Part shown: piece after piece, positions 1 to 42,667 of the stretch
Position numbering within the stretch: position 1 is the first letter of the stretch
Layout: the number at the start of each line of letters is the position of its first letter
From: Erysipelotrichales bacterium
Lineage (GTDB): Bacteria; Bacillota_I; Bacilli_A; RFN20; CAG-826
DNA: 42,667 bases
NCBI GenBank assembly: GCA_022508525.1
Contig: JAFLVA010000011.1
Location: 1 to 42,667, forward strand
Reading direction: 5' to 3'
Translations under genes and position numbers: made by a program
The notes under the pieces: model-generated
Told to the model about the DNA's origin: nothing
Seen by the model: only the letters and a program-made list of their open reading frames with translations
Database searches by the model: none

Positions 1-701
1 CATTTGAAAGTGGAAGTAAGTTAGAAACTATTGGAAGTTCAGCATTCTCTAGCTGTAGTTCCTTAACCTCAATAGTAATCCCAAGTAGTGTTACGAGTAT
101 TGGAAATTATGCATTCTCTGGATGTACAAAATTAAAAACAGTAACATTTGAAAGTGGAAGTAAATTAGAAGCTATTGGAATTTATGTATTCAATGACTGT
201 GGTTCTTTGCAATATAATGAATATGGAAATTGTTATTATTTAGGAAATAATGAAAATCCATATTTAGCATTAGTAAAAGCAAAAGATAAAGATATAACAG
301 AAGTAACAATATCAAATAATACAAAATTTATTATGAGCAATGCATTCGAAATTTATAAGTCCTTGACCTCAATTATAATCCCAAGTAGTGTCACAAGTAT
401 CGGAAGTTTAGCATTCTGTGATTGCACAAATTTGCAAACAGTAACATTTGAAAGTGGAAGTAAATTAGAAACTATTGGCAGTTATGCATTCTCTGGCTGT
501 AATTCCTTGACCTCAATAGTAATCCCAAGTAGTGTTACGAGTATTGAAAATTCTGCATTCTATGGATGTTATTCCTTAACATTCTATTGTGAGGTAAGTA
601 GCCAACCAAGTGAATGGTCATCAAATTGGAATTACTATAGACCAGTATATTGGTCAGGGGAATGGTCGTACGTTAATGGAGTACCAACACCAAATAAATA
701 A
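1..701 (+). CDS. BspA-like leucine-rich repeat surface protein, 3' part
   Basis: The gene is cut by the window start; frame 3 is open from base 3 to the TAA at 699-701, giving 232 visible residues. The protein consists of BspA-type (LRR_5) repeats: alternating blocks such as LTSIVIPSSVTSIGNYAFSGC and TVTFESGSKLETIG, with the AF..C turn recurring about every 23 residues. Residues from about 68 to 105 form a non-repeat insert (YLGNNENPYLALVKAKD). The last 40 residues are a Trp/Tyr-rich tail without repeats and without an LPXTG motif or a membrane helix. Family knowledge: such proteins are secreted or surface-bound adhesins in gut Firmicutes; the signal peptide would lie in the missing part. The TTG at 207 is internal, not a start. 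The C-terminal identity is secure; total length and anchoring are unknown. Confidence 0.85.
   Translation, partial: FESGSKLETIGSSAFSSCSSLTSIVIPSSVTSIGNYAFSGCTKLKTVTFESGSKLEAIGIYVFNDCGSLQYNEYGNCYYLGNNENPYLALVKAKDKDITEVTISNNTKFIMSNAFEIYKSLTSIIIPSSVTSIGSLAFCDCTNLQTVTFESGSKLETIGSYAFSGCNSLTSIVIPSSVTSIENSAFYGCYSLTFYCEVSSQPSEWSSNWNYYRPVYWSGEWSYVNGVPTPNK
3..545 (+). repeat. Near-identical DNA repeats inside the LRR gene
   Basis: Two nucleotide modules recur almost unchanged. The block encoding TFESGSKLE.IG occurs at about 2-37, 142-179 and 442-479. The block encoding LTSI.IPSSVTSI occurs at about 63-102, 363-402 and 505-545. Synonymous positions are conserved as well as the amino acids, which indicates recent duplication or gene conversion rather than ancient protein repeats. 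Confidence 0.75.
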
Positions 702-777
702 CAAATTTTTTGAACTATCAAAAATTGATATACTAATAGTTTATTTTTGTAATTGATACGAAGGCAGTAGATTGGTT

Positions 778-993
778 ATGAAAGTAAATAAATCCCAAAG
801 TGTATTATTTATTCTATTCTTGTTATTACGAGATGGTTTCGTTGAAAAACAAACAGTAATAAACGAAATTGAGATAAGCGATTTGGATTTTTATAGATAT
901 ATGCAAGAAATAAGGGCATTTTTTGTAAATTTTAATATTGGCATTGAAATTGAATTTCAGAGAAAAGATGGTAGATATCATATACGAAAATGA
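778..993 (+). CDS. Small winged-helix (DeoR/WYL N-terminus-like) protein
   Basis: A 71-residue protein that looks like the free-standing N-terminal DNA-binding domain of WYL/DeoR-type regulators. It has a first helix (QSVLFILFLLLRDGFV), a second helical segment (VINEIEISDLDFYRYMQEIRAF) in the recognition position, and a GRYHIRK wing at the end. No WYL or sugar-binding domain follows. I chose ATG 778 over the TTG six bases upstream because an AAGGCAG-like site lies before it; the site is weak. The gene is about 80 bp downstream of the LRR gene and 80 bp upstream of the PD-(D/E)XK-like gene, so it may regulate this accessory cluster. That is inference. An HTH domain is moderately supported; the target is unknown. 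Confidence 0.5.
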   Translation: MKVNKSQSVLFILFLLLRDGFVEKQTVINEIEISDLDFYRYMQEIRAFFVNFNIGIEIEFQRKDGRYHIRK

Positions 994-1072
994 ACAATTC
1001 ATAAAAGTGCATAAGTACTATTAAAAATATATTTATATAAGATTAATAAATTAATTATTTGAGGAGAAAAAC

Positions 1073-1756
1073 ATGGAAATAAATATAGAATCAATTTTAA
1101 ATAAATTTGGAAATGAAAACAAAATTTTTCAAAGTGAAGCACAATTTCAATTTGAGTTGGCTTATGAACTTCAAAAGCTATATCCATCATATAAAGTATC
1201 AGTCGAAGTTCTATCTGCTAGTAAAAAGATTAATAATAAAACACAAAGATATTACACTGATATTGTTGTATCAGATAAAGAGGGAAACTATATTGTAATA
1301 GAACTAAAATATAAAACAATAGCGAAAGACTATCCGGAGTTTGGGATAAAACATCTAAATCATGGTGCTACAGATCTAGGCAGATTTGATTTTTTATGGG
1401 ATCTTCATAGAATAGAAATGCTGAAAATAAGAGATGACACGTTATTTGAATTCAATAGAAATTTGAAAAAGTTTATTAATGGTTATGCAATTATGCTAAC
1501 AAATGAAAAATTGTATTGGCAAAAAGAAAAAACAAAAACTGAGGCGCTTTATAAGAATTTTTGTATAAGCGACAATGATTTCATAGAAAAAGGGATTCCA
1601 TTAAAATGGTATAAAAAGCGTAATCAATTTAGTGTTGATAATACCCCAAGGAATATAGAATTAGTTTTTAATAATAATTATAAATTTAATTGGAAAAACT
1701 ATAGTTATAATAAAGATTCTTCGCATGACTTTAGGTATGTCCTTTTAGAGGTTTAA
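1073..1756 (+). CDS. PD-(D/E)XK nuclease-superfamily-like protein
   Basis: A 227-residue protein with a good ribosome site (GAGGAG, 7 nt before ATG 1073). The N-terminal half matches a PD-(D/E)XK core: Glu22/Glu28 in a first helix, Asp63 in the strand YYTDIVVS, then Glu77-Leu-Lys79 in the next strand (YIVIELKYK), giving the D...ExK triad. A Gly-rich and Arg-rich stretch near residues 95-105 (HLNHGATDLGRFDFLWD) follows. Such stand-alone proteins are often annotated as hypothetical and occur in defence and mobile islands. It is encoded next to HipA and a probable toxin gene, which fits an accessory island. The substrate is unknown, and activity is inferred from motif geometry only. Confidence 0.6.
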   Translation: MEINIESILNKFGNENKIFQSEAQFQFELAYELQKLYPSYKVSVEVLSASKKINNKTQRYYTDIVVSDKEGNYIVIELKYKTIAKDYPEFGIKHLNHGATDLGRFDFLWDLHRIEMLKIRDDTLFEFNRNLKKFINGYAIMLTNEKLYWQKEKTKTEALYKNFCISDNDFIEKGIPLKWYKKRNQFSVDNTPRNIELVFNNNYKFNWKNYSYNKDSSHDFRYVLLEV

Positions 1757-1851
1757 TTGCATATAAAATTTAACAATAAAGCACAACGTAATTTATGGTA
1801 AAATATTTGCTTTTAATCTTTTGTTTTTTCAAGTAGAATACGAAAAAATCT

Positions 1852-2015
1852 AATAGAAGAAAGTAAGTCATTTCTTCAAGTCATTTAAAAAAATATTGAG
1901 TAAAATATGCAAAATTGAATATTTCGTTTTTTGTTGAATTGTTTTGCATTATTACTCAATTTTTGTTTTAAAAAATTTTTAAAGACAAGAAAGAAATGAT
2001 TAAACAATAACAAAG
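1852..2015 (+). repeat. Structured leader element, copy 1
   Basis: A 164-bp element, roughly 80-85% identical by eye to 3500-3663. It contains an outer inverted repeat (AGTCATTTCTT at 1866-1876 against AAGAAATGATT at 1991-2001). An inner imperfect stem pairs TTGAGTAA and TGCAAAA with TTTTGCA and TTACTCAA, followed by a T-rich tract. A competing 5' hairpin is GAAGAAA against TTTCTTC. In this copy the position of the start codon of copy 2 reads ATA, and homology stops just after it, so no gene follows directly. It lies in the 411-bp gap before hipA, whose remainder is AT-rich with only a TATAAT-like -10 at 2117-2122. Confidence 0.75.
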
Positions 2016-2167
2016 ATAATGAGACAATTTTAATATTAAATTATTGAATAGGCGATTATAGACTTTAATGAACATAATTGATAAAGATTAATTTATAAAA
2101 TCCAAAGTTTATATGTTATAATAAATGCACAATTTGTGATAAGTATACATTGAGCGGAGACAAAAAA

Positions 2168-3475
2168 ATGGCATCACTAGAAGTAAGATTTAAAAATAAA
2201 AAAATAGGAGTAATATCTTTAGAGAATGGTTCTAAAGTGTGCCATTTTGAGTACGATAAGAATTTTATAAATAGTGGTATTGAATTATCTCCTTTTATGA
2301 TGCCTATTTCTAACAAAGTGTCCTCATTTAAAGACTTAGATTATGAAACTTTTAAAGGATTGCCTGGGTTATTTGATGGATCATTACCAGACAAATTTGG
2401 AAGTTTAGCTTTTGATACTTGGCTTAAAATGAAAAATATCAATAAAGAAAATTTTAATATATTAGATTGGCTACGCTTTACTAGTAATCGTGGAATGGGT
2501 GCATTAGAATATTATCCGGCTTTAGAAAATGTTTCTTCATTATCAAAAAAATTAGTGTTAAATGATTTAGTGGATTTTGCAAATAAAGTTTTAAATGACA
2601 AAGAACATGCTTTAACAAAAGATGATGAAGAAGAAATAGAAAATATCATTAATGCATGTTGTTTTGCAGGTGGAGCACGCGCTAAAGCAATAGTAGCGTA
2701 TAACAAAGAAAACGATGAATTTAAATCCGGACATATTGATGTAGGTGAAGGATATGAATACTTTATTCTAAAACTAGATGGAATTAAAAATAACAAAGAT
2801 AAAGAAGATGCTGATAAATCAGAGTTTACAAGAATCGAATATGCTTATTATCTTATGGCATTAGATTCGGGAATTAATATGATGGAGTCAAGACTTTATA
2901 AAGATGGGAAATATTATCACTTTATGACTAAAAGATTTGATCGCTACGTCAAAGACGGAGAAATGCAAAAGATACATATGCAAACACTATGTGATATGAT
3001 GCATTATGATTTTAATACACCGCGAATTGTTAGCTATGAGGAAGTAGCAAACATTATAATTAAATTAGAAAAATCTAATAAAAATATCGAACAATTTTAT
3101 CGCAGAATGGTCTTCAATGTAATTACAAGAAATCAAGATGATCATCTTAAAAATATTTCATTTATAATGGATCAAAAAGGTAATTGGTTATTATCGCCAG
3201 CATATGATGTTACATTTGCCTTTAATCCAAACGGATTTTGGACATGTGAACATCAAATGATAATTAACGGAAAAACCAAAGATATTACTTTATATGATTT
3301 AATATGTTCTGCAAAATCAATGGGAATTGATGCTTTAAAAGCGAAAAAAATAATTACTGAGATAAATAATGTCGTATCAAATTGGAGCAAATATGCAAAA
3401 TCCGCTTATTTGAGTGATGAAACTATTAATGAAATAGAAAGTAAATTCGTATTTCTACTAGATGAATGCTTGTAA
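2168..3475 (+). CDS. hipA: HipA-family serine/threonine kinase (toxin-type)
   Basis: A 435-residue HipA-like kinase. Residues 1 to about 100 form the HipA N-terminal domain (SPFMMPISNK, GLPGLFDGSLPDKFG). The Gly-rich nucleotide loop is G168-G-A-R-A-K173. The catalytic segment R321-N-Q-D-D-H-L-K-N329 matches the RNxDxHxxN signature, with Asp324 as base, and S343-P-A-Y-D347 supplies the metal-binding Asp. All key residues are present, so it looks active. In the best-studied case HipA phosphorylates glutamyl-tRNA synthetase; the target here is unknown. ATG 2168 is preferred over an upstream TTG because GGAG lies 8 nt before it. No hipB-like HTH gene is adjacent, which is unusual. A structured repeat lies on each side (1852-2015 and 3500-3663). 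Confidence 0.88.
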   Translation: MASLEVRFKNKKIGVISLENGSKVCHFEYDKNFINSGIELSPFMMPISNKVSSFKDLDYETFKGLPGLFDGSLPDKFGSLAFDTWLKMKNINKENFNILDWLRFTSNRGMGALEYYPALENVSSLSKKLVLNDLVDFANKVLNDKEHALTKDDEEEIENIINACCFAGGARAKAIVAYNKENDEFKSGHIDVGEGYEYFILKLDGIKNNKDKEDADKSEFTRIEYAYYLMALDSGINMMESRLYKDGKYYHFMTKRFDRYVKDGEMQKIHMQTLCDMMHYDFNTPRIVSYEEVANIIIKLEKSNKNIEQFYRRMVFNVITRNQDDHLKNISFIMDQKGNWLLSPAYDVTFAFNPNGFWTCEHQMIINGKTKDITLYDLICSAKSMGIDALKAKKIITEINNVVSNWSKYAKSAYLSDETINEIESKFVFLLDECL

Positions 3476-3499
3476 TATATTTGTGACATGTTAAAATTT

Positions 3500-3663
3500 A
3501 ATAGAAGATAGTAAGTCATTTCTTCAAATCATCTAATAAATGATTGAGTAAAATATGCAAAATCGAATATTTCATCATTTGATGAGTTGTTTTGCATAAT
3601 TACTCAATTTTTTTGTTTTTAAATATTAACTGATAAGAAAGAAATGATGAAATAATGACAAAG
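3500..3663 (+). repeat. Structured leader element, copy 2, upstream of the nuclease gene
   Basis: The second copy of the element at 1852-2015, of the same length. The outer arms are 3514-3524 (AGTCATTTCTT) and 3639-3648 (AAGAAATGAT). The inner hairpin runs from about 3544 to 3609, with an apical CATC-ATTT-GATG loop, and ends in a long T-run, so it resembles an intrinsic terminator. The purine-rich AAGAAAG that would serve as ribosome site for ATG 3655 lies at the 3' outer arm. A 5' hairpin (GAAGATA with TTTCTTC) would compete with the outer stem. The layout is that of an attenuator or translational switch; this is inference. Confidence 0.75.
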
Positions 3664-4218
3664 GTAAAACGTGAATATACTAATTGCAAAATTGATAAGC
3701 TGGATAAAGAACAATTAGAAGTTTTAAGAAAAGTTTTTCTAAAAGAAAAACAAAAAAAAGCGGAAAATATAAGAGCTTATCAAAATATAGTTAAATCCTC
3801 TGGAAGTAAAAAGTTTGATGTCGATAAGCGTGTTTTAGTTAAATTGAATCAGAATAAAATTTATACAGATTTTAAAGGAAGAAAGGTTAAAATACGTGAT
3901 TATGACATGCAAGGAAATACAGGTGCTGAGCATATTGCTCAAGCAAAGCACCAATTTAAAGAAGAAGATATAGTAAAAATTGGTAATGCATTAGCAGGCC
4001 CAAATAAGTATATTGAAACAGATTTAAAAAAAGGTAATCTTTATATTCTAAATGGTGTATTTGGTATTAATAACAATATGCAGTATTTAATTGTTGCTGT
4101 AGGTGTTGGTAAGAAAGACAGGAACACGATTAAAACTGTATATTTAACAGATGATGATAATTATAAAGAATTAATAAACAAGTATGGAAAAACAAAAAAA
4201 CACGCGATGCGTGTTTAA
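3655..4218 (+). CDS. Probable BECR-fold (PBECR-like) RNase toxin
   Basis: A 187-residue protein. Residues 1-60 are a charged helical N-terminus. Residues about 70-187 resemble phage-type Barnase-EndoU-ColicinE5/D-RelE (PBECR) nuclease domains: a His-rich helix (AEHIAQAKHQF, His93 and His99), then EEDIVKIGNAL, a GPNKYIETD turn, and three strands (NLYILNGVF, YLIVAVGV, IKTVYLTDD). I recognise the pattern, not a specific family, so the call is tentative. The start ATG 3655 has only a weak purine-rich site, which sits at the stem of the structured leader just upstream. The last codons overlap the terminator of a convergent antisense RNA (4194-4318). The combination suggests an RNA-controlled toxin; a phage-derived orphan is the alternative. 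Confidence 0.45.
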   Translation: MTKVKREYTNCKIDKLDKEQLEVLRKVFLKEKQKKAENIRAYQNIVKSSGSKKFDVDKRVLVKLNQNKIYTDFKGRKVKIRDYDMQGNTGAEHIAQAKHQFKEEDIVKIGNALAGPNKYIETDLKKGNLYILNGVFGINNNMQYLIVAVGVGKKDRNTIKTVYLTDDDNYKELINKYGKTKKHAMRV

Positions 4219-4318
4219 TTGTGATAACCAGTACCGGACGCCCTGGATGCTCCTATGTACGCTATTTGTTTAAACAAATAGTGAGAGGAGTTCTAAACCG
4301 GATTTACTCCCTTATCAC
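4194..4318 (-). ncRNA. Structured antisense RNA at the 3' end of the nuclease gene
   Basis: The minus strand has a clear promoter: -35 TTGATT (4348-4353), a 17-bp spacer, and -10 TATACT (4325-4330). The predicted start, near 4318, is the first base of a long nested stem. Its pairs are GTGATAA/TTATCAC (4221-4227 and 4312-4318), CCGG/CCGG, CTCCT/AGGAG, and a perfect 20-bp palindrome CTATTTGTTTAAACAAATAG at 4262-4281. The RNA ends at an intrinsic terminator (AAACACGC, loop, GCGTGTTT, then U-run; 4216 down to 4194) that overlaps the last codons of the nuclease gene. It contains AACUCCU, an anti-Shine-Dalgarno motif. Antitoxin RNA is the favoured reading, by inference. Confidence 0.6.
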
Positions 4319-4353
4319 ATTTATAGTATATGCAAAAAACATTTGTTAATCAA

Positions 4354-4790
4354 GATGATGAGATTATTTTGGCACATTAATTATAGACAGAGTACACATA
4401 ATTGAAAAATTAACTCATTTGTCTACTTACTAAATCACAAGAAAATTTATTAAGCGTGGAAAAAAAGTTATATGAGGGCATTTTGCTTTTAAAATAGATG
4501 CAAAATAAAACACATTAAGCATAAATATAGATTTAAAAATAAAAAAAAGTAGTTGATGAACTGATTTAACGTATATCAACTACATTAATTATTATACAAT
4601 AATTATTGTATAAGTAAACAAAAGAACAGACAAATTCAAAAAAGTAGAAAGAGTCAAAAATAAACTTTATAAAGTTTTACTTTTTTCCTTTCCTTTTTTT
4701 ATTAAGCAACATATAATAATAGTGCAAATAAAATTGCTAACGCTGTGAGAATACAGTGGTCTGGCGGAGGCGTTTGGTCTCCATTTTTTA
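4354..4790. other. AT-rich intergenic region with hairpins, no gene supported
   Basis: No convincing coding region was found. Structures seen are a hairpin at about 4552-4584 (GTAGTTGAT with ATATCAACTAC), a perfect 22-bp palindrome at 4592-4613, and a terminator-like AAACTTTATAAAGTTT followed by T-rich sequence at about 4664-4700. A GC-richer patch at 4741-4782 stands out from its surroundings. On the minus strand the patch lies in a stop-to-stop frame (4702-4794) encoding a hydrophobic tail without a usable start codon. Confidence 0.5.
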
Positions 4791-4824
4791 TTGACTAGTT
4801 TATAAAATTAGATATAATAAGTGT

Positions 4825-4938
4825 TGGAAGTAGCTAATGATCCATTTGCGAATGGTGCTTACTTCCTTTATTAAAGGTCAATTATATTGACTGAATACAT
4901 CAACAACCACCATCAAATGATTGGTGGTTTTTATTTTT
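4825..4938 (+). ncRNA. Candidate small structured RNA
   Basis: A strong promoter, TTGACT (4791-4796), 16 bp, TATAAT (4813-4818), points to a start near 4825. The RNA would fold into three consecutive hairpins. Hairpin 1 pairs GGAAGTAGC (4826-4834) with GCTTACTTCC (4857-4866) and encloses CCATT-TGCG-AATGG. Hairpin 2 is GTCAAT-TAT-ATTGAC (4877-4891). Hairpin 3 is a terminator, ACCACCA with TGGTGGT (4906-4928), followed by a T-run. No ribosome site or convincing ORF is present. It ends before the alaS T-box and is not part of it. The function is unknown. Confidence 0.6.
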
Positions 4939-5012
4939 ATGAAAATAATGTGCATATACTTTTTTGCAATAAAAAGTATGTTTAAAAAAATGAAAGTGTG
5001 TTATAATACATC

Positions 5013-5224
5013 TAAATCAGAGCAGAAGAAGAAATTTAAGTTCAGGATTTATTAGAGATAGTCTAGCGGTGAAAAAGACTAACTTCCCCTTAAATGAGCC
5101 ACTTCTAAGAGCGAGCAAAACTCGACGTTAACTGCGTTAAAGTAAATTAAGTGCACTATTAAGTGAAATAGGATGGTACCGCGATTATTTCGTTCCTTAT
5201 GATGTTTTAAGGAACGTTTTTTTA
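5013..5224 (+). promoter_or_regulatory. T-box leader of alaS (tRNA-Ala sensing)
   Basis: The conserved antiterminator core GGATGGTACCGCG lies at 5171-5183. In Stem I, AGAAG and ATTTAAG pair with CTTAAAT and CTTCT, leaving an internal loop that exposes GCC (5098-5100), an alanine codon followed by A, as the specifier. The terminator is CGTTCCTT (5191-5198) with AAGGAACG (5209-5216) and a T-run. A TATAAT at 5002-5007 is the likely -10. Uncharged tRNA-Ala would stabilise the antiterminator and switch alaS on. Confidence 0.93.
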
Positions 5225-5243
5225 TGTTTAGGAGTGATATTTT

Positions 5244-7853
5244 ATGAAAAAAATGAGCGCAAATGAAATTAGAATGACTTGGTTAAATTTTTGGAAAAGT
5301 AAAGGACACTACATTGAACCTAGTGCATCTTTAATTCCAAATAATGACCCAACTTTACTTTGGATTAATGCAGGTGTTGCTGCACTAAAAAAATATTTTG
5401 ATGGAAGAGAAATACCAAGTAATCGTCGTATTACTAATGTTCAAAAATCATTAAGAACTAATGATATTGAAAATGTTGGAATGACTGCCCGTCACCATAC
5501 ATTCTTTGAAATGATGGGAAACTTTTCAATTGGTGATTATTTTAGAAACGAAGTAATACCTTGGGCTTATGAATTACTAACAAGTGACAAATACTTTGGT
5601 TTAGATAAAGATAAACTATATATCACTCATCATCCAGATGATATTGCTACTCGTGATTTATGGATCAAACTTGGAATGAGTCCAGAACATTTAATTGCTT
5701 TGGAAGACAATTTCTGGTGTATTGGAGAAGGACCATGTGGACCAGATACCGAAATGTTTTATGATCGTGGAGAAAAATATGATCCTGAGCATTTAGGAAT
5801 TAGAATGCTTAAAGAAGATATTGAAAATGATCGCTACATTGAAATTTGGAATATTGTCTTCTCTCAATTTAATGCGGTTGATGGAGTAGAAAGAAAAGAC
5901 TATAAAGAACTTCCAAATAAAAATATTGATACAGGTGCAGGTTTAGAAAGATTTGCATGTATTTTACAAGAAGTAGAAACAAACTTTGAAACTGATTTAT
6001 TTATGCCAATTATTAAGGCAACAGAAAAAATTGCAAAGTTTCCATATGATGATGAACACAAAATGGCGTACCGTGTTATAGCTGATCACATTCGTACATG
6101 TACTTTTGCACTTTCTGATGGTGCATCTTTCTCTAATGAAGGAAGAGGATATGTTTTACGTCGTATTTTACGTCGTGCAGTTCGTTATGGAATTAAATTA
6201 GGAATTAATGAACCATTTATGTATCATCTTGTTAAAGTTTGTGCAGATAATATGAAAGATTTCTATCCATACTTAGAAGATAAAGTAGATTTTGTATCTA
6301 AAATTGTTAAAGCAGAAGAAGAAAAATTCTTATCAACTTTATCAACTGGTGAAGCAATGTTAAGAAAAATGATTGAAGGAAAAACGGAATTAAGCGGAGA
6401 AGATGCTTTTAAACTTTATGATACATATGGATTCCCAGTTGAATTAACCAAAGAAATTTGTTTAGAAAATAAAGTAACTGTGGATGAAGTTGGCTTTAAA
6501 GAAGAAATGCAAAAACAAAAAGATCGTGCAAGAAATGCACGAGGAAATTTGCAAAGCATGAATAAACAAGCTAAAGACTTGATGGAATTTGAAGCAAAAT
6601 CAGAATTCCATTACGATAAATTAGTTATTAAAGGAAAAGTAATTGGATTATTTGTAAACGGCGAAAAAGTTGATGCACTTGATGATGAAGGCGATATTGC
6701 TTTTGATGAAACTGTTTTCTATGCGGAAATGGGTGGACAAGTCGCAGATACTGGTGTCATAAGTAATGATGAAACATCAATGAAGGTTATAAATGTCACT
6801 AAAGCACCTCATGGACAACATTTACATCACGTTACGTTAGATTATGGAAAAGTTCATATAGGTGATGAATTTAATTTAACTATAGATGAAAAAAGAAGAT
6901 ATGCAATTATGCGTAACCACTCATCTTTACACTTACTCCAAAGCGCTTTAATTAAAGTACTTGGTGATCACGTTCATCAAGAAGGAAGCTACGTTGCTCC
7001 TGATTATGCTCGCTTTGACTTTAACCATTTTGAAAAGTTAAAAGATAATCAAATAAATGAAATAGAAAAATTAGTTAATGAAATGATTGATGCTCGTATT
7101 GAAGAAAAAACTTTAGTGTTACCAATTGAAGAGGCAAAGAAATTAAATGCGACTGCATTATTTAATGAAAAGTATGGTGATGTTGTTCGTGTTGTATGTT
7201 TCTCTGATGTGTCTAAAGAATTCTGTGGAGGAACACACGTTTCAAATACTGAAGATATTGGTGCTTTCGCCATTGAATTTGAAGAATCAATTGCATCTGG
7301 CGTAAGAAGAATTCAAGTTAGGACAGGAATTAATGCTTATAAACTCTTAAAGCAAAGAGAGTTAATTTTAAGTGAACAAAAATCGATGCTTGGCACTAAT
7401 TCAATCAATGAAAATAATATGCGTTTAAAAGCATTAATTAATGAAAAAGAGTCATTAAAGTCTGAAGTTAAATTACTTTTAGAAAAACAAGCTGTTTTAG
7501 TATCTAAATCTTTAAAGGAAGAATTCTCTTTATTTAACGGACATCATTTCTTGGTTAAATATTTAGAAGGAGTAAATCGTTCTTCTTTAATGAAATTAAT
7601 TGATGAATTAAAAGTTGTTCATGAAAATTCTGTTGTGCTTTTAATCGGAGAAGAAAATGGAAATTATCCACTTGTTTGTGCTGTATCTCAAGAAGCAATT
7701 AAGGATGGAATTAAAGCTGGTTTAATTATTAAAGAAGTATCTAATTTAATGCTTGGCTCTGGTGGAGGAAGACCAGATCTTGCCTCTGGTGCTGGAAAAG
7801 ATATTTCAAAACTAAATGAAGTTGTTAATTTAGTAAAAAAGTTAATTGATTAA
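5244..7853 (+). CDS. alaS: Alanine--tRNA ligase
   Basis: Charges tRNA-Ala and clears mischarged Ser/Gly. At 869 residues it has the full bacterial length. It has the class II catalytic core at the N-terminus (RMTWLNFWKSKGH, then FFEMMGNFSIGDYF), the tRNA-recognition helical region, and the editing domain with the metal-binding His559/His563 (NHSSLHL) and C661-G-G-T-H665. The C-Ala domain contains the GSGGGRPDLASG motif. Start ATG 5244 follows AGGAGTGAT. It is preceded by a T-box with an Ala specifier, so expression depends on tRNA-Ala charging. ruvX and a DUF1292 gene follow closely, an order widely conserved in Firmicutes. Confidence 0.99.
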   Translation: MKKMSANEIRMTWLNFWKSKGHYIEPSASLIPNNDPTLLWINAGVAALKKYFDGREIPSNRRITNVQKSLRTNDIENVGMTARHHTFFEMMGNFSIGDYFRNEVIPWAYELLTSDKYFGLDKDKLYITHHPDDIATRDLWIKLGMSPEHLIALEDNFWCIGEGPCGPDTEMFYDRGEKYDPEHLGIRMLKEDIENDRYIEIWNIVFSQFNAVDGVERKDYKELPNKNIDTGAGLERFACILQEVETNFETDLFMPIIKATEKIAKFPYDDEHKMAYRVIADHIRTCTFALSDGASFSNEGRGYVLRRILRRAVRYGIKLGINEPFMYHLVKVCADNMKDFYPYLEDKVDFVSKIVKAEEEKFLSTLSTGEAMLRKMIEGKTELSGEDAFKLYDTYGFPVELTKEICLENKVTVDEVGFKEEMQKQKDRARNARGNLQSMNKQAKDLMEFEAKSEFHYDKLVIKGKVIGLFVNGEKVDALDDEGDIAFDETVFYAEMGGQVADTGVISNDETSMKVINVTKAPHGQHLHHVTLDYGKVHIGDEFNLTIDEKRRYAIMRNHSSLHLLQSALIKVLGDHVHQEGSYVAPDYARFDFNHFEKLKDNQINEIEKLVNEMIDARIEEKTLVLPIEEAKKLNATALFNEKYGDVVRVVCFSDVSKEFCGGTHVSNTEDIGAFAIEFEESIASGVRRIQVRTGINAYKLLKQRELILSEQKSMLGTNSINENNMRLKALINEKESLKSEVKLLLEKQAVLVSKSLKEEFSLFNGHHFLVKYLEGVNRSSLMKLIDELKVVHENSVVLLIGEENGNYPLVCAVSQEAIKDGIKAGLIIKEVSNLMLGSGGGRPDLASGAGKDISKLNEVVNLVKKLID

Positions 7854-7886
7854 TGTATAAAATGTAATCGTAAGGAAAAAAATAAT

Positions 7887-8306
7887 ATGGGAAAAGTAAT
7901 AGGATTAGATTTAGGTACAAGAACTCTAGGAATTGCAATTTCTGATTCACTTGGTATGATTGCCTATGGTCGAGAGACATTTCGTTTTGAACAAGGTAAC
8001 TACAAAGCAGCTCTTAATCATGTGATTGAACTATGTGAAAAAGAAAGTGTTAATGAAATTGCATTAGGCCTTCCGCTTCATATGAATGGAGATGTTGGAG
8101 ACCACGCTCAATCTGCCATGCGTTTTAAAGATCAACTATTAGAATTAAATCCAAATTTAAAGATTGCACTTGTGGATGAAAGAATGTCTACCATGCTTGC
8201 AAATCGAAGACTCTTAGAAGCAGATTTATCTAGAAATAAACGCAAAAAAGTTATTGATAAAATGGCGGCTGTTGTAATTCTTGAAACTTACCTATCTATG
8301 CGTTAA
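7887..8306 (+). CDS. ruvX: Putative pre-16S rRNA nuclease / Holliday junction resolvase (YqgF)
   Basis: A 139-residue RNase H-fold protein of the YqgF/RuvX family. The first strand carries the catalytic Asp in IGLDLGTRTLGIAIS, followed by the family motifs ALGLPLHMNGDVG and LVDERMSTMLA, and a C-terminal KVIDKMAAVVILETYL with the last acidic residues. Members act in 16S rRNA 5' maturation in E. coli and were first proposed as Holliday junction resolvases; the role here cannot be separated from sequence. ATG 7887 has AAGGA about 9 nt upstream. It lies 33 bp after alaS and 9 bp before the DUF1292 gene, so co-transcription is likely. Confidence 0.95.
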   Translation: MGKVIGLDLGTRTLGIAISDSLGMIAYGRETFRFEQGNYKAALNHVIELCEKESVNEIALGLPLHMNGDVGDHAQSAMRFKDQLLELNPNLKIALVDERMSTMLANRRLLEADLSRNKRKKVIDKMAAVVILETYLSMR

Positions 8307-8315
8307 GGAGAATTT

Positions 8316-8573
8316 ATGAAAGCAAACGAGAATCAAATTATAGTAGTAGATGAAGATGGTGTAGAATACGCAATGGAAATTCTTTTTACATATGAAAACG
8401 ACGAAAGATGTGCAAAATATGTCTTAGTCTATGATCATGATGCACCAGATGATATCTATGCTTTTAAGTATGATGATGAACATAATCTAACAGAAGTCAC
8501 TGATGATGAAGAGTTAGATGAAGTTGAAGAAGTATTAAATGCCTATCAAGATGAATTTCAAAATGAAATTTAA
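8316..8573 (+). CDS. DUF1292 (YrzB-type) family protein
   Basis: An 85-residue, very acidic protein of the DUF1292 family: an IIVVDEDGVEYAMEILFTYE N-terminal β-hairpin, YVLVYDH and IYAFKYDD strands, and an Asp/Glu-rich C-terminal helix (DEELDEVEEVLNAYQDEF). The family has no established function but is typically encoded after ruvX in Bacilli, as here. AAGGAG lies 7 nt before ATG 8316. A strong terminator follows at 8591-8615, closing the alaS-ruvX-DUF1292 unit. Confidence 0.9.
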   Translation: MKANENQIIVVDEDGVEYAMEILFTYENDERCAKYVLVYDHDAPDDIYAFKYDDEHNLTEVTDDEELDEVEEVLNAYQDEFQNEI

Positions 8574-8590
8574 GAAAAAATTGTTAAATT

Positions 8591-8615
8591 AGTCTAGTTA
8601 AGCTAGACTTTTTTA
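8591..8615 (+). terminator. Intrinsic terminator of the alaS operon
   Basis: AGTCTAG and CTAGACT form a perfect stem (8591-8609) followed by a T-run. The 217 bp after it, up to 8832, are AT-rich with no gene. They contain ACAGTAGT near 8734 and ACTACTGT near 8799 as a spaced inverted repeat, and a TATAAT at 8763-8768 that could serve the next gene. Confidence 0.88.
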
Positions 8616-8832
8616 TTACTTTGAAAAATAATATTTGGAATTTGCAGAGATTTTAAAAGATTAATCAAAAAAATATTTTCTTAATGTTGAAAAAATCGTT
8701 TAAATGTTTAATAATTAAAATATAAATATTATTACAGTAGTAAATATATTATGTTTTTTGAATATAATATAAAGACATATAAATAATTGGTATGTAAAAC
8801 TACTGTCAAATTCAATAAAGGGGATTGGAAAA

Positions 8833-9171
8833 ATGAAGGAAACAAAAAAGACTACAGCAGCACCGAAGAAAGTGGTAAAAAAAGAAGAACCAAAGAAAGT
8901 TGCTAAGAAAGAAGTAGCAAAAAAAGAAGTCGCACTTGCCAAGAAAGTAGCAGTAAAGAAAGAGGTTGCACCTGCTAAATACAAAGATAAAGCACGTGTT
9001 TATCACATTTCTAAAAACGATGAAAACTGGCAAGTAAAATTAGCCGGTGGCGAAAAAGCAATTAAATTATTCAAAACTCAAAAAGAAGCAATTGATTATG
9101 CTAATGCATTAGTAGAGACACAAGGCGGATCAATTCGTATCCACTCTTTAAAAGGAAAAATTAGAAAATAA
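8833..9171 (+). CDS. Histone H1-like Lys/Ala-rich protein with DUF2188 domain
   Basis: A 112-residue protein in two parts. Residues 1-50 are built almost only of K, A, E, V, P and T, with repeated KKEVA and AKK units like eukaryotic H1 tails. Residues 52-112 form a DUF2188 domain (VYHISKNDENWQVKLAG, then FKTQKEAIDYA and a final SIRIHSLKGKIRK). Known relatives carry only the DUF2188 part or combine it with basic tails. The basic tail suggests DNA or RNA binding in the nucleoid; this is inference. ATG 8833 follows AGGGGA. The gene is monocistronic, between its own promoter region and a terminator at 9182-9210. Confidence 0.82.
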   Translation: MKETKKTTAAPKKVVKKEEPKKVAKKEVAKKEVALAKKVAVKKEVAPAKYKDKARVYHISKNDENWQVKLAGGEKAIKLFKTQKEAIDYANALVETQGGSIRIHSLKGKIRK

Positions 9172-9181
9172 GTTGAATATT

Positions 9182-9210
9182 AGGACCAGTTATTGGTCCT
9201 TTGTTTTTTA
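9182..9210 (+). terminator. Terminator after the DUF2188 gene
   Basis: AGGACCA (9182-9188) and TGGTCCT (9194-9200) form a 7-bp stem followed by a T-rich tract. A TATAAT at 9256-9261 then lies only about 20 bp before the murC start. Confidence 0.9.
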
Positions 9211-9275
9211 TCAGAATATAGTTTTTTATTTGAATATAAGTATTATTAAATTTCATATAATGCAATGGTGATTAT

Positions 9276-10556
9276 ATGAAATTTTTTCTTGTTGGAATTA
9301 AAGGATCAGGCATGGCAGCACTTGCGGGTGTTCTTAAAGATGATGGACATGAAGTAAGTGGAGTAGATATTGATCATAAAGTATTCACAGAAGATGAATT
9401 AATAAAAAGAGAAATTCAATATCAAGAATTTAATAATGAATTTGTTTATCCGGAAGATATTGATTTTGTCATCATTGGACATAATTTTATGGTAGATGAA
9501 GTCATAACAAAAATTAAAGAATTAAATAAACCGTATAAAGAATATAACGAATTTATTGCAATGTATTTTAATGATTTATATCAAGTAGCGATTACAGGGA
9601 CACATGGAAAAACCACAACAACGGGTTATTTTTATCATGGCTTAAAAAATTATGTTAATACTTCAATGCTAAGGGGGGATGGAACTGGAATTGGAGGATT
9701 CCAAAATAATTTTTTCGTTTATGAAGCTTGTGAGTATAAAGATCATTACCTTGTTTATCATCCTAATACAATTATCATTACAAATATAGATTATGACCAT
9801 GTCGATTATTTTAAAAGCAAAAGACAATATAACTCTTCGTTTAACAAATTTGCAAAAAATGCCAAAACAGTATTTATAAACTATGAAGATAGAAATAAAG
9901 TGCATCATAAAAATTTAATAACATTTGGTGAAAATAAAAACGCTGATTATTATTTTAATTGCTTGGATTTAACAAATGGAATTGTTGGCGATGTATATTT
10001 TAAAAATGAATGCATCAAGCATGTTAGTGTACCAATTTTTGGAAAGTACAATGCACTACATATTTTGGCTTTGCTTGCGTTTTTACACCATAATAATTTT
10101 GATTTAGAAAATGCCCTAGATGGATTTAATGAAATTCCATGTATAAAAAGAAGATTACAGCAAAAGATAATAGCAAGAGATGTGTTTATTGATGACTACG
10201 CACATCATCCTAATGAAATTAAGGCAAGTCTTGATAACGTTAGATTGATGTATCCTAGACATAGAGTTGTAGCCATATTTAAACCAGATCGTTATTCAAG
10301 ACTTGTAGAATTTCAAAAAGAATTCAAAAAGATATTACTCGATTTTGATCGAGCATATATCCTACCTCTTTATGAAAACACAAGCGAAAACTCTATTTTG
10401 CTAAAAGCAAAAACTCGAATAAGCTATATAGATACATTAGAACAGTTAGTGACTGAAGAAAAAAATAAGAAAAACACTGTGTATCTGTTCATGAGCTCAA
10501 AGAATATTGATTCTTGGCTATATGGATTAGCTACTAGTAAGGAATTAACTTACTAA
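9276..10556 (+). CDS. murC: UDP-N-acetylmuramate--L-alanine ligase
   Basis: Adds L-Ala to UDP-MurNAc, the first peptide step of peptidoglycan synthesis, in the cytoplasm. It has the N-terminal UDP-binding Rossmann motif (GIKGSGMAALA), the ATP P-loop ITGTHGKTTTTGYF, the middle-domain motif NIDYDHVDYF with the metal-binding residues, and the C-terminal DDYAHHPNEI. At 426 residues it is near the short end for MurC. Its presence argues for a walled cell rather than a true mollicute. ATG 9276 has only GGTGAT upstream, and the probable -10 (9256-9261) leaves a very short leader. A ytxH-like gene follows, as in B. subtilis. Confidence 0.95.
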   Translation: MKFFLVGIKGSGMAALAGVLKDDGHEVSGVDIDHKVFTEDELIKREIQYQEFNNEFVYPEDIDFVIIGHNFMVDEVITKIKELNKPYKEYNEFIAMYFNDLYQVAITGTHGKTTTTGYFYHGLKNYVNTSMLRGDGTGIGGFQNNFFVYEACEYKDHYLVYHPNTIIITNIDYDHVDYFKSKRQYNSSFNKFAKNAKTVFINYEDRNKVHHKNLITFGENKNADYYFNCLDLTNGIVGDVYFKNECIKHVSVPIFGKYNALHILALLAFLHHNNFDLENALDGFNEIPCIKRRLQQKIIARDVFIDDYAHHPNEIKASLDNVRLMYPRHRVVAIFKPDRYSRLVEFQKEFKKILLDFDRAYILPLYENTSENSILLKAKTRISYIDTLEQLVTEEKNKKNTVYLFMSSKNIDSWLYGLATSKELTY

Positions 10557-10565
10557 GGAGGGTTT

Positions 10566-10832
10566 ATGCATTTACGTAAGATGGCATTTGGATTCGGCGT
10601 AATTACTGGAGCAGCACTCACCATTTCAATTCCATATTTCATGATGAAAGCAAAAGAAATGAAATCTTGTGACGATGACCAAGAAAATCATGAATCTCTA
10701 GATGTCAAAAAGATTAAAGATGAAATCAAACAAGAATTTTCCAAAATAGGCGATGACGTGGATGACACTGTCAACACTGTTATGAAGAAAATGGAAAAAT
10801 CTCTCTCATCTAAAAAGAAAAAAAAGAAATAA
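10566..10832 (+). CDS. YtxH-like small membrane-anchored protein
   Basis: An 88-residue protein with a single N-terminal membrane helix (about residues 8-27, FGFGVITGAALTISIPYFMM), followed by a charged, probably coiled-coil cytoplasmic part and a terminal run of lysines. It resembles YtxH/YtxG-type proteins, which are encoded next to murC in B. subtilis; the precise family is uncertain. Strong AAGGAGG precedes ATG 10566, and only 9 bp separate it from murC, so the two are co-transcribed. A terminator follows at 10853-10880. The function is unknown; the context suggests an envelope role. Confidence 0.7.
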   Translation: MHLRKMAFGFGVITGAALTISIPYFMMKAKEMKSCDDDQENHESLDVKKIKDEIKQEFSKIGDDVDDTVNTVMKKMEKSLSSKKKKKK

Positions 10833-10852
10833 CGTTTGTTATACATCTCGAT

Positions 10853-10880
10853 AAAGCGCTTCTAGGGCGCTTTTTAATTT
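10853..10880 (+). terminator. Terminator of the murC operon
   Basis: AAAGCGC (10853-10859) pairs with GCGCTTT (10867-10873), followed by further T-rich sequence. Confidence 0.88.
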
Positions 10881-10900
10881 TGTTATATAAATTAGAATCA

Positions 10901-10929
10901 TTGACAAAAAAATATAAAATAATTATCAT
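10901..10929 (+). promoter_or_regulatory. Sigma-A type promoter of the TM2 gene
   Basis: A consensus -35 TTGACA (10901-10906), a 17-bp AT-rich spacer, and -10 TATCAT (10924-10929) lie 25 bp before the coding sequence. Confidence 0.8.
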
Positions 10930-10953
10930 ATTAGTGAATAAGGAGGAGATTTT

Positions 10954-11172
10954 ATGGAAAAAGCACCAAAAAGCAGAATTGCTGCAGCATTATTAGCTTT
11001 CTTTTTAGGTGGTATTGGAATTCATAAATTCTATTGTGGAAAAATTCTTGCTGGAATACTATACATTGTATTCAGCTGGACATTTATTCCTGCAATTATT
11101 GCATTTGTTGAATTTATTTTATACCTCGTCTGTCCATCAGATGAAGAATTTACTAAAAAATATTGTGCTTAA
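10954..11172 (+). CDS. TM2 domain-containing membrane protein
   Basis: A 72-residue protein matching the TM2 domain: a short basic N-terminus (KAPKSRIAAALLAFFLGG), the GIHKFYCGK turn, a second membrane helix (GILYIVFSWTFIPAIIAFVEFI) and a charged tail. TM2 proteins are two-helix membrane proteins of unknown function, common in Firmicutes. AAGGAGG precedes ATG 10954 with good spacing. It has its own promoter and terminator and is monocistronic. Confidence 0.92.
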   Translation: MEKAPKSRIAAALLAFFLGGIGIHKFYCGKILAGILYIVFSWTFIPAIIAFVEFILYLVCPSDEEFTKKYCA

Positions 11173-11179
11173 AATAAGG

Positions 11180-11205
11180 GCTGGTGAAAACCAGCTTTTT
11201 ATTTT
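11180..11205 (+). terminator. Terminator of the TM2 gene
   Basis: GCTGGT-GAAA-ACCAGC (11180-11195) is capped by a GAAA tetraloop and followed by a T-rich tract. Confidence 0.92.
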
Positions 11206-11282
11206 ATTTTGAAGTAGATATTTTTTAGGAATTTGAATAAACTATAAGTGTAAACAAATGACTAATTAAAGGAAAACAACAG

Positions 11283-12389
11283 ATGGCCTCTTTATTTGAT
11301 TATTTAACGAAATACAAAAATACTTCTTTTGCTGAAGAACCTATCACAGAAATCGATCGACTAATTCTTGCGGAATTAGCCTATTTAAGTTATGAAAAAT
11401 TGAAAATAAAGTCATTTATATATCTGAAAAATATTGCTAATGAAATTGAGACATTAACCATAGATATTTTTGAAAAAAAGCGCCACAAAACACTATTTGA
11501 GGAAGTAATTAATTCTAAGCGCTTTGGCATGCTTGAAATTGGAGAAGTAGAGGCGAAAACATCAGATAATGTTCAATTTTGTGCGATTACCTTTAGAGTT
11601 GATTCTAGTTATTATATAGTATTTCGTGGGACAGATTTATCCATCTCTGGTTGGAGAGAAGATTTAGAGTTAGGGGTTTATCGTAAAATTCCATCTTATG
11701 ATTATACGTTGAGTTACACTATAAGACTTTTAGATTTATATACTGGATGTTTTGAGTTAATTGGACATTCTAAGGGTGGAAATATTGCGTTTTTCATTGG
11801 CTCAGAATTGATTGAAAAATATTCGGATAAAATTGTTAAAATTACTAATTTTGACGGACCGGGATTTAATTATGATATTTTTGAAAAAATTAGAGGTGCT
11901 GAGCACTTTAATAAATTTTTAAAATATATTCCAAAAGATGATGTTGTAGGATTAATTTTGGATAGTTGTGATAATTATAATGTTGTTGACTCTGCATATT
12001 TTGGAGTTATTCAGCACATTATGTTCTTTTGGCAAGTTGAAGATTCACATCTAAAAAGAGTGGATAATATCTCAGTTTTATCCAAAATTTATAGTAAAGC
12101 CACTATTGATTGGATTTCGTCATTGAGTTTTGAAGAAAAACTCAAAATTCTTAAATTGTTCGATGAGTTTTTTGCAAATGCTGAAGTACATAATTTAAAT
12201 CAATTAAAAGAAAAAATACCACAAAAAATGATGAAATTTATTGCCTCTTATCATGGTTTTTCTTTTGAAGATAAAAAAATGCTGATTAAATTATCAGTGA
12301 GAATGATTAAATATTATATTGATCATTCATTAACTGAAATAGAAGGTAAAATAGCAAAAGAACGAAAGAATTTAATCGAAAAACGTTAA
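11283..12389 (+). CDS. DUF2974 (Mbeg1-like) α/β-hydrolase
   Basis: A 368-residue cytosolic protein (no signal peptide or membrane helix) of the DUF2974/Mbeg1-like family. The α/β-hydrolase core is visible: the oxyanion-region strand YYIVFRGTD, then FELIGHSKGGNIAFF with the nucleophile elbow G161-H-S163-K-G165. Asp in ITNFDGPGF and Asp/His residues further on are candidates for the triad. Family members are lipase-like, but their substrates are not established. The N-terminal MASLFDYLTKY is the typical opening of the family. ATG 11283 has AAAGGA 9-10 nt upstream. It is monocistronic. Confidence 0.9.
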   Translation: MASLFDYLTKYKNTSFAEEPITEIDRLILAELAYLSYEKLKIKSFIYLKNIANEIETLTIDIFEKKRHKTLFEEVINSKRFGMLEIGEVEAKTSDNVQFCAITFRVDSSYYIVFRGTDLSISGWREDLELGVYRKIPSYDYTLSYTIRLLDLYTGCFELIGHSKGGNIAFFIGSELIEKYSDKIVKITNFDGPGFNYDIFEKIRGAEHFNKFLKYIPKDDVVGLILDSCDNYNVVDSAYFGVIQHIMFFWQVEDSHLKRVDNISVLSKIYSKATIDWISSLSFEEKLKILKLFDEFFANAEVHNLNQLKEKIPQKMMKFIASYHGFSFEDKKMLIKLSVRMIKYYIDHSLTEIEGKIAKERKNLIEKR

Positions 12390-12554
12390 TTTTAATAAAA
12401 AAATGCATTTTAACTAGTCGATTTTTAAGAATTATCGATTTGTTTCTATTTGCTTACAATGCGATAACATCGGAGTAAATTCTTTATTTGCCATCTTGAC
12501 TATGAAAATACTTTCAATTAAAATGAAAAAGTTAATGAAAGTGATGTGAAAATT

Positions 12555-13550
12555 ATGGAAAATTTAAAAAATCGTGTAACAATTTATGAAGTTGCAAAAG
12601 TGTCAGGCGTTTCACTTGCTACTGTATCAAGAGTTATAAACAATAGCGATATTGTCTCCAAAAAGACTAAAGATAAAGTTAATGCTGTAATTAAAAAATT
12701 AGGTTATAAGCCATCGGCATTGGCACAAGGTCTTGCTACATCAAAATCAACAACAATTGGTATTGTTATTCCTAGTGCAAATTATGTTTACATTTCTAAC
12801 ATGCTCAGTGGTATGACAGACAAAGCCAAAGAATTGGGCTACAATTTGCGTTTGTTTACGACATCACACAACAGAGAAGAAGCCGTAAAAGTTATGGAAG
12901 GTGTCATTACTTCGCACGTTGATGGTGCGATTATTTTTGATGACGAATTAGAAAACGAAGAGTTAATGCAAATTGCATCATACGCTGTTCCACTTGTTGC
13001 TATCAATAATGACATTGAGGCATCAAATGTTGGATGTATTCATTTCGGTTATGAACATAATATTCGAAATATTGTAAATGAGTATTTAAAGCAACCTAAT
13101 AAAGAGATGTATTTCTTACATTCTCATAATGCTGGTAGATTACTTGCAAGAATTGAAAAGGCGTTTGTGGAAACTCATATTCAAAATAATGCAAATTATG
13201 GAATCTTATCATGTAATGATTCATATTCTAAAACATACTCTGACTTCAAAGTCTTCTTTGAATCTACAAAAAAAGGATATTTCTTAACTTATCGTGATTC
13301 TTTAGCTGCTGCAATTATGAATGCTGCAATTGACTCGGGATTAAGAGTGCCAGAAGATGTTGAAGTATTATCATTAATTGGTACAAAATATGCTCAAATT
13401 TTGAGACCACAAATTTCATGCATGCATATTGATTTATATAGTATCGGGGCAAAGGCAGTAGAAATGCTTGCAAATATTATGAATCAAACAGAATGTGAGA
13501 AACATTTAAAGATTGCTTCAGAATTTATTAAACGTAGTACAACTTTATAG
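12555..13550 (+). CDS. ccpA: LacI-family regulator, CcpA-like
   Basis: A 331-residue LacI/GalR regulator. The N-terminal HTH (TIYEVAKVSGVSLATVSRVINN) and hinge helix (KPSALAQGLATSKS) are complete, followed by the periplasmic-binding-like core beginning TIGIVIPSANYVY. The RVTIYEVAK opening and the location beside tyrS-rpsD match ccpA in B. subtilis, where CcpA with HPr-Ser-P controls carbon catabolite repression. The effector domain is rather divergent (short loops, no RPxxxP-type core motif I can confirm), so CcpA identity rests on synteny and the HTH. ATG 12555 was chosen over the in-frame GTG 12546. A gene-specific LacI regulator (38482) lies elsewhere in the window. Confidence 0.7.
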   Translation: MENLKNRVTIYEVAKVSGVSLATVSRVINNSDIVSKKTKDKVNAVIKKLGYKPSALAQGLATSKSTTIGIVIPSANYVYISNMLSGMTDKAKELGYNLRLFTTSHNREEAVKVMEGVITSHVDGAIIFDDELENEELMQIASYAVPLVAINNDIEASNVGCIHFGYEHNIRNIVNEYLKQPNKEMYFLHSHNAGRLLARIEKAFVETHIQNNANYGILSCNDSYSKTYSDFKVFFESTKKGYFLTYRDSLAAAIMNAAIDSGLRVPEDVEVLSLIGTKYAQILRPQISCMHIDLYSIGAKAVEMLANIMNQTECEKHLKIASEFIKRSTTL

Positions 13551-13578
13551 TTGACTAAATAACTTATTAATTTATAAT
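13551..13578 (+). promoter_or_regulatory. Promoter of the tyrS T-box transcript
   Basis: TTGACT (13551-13556), a 16-bp spacer, and TATAAT (13573-13578). The -35 begins on the base after the stop codon of the ccpA-like gene. Confidence 0.82.
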
Positions 13579-13584
13579 TAATTT

Positions 13585-13795
13585 AAAGCTAAGAAAAAGA
13601 TAGTAGTATTAATTAGTTTTGTAGAGAGTCTCTGGTTGGTGAAAAGAGATGAATGAGTTAATATGAATACACTTTGGAGCTATATGATTAAAAGTCATAT
13701 CGTTAATGTGCGTTAAACATAAATGAGGTAGATATTATCTACGAATAAAGGTGGTACCACGATTAAGTCGTCCTTTGATTAGGATGACTTTTTAT
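13585..13795 (+). promoter_or_regulatory. T-box leader of tyrS (tRNA-Tyr sensing)
   Basis: The antiterminator core AAAGGTGGTACCACG lies at 13747-13761. The specifier is TAC (13668-13670), a tyrosine codon, in the sequence GAATACACTTTGG. The terminator pairs AAGTCGTCCT (13765-13774) with AGGATGACTT (13781-13790), followed by a T-run. Uncharged tRNA-Tyr would induce tyrS. Confidence 0.93.
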
Positions 13796-13813
13796 TTATT
13801 GGGAGGAATAAAT

Positions 13814-15031
13814 ATGAAATTATATGAAGAATTAAAAGAAAGAGGATTAATTGCTCAAGTTACGGATGAAGATGTTATTAGAGAGTTAATTAATAATGGT
13901 AAAGCAACATTTTATATTGGCTTTGATCCGACTGCAGATAGTTTACATGTTGGTCATTTTATGACTTTAGTTTTAATGAAGAGATTACAACTTGCTGGCA
14001 ATAGACCAATTGCACTTATTGGTGGAGGAACTGGTATGGTAGGTGATCCATCTGGTAGAACAGATATGCGTCAAATGTTAACTATTGAAGATATTAATCA
14101 TAACTGCGAATGCTTCAAAAAACAAATGGAAAGATTTATTGATTTTTCCGATGGTAAAGCACTTATGGTTAACAATGCAGATTGGTTATTAGATCTTAAT
14201 TATGTAGAATTATTACGCGATGTTGGAGCACATTTTTCAGTAAATAGAATGCTAACAGCAGAATGTTACAAATCACGTATGGAACGTGGACTTAGTTTCT
14301 TAGAATTTAACTACATGATTATGCAAAGTTATGACTTTTACCAATTATTCTTACGTTATGGATGTAATTTACAATTTGGTGGTGATGACCAATGGTCAAA
14401 TATGCTTGGAGGAACAGAATTAATTAGAAGAAAATTAGGAAAAGATGCCTCTGCATTAACAATTAATTTACTCCTTAATAGTGAAGGTAAAAAGATGGGA
14501 AAAACTCAATCTGGTGCAGTGTGGCTAGATCCTAATAAAACATCACCATTTGATTTCTATCAATACTGGCGTAACATTGATGACGCTGATGTTATCAAAT
14601 GTTTAAAAATGTTAACTTTTGTTCCTTTAGAAGAAATTAAACTAATGGAGAAATGGGTCGGTGCTGAATTAAATGAAGCAAAAAGAGTACTTGCTTTTGA
14701 ATTAACTAAAATGGTACATGGCGAAGAAGAAGCACGTAAAGTTGAAGAAGTTGCAAAATCATTATTTAATAAAGGTGATGCTGCAAATATGCCATCTATT
14801 GCTTTAGGTGAAGATGATTTTGTTGATAATCACATTGACATTTTGACTTTGCTTGTTAAAACTGGATTAGTTACTTCAAAATCCGAAGCACGTCGTGCAG
14901 TTGAACAAGGCGGAATTATGATTGAAAGCGATAAAGTAACTGATATTAAGAAATTAATTTCTAAAGAAGAAGTTAAAAATACCTTTGTTTTGAAAAAAGG
15001 AAAGAAGAACTTTATTAAAGTAACATTATAA
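13814..15031 (+). CDS. tyrS: Tyrosine--tRNA ligase
   Basis: Charges tRNA-Tyr in the cytoplasm. It has 405 residues, the usual bacterial length. The HIGH equivalent is LHVGHF in the first Rossmann segment, tyrosine-binding residues lie in YDFYQLF and GGDDQW, and the KMSKS equivalent is KKMGKTQSG. An S4-like RNA-binding domain closes the protein (TSKSEARRAVEQGGIMI). The true start is ATG 13814 behind GGGAGG; upstream in-frame codons lie inside the T-box. It converges on rpsD as in B. subtilis, sharing a bidirectional terminator at 15051-15078. Confidence 0.98.
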   Translation: MKLYEELKERGLIAQVTDEDVIRELINNGKATFYIGFDPTADSLHVGHFMTLVLMKRLQLAGNRPIALIGGGTGMVGDPSGRTDMRQMLTIEDINHNCECFKKQMERFIDFSDGKALMVNNADWLLDLNYVELLRDVGAHFSVNRMLTAECYKSRMERGLSFLEFNYMIMQSYDFYQLFLRYGCNLQFGGDDQWSNMLGGTELIRRKLGKDASALTINLLLNSEGKKMGKTQSGAVWLDPNKTSPFDFYQYWRNIDDADVIKCLKMLTFVPLEEIKLMEKWVGAELNEAKRVLAFELTKMVHGEEEARKVEEVAKSLFNKGDAANMPSIALGEDDFVDNHIDILTLLVKTGLVTSKSEARRAVEQGGIMIESDKVTDIKKLISKEEVKNTFVLKKGKKNFIKVTL

Positions 15032-15050
15032 ATAAAAGTTAAATGAAAAA

Positions 15051-15078
15051 GGACCACATGAGTGGTCCTATTTTTTTT
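15051..15078. terminator. Bidirectional terminator between tyrS and rpsD
   Basis: GGACCAC-ATGA-GTGGTCC (15051-15068) has A-rich sequence before it and a T-run after it, so it can end both the plus-strand tyrS and the minus-strand rpsD transcripts. Confidence 0.9.
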
Positions 15079-15096
15079 AAATCTACAAATGCAATA

Positions 15097-15705
15097 TTAG
15101 AGTTTGCGGTTATAGAATTCAACGATTTGAGCTTCTTGAATATCTTGTGCTAATTCTTTACGTTCTGGTTCACGTAGGAATGTACCTTCCTTTTTAGCCT
15201 TGTCGACAGTAACGTAAGGAACGACCATTGCCATTGATTCTAAAGATTCGTTGATAACTTTAAGTTCTCTTGAAGCTTCTTTAACAGCAATAACATCGTT
15301 GACTGAGCATAAGTATGATGGAATATCAACTTTCTTACCATTGACTAAGATATGTCCGTGGTTGACGAGTTGACGAGCTGCACGACGGGTGCGAGCAAAT
15401 CCCATACGATAAACTAAGTTATCTAAACGAGATTCAAGAATACGCATAAATGCTAAACCTGTAACTTCGTTTGAATTTGAAGCGATCATGAATAAACGTT
15501 GGAATTGACGTTCATTGACACCATACATTTCGCGGAGTTTTTGCTTTTCAGCTAATTGCTTACCATATTCAGTAAGTTTTTTTCTCTTGTCTGTAGGTGC
15601 TTTACCAGGAGCATAATTGCGTTTCTTTAATTCAACACCAGTTTCTAAAGTAGAGAAACCTAAACGACGTGAAATTTTCCAACTTGGTCCTGTGTATCTT
15701 GACAT
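15097..15705 (-). CDS. rpsD: 30S ribosomal protein S4
   Basis: A primary 16S rRNA-binding protein of the 30S body. It has 202 residues, starting [18 protein letters not shown]; the upstream in-frame ATG adds an 11-residue extension not found in the family, and GGAAAGGAAGGA precedes ATG 15705. The S4 RNA-binding domain is visible ([23 protein letters not shown], then [15 protein letters not shown]). The N-terminus lacks the zinc-binding cysteines, so it is the zinc-free form. S4 is a known repressor of its own mRNA in Bacilli, and the 160-nt leader here fits that. Confidence 0.99.
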
Positions 15706-15869
15706 TATTATTTCCTTCCTTTCCTTTATTTTTTGCATAAATAAAGCAATAGGTGCAAATCCCTTACTCCGGATGTTTCAATCAATTATTTCACCTTTCA
15801 GCTAGGTTACTTTAAAAATATACTTATGAAACGTCAGACGAGCAGTATTTACATGCTGCATAAATATGC
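15706..15869 (-). promoter_or_regulatory. Long rpsD 5' leader, possible S4 autoregulatory site
   Basis: The transcript should begin near 15869. The leader is about 164 nt with several pairings: GCATATTTATGC, AGCA with TGCT, GTTTCA with TGAAAC, and AGGTG with CACCT enclosing a CATCCGGAG segment. Known Bacilli rpsD leaders fold into a pseudoknot bound by S4. I cannot confirm the fold by eye, so the assignment is an inference from gene, length and structure. Confidence 0.5.
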
Positions 15870-15875
15870 GTTATT

Positions 15876-15904
15876 ATTCTACATAAACTCATTCTTGAAG
15901 TCAA
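15876..15904 (-). promoter_or_regulatory. rpsD promoter
   Basis: On the minus strand, TTGACT (15904-15899), a 17-bp spacer, and TAGAAT (15881-15876). Confidence 0.8.
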
Positions 15905-15936
15905 TGAAAATATTATAATTTTTCGTTTTTTAATTA

Positions 15937-17385
15937 TTAAATTAAAACCTCAACTTTAGTTCCTTTTGAAGGCATGACTTTTAATCCTGCTTTTGTCCAC
16001 GCTCTTACATCTTCAATTAGGGCATCACGAACATAAAGATTTGTTCCCATAATATCTTCGCCAGACATAAAGCAGTATTGTTTTTTATCAAAAATGAAGT
16101 CACAAGCAGCAACACGATATTTTGTATCGTCAACAATATCATTAAAATTAAGTCCGGATGAGAATACGAAAGAATCATCGTTAAATTCTAAAGATTTTAC
16201 TTGTACTCCAGTTAATGTTGTTAATTCTACCATATTTTCAAACGGCATAATTTCCCATAATTTCGATACTTTTATATCACTGTTGTTCTTAATTGGGAAG
16301 GCGCCAGAGCGGATTCCGCCCCAATTTACTACACCAATATCTGCGCCTGTTGCACTTTTAATAGCATTTGCAGTCCATGTTGCACCAAGAGTTCTACTGA
16401 TATTTTCACCGGATACTCCTATTTTTTCTTCAACAATTGGATTAATTGTTTCTAAACTATCATCAATTATTTTTTTGATTATTTGGTTAGGTTTCTTTAC
16501 ATCTTCAATTAACTTGTTTTCTGTTGTCATTGATTTGACTTTCTTATTTACTTTGTCATATTTAATTTTGGTTATTCCTAAATATTCACCATAACTACCA
16601 GATTGTATGGTATTGTAACTAACATTTTCTTCCACATAGGCATTATGAGTGTGACCATTGATAATTAGATTTACATTTGAGTCTTCATCAAGCCCAATAC
16701 TATGATTGACAATACTATTTTCATCATGTCCCATAGCAATAATTAAATCGCAATTTTGCTCTGTTCTTAGTTGTTTTGCGACTTTTCCTACATAGTCTGT
16801 TGGTATTTCGAATTTATAATCTTTAATAATTGGCGCGGATATATCATCCATACATGTATTTGAAATCCAACCTATAATTCCTATTTTTATACCATCACGT
16901 TCTACAATTTTGTAATCTTTAGCCCAATCCACTCTAGTTATTGTATATAAATCATCATAGATTTTATTTGATTCAAAAATATTGCATCCCAAATAATCAA
17001 AATTAGCTTCACCATTTTCTTCAATTCCGTCATGATGTGATTTAATAACATCAATGCCCCAGTCAAATTCATGATTGCCAATGGTCATAGCTTCTAACCC
17101 TAATTCGTTCATAACATCAATCAAGAGTTTGCCATGATTTATATTTGATTGTGCGCTTCCTTGATACATATCACCAGCACTTAGAAGTACTGTGTGATTT
17201 TTATTTTTAGATATTTGCTCTTTTATTGTACTTGCAAAATTTAATAATCCTTTATGATTTTCTGATTCGCTTATTGCACCATGGTAATCGTTGAAACTTA
17301 ATATCTGTAATTCGACAATGTTATTTTGATTACAACCAGTCAATGACATTAGTAGTAAAGGTATGACAATGAATATTTTTTTCAT
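15937..17385 (-). CDS. Lipoprotein 5'-nucleotidase / metallophosphoesterase (UshA-like)
   Basis: A 482-residue surface lipoprotein with signal peptide and lipobox LTGC (Cys at about residue 18). The metallophosphoesterase domain has all motif groups: LSFNDYHG (DxH), SAGDMYQGS (GD), GNHEFDWG (GNHE), and INGHTHNAY (GHxH). The C-terminal 5'-nucleotidase domain contains VNWGGIRSG and the NMVELTTLTG region. It probably hydrolyses extracellular nucleotides to nucleosides for salvage. GAAGGAG precedes the ATG. It is transcribed alone and divergently from ezrA. The 211 bp between them hold a terminator-like hairpin at 17451-17475 (AAGATTG with CAATCTT). Confidence 0.92.
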   Translation of the reverse strand: MKKIFIVIPLLLMSLTGCNQNNIVELQILSFNDYHGAISESENHKGLLNFASTIKEQISKNKNHTVLLSAGDMYQGSAQSNINHGKLLIDVMNELGLEAMTIGNHEFDWGIDVIKSHHDGIEENGEANFDYLGCNIFESNKIYDDLYTITRVDWAKDYKIVERDGIKIGIIGWISNTCMDDISAPIIKDYKFEIPTDYVGKVAKQLRTEQNCDLIIAMGHDENSIVNHSIGLDEDSNVNLIINGHTHNAYVEENVSYNTIQSGSYGEYLGITKIKYDKVNKKVKSMTTENKLIEDVKKPNQIIKKIIDDSLETINPIVEEKIGVSGENISRTLGATWTANAIKSATGADIGVVNWGGIRSGAFPIKNNSDIKVSKLWEIMPFENMVELTTLTGVQVKSLEFNDDSFVFSSGLNFNDIVDDTKYRVAACDFIFDKKQYCFMSGEDIMGTNLYVRDALIEDVRAWTKAGLKVMPSKGTKVEVLI

Positions 17386-17596
17386 AATTTTCTCCTTCGT
17401 GATGGTTTAATTATAAAATAATTAGCTATTACTACTTATAGATTAAATAAAAGATTGTAACAAAGCAATCTTTTTGGTGTATTAAATATAATCAATCGTT
17501 AATTTTTTTCAAAAAAATAGATTATTTTTATTTTAAAATAAAAATATAATTATATTTATGCTATACTATTTTTGAAGCAAAGGTTGGTGATTTTTT

Positions 17597-19333
17597 ATGT
17601 CTTTAATTTCTTTAAATTTAGTTAAAGAACATCCTGAATCAATTTTTTTTATTGTACTAGGTGCAATTGCTATTTTATTTGTAGTATTAACCATCCTTAA
17701 TATTTTTATTAAACGTCATCGCTCGATTAAGCAAATACGTGATTTAGAAAAAAAATATGGAGATGTTCACACATTATTAGTTGGTCAAGATTCAGCCTAT
17801 TTAAAAAGAATATACGCTATCTCAAATTACAATTTGCTATATAGCGATATATATAATAAATATTTAAAAGAATATGAAGAGTTAATGCAGACTGAAGATG
17901 AGCAAGCTCGCAACGCTTTAAATATGTTAAAAACTGGTGCTGATCATAAGAAAATGAAATCAAACCGTGAAAACTTTAAGCGTAACAAGGAAATTCTTTT
18001 AAAATATTTTAAAAGAGTAGAAAACTTTTCCAGTGCATTAAAGAATATTTTGCGCAAAGAAGATGAAGCAAAAGAAATGTCTTTAAGCCAAAAAGAAGCA
18101 CTGCGTAATATAAAAAGTGTATATTATGAACATCAAGCGGAATTATTATTAGTAGATGAATCATTTACAGTTCTATTTGAAAATATTGATGAAGCTTTTA
18201 GACGCTATGATGAGGCGATTGATCATGCTGATTATGAATCTGTTAATGTTATATTAAAGCGTATAGATAGTGCTTTAAAAGAATTACTTCCAATTATTAA
18301 AATATTACCTTTGCTATGTGCAAAAATTGATAATGTTTTGCCAAATAAGATTGCAGTGTTACGAGATCGCAGTGAGGAAATGTGTAGCAATGGGTATCCA
18401 CTAAATCACTTGCATATTAATAATTCTATCGAAAATTTTGAGGCAAGAATTGAAAATGTAAAAAATCATTTGAAGGCTCTTGATATCGTTGGTTGTGATG
18501 ATGAAATTGATAGAATTATTGCTGAAATTACAGATATAATGGATAAAATTGAACAAGAAACATATGCAAAAGAAAATTATGAAAACAATGTTGATGAAGT
18601 AATAAAACAAGTTAGAATTTTAGAGGATAAATTCATAAAAATTTATAATGTTATACCGGATATCAGTGCACATTATATTATTGAAGAAAAATATTTAAAT
18701 GAAGTAGATGTTATTAAATTTAATATATCAAAAATTGGTAATGTTAAAAGAACATTAGACAATTACATTCATTCATTAACAAAGCAACCATATTCTTTAC
18801 TTGATAGTAAGTGTAGCGAACTAAAAGAATTAACTAAGTTAGCAGCAATTAAACTAAATGATTTTTCTGCATATTTACTATCTTTAGAGGATGACTACAA
18901 TAGTGCGGTTGATACAATAAAAGAGGCTTATTTATCATTGAAAAAATCTAAGAGTATTGTTCATGAATTTAATTTAGTCAATTATGAAACTGCTCAAGAA
19001 GAAAAATTTGATAAGTTATTTAAAACAATTGATGAGATTAATTTGATGTTAAAGATCCAACCAATAAACGTTAAACAGATAAATGAAATTGTTATCAGTT
19101 TTGAAGATGAGAAGGACAAATTAATTAAGACTATCGAAAATAATAACAATTTTGCAACAGTTACGGAAAGTTTAGTTGTATACGCTAATCGTTATCGTCA
19201 TCATTCAAGCGAAATTGCTAATCTTTTTACGCAAATAGAAACTTCATTTTTTGATGGAGAATTTGAGCGTGCTTATATGGATGCTGGAAATGCAACAAAG
19301 AAAATTAGAAATACAGCAGAATCATCTAATTAA
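17597..19333 (+). CDS. ezrA: Septation ring formation regulator EzrA
   Basis: A 578-residue protein with an N-terminal membrane helix (about residues 16-38, SIFFIVLGAIAILFVVLTIL) and a long, almost wholly helical coiled-coil cytoplasmic part, the EzrA architecture. EzrA restrains FtsZ ring assembly and helps place divisome and cell-wall synthesis proteins. Position supports the call: as in B. subtilis it precedes a nifZ-type desulfurase and thiI. Sequence conservation is weak, which is normal for EzrA. An extended -10 TGCTATACT ends at 17567. GGTTGGTGAT lies before ATG 17597. Confidence 0.85.
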   Translation: MSLISLNLVKEHPESIFFIVLGAIAILFVVLTILNIFIKRHRSIKQIRDLEKKYGDVHTLLVGQDSAYLKRIYAISNYNLLYSDIYNKYLKEYEELMQTEDEQARNALNMLKTGADHKKMKSNRENFKRNKEILLKYFKRVENFSSALKNILRKEDEAKEMSLSQKEALRNIKSVYYEHQAELLLVDESFTVLFENIDEAFRRYDEAIDHADYESVNVILKRIDSALKELLPIIKILPLLCAKIDNVLPNKIAVLRDRSEEMCSNGYPLNHLHINNSIENFEARIENVKNHLKALDIVGCDDEIDRIIAEITDIMDKIEQETYAKENYENNVDEVIKQVRILEDKFIKIYNVIPDISAHYIIEEKYLNEVDVIKFNISKIGNVKRTLDNYIHSLTKQPYSLLDSKCSELKELTKLAAIKLNDFSAYLLSLEDDYNSAVDTIKEAYLSLKKSKSIVHEFNLVNYETAQEEKFDKLFKTIDEINLMLKIQPINVKQINEIVISFEDEKDKLIKTIENNNNFATVTESLVVYANRYRHHSSEIANLFTQIETSFFDGEFERAYMDAGNATKKIRNTAESSN

Positions 19334-19396
19334 TAGGCTTTAACTCAAACAAACAATTATCAATATGCATAAATTAGCATTGTGGAGGTTTTAAAA

Positions 19397-20527
19397 TTGA
19401 TTTATTTTGACAATGCAGCAACCACTAGTGTAAATAGTGAAGTCCTAAATTCCTTTAATGAACTATGTGTCAAATATTATGGGAATGCGGCAAGTAATCA
19501 CAAATATGGACAAGATTCAAGTCGTTTGCTCAATATGTCTAGAGAGCAAATCTTGAAACTATTTAATCTTGATAATTCTTATCAAGTTGTTTTTACTAGT
19601 GGTGCAACTGAATCAAATAATATTGCTATTAAAGGCGTAGCCTTGGCTTATCAAAATCGTGGTAAGCATTTAATTACTAGTAGTGTTGAACATCCTTCAG
19701 TTTTAAATGCTTTTAAACAACTTGAAGAAGAATTTGGATTTTCTTTAACAATTTTACCAGTTAATGAACAAGGCTGTGTTGCTCTTGACACTTTAAAAAA
19801 TGCTATGCGAAACGATACAATTTTAGTTTCTATTATGCATGTCAATAATGAAGTTGGTAGTGTTAATGATATTGAAAAAATGTCAGAGATAATTCATAAA
19901 TATCCAAAATGTTTCTTTCATAGCGACACTACTCAAGGAATAACTAAGCTGCCTTTAAATTATAAAGTTCTTGATATGTTTATTGCTTCCAGCCATAAAA
20001 TTCATGGCTTAAAAGGTTCGGGAATGTTGATTATAAAGAAAAACATTCGCCCGTTACCATTATTTTCTGGTGGCGGACAAGAAGATAATATTAGAAGTGG
20101 CACTAATGATGTTCCACGTGATGTTGTTTTAGCGAAAACTCTACGTCTTGAAATAGAAAAGACTAATAAGAATTATCAACATATTAAAGAAATAAATAAT
20201 TACTTAAAAGAAGAGTTGAAAGGCATTGAGGAAGTAGTAATCAATTCTCCTGATATTAATGCATCGCCATATATCTTGAATTTCTCTTTAACAAAACACA
20301 AAGCAAGTGTAGTAGTAGAAGCACTTTCTTTACAAAATATTATGGTCTCTACCATTTCAGCTTGCTCTTCTAAAAAGAATGAAAAATCTCATGTTTTAAC
20401 TGCTATGAATAAAGGTATAACTATTGCCAGTAATTCAATAAGATTGAGTTTTGATGAAAATAATACAATTAATGAAGCTAAGCAATTTATAATTGCATTG
20501 AAAAAAATATTAAACGAATTACGTTAG
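19397..20527 (+). CDS. Cysteine desulfurase (NifZ/IscS-like, partner of ThiI)
   Basis: A 376-residue PLP enzyme that takes sulfur from cysteine. It has the family opening IYFDNAATT, PLP contacts TSGATESNN and the Asp/His around HSDTTQG, and the Schiff-base lysine in SSHKIHGLKG. The catalytic-loop Cys lies in TISACSSKK. The start is TTG 19397, 8 nt after TGGAGG; the GTG 15 bases upstream overlaps that ribosome site. It lies 11 bp before thiI, so it most likely donates persulfide sulfur to ThiI for 4-thiouridine, as the B. subtilis NifZ-ThiI pair does. No iscU-like gene is in the window. Confidence 0.93.
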   Translation: MIYFDNAATTSVNSEVLNSFNELCVKYYGNAASNHKYGQDSSRLLNMSREQILKLFNLDNSYQVVFTSGATESNNIAIKGVALAYQNRGKHLITSSVEHPSVLNAFKQLEEEFGFSLTILPVNEQGCVALDTLKNAMRNDTILVSIMHVNNEVGSVNDIEKMSEIIHKYPKCFFHSDTTQGITKLPLNYKVLDMFIASSHKIHGLKGSGMLIIKKNIRPLPLFSGGGQEDNIRSGTNDVPRDVVLAKTLRLEIEKTNKNYQHIKEINNYLKEELKGIEEVVINSPDINASPYILNFSLTKHKASVVVEALSLQNIMVSTISACSSKKNEKSHVLTAMNKGITIASNSIRLSFDENNTINEAKQFIIALKKILNELR

Positions 20528-20538
20528 GAGGCAATAAC

Positions 20539-21738
20539 ATGAACGAAGCAATGTATGATCACATTATGGTTCGCTTTGGTGAACTTTCAACAAAAGGAAA
20601 AAATAAAAAAGATTTCATCTTTCGTTTAGGTGACAATATTCGAAATGCTTTAAAAGATTTTAAAGGATTAACTTATAATGTACGCATGGATCATATCTAC
20701 ATAAATTTAAATGGACTAGATCCTATGCCAATATGCGAAAGATTAAAAGATGTTTCTGGTATTTACTCTTTTTCGCTCGTTATAAAAACAAATACAGATA
20801 TTGAAAATTTAAAAATTTTAACACTTGATATACTAAAAAAAGAAAACAAAAAAACTTTCAAAATGCGGGCCAAAAGAGCCGATAAACTTTATCCAATTAT
20901 TAGTGATGATATTAACCGTCAAATTGCAGGTTATGTCTTAAAAAATTCTTCTTATAAAGTTGATGTTCATTCTCCAGATGTCTTAGTGTCAATTACAATT
21001 AGAGAGGATGCCGCCTATATTTTTACTGAAGATATAATGGGAGCAGGCGGATATCCTTTAGGAGTAGGTGGAAAAGCTATTATGATGATGTCTGGGGGGA
21101 TAGATTCTCCGGTTGCCTCTTACTTGCTTATGAAACGTGGAGTAGCATTAGAATGTGTACATTTTGCAGCCCCACCATATACAAATGCCGCAGTCATTGA
21201 TAAAATTCAAGATTTGTGTAAAGAACTAAATCGCTATCAAGCTAAAATTAAAGTACACATTGTGCCATTTACTAAATTGCAAGAAAATATTTATAAATAT
21301 TCAAATGAATCTTATGCGATTACAATTATGCGAAGAATGATGTATCGAATTTCTGAACGTTTGGCTAAAAAATATAAATGTTTGGCAATTGCAAATGGAG
21401 AATCAGTTGGACAAGTTGCCTCTCAAACGCTTGCTTCAATGAGTGTAATTAATGATGTCACTACAATGCCAATAATTCGTCCTGTAGCAATATTTGATAA
21501 AACAGAAATAATTAAAATCGCAAAAAAAATTAACACTTATGATATATCTATTCGTCCTTATGAAGATTGTTGCACAATTTTTGCGCCAAAAAATCCTAAA
21601 ACCGCTCCTGGATTAGAAGAAGTTTTAGCATTTGAAGGAAAATGGGACTTTGAAAGTGATATAAATGAATGCGTAAATAATACAGAAACAATTGTAGTGA
21701 CTAGTGATATTACAGACACAGATAAAAATTATTTATAA
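20539..21738 (+). CDS. thiI: tRNA 4-thiouridine synthase ThiI
   Basis: A 399-residue enzyme that makes s4U8 in tRNA. Domains in order: N-terminal ferredoxin-like domain (HIMVRFGELSTKGKN), THUMP (about residues 60-165), and a PP-loop ATPase (MMSGGIDSPVASYLLMKRG) with the C-terminal motif DCCTIFAPKNPKT. Like other Bacilli ThiI proteins it lacks the C-terminal rhodanese domain, so it needs a partner desulfurase, which is the gene just upstream. AGGAGG precedes ATG 20539. Confidence 0.97.
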   Translation: MNEAMYDHIMVRFGELSTKGKNKKDFIFRLGDNIRNALKDFKGLTYNVRMDHIYINLNGLDPMPICERLKDVSGIYSFSLVIKTNTDIENLKILTLDILKKENKKTFKMRAKRADKLYPIISDDINRQIAGYVLKNSSYKVDVHSPDVLVSITIREDAAYIFTEDIMGAGGYPLGVGGKAIMMMSGGIDSPVASYLLMKRGVALECVHFAAPPYTNAAVIDKIQDLCKELNRYQAKIKVHIVPFTKLQENIYKYSNESYAITIMRRMMYRISERLAKKYKCLAIANGESVGQVASQTLASMSVINDVTTMPIIRPVAIFDKTEIIKIAKKINTYDISIRPYEDCCTIFAPKNPKTAPGLEEVLAFEGKWDFESDINECVNNTETIVVTSDITDTDKNYL

Positions 21739-21786
21739 AATTTGAAAACTTACAGAAACTAACCTTAAATGAGGAGGTGAATTTTT

Positions 21787-22026
21787 GTGAGACAAAATCA
21801 CTCAAGCAAATCAACTACAAGAAAGAGTAGTGCTAAAAAATCTGCTAATACACGCAATACTAAAACAAATAAGTATGAATATGGTGAAGATTACGATGTA
21901 AATGAAGCAAGATCAACAAGATCTACGAGAACAACAAGAAGTGCTAAATCAGCATCTTGCAAATCTCAACCTCGAAAAACTACAAGAAGCACACGCTCAA
22001 ATGGTAAAACCGCTTGTGGAAAATAA
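21787..22026 (+). CDS. Small Ser/Thr/Arg/Lys-rich basic protein
   Basis: A 79-residue, low-complexity, strongly basic protein with repeated STRSTRTTRS-type units, an acidic island in the middle (EYGEDYDVNEA) and two cysteines near the end. It starts at GTG 21787, 6 nt after a near-perfect GAGGAGGTGA. I do not recognise the family. In B. subtilis the neighbour of thiI is the spore protein sspA; this protein has no SASP motif. A nucleic-acid-binding role is suggested only by charge. A terminator follows at 22031-22060. Confidence 0.7.
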   Translation: MRQNHSSKSTTRKSSAKKSANTRNTKTNKYEYGEDYDVNEARSTRSTRTTRSAKSASCKSQPRKTTRSTRSNGKTACGK

Positions 22027-22030
22027 TTTA

Positions 22031-22060
22031 AAAGGCAGACAAAACCTGCCTTTTTAATTT
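22031..22060 (+). terminator. Terminator of the thiI operon
   Basis: AAAGGCAG (22031-22038) pairs with CTGCCTTT (22046-22053), followed by T-rich sequence. Confidence 0.9.
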
Positions 22061-22089
22061 TTTTTAATTTTTTTACACATACTAATGTT

Positions 22090-22533
22090 ATGAATGCTCT
22101 ATCGATTATTTTCTTAATTATTCTTATACTTGTCGCACTTATTATCTTTATTCTTGTAATGACTATAAAAGTTTCTATTAATTTAGACGGCACTGAACTT
22201 AAAGTAAATCTATTTAATATAAAAGTGTATAGTGCAAAATACGCAAAGCTAATTGCCAGTGCGATACAAGGTGAAAAAATGAAATTGAACATAAAAATAA
22301 TGCCATTAATTAATAGCATTTCCTTTGTAGGTATTAAAGTTAAATATCAAAAAGAATATGTTGATTATATAGATGCATACATATATGGATTATTAAATTT
22401 GTTTTCCGCATTAAATATTAAACGAATTAATAGTTTTAAATACCAAAGAACTGTTGGAGAAAATAAAGTAGAAGTTCAAGCAACTTTAAAAGTACGATTA
22501 TTAAATGTAATCTTAAGTCAAATTTCTAATTAA
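22090..22533 (+). CDS. ytfI: DUF2953 (YtfI-like) membrane protein
   Basis: A 147-residue protein with an N-terminal membrane helix (about residues 5-28, IIFLIILILVALIIFILVM) followed by β-rich segments (KVSINLDGTELKVNLFNIKVYSA) typical of DUF2953. It is paired with ytfJ, 13 bp downstream, as in B. subtilis, which supports the assignment. No Shine-Dalgarno site precedes ATG 22090. A CATACT box about 6 nt upstream raises the possibility of a leaderless or near-leaderless mRNA. The molecular function is unknown. Confidence 0.78.
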   Translation: MNALSIIFLIILILVALIIFILVMTIKVSINLDGTELKVNLFNIKVYSAKYAKLIASAIQGEKMKLNIKIMPLINSISFVGIKVKYQKEYVDYIDAYIYGLLNLFSALNIKRINSFKYQRTVGENKVEVQATLKVRLLNVILSQISN

Positions 22534-22546
22534 AGGAGAAAAAAGT

Positions 22547-22954
22547 ATGGAAAAGTCAATTAAAGAATTTGTTATGTCATCGCTAAATAGTGTCAAAAAT
22601 GTTGTGGATTCTACAAGTATTATTGGAAATCCTATAAATATTAGTGATGAAGAAGTGATAGTACCCATCTCACGACTTATTTTTGGATTTGGTGTTGGTG
22701 GAAGCGAATTAAAAAATAATGGTAAAAATAATGAGTTGTTATTTGAATATTCTTCTGATTCACCACTTTTAGGTGGAAGTCTAGGAGGGTTAACGATAAA
22801 TCCTGAGGCTTTTATTTATGTTAAAAATGGCAAAGTAGAATTAATCAAAATGAATGAAAATAAAACTATTTATGATCGTTTGTTTGAGATATATAAAGAT
22901 TTAGCAGATATTATGAAAAAAGGAAATAAAAAAGGCTCGCAGAAGCGAACCTAA
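22547..22954 (+). CDS. ytfJ: GerW/YtfJ family protein
   Basis: A 135-residue protein of the Spore_YtfJ (GerW) family: the signature VVDSTSIIGNPI, then VIVPISRLIFGFGVGGSEL, a Gly-rich LLGGSLGGLTINPEAF, and a C-terminal VELIKM strand. In endospore formers YtfJ/GerW is needed for proper germination, but homologues also occur in non-sporulating relatives. AAAGGAG precedes ATG 22547. It is translationally close to ytfI. Its 3' end overlaps the terminator of the opposing rplT operon. Confidence 0.92.
   Translation: MEKSIKEFVMSSLNSVKNVVDSTSIIGNPINISDEEVIVPISRLIFGFGVGGSELKNNGKNNELLFEYSSDSPLLGGSLGGLTINPEAFIYVKNGKVELIKMNENKTIYDRLFEIYKDLADIMKKGNKKGSQKRT
22926..22951 (-). terminator. Terminator of the infC-rpmI-rplT operon
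   Basis: On the minus strand GGTTCGC-TTCT-GCGAGCC is followed by a T-run. The stem is better paired (one G-U) on this strand than on the plus strand. It lies within the last codons of ytfJ. Confidence 0.8.
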
Positions 22955-22958
22955 TTTT

Positions 22959-23315
22959 TTACTTTGCTAAAGCTTTTTTTGCTTTTTCAACGATTTCTGC
23001 AAATGCTTTTGGATCATTGATAGCTAATTCTGAAAGCATTTTACGATTGATTTCAATGTTAGCTAATTTTAATCCGTTCATGAATTTGGAATAAGAAATT
23101 TCATTCATTCTGCAAGCAGCATTAATACGTTTAATCCAAAGTTTACGATAATCACGTTTTACTTGTTTACGATCTCTGTATGCATAGCGTAAGGAATGCA
23201 TTACTTGTTCTTTAGCAGATTTAAATAAGCGGTGTTTGCTACCAAAGTAACCTTTTGCTCTTTTGAGTATTTTTTTACGTCTTGCACGTGTTGTGACACT
23301 ATTCTTAACTCTCAT
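22959..23315 (-). CDS. rplT: 50S ribosomal protein L20
   Basis: A 118-residue basic protein, starting [20 protein letters not shown] and containing the [19 protein letters not shown] segment of L20. It binds 23S rRNA early in 50S assembly and, in Bacilli, represses the infC operon by binding its leader. It is the last gene of infC-rpmI-rplT, 16 bp after rpmI. Confidence 0.99.
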
Positions 23316-23331
23316 GTTACTCTACCTCCTA

Positions 23332-23523
23332 TTATTGCAACAAGTATTTAATGCGCTTATAATCGCCCTTAGATACATATGAAGCCTTTCTTAATTGTCT
23401 TTTTTGTTTGTGTGTTTTGTTGTGTGCTAAATGTGATGTGTAAGCTGAATGAATTTTTAATTTGCCATTTCCAACTTTTTTAACACGTTTTGCTAAAGCA
23501 CGTTTTGTTTTCATTTTTGGCAT
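23332..23523 (-). CDS. rpmI: 50S ribosomal protein L35
   Basis: A 63-residue L35: [20 protein letters not shown], the [16 protein letters not shown] motif, and the terminal YKRIKYLL. Middle gene of the operon, 12 bp after infC, with AGGAGG before its start. Confidence 0.99.
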
Positions 23524-23535
23524 ACTACGTTCCTC

Positions 23536-24093
23536 CTATTTTTTACCTTTTGGTGCTAAAACTGCACATAAGAATTTGCCATCTAAATTTGGCTTTTTTT
23601 CCATTACTGCATATTCATTTACAAGTTCAAAGAATTTATTTAAAACTTCTTCACCAACTTCAACGTGACTTAATTGACGTCCACGGAATTTAACAGAAAC
23701 TTTAACTTTATTTCCTACTTGGAAAAACTTTGTTGCTTGACGAGCTTTTGTTTCTAAATCATGCATACCAATCTGTGGTGTTAAGCGAACTTCTTTGGTT
23801 TCAACGACTGTTTGTTTCTTCTTATTAAGCTTTTGTTTCTTTTGTGCTTCAAAACGATATTTACCATAGTTTAAAATCTTACATACTGGTGGTTGCGCTT
23901 GAGGAGCAACACAGAGTAAATCAAGATTGAATCCACGAGCTTTATATAAAGCATCGCTTGAAGACATAATTCCTAATTGTTCACCATTAGGTCCAATGAC
24001 AAGAACGGATGAAAAACGAATTGATTCGTTAACTAAATCGTTATTTGTTTTTTCTGGTCTTTGTTGTGGGTTGACGAAATTTGGGTTGTAAAT
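23536..24093 (-). CDS. infC: Translation initiation factor IF-3, ATT start
   Basis: A 185-residue IF-3. It discriminates start codons and keeps 30S subunits free. The N-domain (VLVIGPNGEQLGIMSSSDAL, then LDLLCVAP and PPVCKILNYGKYRFE) and C-domain (IGMHDLETKARQ, KVSVKFRGRQLSH) are complete. No ATG, GTG or TTG lies between the Shine-Dalgarno (AAAGGAGG, 24108-24101) and the conserved N-terminus; the only well-spaced codon is ATT at 24093-24091 (7 nt from GGAGG). The first ATG (23967) would remove 42 residues of the N-domain. ATT starts are known for infC and are part of IF-3 self-repression. Confidence 0.93.
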   Translation of the reverse strand: MYNPNFVNPQQRPEKTNNDLVNESIRFSSVLVIGPNGEQLGIMSSSDALYKARGFNLDLLCVAPQAQPPVCKILNYGKYRFEAQKKQKLNKKKQTVVETKEVRLTPQIGMHDLETKARQATKFFQVGNKVKVSVKFRGRQLSHVEVGEEVLNKFFELVNEYAVMEKKPNLDGKFLCAVLAPKGKK

Positions 24094-24108
24094 AATAATT
24101 CCTCCTTT

Positions 24109-24240
24109 GAACTAAAAAACGGACGCAGGATGCGCCCGTAAAAATATCAAATAAGATATGTGACATTTACCTATTCACGAAATGAATCAGGTGAGAAGCG
24201 GGCGCCTCTTCTTTCCACGTATTTTGTTCGCTTAATTATA
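24109..24240 (-). promoter_or_regulatory. L20-type autoregulatory leader of infC
   Basis: Two competing folds are visible on the minus strand. The terminator stem CGGGCGCA (24138-24131) with TGCGTCCG (24127-24120) is followed by a T-run. Upstream, GGCGCCCG (about 24207-24200, inside GAAG..CTTC) is complementary to CGGGCGC, the 5' arm of the terminator, and would form an antiterminator. This matches the known L20 leader logic, in which L20 binding favours termination. A possible promoter (TTGACA and TTAATA) lies upstream at about 24240-24275. Confidence 0.85.
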
Positions 24241-24397
24241 TTAACACTAGTTAATATTATATGTCAATAAAAAATTTTATAGCCTATAGTTTTATTTGCG
24301 TAAAAATGATTAAGAAGAAGAGATAATTCCAATTTAAATATTAGAGGTTTATTAATTTGGAAATTATTACGCTTTTTCAATTTGTCTCAACTATAAG

Positions 24398-24518
24398 TAT
24401 AATGAAGGACCTAGATAGTCTAGGCGGCATTACTCCTGCCTGAAGGAGATGATATCTATGGTGATTTTAAAAATCATTTATCGATGGAGTCTCTGATTAT
24501 AGAAAGGAGACTTCATTA
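24398..24518 (+). promoter_or_regulatory. Promoter and structured leader of the small-toxin mRNA
   Basis: An extended -10 AGTATAAT ends at 24403. The leader has two Shine-Dalgarno sequesterers. CTCCT (24433-24437) pairs with AGGAG (24444-24448), the ribosome site of the leader ORF. GGAGTCTC (24486-24493) pairs with GAGACTTC (24507-24514), covering part of the ribosome site AAAGGAG (24503-24509) of the downstream peptide. AGGACCT and TAGGCGGC near the 5' end recur as direct repeats at 24689-24695 and 24648-24655, inside the antisense RNA gene. Confidence 0.6.
24458..24496 (+). CDS. 12-residue leader peptide ORF
   Basis: The peptide MVILKIIYRWSL has ATG 24458, 9 nt after GAAGGAG. Its codons 10-12 are the 5' arm of the stem that hides the ribosome site of the next ORF, so a ribosome translating it would open that stem. 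This resembles the leader ORFs that couple toxin translation in mok/hok and similar systems. Whether the peptide itself matters is unknown. Confidence 0.5.
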   Translation: MVILKIIYRWSL

Positions 24519-24614
24519 ATGACTTTGGTTATTAATATTGTAAGCTTAATATTTACCATCGTAAGTATTGTGGTTACAATTATCCTTAATATTAGAAATA
24601 ATAAAAAGAGATAG
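24519..24614 (+). CDS. Small hydrophobic peptide, putative type I toxin
   Basis: A 31-residue peptide made of one membrane helix (residues 2-24, starting TLVINIVSLIFTIVSIVVTI) and a short Asn/Arg/Lys tail (RNNKKR). The size, single helix and charged C-terminus are those of type I toxins such as Fst or TisB, but the sequence does not fit the Fst consensus as I know it. AAAGGAG lies 9 nt before ATG 24519 and is partly sequestered. A convergent antisense RNA overlaps the 3' untranslated region. A membrane-damaging toxin is the best reading; a signalling peptide is an alternative. Confidence 0.55.
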   Translation: MTLVINIVSLIFTIVSIVVTIILNIRNNKKR

Positions 24615-24620
24615 AAATAA

Positions 24621-24701
24621 AAAAAGCCGCCCTAAACTCTCAATCATAGGCGGCTAACCACCAACAGGAGTTAGTCACTAGATTGATCTAGGACCTTCCT
24701 C
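24621..24701 (-). ncRNA. Antisense RNA, putative antitoxin
   Basis: Minus-strand promoter: TTGCAA (24736-24731), 17-bp spacer, TATACT (24713-24708). The transcript starts near 24701 and ends at a terminator, AGCCGCC (24655-24649) with GGCGGCT (24631-24625), followed by a U-run. It is about 80 nt, contains CUAACUCCUG (an anti-Shine-Dalgarno sequence) and AGGUCCU (complementary to the 5' end of the toxin mRNA), and has an internal CTAGAT/ATCTAG stem. The convergent arrangement with short repeats recalls par of plasmid pAD1 (RNA I and RNA II). Confidence 0.65.
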
Positions 24702-24785
24702 ATTTATAGTATATACAAATATCTGATATTTTGCAAAAAAATTTTAATGTGAAATTATGCTAGATGGATATAACAAACAAAAAAA

Positions 24786-24825
24786 CCGCCGATGACAACT
24801 AATCACAATCTTAAGCGGTTTTTTT
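24786..24825. terminator. Bidirectional terminator between the toxin module and thrS
   Basis: AACCGC and GCGGTT flank a long loop and are bordered by A-runs and T-runs on both sides. It can end the plus-strand toxin mRNA and the minus-strand thrS mRNA. Confidence 0.7.
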
Positions 24826-24844
24826 GAAAGGAGATGATCTCTTG

Positions 24845-24937
24845 ATGAGTATAGGATCATCTATTTTTATTTTATCATTATTGTTGATAGCATACAATAC
24901 TTTTGATTATATTGATGCTTTTTTTAATTGTTTTTGA
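24845..24937 (+). CDS. Possible second small hydrophobic peptide
   Basis: A 30-residue ORF (MSIGSSIFILSLLLIAYNTF and ten more residues ending CF) with AAAGGAG 11 nt before ATG 24845, or 8 nt before an adjacent in-frame TTG. GATGATC (24833-24839) and GATCATC (24855-24861) would put the start codon in a hairpin loop. The sequence around its ribosome site resembles that of the leader ORF at 24458. It overlaps the last 14 bases of thrS on the other strand, and no promoter was recognised, so it may be chance. Confidence 0.22.
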   Translation: MSIGSSIFILSLLLIAYNTFDYIDAFFNCF

Positions 24938-26825
24938 TTTCCTCTTCAATCATTTTGAGGAATTCATCAACTGTTACAGTTATTTGAGCTTGTGTTCCAT
25001 ATTTACGATAAGTTACTGTACGATCTTTTACTTCGTTATCACCAAGTACGAGAGTATAAGGAATCTTCTGAATTTGTGATTCTCTTAAACGATAGCCAAG
25101 TTTTTCATTACGATCATCTACTTCAACACGTAATCCAACTTTTTCAAATTCACTCTTCAATTCGTGTGCATATTCACCTTGTGCAGCTGCAAGAACTGGA
25201 AGTAAATTAATTTGAATTGGGGATAACCATGTTGGGAATGCACCGGCATAGTTTTCTGTAATAATTGCGATAAACCTTTCAATAGATCCAAAACATGCAC
25301 GGTGAATCATAACTGGAGTTTTCTTTTCGCCATTTTCATCAATGTATGTACATTCAAATCTTCCTGGAAGTTGGAAGTCGAGTTGGATTGTTCCACATTG
25401 CCAAATACGATTCATAGAGTCTCTTAATTTGAAGTCGAGTTTTGGTCCATAGAATGCACCATCGCCTGGATTGATTTTAAATTCTTTTCCAGTTGCACGA
25501 CATACTTTTTCTAAAACTTCTTCAGCTTTGTCCCAAACTTTAATATCACCAATAAAGTTATCAAATGGGCGAGTAGATAGTTCAATATGGTAATTTAAAC
25601 CAAATTTTGAATAAACATGATCATAAATTTTAATAATACGTTCAATCTCTTCACTAATTTGATTTTCTGTTAAAAGAGTATGAGCATCATCTTGAGTAAA
25701 TGTTCTAACACGGAACAAGCCATTTAATGCACCAGATGCTTCATAACGATGGACATGTCCTAACTCAGCAATGCGAAGTGGTAAATCTTTATAGGAATGT
25801 AAATCATTTTTATACACTAAAATTGCACCAGGACAGTTCATTGGCTTAATTGCGTATTCTTCTTCGTCAGCGTGTGTTATAAACATGTCATCTTTATAAT
25901 GGTCCCAGTGACCAGATATTTCCCATAATTGTTTAGATAACATAATTGGTGTTTCAACGATGACATATCCATTTTTGCGATGTAAATCAAGCCAAAAATC
26001 TTCTAGTGTACGACGTAGTTGATATCCTTTAGGTAGCCAGAATGGAAGACCTGGACCAAATTCAGAAATCATGAATAAGCCTAATTCTTTTCCTAATTTA
26101 CGGTGATCTCTTTTCTTTCTTTCTTCTAAATCATTTAAATGTTTATTTAAAGATTCTTCAGTTGGATAGCAAGTACCATAAATTCTAGTTAACATTTCAT
26201 TTTTAGAATCGCCTCTCCAATAAGCACCAGCTACAGAAAGAAGTTTGAAGTTTTTAAGTACTCCGGTTGAAATAACATGAGGACCACGGCATACATCTGC
26301 GTAATCTCCTTGTTCATAAATTCCTACTAAATCTGTTCCTTCAACTGCATCAATTAATTCGCATTTAAATTCATCATTTGCAAATTTCTTCTTTGCCTCA
26401 TCCTTGCTTAAGAAGTAGTGATTAACTGATATATTTTCTTTTACAATTTTTTTCATTTCTGCTTCAATTTTTGGAAAATCTTCAGCAGTCACAACTGTTG
26501 GTACTTTGAAATCATAGTAGAATCCTTCTTCAATTGCAGGACCTACTCCAAATTTTGTGCCTGGATATAAACGATTCATCGCTTGTGCAAGTAAATGAGC
26601 ACAAGAATGATTTAATACTTCAAAAGCCTCTTTATCTTCTAATAGGACTAATTCTAAGGTTGAATCTTCTTCAATTGGTGTTTTCAAATCTACTAATACA
26701 TCGTTTAATTTGGCAACGACTGATTTTTTAGCTAGACCAGTTGAAATGTTTTTAGCTACTTCAATAACTAAAGTTCCTTTTTCAACATCAATCATACTTC
26801 CATCTTTTAATGTTACTTTAATCAT
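24924..26825 (-). CDS. thrS: Threonine--tRNA ligase
   Basis: Charges tRNA-Thr and edits Ser-tRNA-Thr. It has 633 residues with all domains: TGS (1-61), the editing domain with HSCAH and the YADVCRGPH motif, the class II catalytic core with MNCPGA (zinc Cys) and MIHRACFGSIERFIAI (motif 3), and the C-terminal anticodon-binding domain from about residue 535 (INLLPVLAAAQ). AGGAGG precedes the ATG at 26825. It is preceded by a T-box with a Thr specifier. Confidence 0.99.
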   Translation of the reverse strand: MIKVTLKDGSMIDVEKGTLVIEVAKNISTGLAKKSVVAKLNDVLVDLKTPIEEDSTLELVLLEDKEAFEVLNHSCAHLLAQAMNRLYPGTKFGVGPAIEEGFYYDFKVPTVVTAEDFPKIEAEMKKIVKENISVNHYFLSKDEAKKKFANDEFKCELIDAVEGTDLVGIYEQGDYADVCRGPHVISTGVLKNFKLLSVAGAYWRGDSKNEMLTRIYGTCYPTEESLNKHLNDLEERKKRDHRKLGKELGLFMISEFGPGLPFWLPKGYQLRRTLEDFWLDLHRKNGYVIVETPIMLSKQLWEISGHWDHYKDDMFITHADEEEYAIKPMNCPGAILVYKNDLHSYKDLPLRIAELGHVHRYEASGALNGLFRVRTFTQDDAHTLLTENQISEEIERIIKIYDHVYSKFGLNYHIELSTRPFDNFIGDIKVWDKAEEVLEKVCRATGKEFKINPGDGAFYGPKLDFKLRDSMNRIWQCGTIQLDFQLPGRFECTYIDENGEKKTPVMIHRACFGSIERFIAIITENYAGAFPTWLSPIQINLLPVLAAAQGEYAHELKSEFEKVGLRVEVDDRNEKLGYRLRESQIQKIPYTLVLGDNEVKDRTVTYRKYGTQAQITVTVDEFLKMIEEEIKNN

Positions 26826-26844
26826 AATAATTACCTCCTAAAAA

Positions 26845-27063
26845 TAAAAAAAGCGCCCTAACATAAGGACGCTAATATGCGCGGTACCACCTTAATTCAC
26901 ATTTAAAAAATAAATGTGCCCTTAAGAACTGTTAACGCCAGCAACGTTTTGCTTATTTCGCAAAATGCTCCAAAGTGGTTTTCTTAACTGCTTTATAGAA
27001 ATATTGCACCAATTTATTTCCTCTCTAAATAAAGTAAGGTTAAGAACATGTCTTTTTCAACGC
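26845..27063 (-). promoter_or_regulatory. T-box leader of thrS (tRNA-Thr sensing)
   Basis: On the minus strand the antiterminator core AAGGTGGTACCGCGC lies at about 26893-26879. The specifier is ACC (26979-26977), a threonine codon, in AAAACCACTTTGG. The terminator pairs AGCGTCCT (26873-26866) with AGGGCGCT (26859-26852), followed by a T-run. The promoter is TTGACA (27098-27093), 17 bp, TATTAT (27075-27070). Confidence 0.93.
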
Positions 27064-27109
27064 ATTAATATAATAATCTACTTAAATAGTATTGTCAAAT
27101 AAATATAAT

Positions 27110-27970
27110 TTATTTCCCGGGTTTTCTTTCTAAAATTAAAGCAATTGTCCCAGGGCCTGTATGTGCTTCGACGTTAACAGAAAATCCATTAATTGAATAT
27201 TCATATTCTGATAAGTATTCTTTAATAAGTTTTTCGATAAATTCAATTAGTGCCGGATTAGTGTCCACAGCAGCTATAGAAACTTTATAAATTTCTGGAT
27301 CCTTTTTTATTTCAGCAAGGCGAATTACAGTTTCCTTTAAAGTGATTTTTACATTTCTAGTTGTGCCGATTTTAGTAATTGCACCATCTTTAAAGCCAAG
27401 AACTGGTTTTAAACCAATCAAGTTACCAAAGAAAGCGATAGCAGGATTAATTCTTCCTCCGCGTTTCAAATACGTTAGTGACTCAGGAATAAATGTAACG
27501 TCAAAGTCGCCGATATTCTTTTTAACTATTTCTAAAGCCTCGTTTATTGGCATTTCATCTTTTTCTATAAGCTTTTTAGCTGTTAGAACAGATGTTAACA
27601 TAAAAGACATAACGCTGAGGGAATCTACAATAACAACTTTATCACTATATTTATTTCGGCAAGCATTTGTAAATAAATCAAACATTGAAGATAGTTTACT
27701 TGAAATAGTAAAATGCACTATTTTTTCATATCCTTCTTCGAATAATTTGTCGAAAAAATTTTCTATTTCATATGGTGTAGGTGTTGATGTTTTTACTATA
27801 TGCCCCTCTCGCATCATTTTGGCAAGTTCCAAATAGTTAATATCAACACCATCATGATATTCAATGTTATCAACAATAACATTTAAAGGTAAAACTTTTA
27901 AATCATATTTTTTAGCCATTTCTGGCAAAATTGCAATTGTTGAATCGCAAGTTACAATAGTTTTATTCAT
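27110..27970 (-). CDS. DegV family fatty-acid-binding protein (FakB-like)
   Basis: A 286-residue DegV-fold protein. It has the N-terminal VTCDSTIAILPE strand, the TSTPTPYEIENFF motif with the first ligand loop, ISSKLSSMF in the middle, the VIVDSLSVM segment, and the C-terminal VEAHTGPGTIAL loop with the fatty-acid-binding His. Relatives (FakB) present exogenous fatty acids to the kinase FakA for phospholipid synthesis; no FakA is in the window, so this is a family-level call. The ribosome site is TTGGAGG. The promoter is TTGACA (28022-28017), 16 bp, TATAAT (28000-27995). Confidence 0.92.
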   Translation of the reverse strand: MNKTIVTCDSTIAILPEMAKKYDLKVLPLNVIVDNIEYHDGVDINYLELAKMMREGHIVKTSTPTPYEIENFFDKLFEEGYEKIVHFTISSKLSSMFDLFTNACRNKYSDKVVIVDSLSVMSFMLTSVLTAKKLIEKDEMPINEALEIVKKNIGDFDVTFIPESLTYLKRGGRINPAIAFFGNLIGLKPVLGFKDGAITKIGTTRNVKITLKETVIRLAEIKKDPEIYKVSIAAVDTNPALIEFIEKLIKEYLSEYEYSINGFSVNVEAHTGPGTIALILERKPGK

Positions 27971-28082
27971 TAGACCTCCAAGTTTTTTTTCTTAATTATA
28001 ATCTATGAAAGTTGATTGTCAACGAATCTTAATATAGATTTTTTAATCTATAATAGTTATTTAACACTAAGAAAAAAACAAT

Positions 28083-28112
28083 AAAAAAAGCAGAAGATTT
28101 TAGTCTTCTGCT
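28083..28112 (-). terminator. Terminator of the pfkA-pyk operon
   Basis: On the minus strand AGCAGAAGA and TCTTCTGCT form the stem (28112-28089), followed by a T-run. The 5' arm includes the last codons of pyk. Confidence 0.9.
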
Positions 28113-29545
28113 AAACTATTTAAAGTTAAAATTTTCATAAAGTTTGTGCCTTTAGATCCAGCTGGAGTTGCACCTGTTAAAATAACAGTATCTCCTATAT
28201 CAACTCCTAAGTCACGAGCTTTAATGATAGCGAGAACTTCCATCTCTTCAATAAGATTAGGAACTTTTGGAACAAGGATTCCATACACTCCCCAGAATAA
28301 ACCAAGTTTTAAAAGTGTTTGTCTTGAAGATGAAATACAAATGATTGGACAGCATGGGCGAGCTTTAGAAATTCTTCTAGGAGTAGTTCCCTTTCCTGAA
28401 ATTGTAATGATTAGCTTTGCTCCAATTAAAAGTGCAGTGTTTGCAACTGAGTTAGAGATTGCATCAGAATTGTTTTTCTCAGAAGTATCATAAGCTTCAT
28501 GTGCTAATTTTTCATAGTCAAGATACTTTTCCATTGTTTTAGATATTTTTGCTTGCATTTCTGTTGCAAGAACAGGATATTCTCCCGATGCAGATTCTGC
28601 AGATAGCATAACGCAATCAGTACCTTCATGTATTGCATTAGCGACATCACTAACTTCAGCACGTGTTGGCACAGGTCTTTTTTGCATTGAATCAAGCATT
28701 TGTGTAGCAGTAATTACTGGTTTTCCTTTAATACGACATTGTTCAATGATATGACTTTGAATGACAGGGACATTTTCAGAAGGAACTTCAACACCCAAGT
28801 CACCGCGTGCGACCATAATTCCGTCTGAAACATCAATAATTTCATTGATTTTATCAACGCCTTCTTGGTTTTCAATCTTGGCAATAACACCAATCTCAGG
28901 ATGACCATATTTTGCTAGAACTTTTTTAATTTCTAAAATATCTTCTGGACGACGAGTGAAAGATGCGGCAACATAATCAACGCCGTTTTCACATCCGAAT
29001 TTTAAATCTTCTTCATCTTTTTTAGAGATGAAAGGCATAGAAAGACGTGTAAAAGGAGCATTTACACCTTTACGATTAGTAATTGTGTGAGTATTGCGAG
29101 CTTTAGTTACTAGTTCACGTTTTTCGAAATCTTTATCGATAATATCTAATTCAAGATTTCCATCATCAATTCGAATTTTATTACCAATTTCTACATCATC
29201 AAAAAGGTTACTATAAGTGACAGAGAACTTTGTTTCATCACCTAAAATTTCTTCCATAGCAATACGAACAATTGAGTCACGTTTGATTTCAGCTTTTCCA
29301 TCTTTGAATAAATGGCAACGAACTTCAGGACCTTTGGTATCTAATACAATTGGTATAATGACTCCTTTGTCCTTTTCAATTTGTCGAACAAGTTCGATTT
29401 TTGCTAAATGATCTTTATATTCACCATGTGAAAAGTTTAGTCGCATGATGTTCATTCCAGCGTCGATAAGTTGTGATAAAGTTTCATAGTTGTCGCTTGC
29501 AGGACCAATAGTACAAACAATTTTAGTGTTCTTAGTAATATTCAT
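28100..29545 (-). CDS. pyk: Pyruvate kinase
   Basis: Converts phosphoenolpyruvate and ADP to pyruvate and ATP. It has 481 residues: N-terminal TKIVCTIGPAS, substrate-binding MRLNFSHG, the active-site signature GVIAKIENQEG, MVARGDLGVEVP, and a C-terminal allosteric domain ending about residue 478. It lacks the extra PEP-utilising C-terminal domain of the longer Bacillus enzyme. GAGGAT lies before the ATG. It is 11 bp downstream of pfkA, so these two irreversible glycolytic steps are co-expressed. Confidence 0.98.
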   Translation of the reverse strand: MNITKNTKIVCTIGPASDNYETLSQLIDAGMNIMRLNFSHGEYKDHLAKIELVRQIEKDKGVIIPIVLDTKGPEVRCHLFKDGKAEIKRDSIVRIAMEEILGDETKFSVTYSNLFDDVEIGNKIRIDDGNLELDIIDKDFEKRELVTKARNTHTITNRKGVNAPFTRLSMPFISKKDEEDLKFGCENGVDYVAASFTRRPEDILEIKKVLAKYGHPEIGVIAKIENQEGVDKINEIIDVSDGIMVARGDLGVEVPSENVPVIQSHIIEQCRIKGKPVITATQMLDSMQKRPVPTRAEVSDVANAIHEGTDCVMLSAESASGEYPVLATEMQAKISKTMEKYLDYEKLAHEAYDTSEKNNSDAISNSVANTALLIGAKLIITISGKGTTPRRISKARPCCPIICISSSRQTLLKLGLFWGVYGILVPKVPNLIEEMEVLAIIKARDLGVDIGDTVILTGATPAGSKGTNFMKILTLNSLAED

Positions 29546-29556
29546 TTTTTTATCCT

Positions 29557-30513
29557 CTAGCTTATGGCTCTTGCAACTTTAATTAATTGTTCGTTGTTAT
29601 GTTTTGGCATTTTTAAGGCTTCATTAATATCATAGTCTACTAATTCATTACCTCTTAAACCAACACAACGTCCACCTTTTCCTTCTAAAAGAAGTTCAAT
29701 TGCTTTGACACCCATTCTACCAGCTAAAACACGATCTCTAGCAGTAGGAGAGCCACCTCTTTGGATACGTCCTAAAATTTCTGCACGGCATTCAATACCG
29801 CTTCTGCGTTCAATGTCACGTGCGAGTTCATGTACGTCGCATAACTTTTCTGTGATAATAACCATAATGTGTTGTTTACCTTCTTTACGCATTTTGATTA
29901 TTTTTTCAATAATATCATCACGGACGAGTGGATGATCTGATGTAACAATAATATCTGCACCACTAGCAATGCCACCATATAAGGCAAGATCGCCACAATA
30001 TCTTCCCATTACTTCAACGACTGAACAGCGTTGATGAGAGGAAGAAGTATCTCTTAATTTGCCTACAGCATCAGTAATTGTGTTGAGAGCAGTATCAAAT
30101 CCGATTGTATAATCGGTTGATGCAATGTCATTATCAATTGTTCCAGGAAGACCGATGCAATTTATTCCCATATCAGATAAAGCTTTAGCGCCTTGATAAG
30201 TACCATCGCCACCAATACATACTAGAGCCTCTATTCCTAATTTATTTAGTTGGGCAATTGCTTTTTTTCTTACTTCAATTTCTTTGAATTCTGGTAGACG
30301 AGCAGATCGAATGATTGTACCACCACGGTTAATAATGTCACTAACAAATGTACGATCAACTTGTTGAATGTTTCCTTCAATTAATCCCTTATAACCATCA
30401 TAGACAACAAACATTTCTAATCCGTTTGTAATACCTGCACGCACAACAGCACGTAATGCAGCATTCATTCCTGGTGCGTCTCCACCAGATGTTAATATTC
30501 CAACTCGTTTCAT
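29557..30513 (-). CDS. pfkA: ATP-dependent 6-phosphofructokinase
   Basis: Phosphorylates fructose 6-phosphate. It has 318 residues, the usual length. ATP binding: ILTSGGDAPGMNAALRAVVR and GGDGTYQGA. Catalytic motif: LPGTIDNDIASTD with the base Asp. Fructose 6-phosphate and effector sites: MGRYCGDLAL and ILGRIQRGGSPTARDR. The Gly of GGDGT marks ATP rather than pyrophosphate use. GGAGGT precedes the ATG at 30513. First gene of pfkA-pyk. A TATAAT lies upstream on the minus strand near 30555. Confidence 0.98.
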   Translation of the reverse strand: MKRVGILTSGGDAPGMNAALRAVVRAGITNGLEMFVVYDGYKGLIEGNIQQVDRTFVSDIINRGGTIIRSARLPEFKEIEVRKKAIAQLNKLGIEALVCIGGDGTYQGAKALSDMGINCIGLPGTIDNDIASTDYTIGFDTALNTITDAVGKLRDTSSSHQRCSVVEVMGRYCGDLALYGGIASGADIIVTSDHPLVRDDIIEKIIKMRKEGKQHIMVIITEKLCDVHELARDIERRSGIECRAEILGRIQRGGSPTARDRVLAGRMGVKAIELLLEGKGGRCVGLRGNELVDYDINEALKMPKHNNEQLIKVARAIS

Positions 30514-30792
30514 AAATACGACCTCCGAAACTAAATGTTCGTTATGATTATAACACTCTCTAAAATAAAATTAAATAACAATTTTATTGTTATAAACATA
30601 TTTTAATAACTCATCAAGCATAAGTTTATGCATGATTTTTATTATTGCCACAATAATCTCTAATAAGTGGTTTAAAAAAATGTTAAACAGGTAGTGAAAA
30701 AAGGCATTTACAATAAAAATATTAATAGTAAAAAAGTATTTGGTTAAAATTTCATTGAGACATGATATAATGTTTCAAAAGAAGGTGTTAGG
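30514..30792. promoter_or_regulatory. Divergent promoter region between pfkA and dnaB
   Basis: A 279-bp AT-rich gap without a gene. It holds a dyad ATAACAAT-TTT-ATTGTTAT (30575-30593), which could be an operator, a smaller GCATA-AGTT-TATGC hairpin near 30620, and an extended -10 TGATATAAT (30763-30771) for dnaB. Confidence 0.6.
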
Positions 30793-32055
30793 ATGGAATA
30801 TATGAGTAATTATGATTTTTATGAAGTCCGTTTTGGGAGTATTCTATCCGATTCCGACAGAAAAGTTTTGATAGATTTATATCAGCCGATTGTTGGCGCT
30901 GGAGCAATAGCCTTATTTTTCAAATTATGGTCAGATGCTGAAAATGATCGTGAAAAAGGTTTTTCTTCAATTGATAAATTATTGAATAGTATGCAAATGA
31001 CAACTGGGGATCTTTTATCACAAAGAAGACGTCTTGAGGCATTAGGACTAATTAAGACTTACCAAAAAGATATAGGTGAAGGAAAACGCTGTTTTATGCT
31101 TTGCCTTTATGCTCCAAAGCAACCAAGAGAATTTTTCGACGATCCTTTTTTCTCGGGAATTTTAACTAAATATATTGGCGAAAAAGATGTTCAAAAAATT
31201 GCTTCGATTTATAAGATTAGAATCGATACTAAGGACTATGTTGAAGTAACAGCTACCTTTGGTGAAGTGTTTTTAAATGATATAAATTCGTTAAATAGCT
31301 CTAGTTCAAAAAAACTTGGAGATTTAAAAGGAAGAACAACTGGAAATATTTATACGAAATTTGATGGAGATAAATTTGTTTCAATCTTAGTTAACCAATA
31401 TTTCTTATCTAAAGAATTTTTGACTAAAGAAGAGATAAATCACCTAGCAAAAATTGCTTCAATTTACGGAATTGATGAAGATACTGCAGCAAAATATATT
31501 GAATATTATTGCGATTATACATTGAAACATGGCGAAAGATTAGATGTTTATAAATTGACTGAAACATTTAAAAATCTCAATGAGTATAGCAAAATAATGC
31601 CAAGAAAAACTAAAAATGCATCAAAAAGTGCAAGTGATGGCAAATACGCAGAACTCATTAAATTAATGGAAGACACACCTGCAATTAAGTATTTAAGTTA
31701 TTTGCAAAATAATACAGCACCATCACAAGCAGATTTAGAATTAATTGAATATTTGGCGACAAATTTTAATTTATCTAATGGGGTTATTAATGCTTTAGTT
31801 AGTTATACATTAGAAGTCAAACAAAATACTTTACCAAGAAAATATGTGGAAAAAGTTGCTGCTTCATTAGTGCGTGAAGGTGTAACAAGTGTTATTGAGG
31901 CCTTGAATTATTTGAATAAAGTAAATAAAAATAATAAAAAGATAAAAGAGAAAAAAGAAATCCATGTTGAGAAGAATAAAGAAAGATTCTTTGATAACGA
32001 AAACGAAGTTGTAGAGTTCAATCCGGATTTAGAGGATGATGACAACGATGAATAA
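30793..32055 (+). CDS. dnaB: Replication initiation and membrane attachment protein DnaB
   Basis: A 420-residue DnaB (Bacilli type) with two DnaD/DnaB-like regions. The N-terminal winged-helix part (SDRKVLIDLYQPIVGAGAIALF) is followed by a C-terminal DDBH2-type segment (LISYTLEVKQ-like: ALVSYTLEVKQNTLPRKYVEK). It acts with DnaA, DnaD and DnaI to load the replicative helicase at the origin and on restarted forks. It is not the helicase called DnaB in E. coli. The C-terminus is charged and disordered. It overlaps dnaI by a few bases, indicating translational coupling. Confidence 0.9.
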   Translation: MEYMSNYDFYEVRFGSILSDSDRKVLIDLYQPIVGAGAIALFFKLWSDAENDREKGFSSIDKLLNSMQMTTGDLLSQRRRLEALGLIKTYQKDIGEGKRCFMLCLYAPKQPREFFDDPFFSGILTKYIGEKDVQKIASIYKIRIDTKDYVEVTATFGEVFLNDINSLNSSSSKKLGDLKGRTTGNIYTKFDGDKFVSILVNQYFLSKEFLTKEEINHLAKIASIYGIDEDTAAKYIEYYCDYTLKHGERLDVYKLTETFKNLNEYSKIMPRKTKNASKSASDGKYAELIKLMEDTPAIKYLSYLQNNTAPSQADLELIEYLATNFNLSNGVINALVSYTLEVKQNTLPRKYVEKVAASLVREGVTSVIEALNYLNKVNKNNKKIKEKKEIHVEKNKERFFDNENEVVEFNPDLEDDDNDE

Positions 32056-32956
32056 AAAATATTTTGAAAATGCAGCTAAAACTGCAGATGATTTAGAACT
32101 AGAAAACGAATTTATCGATCAAATTAAAAACGATAAAGATTATGTAGATGATATTTTGCGACCACTAAAGGTATCACATGATTTATTCATTGATTATCTT
32201 TATATTTTTGTCGATGCTCAAAAGGAATATAACAATTGCAAAAATTGTAAAGGATTAAAAAATTGTCCAAATAAAGTAAAAGGAATGAGAGTTTTTCCTG
32301 TTAAAAGCGCTAAGTATATAGATAAAAATTACGCAATGTGTAGTTTATATATCGAAAAACGGGCGATTTCTTCTCATTACATTTATTGCGATTTTTCTGA
32401 AAAATATAGTGATTTAAGTTTAAAAGACATGAAGCATTTTAAAAATGGAAATCGTCAACAGTTAAAAATTGCATTAAAAGAGAAAATAAAAGACAAAAAC
32501 AAGGATTGGCTGTTTGTCTATGGCTCACAAGATTCTTCTAAAACTGAGTTTTTAGTTAGTTATGCAAATGATTATGCTAAAAATAAACTTGGTGGAATTG
32601 CCTTTATTAATATCAAAGATACACTAGAATATGTGAAGGATCATTATTATAAAAGTAGCGAAGAAGTACACGACTACTTAGAATCATTATCAGACGTTGA
32701 TTTGTTGATTTTAGACGGATTTGATAAAGACATTATCATAAATAATATTTTGAGAGATCAATTTCTATTGCCATTAATAAAATACCGATTTGAGCAAAAT
32801 AAAGAAACCCTAATAGGTTCTAGAATTAATTTAGACGAATTAACAAAAGTACTAGCAATAAATAAATTTGGACTAGAAAATGCATTAGAAATAACTAAAA
32901 CAATTCACAAAAAGTTGTATAAAAAGGCCTATTATCTTGAACATTTAATACTTTAA
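32048..32956 (+). CDS. dnaI: Helicase loader DnaI, with degenerate Walker A
   Basis: A 302-residue AAA+ loader. The N-terminal helicase-interacting part has a metal-binding Cys cluster (CKNCKGLKNC), then the AAA+ domain. The P-loop reads G159-S-Q-D-S-S-K165-T166, so the lysine and threonine are kept but both inner glycines of GxxGxGKT are lost. Walker B is LLILDGFD (Asp223). The order dnaB-dnaI and the Cys cluster make the family call good; ATPase activity is uncertain. Of three closely spaced in-frame ATGs I take 32048, 12 nt after GAGG; 32036 and 32039 are possible. Confidence 0.87.
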   Translation: MNKKYFENAAKTADDLELENEFIDQIKNDKDYVDDILRPLKVSHDLFIDYLYIFVDAQKEYNNCKNCKGLKNCPNKVKGMRVFPVKSAKYIDKNYAMCSLYIEKRAISSHYIYCDFSEKYSDLSLKDMKHFKNGNRQQLKIALKEKIKDKNKDWLFVYGSQDSSKTEFLVSYANDYAKNKLGGIAFINIKDTLEYVKDHYYKSSEEVHDYLESLSDVDLLILDGFDKDIIINNILRDQFLLPLIKYRFEQNKETLIGSRINLDELTKVLAINKFGLENALEITKTIHKKLYKKAYYLEHLIL

Positions 32957-33850
32957 TTATTTAGCACTATATCTCTTTGAAATAGTGCTTTTATATTGCG
33001 CCAAGGCGATTTTTAATTCTTCAATGTTAGAAAACTTAAAATCATCACTTATACGATCTATAAGTTCGATTTTTACAGTTTCATCGTATAAATCTTTATC
33101 AAAGTCAAACACATTTAATTCTAGTATTGGTATTTCTAATGCGTCAATTGTACGATGAACGCCTATATACGCCATACCTAGATTTTTTTTATTGTTGTAA
33201 TTTAAATATGCACTATAAACACCATTTTTTGGTGTGATGTAATCGGCAAGTGATAAATTAATTGTCGGGAAATTAATTTTGTGTCCATTTTGCTTTCCTT
33301 TTTTTACAATACCTGTAATAGTGTAGTTAAAACCTAATAATCTATTTGCAGCATCCACATCGCCATTTTGAATTTTTTTAATGACGTCTTGTGTGGAAAT
33401 TTTTTCTCCGTTTATCTCTTTTAATTTAATTACATTGACATTAAAGTGTTTTTTCAAGTCTTCAATTGAACCAATGCGATTATAGCCAAAGCGAAAATCT
33501 TCTCCCACAACAACATTTGTGACTTTCAAAGTGTCTTTTAAGAAATATATAAAATCAAGATATGAAATTTTTTTAAATGCATCATCAAAATTGATATTAA
33601 TTAATTTTGCTATTCCTACATGCTTTAAAAAATCTTGTTTATCAGATAATGTCATGATATTTTTACTGAAATTTGCATCTGAAAGACACAAAACACTTGC
33701 GAGTGTATCAGTGGTTTCGGAGATTTTTATAACGGATTTAAGCAATTCATAATGTCCTAGATGAAAACAAGAAAAATTACCAAGAGCAATTGTTAAATGT
33801 TCTTTTGACTTACTGCTATTCAATTCAATGTCTTGATAATCTATATTCAT
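32957..33850 (-). CDS. ribF: Bifunctional riboflavin kinase / FAD synthetase
   Basis: Makes FMN and FAD from riboflavin. It has 297 residues. The N-terminal FAD synthetase domain has the nucleotidyltransferase motif GNFSCFHLGH (HxGH kept; the usual FDG before it is FSC) and VVGEDFRFGYNRIGS. The C-terminal riboflavin kinase domain has ITGIVKKGKQNGHKINFPT and PKNGVYSAYL. ATG 33850 lies 9 nt after AAAGGG; the ATG three codons upstream abuts that site. It ends on the base next to the dnaI stop codon, convergently. Confidence 0.95.
   Translation of the reverse strand: MNIDYQDIELNSSKSKEHLTIALGNFSCFHLGHYELLKSVIKISETTDTLASVLCLSDANFSKNIMTLSDKQDFLKHVGIAKLININFDDAFKKISYLDFIYFLKDTLKVTNVVVGEDFRFGYNRIGSIEDLKKHFNVNVIKLKEINGEKISTQDVIKKIQNGDVDAANRLLGFNYTITGIVKKGKQNGHKINFPTINLSLADYITPKNGVYSAYLNYNNKKNLGMAYIGVHRTIDALEIPILELNVFDFDKDLYDETVKIELIDRISDDFKFSNIEELKIALAQYKSTISKRYSAK
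32963..32994 (+). terminator. dnaB-dnaI terminator inside the ribF 3' end
   Basis: AGCACTAT (32963-32970) pairs with ATAGTGCT (32982-32989), followed by a T-rich tract. Since dnaI and ribF touch end to end, the terminator sits within the last codons of ribF. Confidence 0.75.
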
Positions 33851-33997
33851 TTTTTTCATCCCTTTAATATTATAACTAAACTTTTTGAAATATTAAAAAC
33901 AATATTTTAGTATGCAATAATAAACTCTATAAGTTTATTTGCTTGAAAATGGCAAAAATTACCTTATAATATAGTCAAATGAAAAGAGGTTGTTAAT

Positions 33998-35362
33998 ATG
34001 TATAGAAAAAATATATGGGAATCTGCCGATAGCAAAAAAGTAACAGCGATTATGGAATTTAACAAGCCTTATCTTGAATTCTTAAGCAATGGTAAGACTG
34101 AAAGAGAATGTGTTGCACAAAGTATTGAACTTGCTGAAAAAGCAGGATTCAAACCATTAGATAGATTTAAATCATTAAAGGCTGGAGATCGTGTCTACGT
34201 TCTTAATAAAAATAAAAACATTGCTTTATTTATTATTGGTAAGAAACCTTTAAAAGAAGGAATGAGAATATTAGGTGCTCATATTGACTCACCACGTTTA
34301 GATTTAAAACAAAATCCTTTGTATGAAAAAGATGGTTTTGCTCTACTAGATACTCACTACTATGGTGGAATAAAAAAATATCAATGGGTTACAATTCCTC
34401 TTGCCTTACATGGTGTTGTTTGTAAAAAAGATGGAACAACAGTTAATGTTAACATTGGTGAAAGTGAAGATGATCCAGTATTGGGTATTGGAGACTTATT
34501 AATCCATTTATCACAAGATCAATTGACTAAAACTGCTGCTAAAGTTATTGAAGGTGAAAACTTGGATGTTACAATCGGAAGTATCCCTCTAAAAGAAGAT
34601 GAAAAATTTAGTGTAAAAGCTAATGTATTAAAATTGCTAAAAGAAAAATATGGTATTGAAGAAGACGATTTTGTTTCTAGTGAAATTGAAGTCGTGCCTG
34701 CCGGTAAAGCGCGTGATTATGGCCTAGATCGTGGTATGGTCGCAAGCTATGGTCAAGATGATCGCGTATGTGCTTATACGTCTTTAAGAGCTATTTTAGA
34801 TGTTAAAGATCCTGAGTATACTTCATGTTGCATTTTGGTCGATAAAGAAGAAATTGGTTCTGTTGGTGCAACTGGCGCTCATTCATTATTCTTTGAAAAC
34901 ACAGTAGCAAGATTACTTGCTAAAGTTGGTGATACAGATTTCTTATCTGTACGTGAAACAATGGAAAATTCTTATATGTTATCAAGTGATGTATCTGCTG
35001 GCGTTGATCCATTATTTGAAAGTGTAAATGAAATGAAAAATGCTGCTTTCATGGGTGAAGGTATTGTATTTAATAAATACACTGGATCTAGAGGTAAAAG
35101 TGGATGTAATGATACAAATCCAGAATTTATTGCTTGGTTAAGAAAAATTCTTGATGATGAAAATATTCACTATCAAACAGCAGAATTAGGTAGAGTTGAT
35201 GCTGGTGGTGGCGGAACTATCGCATACATTCTAGGAAATTACAATATGAACGTTATTGATGCAGGTGTAGGAATTTTAAATATGCATGCACCTATGGAAA
35301 TATCTTCTAAAGCTGACGTTTATGAAGCATATTTAAGTTACGTAGCATTCTTAACAAAATAA
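33998..35362 (+). CDS. M18 family aminopeptidase
   Basis: A 454-residue di-zinc aminopeptidase of family M18 that removes N-terminal residues, often acidic ones, in the cytoplasm. The metal and catalytic sites can be read in order: GAHIDSPRLD (first His and catalytic Asp), YGQDDR (bridging Asp), VDKEEIGSVGA (catalytic Glu and metal Glu), MLSSDVSAG (Asp) and NMHAPMEIS (last His). GAGG lies about 9 nt before ATG 33998. It is monocistronic, with a terminator at 35376-35402. Confidence 0.96.
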   Translation: MYRKNIWESADSKKVTAIMEFNKPYLEFLSNGKTERECVAQSIELAEKAGFKPLDRFKSLKAGDRVYVLNKNKNIALFIIGKKPLKEGMRILGAHIDSPRLDLKQNPLYEKDGFALLDTHYYGGIKKYQWVTIPLALHGVVCKKDGTTVNVNIGESEDDPVLGIGDLLIHLSQDQLTKTAAKVIEGENLDVTIGSIPLKEDEKFSVKANVLKLLKEKYGIEEDDFVSSEIEVVPAGKARDYGLDRGMVASYGQDDRVCAYTSLRAILDVKDPEYTSCCILVDKEEIGSVGATGAHSLFFENTVARLLAKVGDTDFLSVRETMENSYMLSSDVSAGVDPLFESVNEMKNAAFMGEGIVFNKYTGSRGKSGCNDTNPEFIAWLRKILDDENIHYQTAELGRVDAGGGGTIAYILGNYNMNVIDAGVGILNMHAPMEISSKADVYEAYLSYVAFLTK

Positions 35363-35375
35363 AATTGCTAAATAA

Positions 35376-35402
35376 AAGATGAGTGTCGACTCATCTTTTT
35401 TG
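35376..35402 (+). terminator. Terminator of the M18 aminopeptidase gene
   Basis: AAGATGAGT-GTCG-ACTCATCTT (35376-35397) followed by T residues. Confidence 0.92.
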
Positions 35403-35443
35403 CTGGGTTTTTATGTTGCATTGTATTAATTAGAAAAATTAAT

Positions 35444-36211
35444 TTAAACTAGTTCTTTTTCTTTTTCTTCTAAATTCAATTTTTCTACTAATTCTAATAA
35501 TTCAAGTTCATCATTTGCTTCAGTGAAAATTTTTTTGGAATATATATGATATGTTTCTTGGCCAACTATAGATATAACTACAATGCAAATCTTATTGAAA
35601 AGCATTTTAATGGTAGGGTTAATAATTAATTTGTTAATCCAGGTGACTGGATTTAAGATATGACCGATAGTCCAAATAGTAGTTGCAACTTTGTCTAGCT
35701 TTCCCTTTTTGATTGTTTTAAATGTTTTTGTGTTTTCAACACTATTCTTCGTGTTAATTATTTCAATAATAGTGGATATTTTTACTTTTTTAATTAATCT
35801 AAGACCTTTTTTTGAAGTAAACGAATCAATGCGGTTAATGAGATAACGATCTAACAAAATAAGTTCATCGATTGTAAGTTCTGCAATTGGATGCTTACTT
35901 TTTGGATAAAAACGATAGGCGATTTGATTGATAAGATTAACAACTATCACGCGAAAATCATCAAACGTTACTCCTTTATTTTGTTTTCGTTTTATATTGA
36001 ATTGTTCTTTAGATATGTTAATTAGATTTTTAATATCTTCATCAGTAATATTTTCTAATTCTTTTGAGACAATTATTCTTCTTTTTTTAATGGAATTAAG
36101 CGATGTTAAAGTATAGATTAAAAACAATATAATCATACCTAAAATAATGCCTAAAAATAAGGCGATAACTGTTGAAAAATTTATTTTTAAATCAAAATCA
36201 ATTAACATCAT
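35444..36211 (-). CDS. Hypothetical membrane-anchored protein
   Basis: A 255-residue protein I do not recognise. It has an N-terminal membrane helix (about residues 13-36, STVIALFLGIILGMIILFLI), a basic linker, and a soluble part with a helix resembling a positioning domain (IAYRFYPKSKHPIAELTIDELILLDRYL). A possible second hydrophobic segment lies near residues 200-218 (FNKICIVVISIVG), and the tail is Glu-rich (LEEKEKELV). The PIAELTIDELILLDRYLI stretch recalls DUF697/GTPase-associated membrane proteins, but not firmly. ATG 36211 follows GGAG by 6 nt, so the upstream in-frame ATG at 36223 is not the start. It is divergent from rubrerythrin. Confidence 0.75.
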   Translation of the reverse strand: MMLIDFDLKINFSTVIALFLGIILGMIILFLIYTLTSLNSIKKRRIIVSKELENITDEDIKNLINISKEQFNIKRKQNKGVTFDDFRVIVVNLINQIAYRFYPKSKHPIAELTIDELILLDRYLINRIDSFTSKKGLRLIKKVKISTIIEIINTKNSVENTKTFKTIKKGKLDKVATTIWTIGHILNPVTWINKLIINPTIKMLFNKICIVVISIVGQETYHIYSKKIFTEANDELELLELVEKLNLEEKEKELV

Positions 36212-36309
36212 ATTGTGCTCCATAAAATCATTATATTTCTATTTTAAATTTTGTCAAAATATTATATAATACATTTAGACTTTAAATAGTTAAAAAGGAG
36301 ATAAAAAAT

Positions 36310-36843
36310 ATGGAATTAAAAGGATCTAAGACTGAAAAGAACTTGATGGCTGCTTTTGCTGGCGAATCACAAGCAAGAAATAAATATACCTATTTTGCAA
36401 GTGTAGCTAAGAAAGAAGGATATGAACAAATAGCAGCAATCTTTGAAGAAACTGCAAATAATGAAAAAGAACACGCTAAAATGTGGTTTAAAGAATTAGG
36501 TGGCATTGGTGATACAATGACTAACTTAAAAGAAGCTGCAAGTGGTGAAAACTATGAATGGACAGATATGTATGAAACTTTTGCTAAAGAAGCAGAAGAA
36601 GAAGGATTTGTCGCTCTTGCATTTAAATTTAGAGCAGTAGCTAAAATCGAAAAAGCTCACGAAGAAAGATATTTAAAATTATTAAAGAATGTCGAAATGC
36701 AAGCAGTATTTGAAAAGAGTGAAGAAACAATGTGGGAATGCCGCAACTGTGGTCACTTAGTAATTGGTAAGAAAGCACCTCAAGTTTGCCCAGTATGTGC
36801 ACATCCTCAATCATATTTCGAAGTTAGAAAGAACAATTATTAA
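36310..36843 (+). CDS. rbr: Rubrerythrin
   Basis: A 177-residue peroxide-scavenging non-haem iron protein. The four-helix diiron domain has Glu ligands in [25 protein letters not shown], and [13 protein letters not shown]. The C-terminal rubredoxin-like domain carries WECRNCGH and VCPVCAHP, the Cys4 iron site. It reduces H2O2 to water with electrons from reduced rubredoxin-type partners and marks an anaerobe. AAGGAG precedes ATG 36310. It is followed one base later by a superoxide reductase gene, so the pair detoxifies superoxide and then peroxide. Confidence 0.97.
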
Positions 36844-36844
36844 T

Positions 36845-37210
36845 ATGAGATTTTTTAAATGTGCTAAATGCGGCACTATTTTGCCAATAGCAGAAGATGT
36901 TGATTTAAGTGCTAAGTGTGGCGATTTTGTTGAAGTCAGCCCAAATACAACTGAAGCAGCAGTAGAAAAACACGTACCTGTTGTTAAAGTTGAGGGAAAT
37001 ATTGTTAAAGTTACAGTTGGAGAAGTATTGCATCCAATGCAAGATGCTCATTATATCGGATGGATTATGCTTCAAACTAAATTTGGAAATCAAAGAAGAG
37101 TATTAAAACCTGGTGATGAACCAGTAGTAGAGTTTGCTATTCTTCCAGAAGATGAAGTTATCCGTGTAATTAGTTACTGTAATTTACATGGCCTTTGGTC
37201 AACAAAATAA
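36845..37210 (+). CDS. Superoxide reductase (desulfoferrodoxin), centre I degenerate
   Basis: A 121-residue desulfoferrodoxin-like protein that reduces superoxide to peroxide. The catalytic Fe(His4Cys) site is intact: Glu41-Lys42-His43, His63, His69, Cys112 and His115. The N-terminal desulforedoxin-like part has Cys6, Cys9 and Cys25, spaced as in the C-x2-C-x15-CC site, but the fourth position is Gly26, so centre I probably does not bind iron as FeS4. ATG 36845 starts one base after the rubrerythrin stop without a clear ribosome site, which implies translational coupling. The longer in-frame extension upstream lies inside rubrerythrin. Confidence 0.95.
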   Translation: MRFFKCAKCGTILPIAEDVDLSAKCGDFVEVSPNTTEAAVEKHVPVVKVEGNIVKVTVGEVLHPMQDAHYIGWIMLQTKFGNQRRVLKPGDEPVVEFAILPEDEVIRVISYCNLHGLWSTK

Positions 37211-37224
37211 TTGGTTGAAGTTTT

Positions 37225-37253
37225 AATGGCGAGTTAATTCTCGCCATTTTTTA
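37225..37253 (+). terminator. Terminator of the rubrerythrin operon
   Basis: AATGGCGAG (37225-37233) pairs with CTCGCCATT (37240-37248), followed by a T-run. Confidence 0.93.
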
Positions 37254-37273
37254 TTAATCGTGTTAAATATATG

Positions 37274-37322
37274 GAAATCGGTTTCAAAAGCCCTTTGAAA
37301 ACGCTTACTTTAGTGTTATACT
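37274..37322 (+). promoter_or_regulatory. Promoter and LacI-type operators upstream of the GH30 gene
   Basis: The -10 is TATACT (37317-37322) and a -35 TTGAAA lies at 37295-37300, 16 bp upstream. TGAAAACGCTTACT (37296-37309) fits the catabolite-response (cre) consensus except at the last base and overlaps the -35. A second CG-centred dyad, GAAATCGGTTTC, lies about 20 bp upstream near 37274-37285. Together they suggest repression by the CcpA-like protein and/or the LacI protein encoded at 38482. Confidence 0.65.
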
Positions 37323-37397
37323 TAATTTAATTAAAAATTTAGGAGATTTTATTTAGTAATTAAATTACTTTTTAAAGAAGAAGGACTAAATTATAAT

Positions 37398-38477
37398 TTG
37401 GGACGATTAACAATTGGATCTTGTGATTTTTCCACTTGTTCATATGATTACGCTCATTCGCTTGATTGTCATGATTTTAATATTGATTACGAAAAAGAAA
37501 ATATAGACATCTTATTACAAAGAGCATTGGACATCAAAGAAATGACATTATTTGCAGCGCCATGGTCACCACCAGTGCAATTCAAAACTACTGATGATAA
37601 AAATCATGGTGGAAAGTTAGATAAAACATATTATCGTAATTATGCCAAATATCTATGTAAATATGTTGAAGCCCAACAAACTCGTGGAATACCTTTAAAG
37701 TATATTACGATACAAAACGAGCCTGAAACAACGCAAACTTGGGAATCTTGTATATACAATGAAGAAGAGGAATTGAATCTTGTAAAAACTTTCCATGATG
37801 AAAGTAAAAATTATAATTTCAATGTTGATATTCTACTTTGGGATCATAATCGAGATGTGTTGCCTCGAAGAGCAGAAAACTATAAAGCTGCTGATTCAGA
37901 GTTCATGAAATACACTAAGGGATTTGCCTACCATTGGTATGATGGAGACAAATGGGATAATCTAAGCAAAATCCATGAACTATATCCAGATTGTCTATTA
38001 GTATTTACTGAAGGTTGTATTGAACTATTGAGTTTAAACGCAGATGATCCTTCAAGCGCAATTGGTACAATGAACAATGCATTTAGATATGCTCGCAATT
38101 ATATATGTGATAGTTTAAATTATTCAAATGGTTTTATTGATTGGAATTTATTACTAGATGAAAAGGGTGGACCAAATCATGTTGGTAATTTCTGTGAAGC
38201 TTTAATTCAATTTGATACAAATAAAAAAGAATTAATCATTAATCCAAGCTTCCATGTTGTAAAACATTTTGCGCATTTTATCAAACCAAATGCTTATCGT
38301 ATTGACATTCAAAATAAAACTGATATGTTAATAACGAGCTATTTAAATCCCGACAAGGAAATTGTTGTTGTATTTTTAAACGAAGGAGAAGAAAAACAAG
38401 AAGTAATAGAAGTTAGAGGTAAGAAATATTGTATGAAATTACCATCTTTATCTATTTCAACATGTGTTTTCAAATAA
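37398..38477 (+). CDS. GH30 glycosidase (glucosylceramidase-like), N-terminally truncated
   Basis: Retaining GH30 enzymes cleave β-glucosides or β-xylosides. Both catalytic residues are present: acid/base Glu108 in IQNEPETTQTWESC and nucleophile Glu205 in VFTEGCIE. Also seen are the family segments GRLTIGSCDFS, FAAPWSPP, and the C-terminal β-strands (KEIVVVFLNEGEE). Relatives are about 440-490 residues; this starts at a TTG (359 residues) in the middle of the conserved EEGLNYNLGRLTI region. Homology continues upstream (KLLFKEEGLNYN) to about 37360, but no start codon exists there and a stop lies at 37332. AGGAG at 37341-37345 has no start codon behind it (ATT, then TAG). About 80-100 codons look deleted. 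Confidence 0.8.
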   Translation: MGRLTIGSCDFSTCSYDYAHSLDCHDFNIDYEKENIDILLQRALDIKEMTLFAAPWSPPVQFKTTDDKNHGGKLDKTYYRNYAKYLCKYVEAQQTRGIPLKYITIQNEPETTQTWESCIYNEEEELNLVKTFHDESKNYNFNVDILLWDHNRDVLPRRAENYKAADSEFMKYTKGFAYHWYDGDKWDNLSKIHELYPDCLLVFTEGCIELLSLNADDPSSAIGTMNNAFRYARNYICDSLNYSNGFIDWNLLLDEKGGPNHVGNFCEALIQFDTNKKELIINPSFHVVKHFAHFIKPNAYRIDIQNKTDMLITSYLNPDKEIVVVFLNEGEEKQEVIEVRGKKYCMKLPSLSISTCVFK

Positions 38478-38481
38478 AATT

Positions 38482-39504
38482 ATGGTTACAATTTATGATA
38501 TTGCTAAGCACTGTAAATGCGCACCATCGACAGTGTCTAAAGTTCTTAATGGTTATGAAGGAATAACACCAGAAACAAAAGAAAAAGTGAAAATGGCTAT
38601 TAAAGAGTTAAATTATATTCCAAACATTGGTGCAATTTCACTTTCTAAAGCCAAATCACATAATATTGGTATATTATCTTATTACGATAGTAATATTTCT
38701 ACTTTGAATCATGCATTCTTTGTTGATATTTCTCATCATTTCCAAGATGCATTAAATGCAAAAAAATATGATATTTTATTCGTATCACGTAATGTTTTAG
38801 GTAAAGAAGAAACATTTTATCGCAATGCAAAAAGTAGAAACATCTCTGGAGTATTGCTATATGGTGATATGAATCAAAAAGAAATGATTGAAATGATGGA
38901 GGGAGACATTCCATGTGTTTCCTTTGATTATTTAGGTGACTTACCTGTAAGCAGTGTCTCTTCAGATAACGCTAAATTAATGAGTGACTTAACGGAATTC
39001 GTTCTTGAGAATGGTCATAGAAATATAGCCTATATTTCTGGTGGTAAGACAAGCGCAGTTAGTGATGTTCGATATATGGCATTTTATAATACACTGAAGA
39101 AATATAATATTTCTTGGGACGAAAGTAGATATTACGAAGCAAAGTTTAAAAATGCTGAAAGCATGCGTGAACTTGTTAAGAAGATCTTGACTGAAGAAAA
39201 TCGTCCAACAGTTTTGATGTGTCCAGATGATTATAATGCTGCAACTGCAATTCAAGTAATAAAAGAATTGGGCCTGCGTTGTCCTGAAGATGTATCTGTC
39301 ACAGGATTTGATGGTGTGGAGATATCAAAATACACAACACCAGTTTTAACAACTGCTAAACAAGATAGTGAAAAAATTGGACAAGCATTATCAGATTTAT
39401 TACTAGAAAAATTAAATAATTCATCAATAAGTATCAAAAGGGTATTGATTCCTGGTACAATTGTAATAGGTGAATCAGTTTATAATTTAAATAAAAATAG
39501 CTAA
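38482..39504 (+). CDS. LacI-family transcriptional regulator
   Basis: A 340-residue regulator: HTH (TIYDIAKHCKCAPSTVSKVLNG), hinge (NIGAISLSKAKSHNIGI), and a ligand-binding core with the typical segments FVLENGHRNIAYISGG, VLMCPDDYNAATAI, and VSVTGFDGVEISKYTTPVLTT. It probably binds a sugar and controls the adjacent GH30 and MFS genes. ATG 38482 lies 4 bp after the GH30 stop with no Shine-Dalgarno site, so translation is probably coupled. The terminator is at 39503-39535. Confidence 0.94.
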   Translation: MVTIYDIAKHCKCAPSTVSKVLNGYEGITPETKEKVKMAIKELNYIPNIGAISLSKAKSHNIGILSYYDSNISTLNHAFFVDISHHFQDALNAKKYDILFVSRNVLGKEETFYRNAKSRNISGVLLYGDMNQKEMIEMMEGDIPCVSFDYLGDLPVSSVSSDNAKLMSDLTEFVLENGHRNIAYISGGKTSAVSDVRYMAFYNTLKKYNISWDESRYYEAKFKNAESMRELVKKILTEENRPTVLMCPDDYNAATAIQVIKELGLRCPEDVSVTGFDGVEISKYTTPVLTTAKQDSEKIGQALSDLLLEKLNNSSISIKRVLIPGTIVIGESVYNLNKNS

Positions 39505-39535
39505 GCGGATGCCAATATGCATTCGCTTTTTTAAT
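39503..39535 (+). terminator. Terminator of the GH30-lacI operon
   Basis: AAGCGGATGC (39503-39512) pairs with GCATTCGCTT (39519-39528), with one G-U pair, followed by a T-run. The 5' arm abuts the lacI stop codon. Confidence 0.9.
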
Positions 39536-39627
39536 TGTTTCAAATAACAAAAAATTGATTTTATAAAATTTAGAATATGTATAATTACGCGAAGAATAAA
39601 AAAACAATTTTAATTAATTTGAGTCCT

Positions 39628-39663
39628 AATAGATTTGTAAAATCTATTCTTATTTGCTATATT
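39628..39663 (+). promoter_or_regulatory. MFS gene promoter with overlapping dyad
   Basis: TTGTAA (39635-39640), a 17-bp spacer, and TATATT (39658-39663). An inverted repeat, AATAGATTT (39628-39636) and AAATCTATT (39640-39648), covers the -35 and is a candidate operator. Confidence 0.6.
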
Positions 39664-39681
39664 TAATTATGGAGAATGCAT

Positions 39682-41016
39682 ATGGATCAAATTAATCTAA
39701 AATTAAATTATAAGCGTACGTTTATTTTAGGTATTACCTTTTTTACTATATTAATGTTATGGCAAATGTATAATTATTATTGTCCTTTGTTTTTAAATGA
39801 CTTGTTAACATCAACTTATGGAGATGGAGACTATAATTATATCGTTGGTATTATCATGGCTATGGATAATGTGCTAGCTTTGTTCTTATTGCCACTATTT
39901 GGAAGTTTGTCTGACAAAACGCGTTCTAAACTTGGAAAGAGAACGCCATTTATTATTGTTGGTACTGTTGTTTCGCTAATAATCTTTCCATTTATTCCAT
40001 TTTTCTATGCCATAAACTCCTTAGCTGGCGTAATAGTTTCAATGGGATTGATTCTTGTATTCATGCAGATGTTTAGAAACCCTGCAGTAAGTTTAATGCC
40101 TGATGTTACACCAAAGCCATTACGTGGAACTGCCAATGGCATTATAAATTTTGTCGGCTATATTGGGGCGATTTTTGCTGGTGCCTTGCAAATGATTGGT
40201 ATATTTACAATTAAAGGTGCACCCAATCCAATGTTTTTAATAATCCCTTTTGCTTTTACGTCTGTTTTAATGATTTTGTCGCTTATAATTCTTATTTTAA
40301 AAGTAAAAGAAAATAAAATCGCTAAAGAGATGAAAGAAGAAATGGAACTTGGTGAAATGTTAGCAGAGACTGAAGCAGCTACAAAATATGACCACAGGTT
40401 AACAAAGCAAGATAAAATTAACTTAATTTTATTGATAATTTCCATATTTTTATGGTTTATGTCATTTAATGCTGTTGAAACATTTTGGTCTACTTATGGG
40501 ACGAAAGTAATGAATGTTGGATCTAATTCAATTGCTACTATCGTTTTGACAATTGTTTCAATGATTACTTTTATCCCGGGTGGTAAATTGGCAAATAAAA
40601 TTGGACGTAAGTGGTCAATTGTAATTGGCCTTGCATGCATGGTATTTGCTTTAGGTGGATGCTATATAATTTCCTTGACTCCATTAAAAACAGTGCTTCA
40701 AATTTATATTGCTTTTTTTGCGATTGCGGGTATTGGTTGGGCTTTAATTAATTTATCATCATATCCGATGGTGGTAGAAATGTCTGATTCTAGTAATGTT
40801 GGTAAATATACTGGTTTATATTATACATCTTCAATGTTTGCACAATCTATCACACCAATTTGTGTCGGACTTTTGATGGATTTTTTAGGATATGAATCTT
40901 TATTTATGTATTCAACTATATTTATGATTCTTGCATTGATAGTGTTTATATTTATCAAAAATGTGCGTAAAGCGCCAATTGAAAATAAAAAAGGTTTTGA
41001 GAATTTTGATAATTAG
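39682..41016 (+). CDS. MFS transporter, GPH/SUT-like sugar permease
   Basis: A 444-residue permease with about twelve membrane helices. The first loop has GSLSDKTRSKLGKRTPFI, the MFS motif A as found in GPH and sucrose-type carriers; the second half has a matching GGKLANKIGRKWSI. The central cytoplasmic loop is charged (KEMKEEMELGEMLAETEAAT). It probably imports a disaccharide or glycoside with a cation, possibly linked to the GH30-lacI operon just upstream. ATG 39682 lies 7 nt after GGAG; the ATG two codons before it is too close to that site. The substrate cannot be read from sequence. Confidence 0.9.
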   Translation: MDQINLKLNYKRTFILGITFFTILMLWQMYNYYCPLFLNDLLTSTYGDGDYNYIVGIIMAMDNVLALFLLPLFGSLSDKTRSKLGKRTPFIIVGTVVSLIIFPFIPFFYAINSLAGVIVSMGLILVFMQMFRNPAVSLMPDVTPKPLRGTANGIINFVGYIGAIFAGALQMIGIFTIKGAPNPMFLIIPFAFTSVLMILSLIILILKVKENKIAKEMKEEMELGEMLAETEAATKYDHRLTKQDKINLILLIISIFLWFMSFNAVETFWSTYGTKVMNVGSNSIATIVLTIVSMITFIPGGKLANKIGRKWSIVIGLACMVFALGGCYIISLTPLKTVLQIYIAFFAIAGIGWALINLSSYPMVVEMSDSSNVGKYTGLYYTSSMFAQSITPICVGLLMDFLGYESLFMYSTIFMILALIVFIFIKNVRKAPIENKKGFENFDN

Positions 41017-41033
41017 TTTTAAGGAGTGAAATT

Positions 41034-41972
41034 ATGCCAGCAGTTGTTACACATTATGAATTTATAAAATGCTTAGACAAGCATAATAAATACTTTGACG
41101 TACTAGCTTTAGCAGGTCAAGGGCCTGATCCATTCTTTTATTATGGATATAATCTTAAAAAGAGAGGTGATGCAAAAAACATAAGAAAATTTGGAACCCT
41201 TTTGCATCACATGGATATTGCACTAGTATATAATTTTATGATTGAATATGCCATGAGCAAGAAAAACGAAGAAAGAGATATACTTTTAACATTTATTAAA
41301 GGATTTATGTATCATTACTGCCTAGATCGTAACGCTCATCCATACATATTTTATATTTCGGGATTTTCTGATGTTGAAACAGAAAAGAAAAAATATTCTT
41401 TAGAACATGCAAAAGTAGAATCGTATATTGATGCTTTGATGTATAAAAAATGTCGAGAGAGCAAACCAATACGACAAATGCTAAATGTTAAGGATGAACA
41501 TTTAAAAATCATTTCTAACATGTTTGGTGATTTAGGAAGAAAATATTTTAATTTGAAGTATGTGAATGAAAAAACGTACTATTATGGCGTTAAAGATATG
41601 CGATTTGTGAATCATTTATTGGTTTCACCATTGAAGATTAAAAAAGTTTTGTTTATGATTTTCTTTAAAAATCATCGCTTGAATGCAATGTCAGGGCCAT
41701 TAAATTTAAAAAGTTTAAAAAAATATGATTTATTTAATTCGACCAAACAAAAATGGCTTAATTGCGTGAATGGAAATATTCGATTTGAATCGTTTTATGA
41801 ATTATTTGATAACGCAAAAAGGGATGCTGAAACAGTGAATTCAATTATTGAAAAAGCACAAAATGGAGAAAATATACTTAATGATTTGAAGAGATTTACT
41901 CATAATATTGATCATGATGGATTTGAAGTTGATGCACATAAAAAATACTTTAAACTTGTTATTACGAAATAG
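41034..41972 (+). CDS. Zinc-dependent phospholipase C-like protein
   Basis: A 312-residue protein of the zinc-dependent phospholipase C (PF00882-like) family, lacking a signal peptide. Metal ligands can be suggested from THYEF (residue 6 on), the AGQGPDPFFYYG motif (Asp), LLHHMD, and FMYHYCLDRNAHPYIFY (His and Asp). Such cytosolic-looking members are common in gut Firmicutes, and their substrates are unknown. AAGGAG precedes ATG 41034, 17 bp after the transporter. The next gene follows by 16 bp, so the three may form an operon. Confidence 0.85.
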   Translation: MPAVVTHYEFIKCLDKHNKYFDVLALAGQGPDPFFYYGYNLKKRGDAKNIRKFGTLLHHMDIALVYNFMIEYAMSKKNEERDILLTFIKGFMYHYCLDRNAHPYIFYISGFSDVETEKKKYSLEHAKVESYIDALMYKKCRESKPIRQMLNVKDEHLKIISNMFGDLGRKYFNLKYVNEKTYYYGVKDMRFVNHLLVSPLKIKKVLFMIFFKNHRLNAMSGPLNLKSLKKYDLFNSTKQKWLNCVNGNIRFESFYELFDNAKRDAETVNSIIEKAQNGENILNDLKRFTHNIDHDGFEVDAHKKYFKLVITK

Positions 41973-41988
41973 ATAAGAGGGTGAGAAC

Positions 41989-42667
41989 ATGAGGATAGAA
42001 TTAGAAGGACTACCAAACACACGTGACTTGGGTGGTTTAAAAACAAAAGATGGAAAAACAATTAAATATAAAAAATTGCTTCGCAGTGGTCATTTACATT
42101 TTGCAACCGAAAACGATAAAAGAATCTTATTAGAAGAGTATAATCTTGGTTTAGTTGTGGATTTTAGATCTCTTGATGAAAAAAATGAAAAACCAGATCC
42201 AGTCCTAACTAGTGTTAAATATGCATATAATCCTGTAATGCGCGAAATAACCAAAGGTATCACTCGTGACGAAAAAAGTGATAAAGATACGATTACGATG
42301 ATTATTGTTGATATGGCAGATGATTTGAATCGCGCAGAAAAATATATGGAAGATATTTATGAACAACTTATTAACGATGATTATGCTTTATCGCAATATG
42401 GAAAGTTCATTGATTTACTTTTAGAAAATAAAGATAAAGCATCATTATGGCATTGTACAGCAGGTAAAGATCGTGCTGGATTTGCAACATTCCTTGTTTT
42501 AGAATGCTTAGGTGTTGATAAAGAAACAATAATTGAAGACTATTTACTTACTAATAAATACGTGCAAAATGATATAGTTGCAATGATAAAAAGTATAAAA
42601 AGTAAATATAATCTACCAAATGTCGATGAAGTCGTGAAAGCTTTATTTGGTATTAAACGAGTTTATT
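41989..42667 (+). CDS. Tyrosine-protein phosphatase (Y_phosphatase3-type), 3' truncated
   Basis: The gene starts at ATG 41989 (GAGGGTGAG before it) and runs off the window; 226 codons are visible. The start LEGLPNTRDLGGLKTKDGK and LLRSGHLHFAT are typical of this family. The P-loop is H-C-T-A-G-K-D-R-A-G (residues about 159-168), the CX5R signature with the catalytic Cys and Arg, and the general-acid Asp would be in the loop after VVDFRSLDE. Relatives dephosphorylate tyrosine or lipid phosphates. It is likely co-transcribed with the two preceding genes. Confidence 0.92.
   Translation, partial: MRIELEGLPNTRDLGGLKTKDGKTIKYKKLLRSGHLHFATENDKRILLEEYNLGLVVDFRSLDEKNEKPDPVLTSVKYAYNPVMREITKGITRDEKSDKDTITMIIVDMADDLNRAEKYMEDIYEQLINDDYALSQYGKFIDLLLENKDKASLWHCTAGKDRAGFATFLVLECLGVDKETIIEDYLLTNKYVQNDIVAMIKSIKSKYNLPNVDEVVKALFGIKRVY

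Follow-up and report, generated by a model that had tools for sequence, protein, structure and literature searches.

A GH30 frame that begins at codon 64

Why a GH30 gene should lie directly behind a promoter and a Shine-Dalgarno sequence and have no start codon is the question raised by the locus examined here. The window, by which we mean the whole stretch of 42,667 nucleotides that was analyzed, has a GC content of 30% (30.0%) and is contig C3 of a draft genome (G000) of 1.47 Mb in 52 contigs. It was compared with three congeners (G001, G002, and G003), two of which (G001 and G003) carry GH30, and with 29 GH30 homologues, comprising those from 28 genomes besides G000 (E <= 1e-60, among 224 genomes of the family) and L005, which came from a scan of genome contigs. 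The other relative returned by that scan, L004, appears to be a G001 contig, with identical listed genes, and a scan of viral contigs for GH30 relatives returned none. No account of a truncated GH30 was found by title among the literature matches listed.

The AGGAG Shine-Dalgarno sequence (37341 to 37345, plus strand) is followed by ATT (37351 to 37353) and then by TAG (37354 to 37356), as a preliminary description of this DNA had stated. The GH30 frame, which is not that of the ATT and TAG, runs open to 38474 after a stop at 37332. The TTG at 37398 is the earliest ATG, GTG, or TTG codon in it, which agrees with the earlier statement that no ATG precedes the GH30 homology. Recognizable GH30 sequence starts at 37356, 10 nt past AGGAG and not 15 to 50 bp later as had been proposed, and the VIKLLF encoded there pairs with VIDLLF of L005. 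The homology does begin mid-domain, as described: the match to the GH30 barrel profile PF02055 (169.8 bits, cutoff 23; E = 1.1e-49) runs from profile position 26. The C-terminal domain PF17189 is matched with 35.8 bits (cutoff 22), and the QNEPE and FTEGC motifs are intact; we take the catalytic glutamates of GH30 to be those in the NEP and TEGC motifs. By alignment and Pfam, the remnant corresponds to codon 64 onward of the congener gene and extends, with its stop codon, from 37356 to 38477 on the plus strand.

Alignment with two full-length relatives, the check that had been proposed, places the start of the window GH30 at column 64, and therefore 63 residues have been lost. The claim that the N terminus is missing is thus borne out: the G001 and G003 genes are full length, as are the relatives in the family except for one at a contig end. 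A GxGGxx motif lies upstream of the matched part in 28 of the 29 homologues, the 29th (L017) being the one that starts at a contig end. Two homologues (L009 and L025) lie in long open frames of 572 and 605 residues between stops, in which some 200 residues precede the match. When G000 was searched with the N-terminal 80 residues of the G001 protein for a missing N terminus elsewhere, one match of 34% was obtained (E = 0.1, contig C51). With this as the best match in a genome that is 92% complete, a displaced N terminus (inversion or phase variation) is unlikely.

In a model of the full-length G001 GH30, built from a four-row alignment, residues 1 to 63 form strands at 2 to 7, 10 to 16, 27 to 29, and 41 to 45, a helix at 47 to 54, and the start of a helix at 58 to 69. 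Strand 41 to 45 would, by our own assignment, be barrel strand 1, and the loss is accordingly predicted to have removed this strand together with helix 1 and three other strands. The window GH30 does not have a complete (beta/alpha)8 barrel; strand 1 (GFGGAF) and the N-terminal strands are absent. Searched with Foldseek, the full-length model has SrfJ (2wnw), human glucosylceramidase (1ogs), and the beta-1,6-glucanase BT3312 (5ngk) among its best matches. The window protein is like these in its matches to the barrel and C-terminal sandwich and in QNEPE and FTEGC but differs from them in the absence of the first 63 residues, including barrel strand 1. Mean pLDDT and pTM were 75.2 and 0.79 for the full-length model and 64.4 and 0.63 for the truncated protein. 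The truncated model has long weak stretches at 221 to 262 and 264 to 307, and the full-length model is weak at 285 to 300 and 336 to 343, overlapping this region. The comparison of the two models is only suggestive: it sets different proteins side by side on shallow alignments, and the full-length model shares part of the weak region.

A promoter block that heads a different gene in the congeners

The left flank consists of rubrerythrin and desulfoferrodoxin genes (36310 to 37210, plus strand; domain matches) and is held in common with G001 contig C7 at 88% nucleotide identity. A terminator-like hairpin (37225 to 37248, plus strand) stands 3' of the desulfoferrodoxin gene and 5' of the promoter; one was found versus 0.1 expected in shuffled sequences, and the fold of the region around it (37210 to 37260) has a z score of -5.5. 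The first LacI-type operator, GAAATCGGTTTC (37274 to 37285, plus strand), lies 5' of the -35 hexamer within a run of 18 bases (37272 to 37289) that is identical in the window, G001, and G003. It is followed by a promoter-like TTGAAA-16-TATACT (37295 to 37322, plus strand) that has TG before the second hexamer and aligns with TTGAAA...TATAAT of G001 and G003. Six promoter-like sites, this one among them, were present in the 300 bases scanned, compared with 1.5 expected from shuffles. The second LacI-type operator, GAAAACGCTTAC (37297 to 37308, plus strand), overlies the -35 hexamer and the spacer and agrees at 9 of 12 positions with the copy in G001 and G003, GAAAGTGCTTTC. The CGCTTAC form of this box is also found at one other promoter of the long locus of each congener that is described below. 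The promoter, two LacI-type boxes, and AGGAG that had been described as intact were all found, in a block conserved in G001 and G003. However, the boxes and the promoter lie outside the interval of 37332 to 37420 to which they had been assigned, and box 2 departs from the congener copy at 3 of its 12 positions.

In a DNA search of the genus, the block from 37272 to 37345 was located on G001 contig C7, about 1 kb past the same desulfoferrodoxin gene, and 37215 to 37337 on G003 contig C9. Identity is 80% over 75 nt with G001 (37272 to 37346; E about 1e-11) and 79% over 77 nt with G003 (37261 to 37337; E about 8e-11), and all three aligned sequences have TGGAAATCGGTTTCAAAA and a TTGAAA...TATAnT promoter. 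Judged by this similarity, which is beyond chance, the predicted promoter upstream of GH30 is real. In G001 and G003 the block is followed not by GH30 but by a putative lipoprotein gene (named by eye from its N terminus; no Pfam match), whose ATG comes next, and the counterpart of AGGAG is the Shine-Dalgarno sequence of this first gene of the congener locus. Because the same block heads the lipoprotein gene of the long locus in both congeners, the promoter, boxes, and AGGAG do not seem to belong to GH30, and the proposal that GH30 had kept its promoter is not supported. A 37-nt stretch elsewhere in the same genome (L076; G000:C45:97378-97414) matches the promoter region at 37300 to 37336 with 89% identity.

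Exact GAAANCGNTTTC sites number 3, 5, 0, and 5 in G000, G001, G002, and G003, respectively, versus 5, 6, 7, and 4 for a reversed-pattern control, and the genome totals are not clearly above that control. Three of the five sites in G001 and three of the five in G003 are inside the long locus, at corresponding places before three locus genes. The site at 37274 is alone at the window locus, and the other two in G000 are on contigs C16 and C49. A conserved palindromic operator is present at the putative target promoter of the LacI family regulator (GAAATCGGTTTC is kept in G001 and G003), and the LacI protein encoded in the window may bind putative operators of the GAAANCGNTTTC type.

The long beta-glucan locus and its absence from the window

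In G003 the long locus lies on a single contig of 40.6 kb (C9), with its genes all on the same strand. In order, these encode first a lipoprotein, GH16, a phosphatase-like protein, a membrane protein, MoxR, DUF58, two VWA proteins, and several lipoproteins. Next come genes for a solute-binding protein with two permeases, two lipoproteins, GH16, an ABC ATPase, three membrane proteins, GH30, LacI, a GH149-like protein, an MFS transporter, a PLPC-like protein, and a phosphatase. These labels come from Pfam and NCBIfam runs on the G001, G003, or window copies, apart from 'lipoprotein' and 'membrane protein,' which were assigned by eye. G001 has the same gene order on contigs C7 and C10, which we infer to be neighbors because the solute-binding protein gene is split across their ends. 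The long locus is probably not one operon or transcription unit, because internal genes, that for the solute-binding protein among them, are also preceded by LacI-type boxes. Within the glucan locus of both congeners (L079 on G001 C7 and L070 on G003 C9), the MoxR-DUF58-VWA block includes a BatA-type domain and has a LacI-type box upstream of the preceding gene, which makes it unexpected company for a sugar locus.

The name GH149 is only a best guess because the G001 protein scores 94 of 1150 bits against NF058639, far below the cutoff, and a marginal 23.3 bits against GH94_b-supersand (cutoff 23). Bacterial GH149 clusters are described (PMC5827456) with an ABC transporter and LacI or AraC in Proteobacteria and with GH3/GH30_1 and GH16/GH17 in Bacteroidetes. 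The congener loci are like these clusters in combining GH16, an ABC transporter, GH30, LacI, and a GH149-like protein, whereas the window has only the GH30 remnant, lacI, and the MFS gene.

At the promoter-GH30 joint of the window, everything from the lipoprotein start region through GH30 codon 63 is absent. The joint between the locus leader and the GH30 interior lies at 37346 to 37356. In G003 the corresponding interval, from the first ATG (at 184) to the GH30 Val codon (at 31,707), is 31,523 bp (31.5 kb), and in G001 the first ATG and the first retained GH30 codon are about 34.4 kb apart (about 24.1 and 10.2 kb on the two contigs) plus an unsequenced gap. A deletion of about 80 to 100 codons, as previously suggested, does not describe this joint: 63 codons of GH30 are absent, and the join is a locus-scale fusion from which 31.5 kb or more of the congeners' sequence is missing. 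The set of GH149, GH16, and transporter genes that marks a GH149/GH16 beta-glucan utilization locus is not found at the window locus.

The right flank of lacI, MFS, PLPC-like, and phosphatase-like genes is, like the left one, common to the window and G001. The lacI family gene (38482 to 39504, plus strand) encodes a helix-turn-helix domain (PF00356) and a periplasmic-binding-like domain (PF13377). Three lacI homologues of genus g30 (L053, L054, and L055, from G160, G171, and G162) have one in-frame TAG each within the matched stretch. Comparison with G001 and G003 showed that both have a GH149-like gene of about 3 kb in the position of the lacI-MFS gap (39505 to 39675), and the gap includes a hairpin and T run that by eye resemble those 3' of the G001 GH149-like gene. 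The MFS transporter gene (39676 to 41016, plus strand; 88% amino acid identity to G001 and 81% to G003) is followed by genes for a PLPC-like protein (20.9 bits, below the cutoff of 26.8) and a Y_phosphatase3-family protein.

Relocation of the long locus within G000 was considered and rejected on searches that were genome-wide for the solute-binding protein, GH16, GH149, and the GH30 N terminus and that covered the window and 58.7 kb of contig C23 for the other lost genes. The genome-wide search for GH149, run with no positive control, was empty, and that for a close solute-binding protein and GH16 gave only distant relatives on contig C23 (29 to 32% and 32 to 38%). However, contig C23 carries another ABC-transporter locus, with permeases at 35 to 46% and an ATPase at 41 to 69%.

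These comparisons suggest that the window probably holds the collapsed remains of a long beta-glucan utilization locus with LacI-type boxes, with the locus leader fused to the interior of GH30 as a recent, non-functional remnant. The ancestral window lineage would have had the long locus behind the LacI-boxed promoter, with the lipoprotein gene first and GH30-lacI far downstream on the same strand. The loss would have run from the start region of the lipoprotein gene through codon 63 of GH30, and the GH149-like gene between lacI and MFS would be missing as well. A GH30 body of a different lineage probably arrived by recombination, before or together with the deletion. The transcript would now mainly serve lacI, left regulating its own promoter.

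Gene remnants made by deletion (pseudogenes) occur in shrinking bacterial genomes. The window is like them in having a 5'-truncated gene beside a shared flank, with a frame that has not decayed. It differs in that the deletion would have fused a locus's own leader to an internal gene and in that the lineage of the remnant is unlike that of its neighbors. Gene loss of this kind is ordinary, but here its extent is larger and its outcome more mosaic than the preliminary description held. It illustrates how a bacterium can lose a polysaccharide utilization locus in such a way that the promoter and the regulator stay and the structural genes between them go. It also warns against automatically assigning a well-formed promoter to the gene that follows it; an apparent truncation of 80 to 100 codons is here the edge of a difference of more than 30 kb from the congeners.

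A GH30 body probably from a different lineage

A clean single deletion does not explain everything, because the GH30 remnant is incongruent with its surroundings. The window GH30 is 62.6% identical to that of G001 and 59.4% to that of G003, and the latter two are 78.2% identical over their full length. For LacI the corresponding amino acid identities are 90.5, 77.3, and 79.3%. Over the shared GH30 columns from 80 on, the window agrees with G001 at 220 of 357, and G001 agrees with G003 at 285 of 358. A 30-row tree places the window GH30 with L005 (83/77), a grouping that is only weakly supported, and outside G001 plus G003 (100/100). The AU test rejects window plus G001 (p = 3.4e-5) and does not reject window plus G001 plus G003 (p = 0.28). 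The path distance between the window and G001 is 0.70 for GH30 versus 0.10 for lacI. Given 62.6% for GH30 against 90.5% for LacI, the GH30 body was probably replaced by recombination from a different lineage, before or together with the deletion. Pseudogene acceleration was rejected as the cause of the divergence because the window branch is not long (0.27 versus 0.36 for L005) and because, over the shared columns from 80 on, the window protein agrees with L005 at 213 of 353 and the G001 protein agrees with it at 193 of 353. The GC content of the GH30 piece (30.2% versus 30.0% for the window) is uninformative.

It is rather unlikely that replacement and deletion were a single step of homology-facilitated illegitimate recombination, a process described in bacteria (PMC3240628). 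In that case, pairing of the resident lacI region with incoming DNA that carried a foreign GH30-lacI end would have been combined with an illegitimate joint at the locus leader, so that the DNA in between (31.5 kb or more in the congeners) was lost and a headless GH30 came in. Such a pattern, homologous at one joint and illegitimate at the other, would fit the window and would account jointly for a foreign GH30 body next to a native lacI and promoter, for the truncation, and for the extent of the loss. In 75-nt steps, nucleotide identity to G001 climbs from 60% at 38400 through 77% at 38475 and 85% at 38550 to 92% at 38625. However, a donor GH30-lacI junction is not known, and no LacI-like open reading frame is evident by eye in 6.3 kb around L005. 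Fourfold sites are near saturation (identity of the window to G001 of 24/66 in GH30 and 53/113 in lacI, and of its GH30 to L005 of 20/60) and therefore can neither place a crossover nor put the window nearer to L005 than to G001. Moreover, two separate events account for the data equally.

An assembly artifact, or a join of mixed strains in a metagenome-type draft, is quite unlikely. A genome in 52 contigs at 92% completeness invites the suspicion, as does a GH30 divergence out of line with both flanks. However, both flanks are native and similarly diverged from G001, and the foreign-looking piece between them is in the right order and orientation, ends near the GH30-lacI boundary, and matches the window in GC content. 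An artifact would therefore need two faults.

Probable loss in the window lineage rather than gain in the congeners

There is little chance that the window instead preserves an ancestral compact unit of promoter, GH30, and lacI that gained the long locus by insertion in G001 and G003, so that only about 63 codons would have been lost here, near the original view of the truncation. Such a unit would suit G002, which gave no match to GH30 or MFS and none to lacI at E <= 1e-50, and the joining of G001 and G003 in the GH30 tree (100/100). However, nucleotide identity between G001 and G003 is 63 to 76% in the long locus (blocks of at least 900 nt), 77% in GH30, and 75.5% in lacI, compared with 83.5% for lacI between G000 and G001. 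The long locus, which between G001 and G003 has diverged like lacI or beyond it, was therefore probably present before the G000-G001 split and lost in the window lineage. The similar divergence of long locus, GH30, and lacI implies a shared history older than that split as given by lacI, and in G001 as in G003 the lipoprotein gene stands behind the same promoter. The lacI tree itself only mildly favors window plus G001 (88/83), and the AU test does not reject G001 plus G003 (p = 0.15). The case for a loss in G000, as opposed to a gain in the other genomes, is drawn from few genomes.

State of the remnant and translation of lacI

Under the preferred reading of a collapsed locus, the GH30 remnant would not be an active enzyme, having neither a proper start nor barrel strand 1. 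There are no stops in its 374 codons, although 210 single-base changes could make one, and a uniform neutral model puts the divergence since loss of constraint below about 0.043 per site (95%). Of the 35 columns otherwise invariant, the window GH30 deviates at 1; three of the other 29 rows likewise deviate at 1, another at 3, and the remaining 25 nowhere. The GH30 frame may thus have lost its start recently, or it may still be read, with TTG 37398 as the first conventional candidate start. The open frame and intact active-site motifs point to a recent loss, but together with the conserved lacI they are also compatible with ongoing translation of the gene from TTG 37398.

Such translation may matter for LacI, because lacI has no clear Shine-Dalgarno sequence: its ATG lies 4 nt past the GH30 stop, with no Shine-Dalgarno match longer than 3 nt. 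In G001, GGTGA lies 5 nt before the lacI ATG. Translational coupling of lacI to GH30, which had been suggested before, is plausible on these grounds. A more elaborate proposal, which we regard as very unlikely, is that one homology-facilitated illegitimate recombination removed the locus (31.5 kb or more in the congeners), brought in the headless foreign GH30, and reduced what was left to a minimal autoregulated lacI, that weak translation from TTG 37398 through the dead GH30 sets LacI output by coupling, and that the dead gene persists as a control leader.

Very unlikely, too, is that the short GH30 is a functional gene starting at TTG 37398 or at a non-canonical ATT (37359): its 374 open codons, intact active-site motifs, and 34 of 35 invariant columns kept would suit this, as would an AAGGA 12 nt before TTG 37398 (the first start codon of the full-length G001 GH30 is also TTG, with AAGGA 10 nt upstream), but the protein would be predicted to have no barrel strand 1, helix 1, or three further strands, and only 1 of 29 homologues is short, that one at a contig end. 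Moreover, TTG 37398 may be a start only by accident, because it encodes the Leu of an NLGR motif that the window protein has in common with L002 and L005.

Other features of the window

An intergenic element of about 165 nt is present in two copies in the window (1845 to 2008 and 3488 to 3657), which are 84% and 87% identical to G001 (L079:16963-17131). The second copy could form a long hairpin (z = -3.05), and 2 of 200 shuffled sequences folded as well. The elements precede a HipA-like gene (2150 to 3475) and a weakly MuF_C-like gene (3655 to 4218), and the G001 relative of the latter, 50% identical, has the element upstream as well. Two T-box leaders, at 13582 to 13778 (plus strand) and 26862 to 27069 (minus strand), score above the Rfam gathering score. 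A second LacI-family regulator gene (12546 to 13550) adjoins an Mbeg1-like gene (11283 to 12389).
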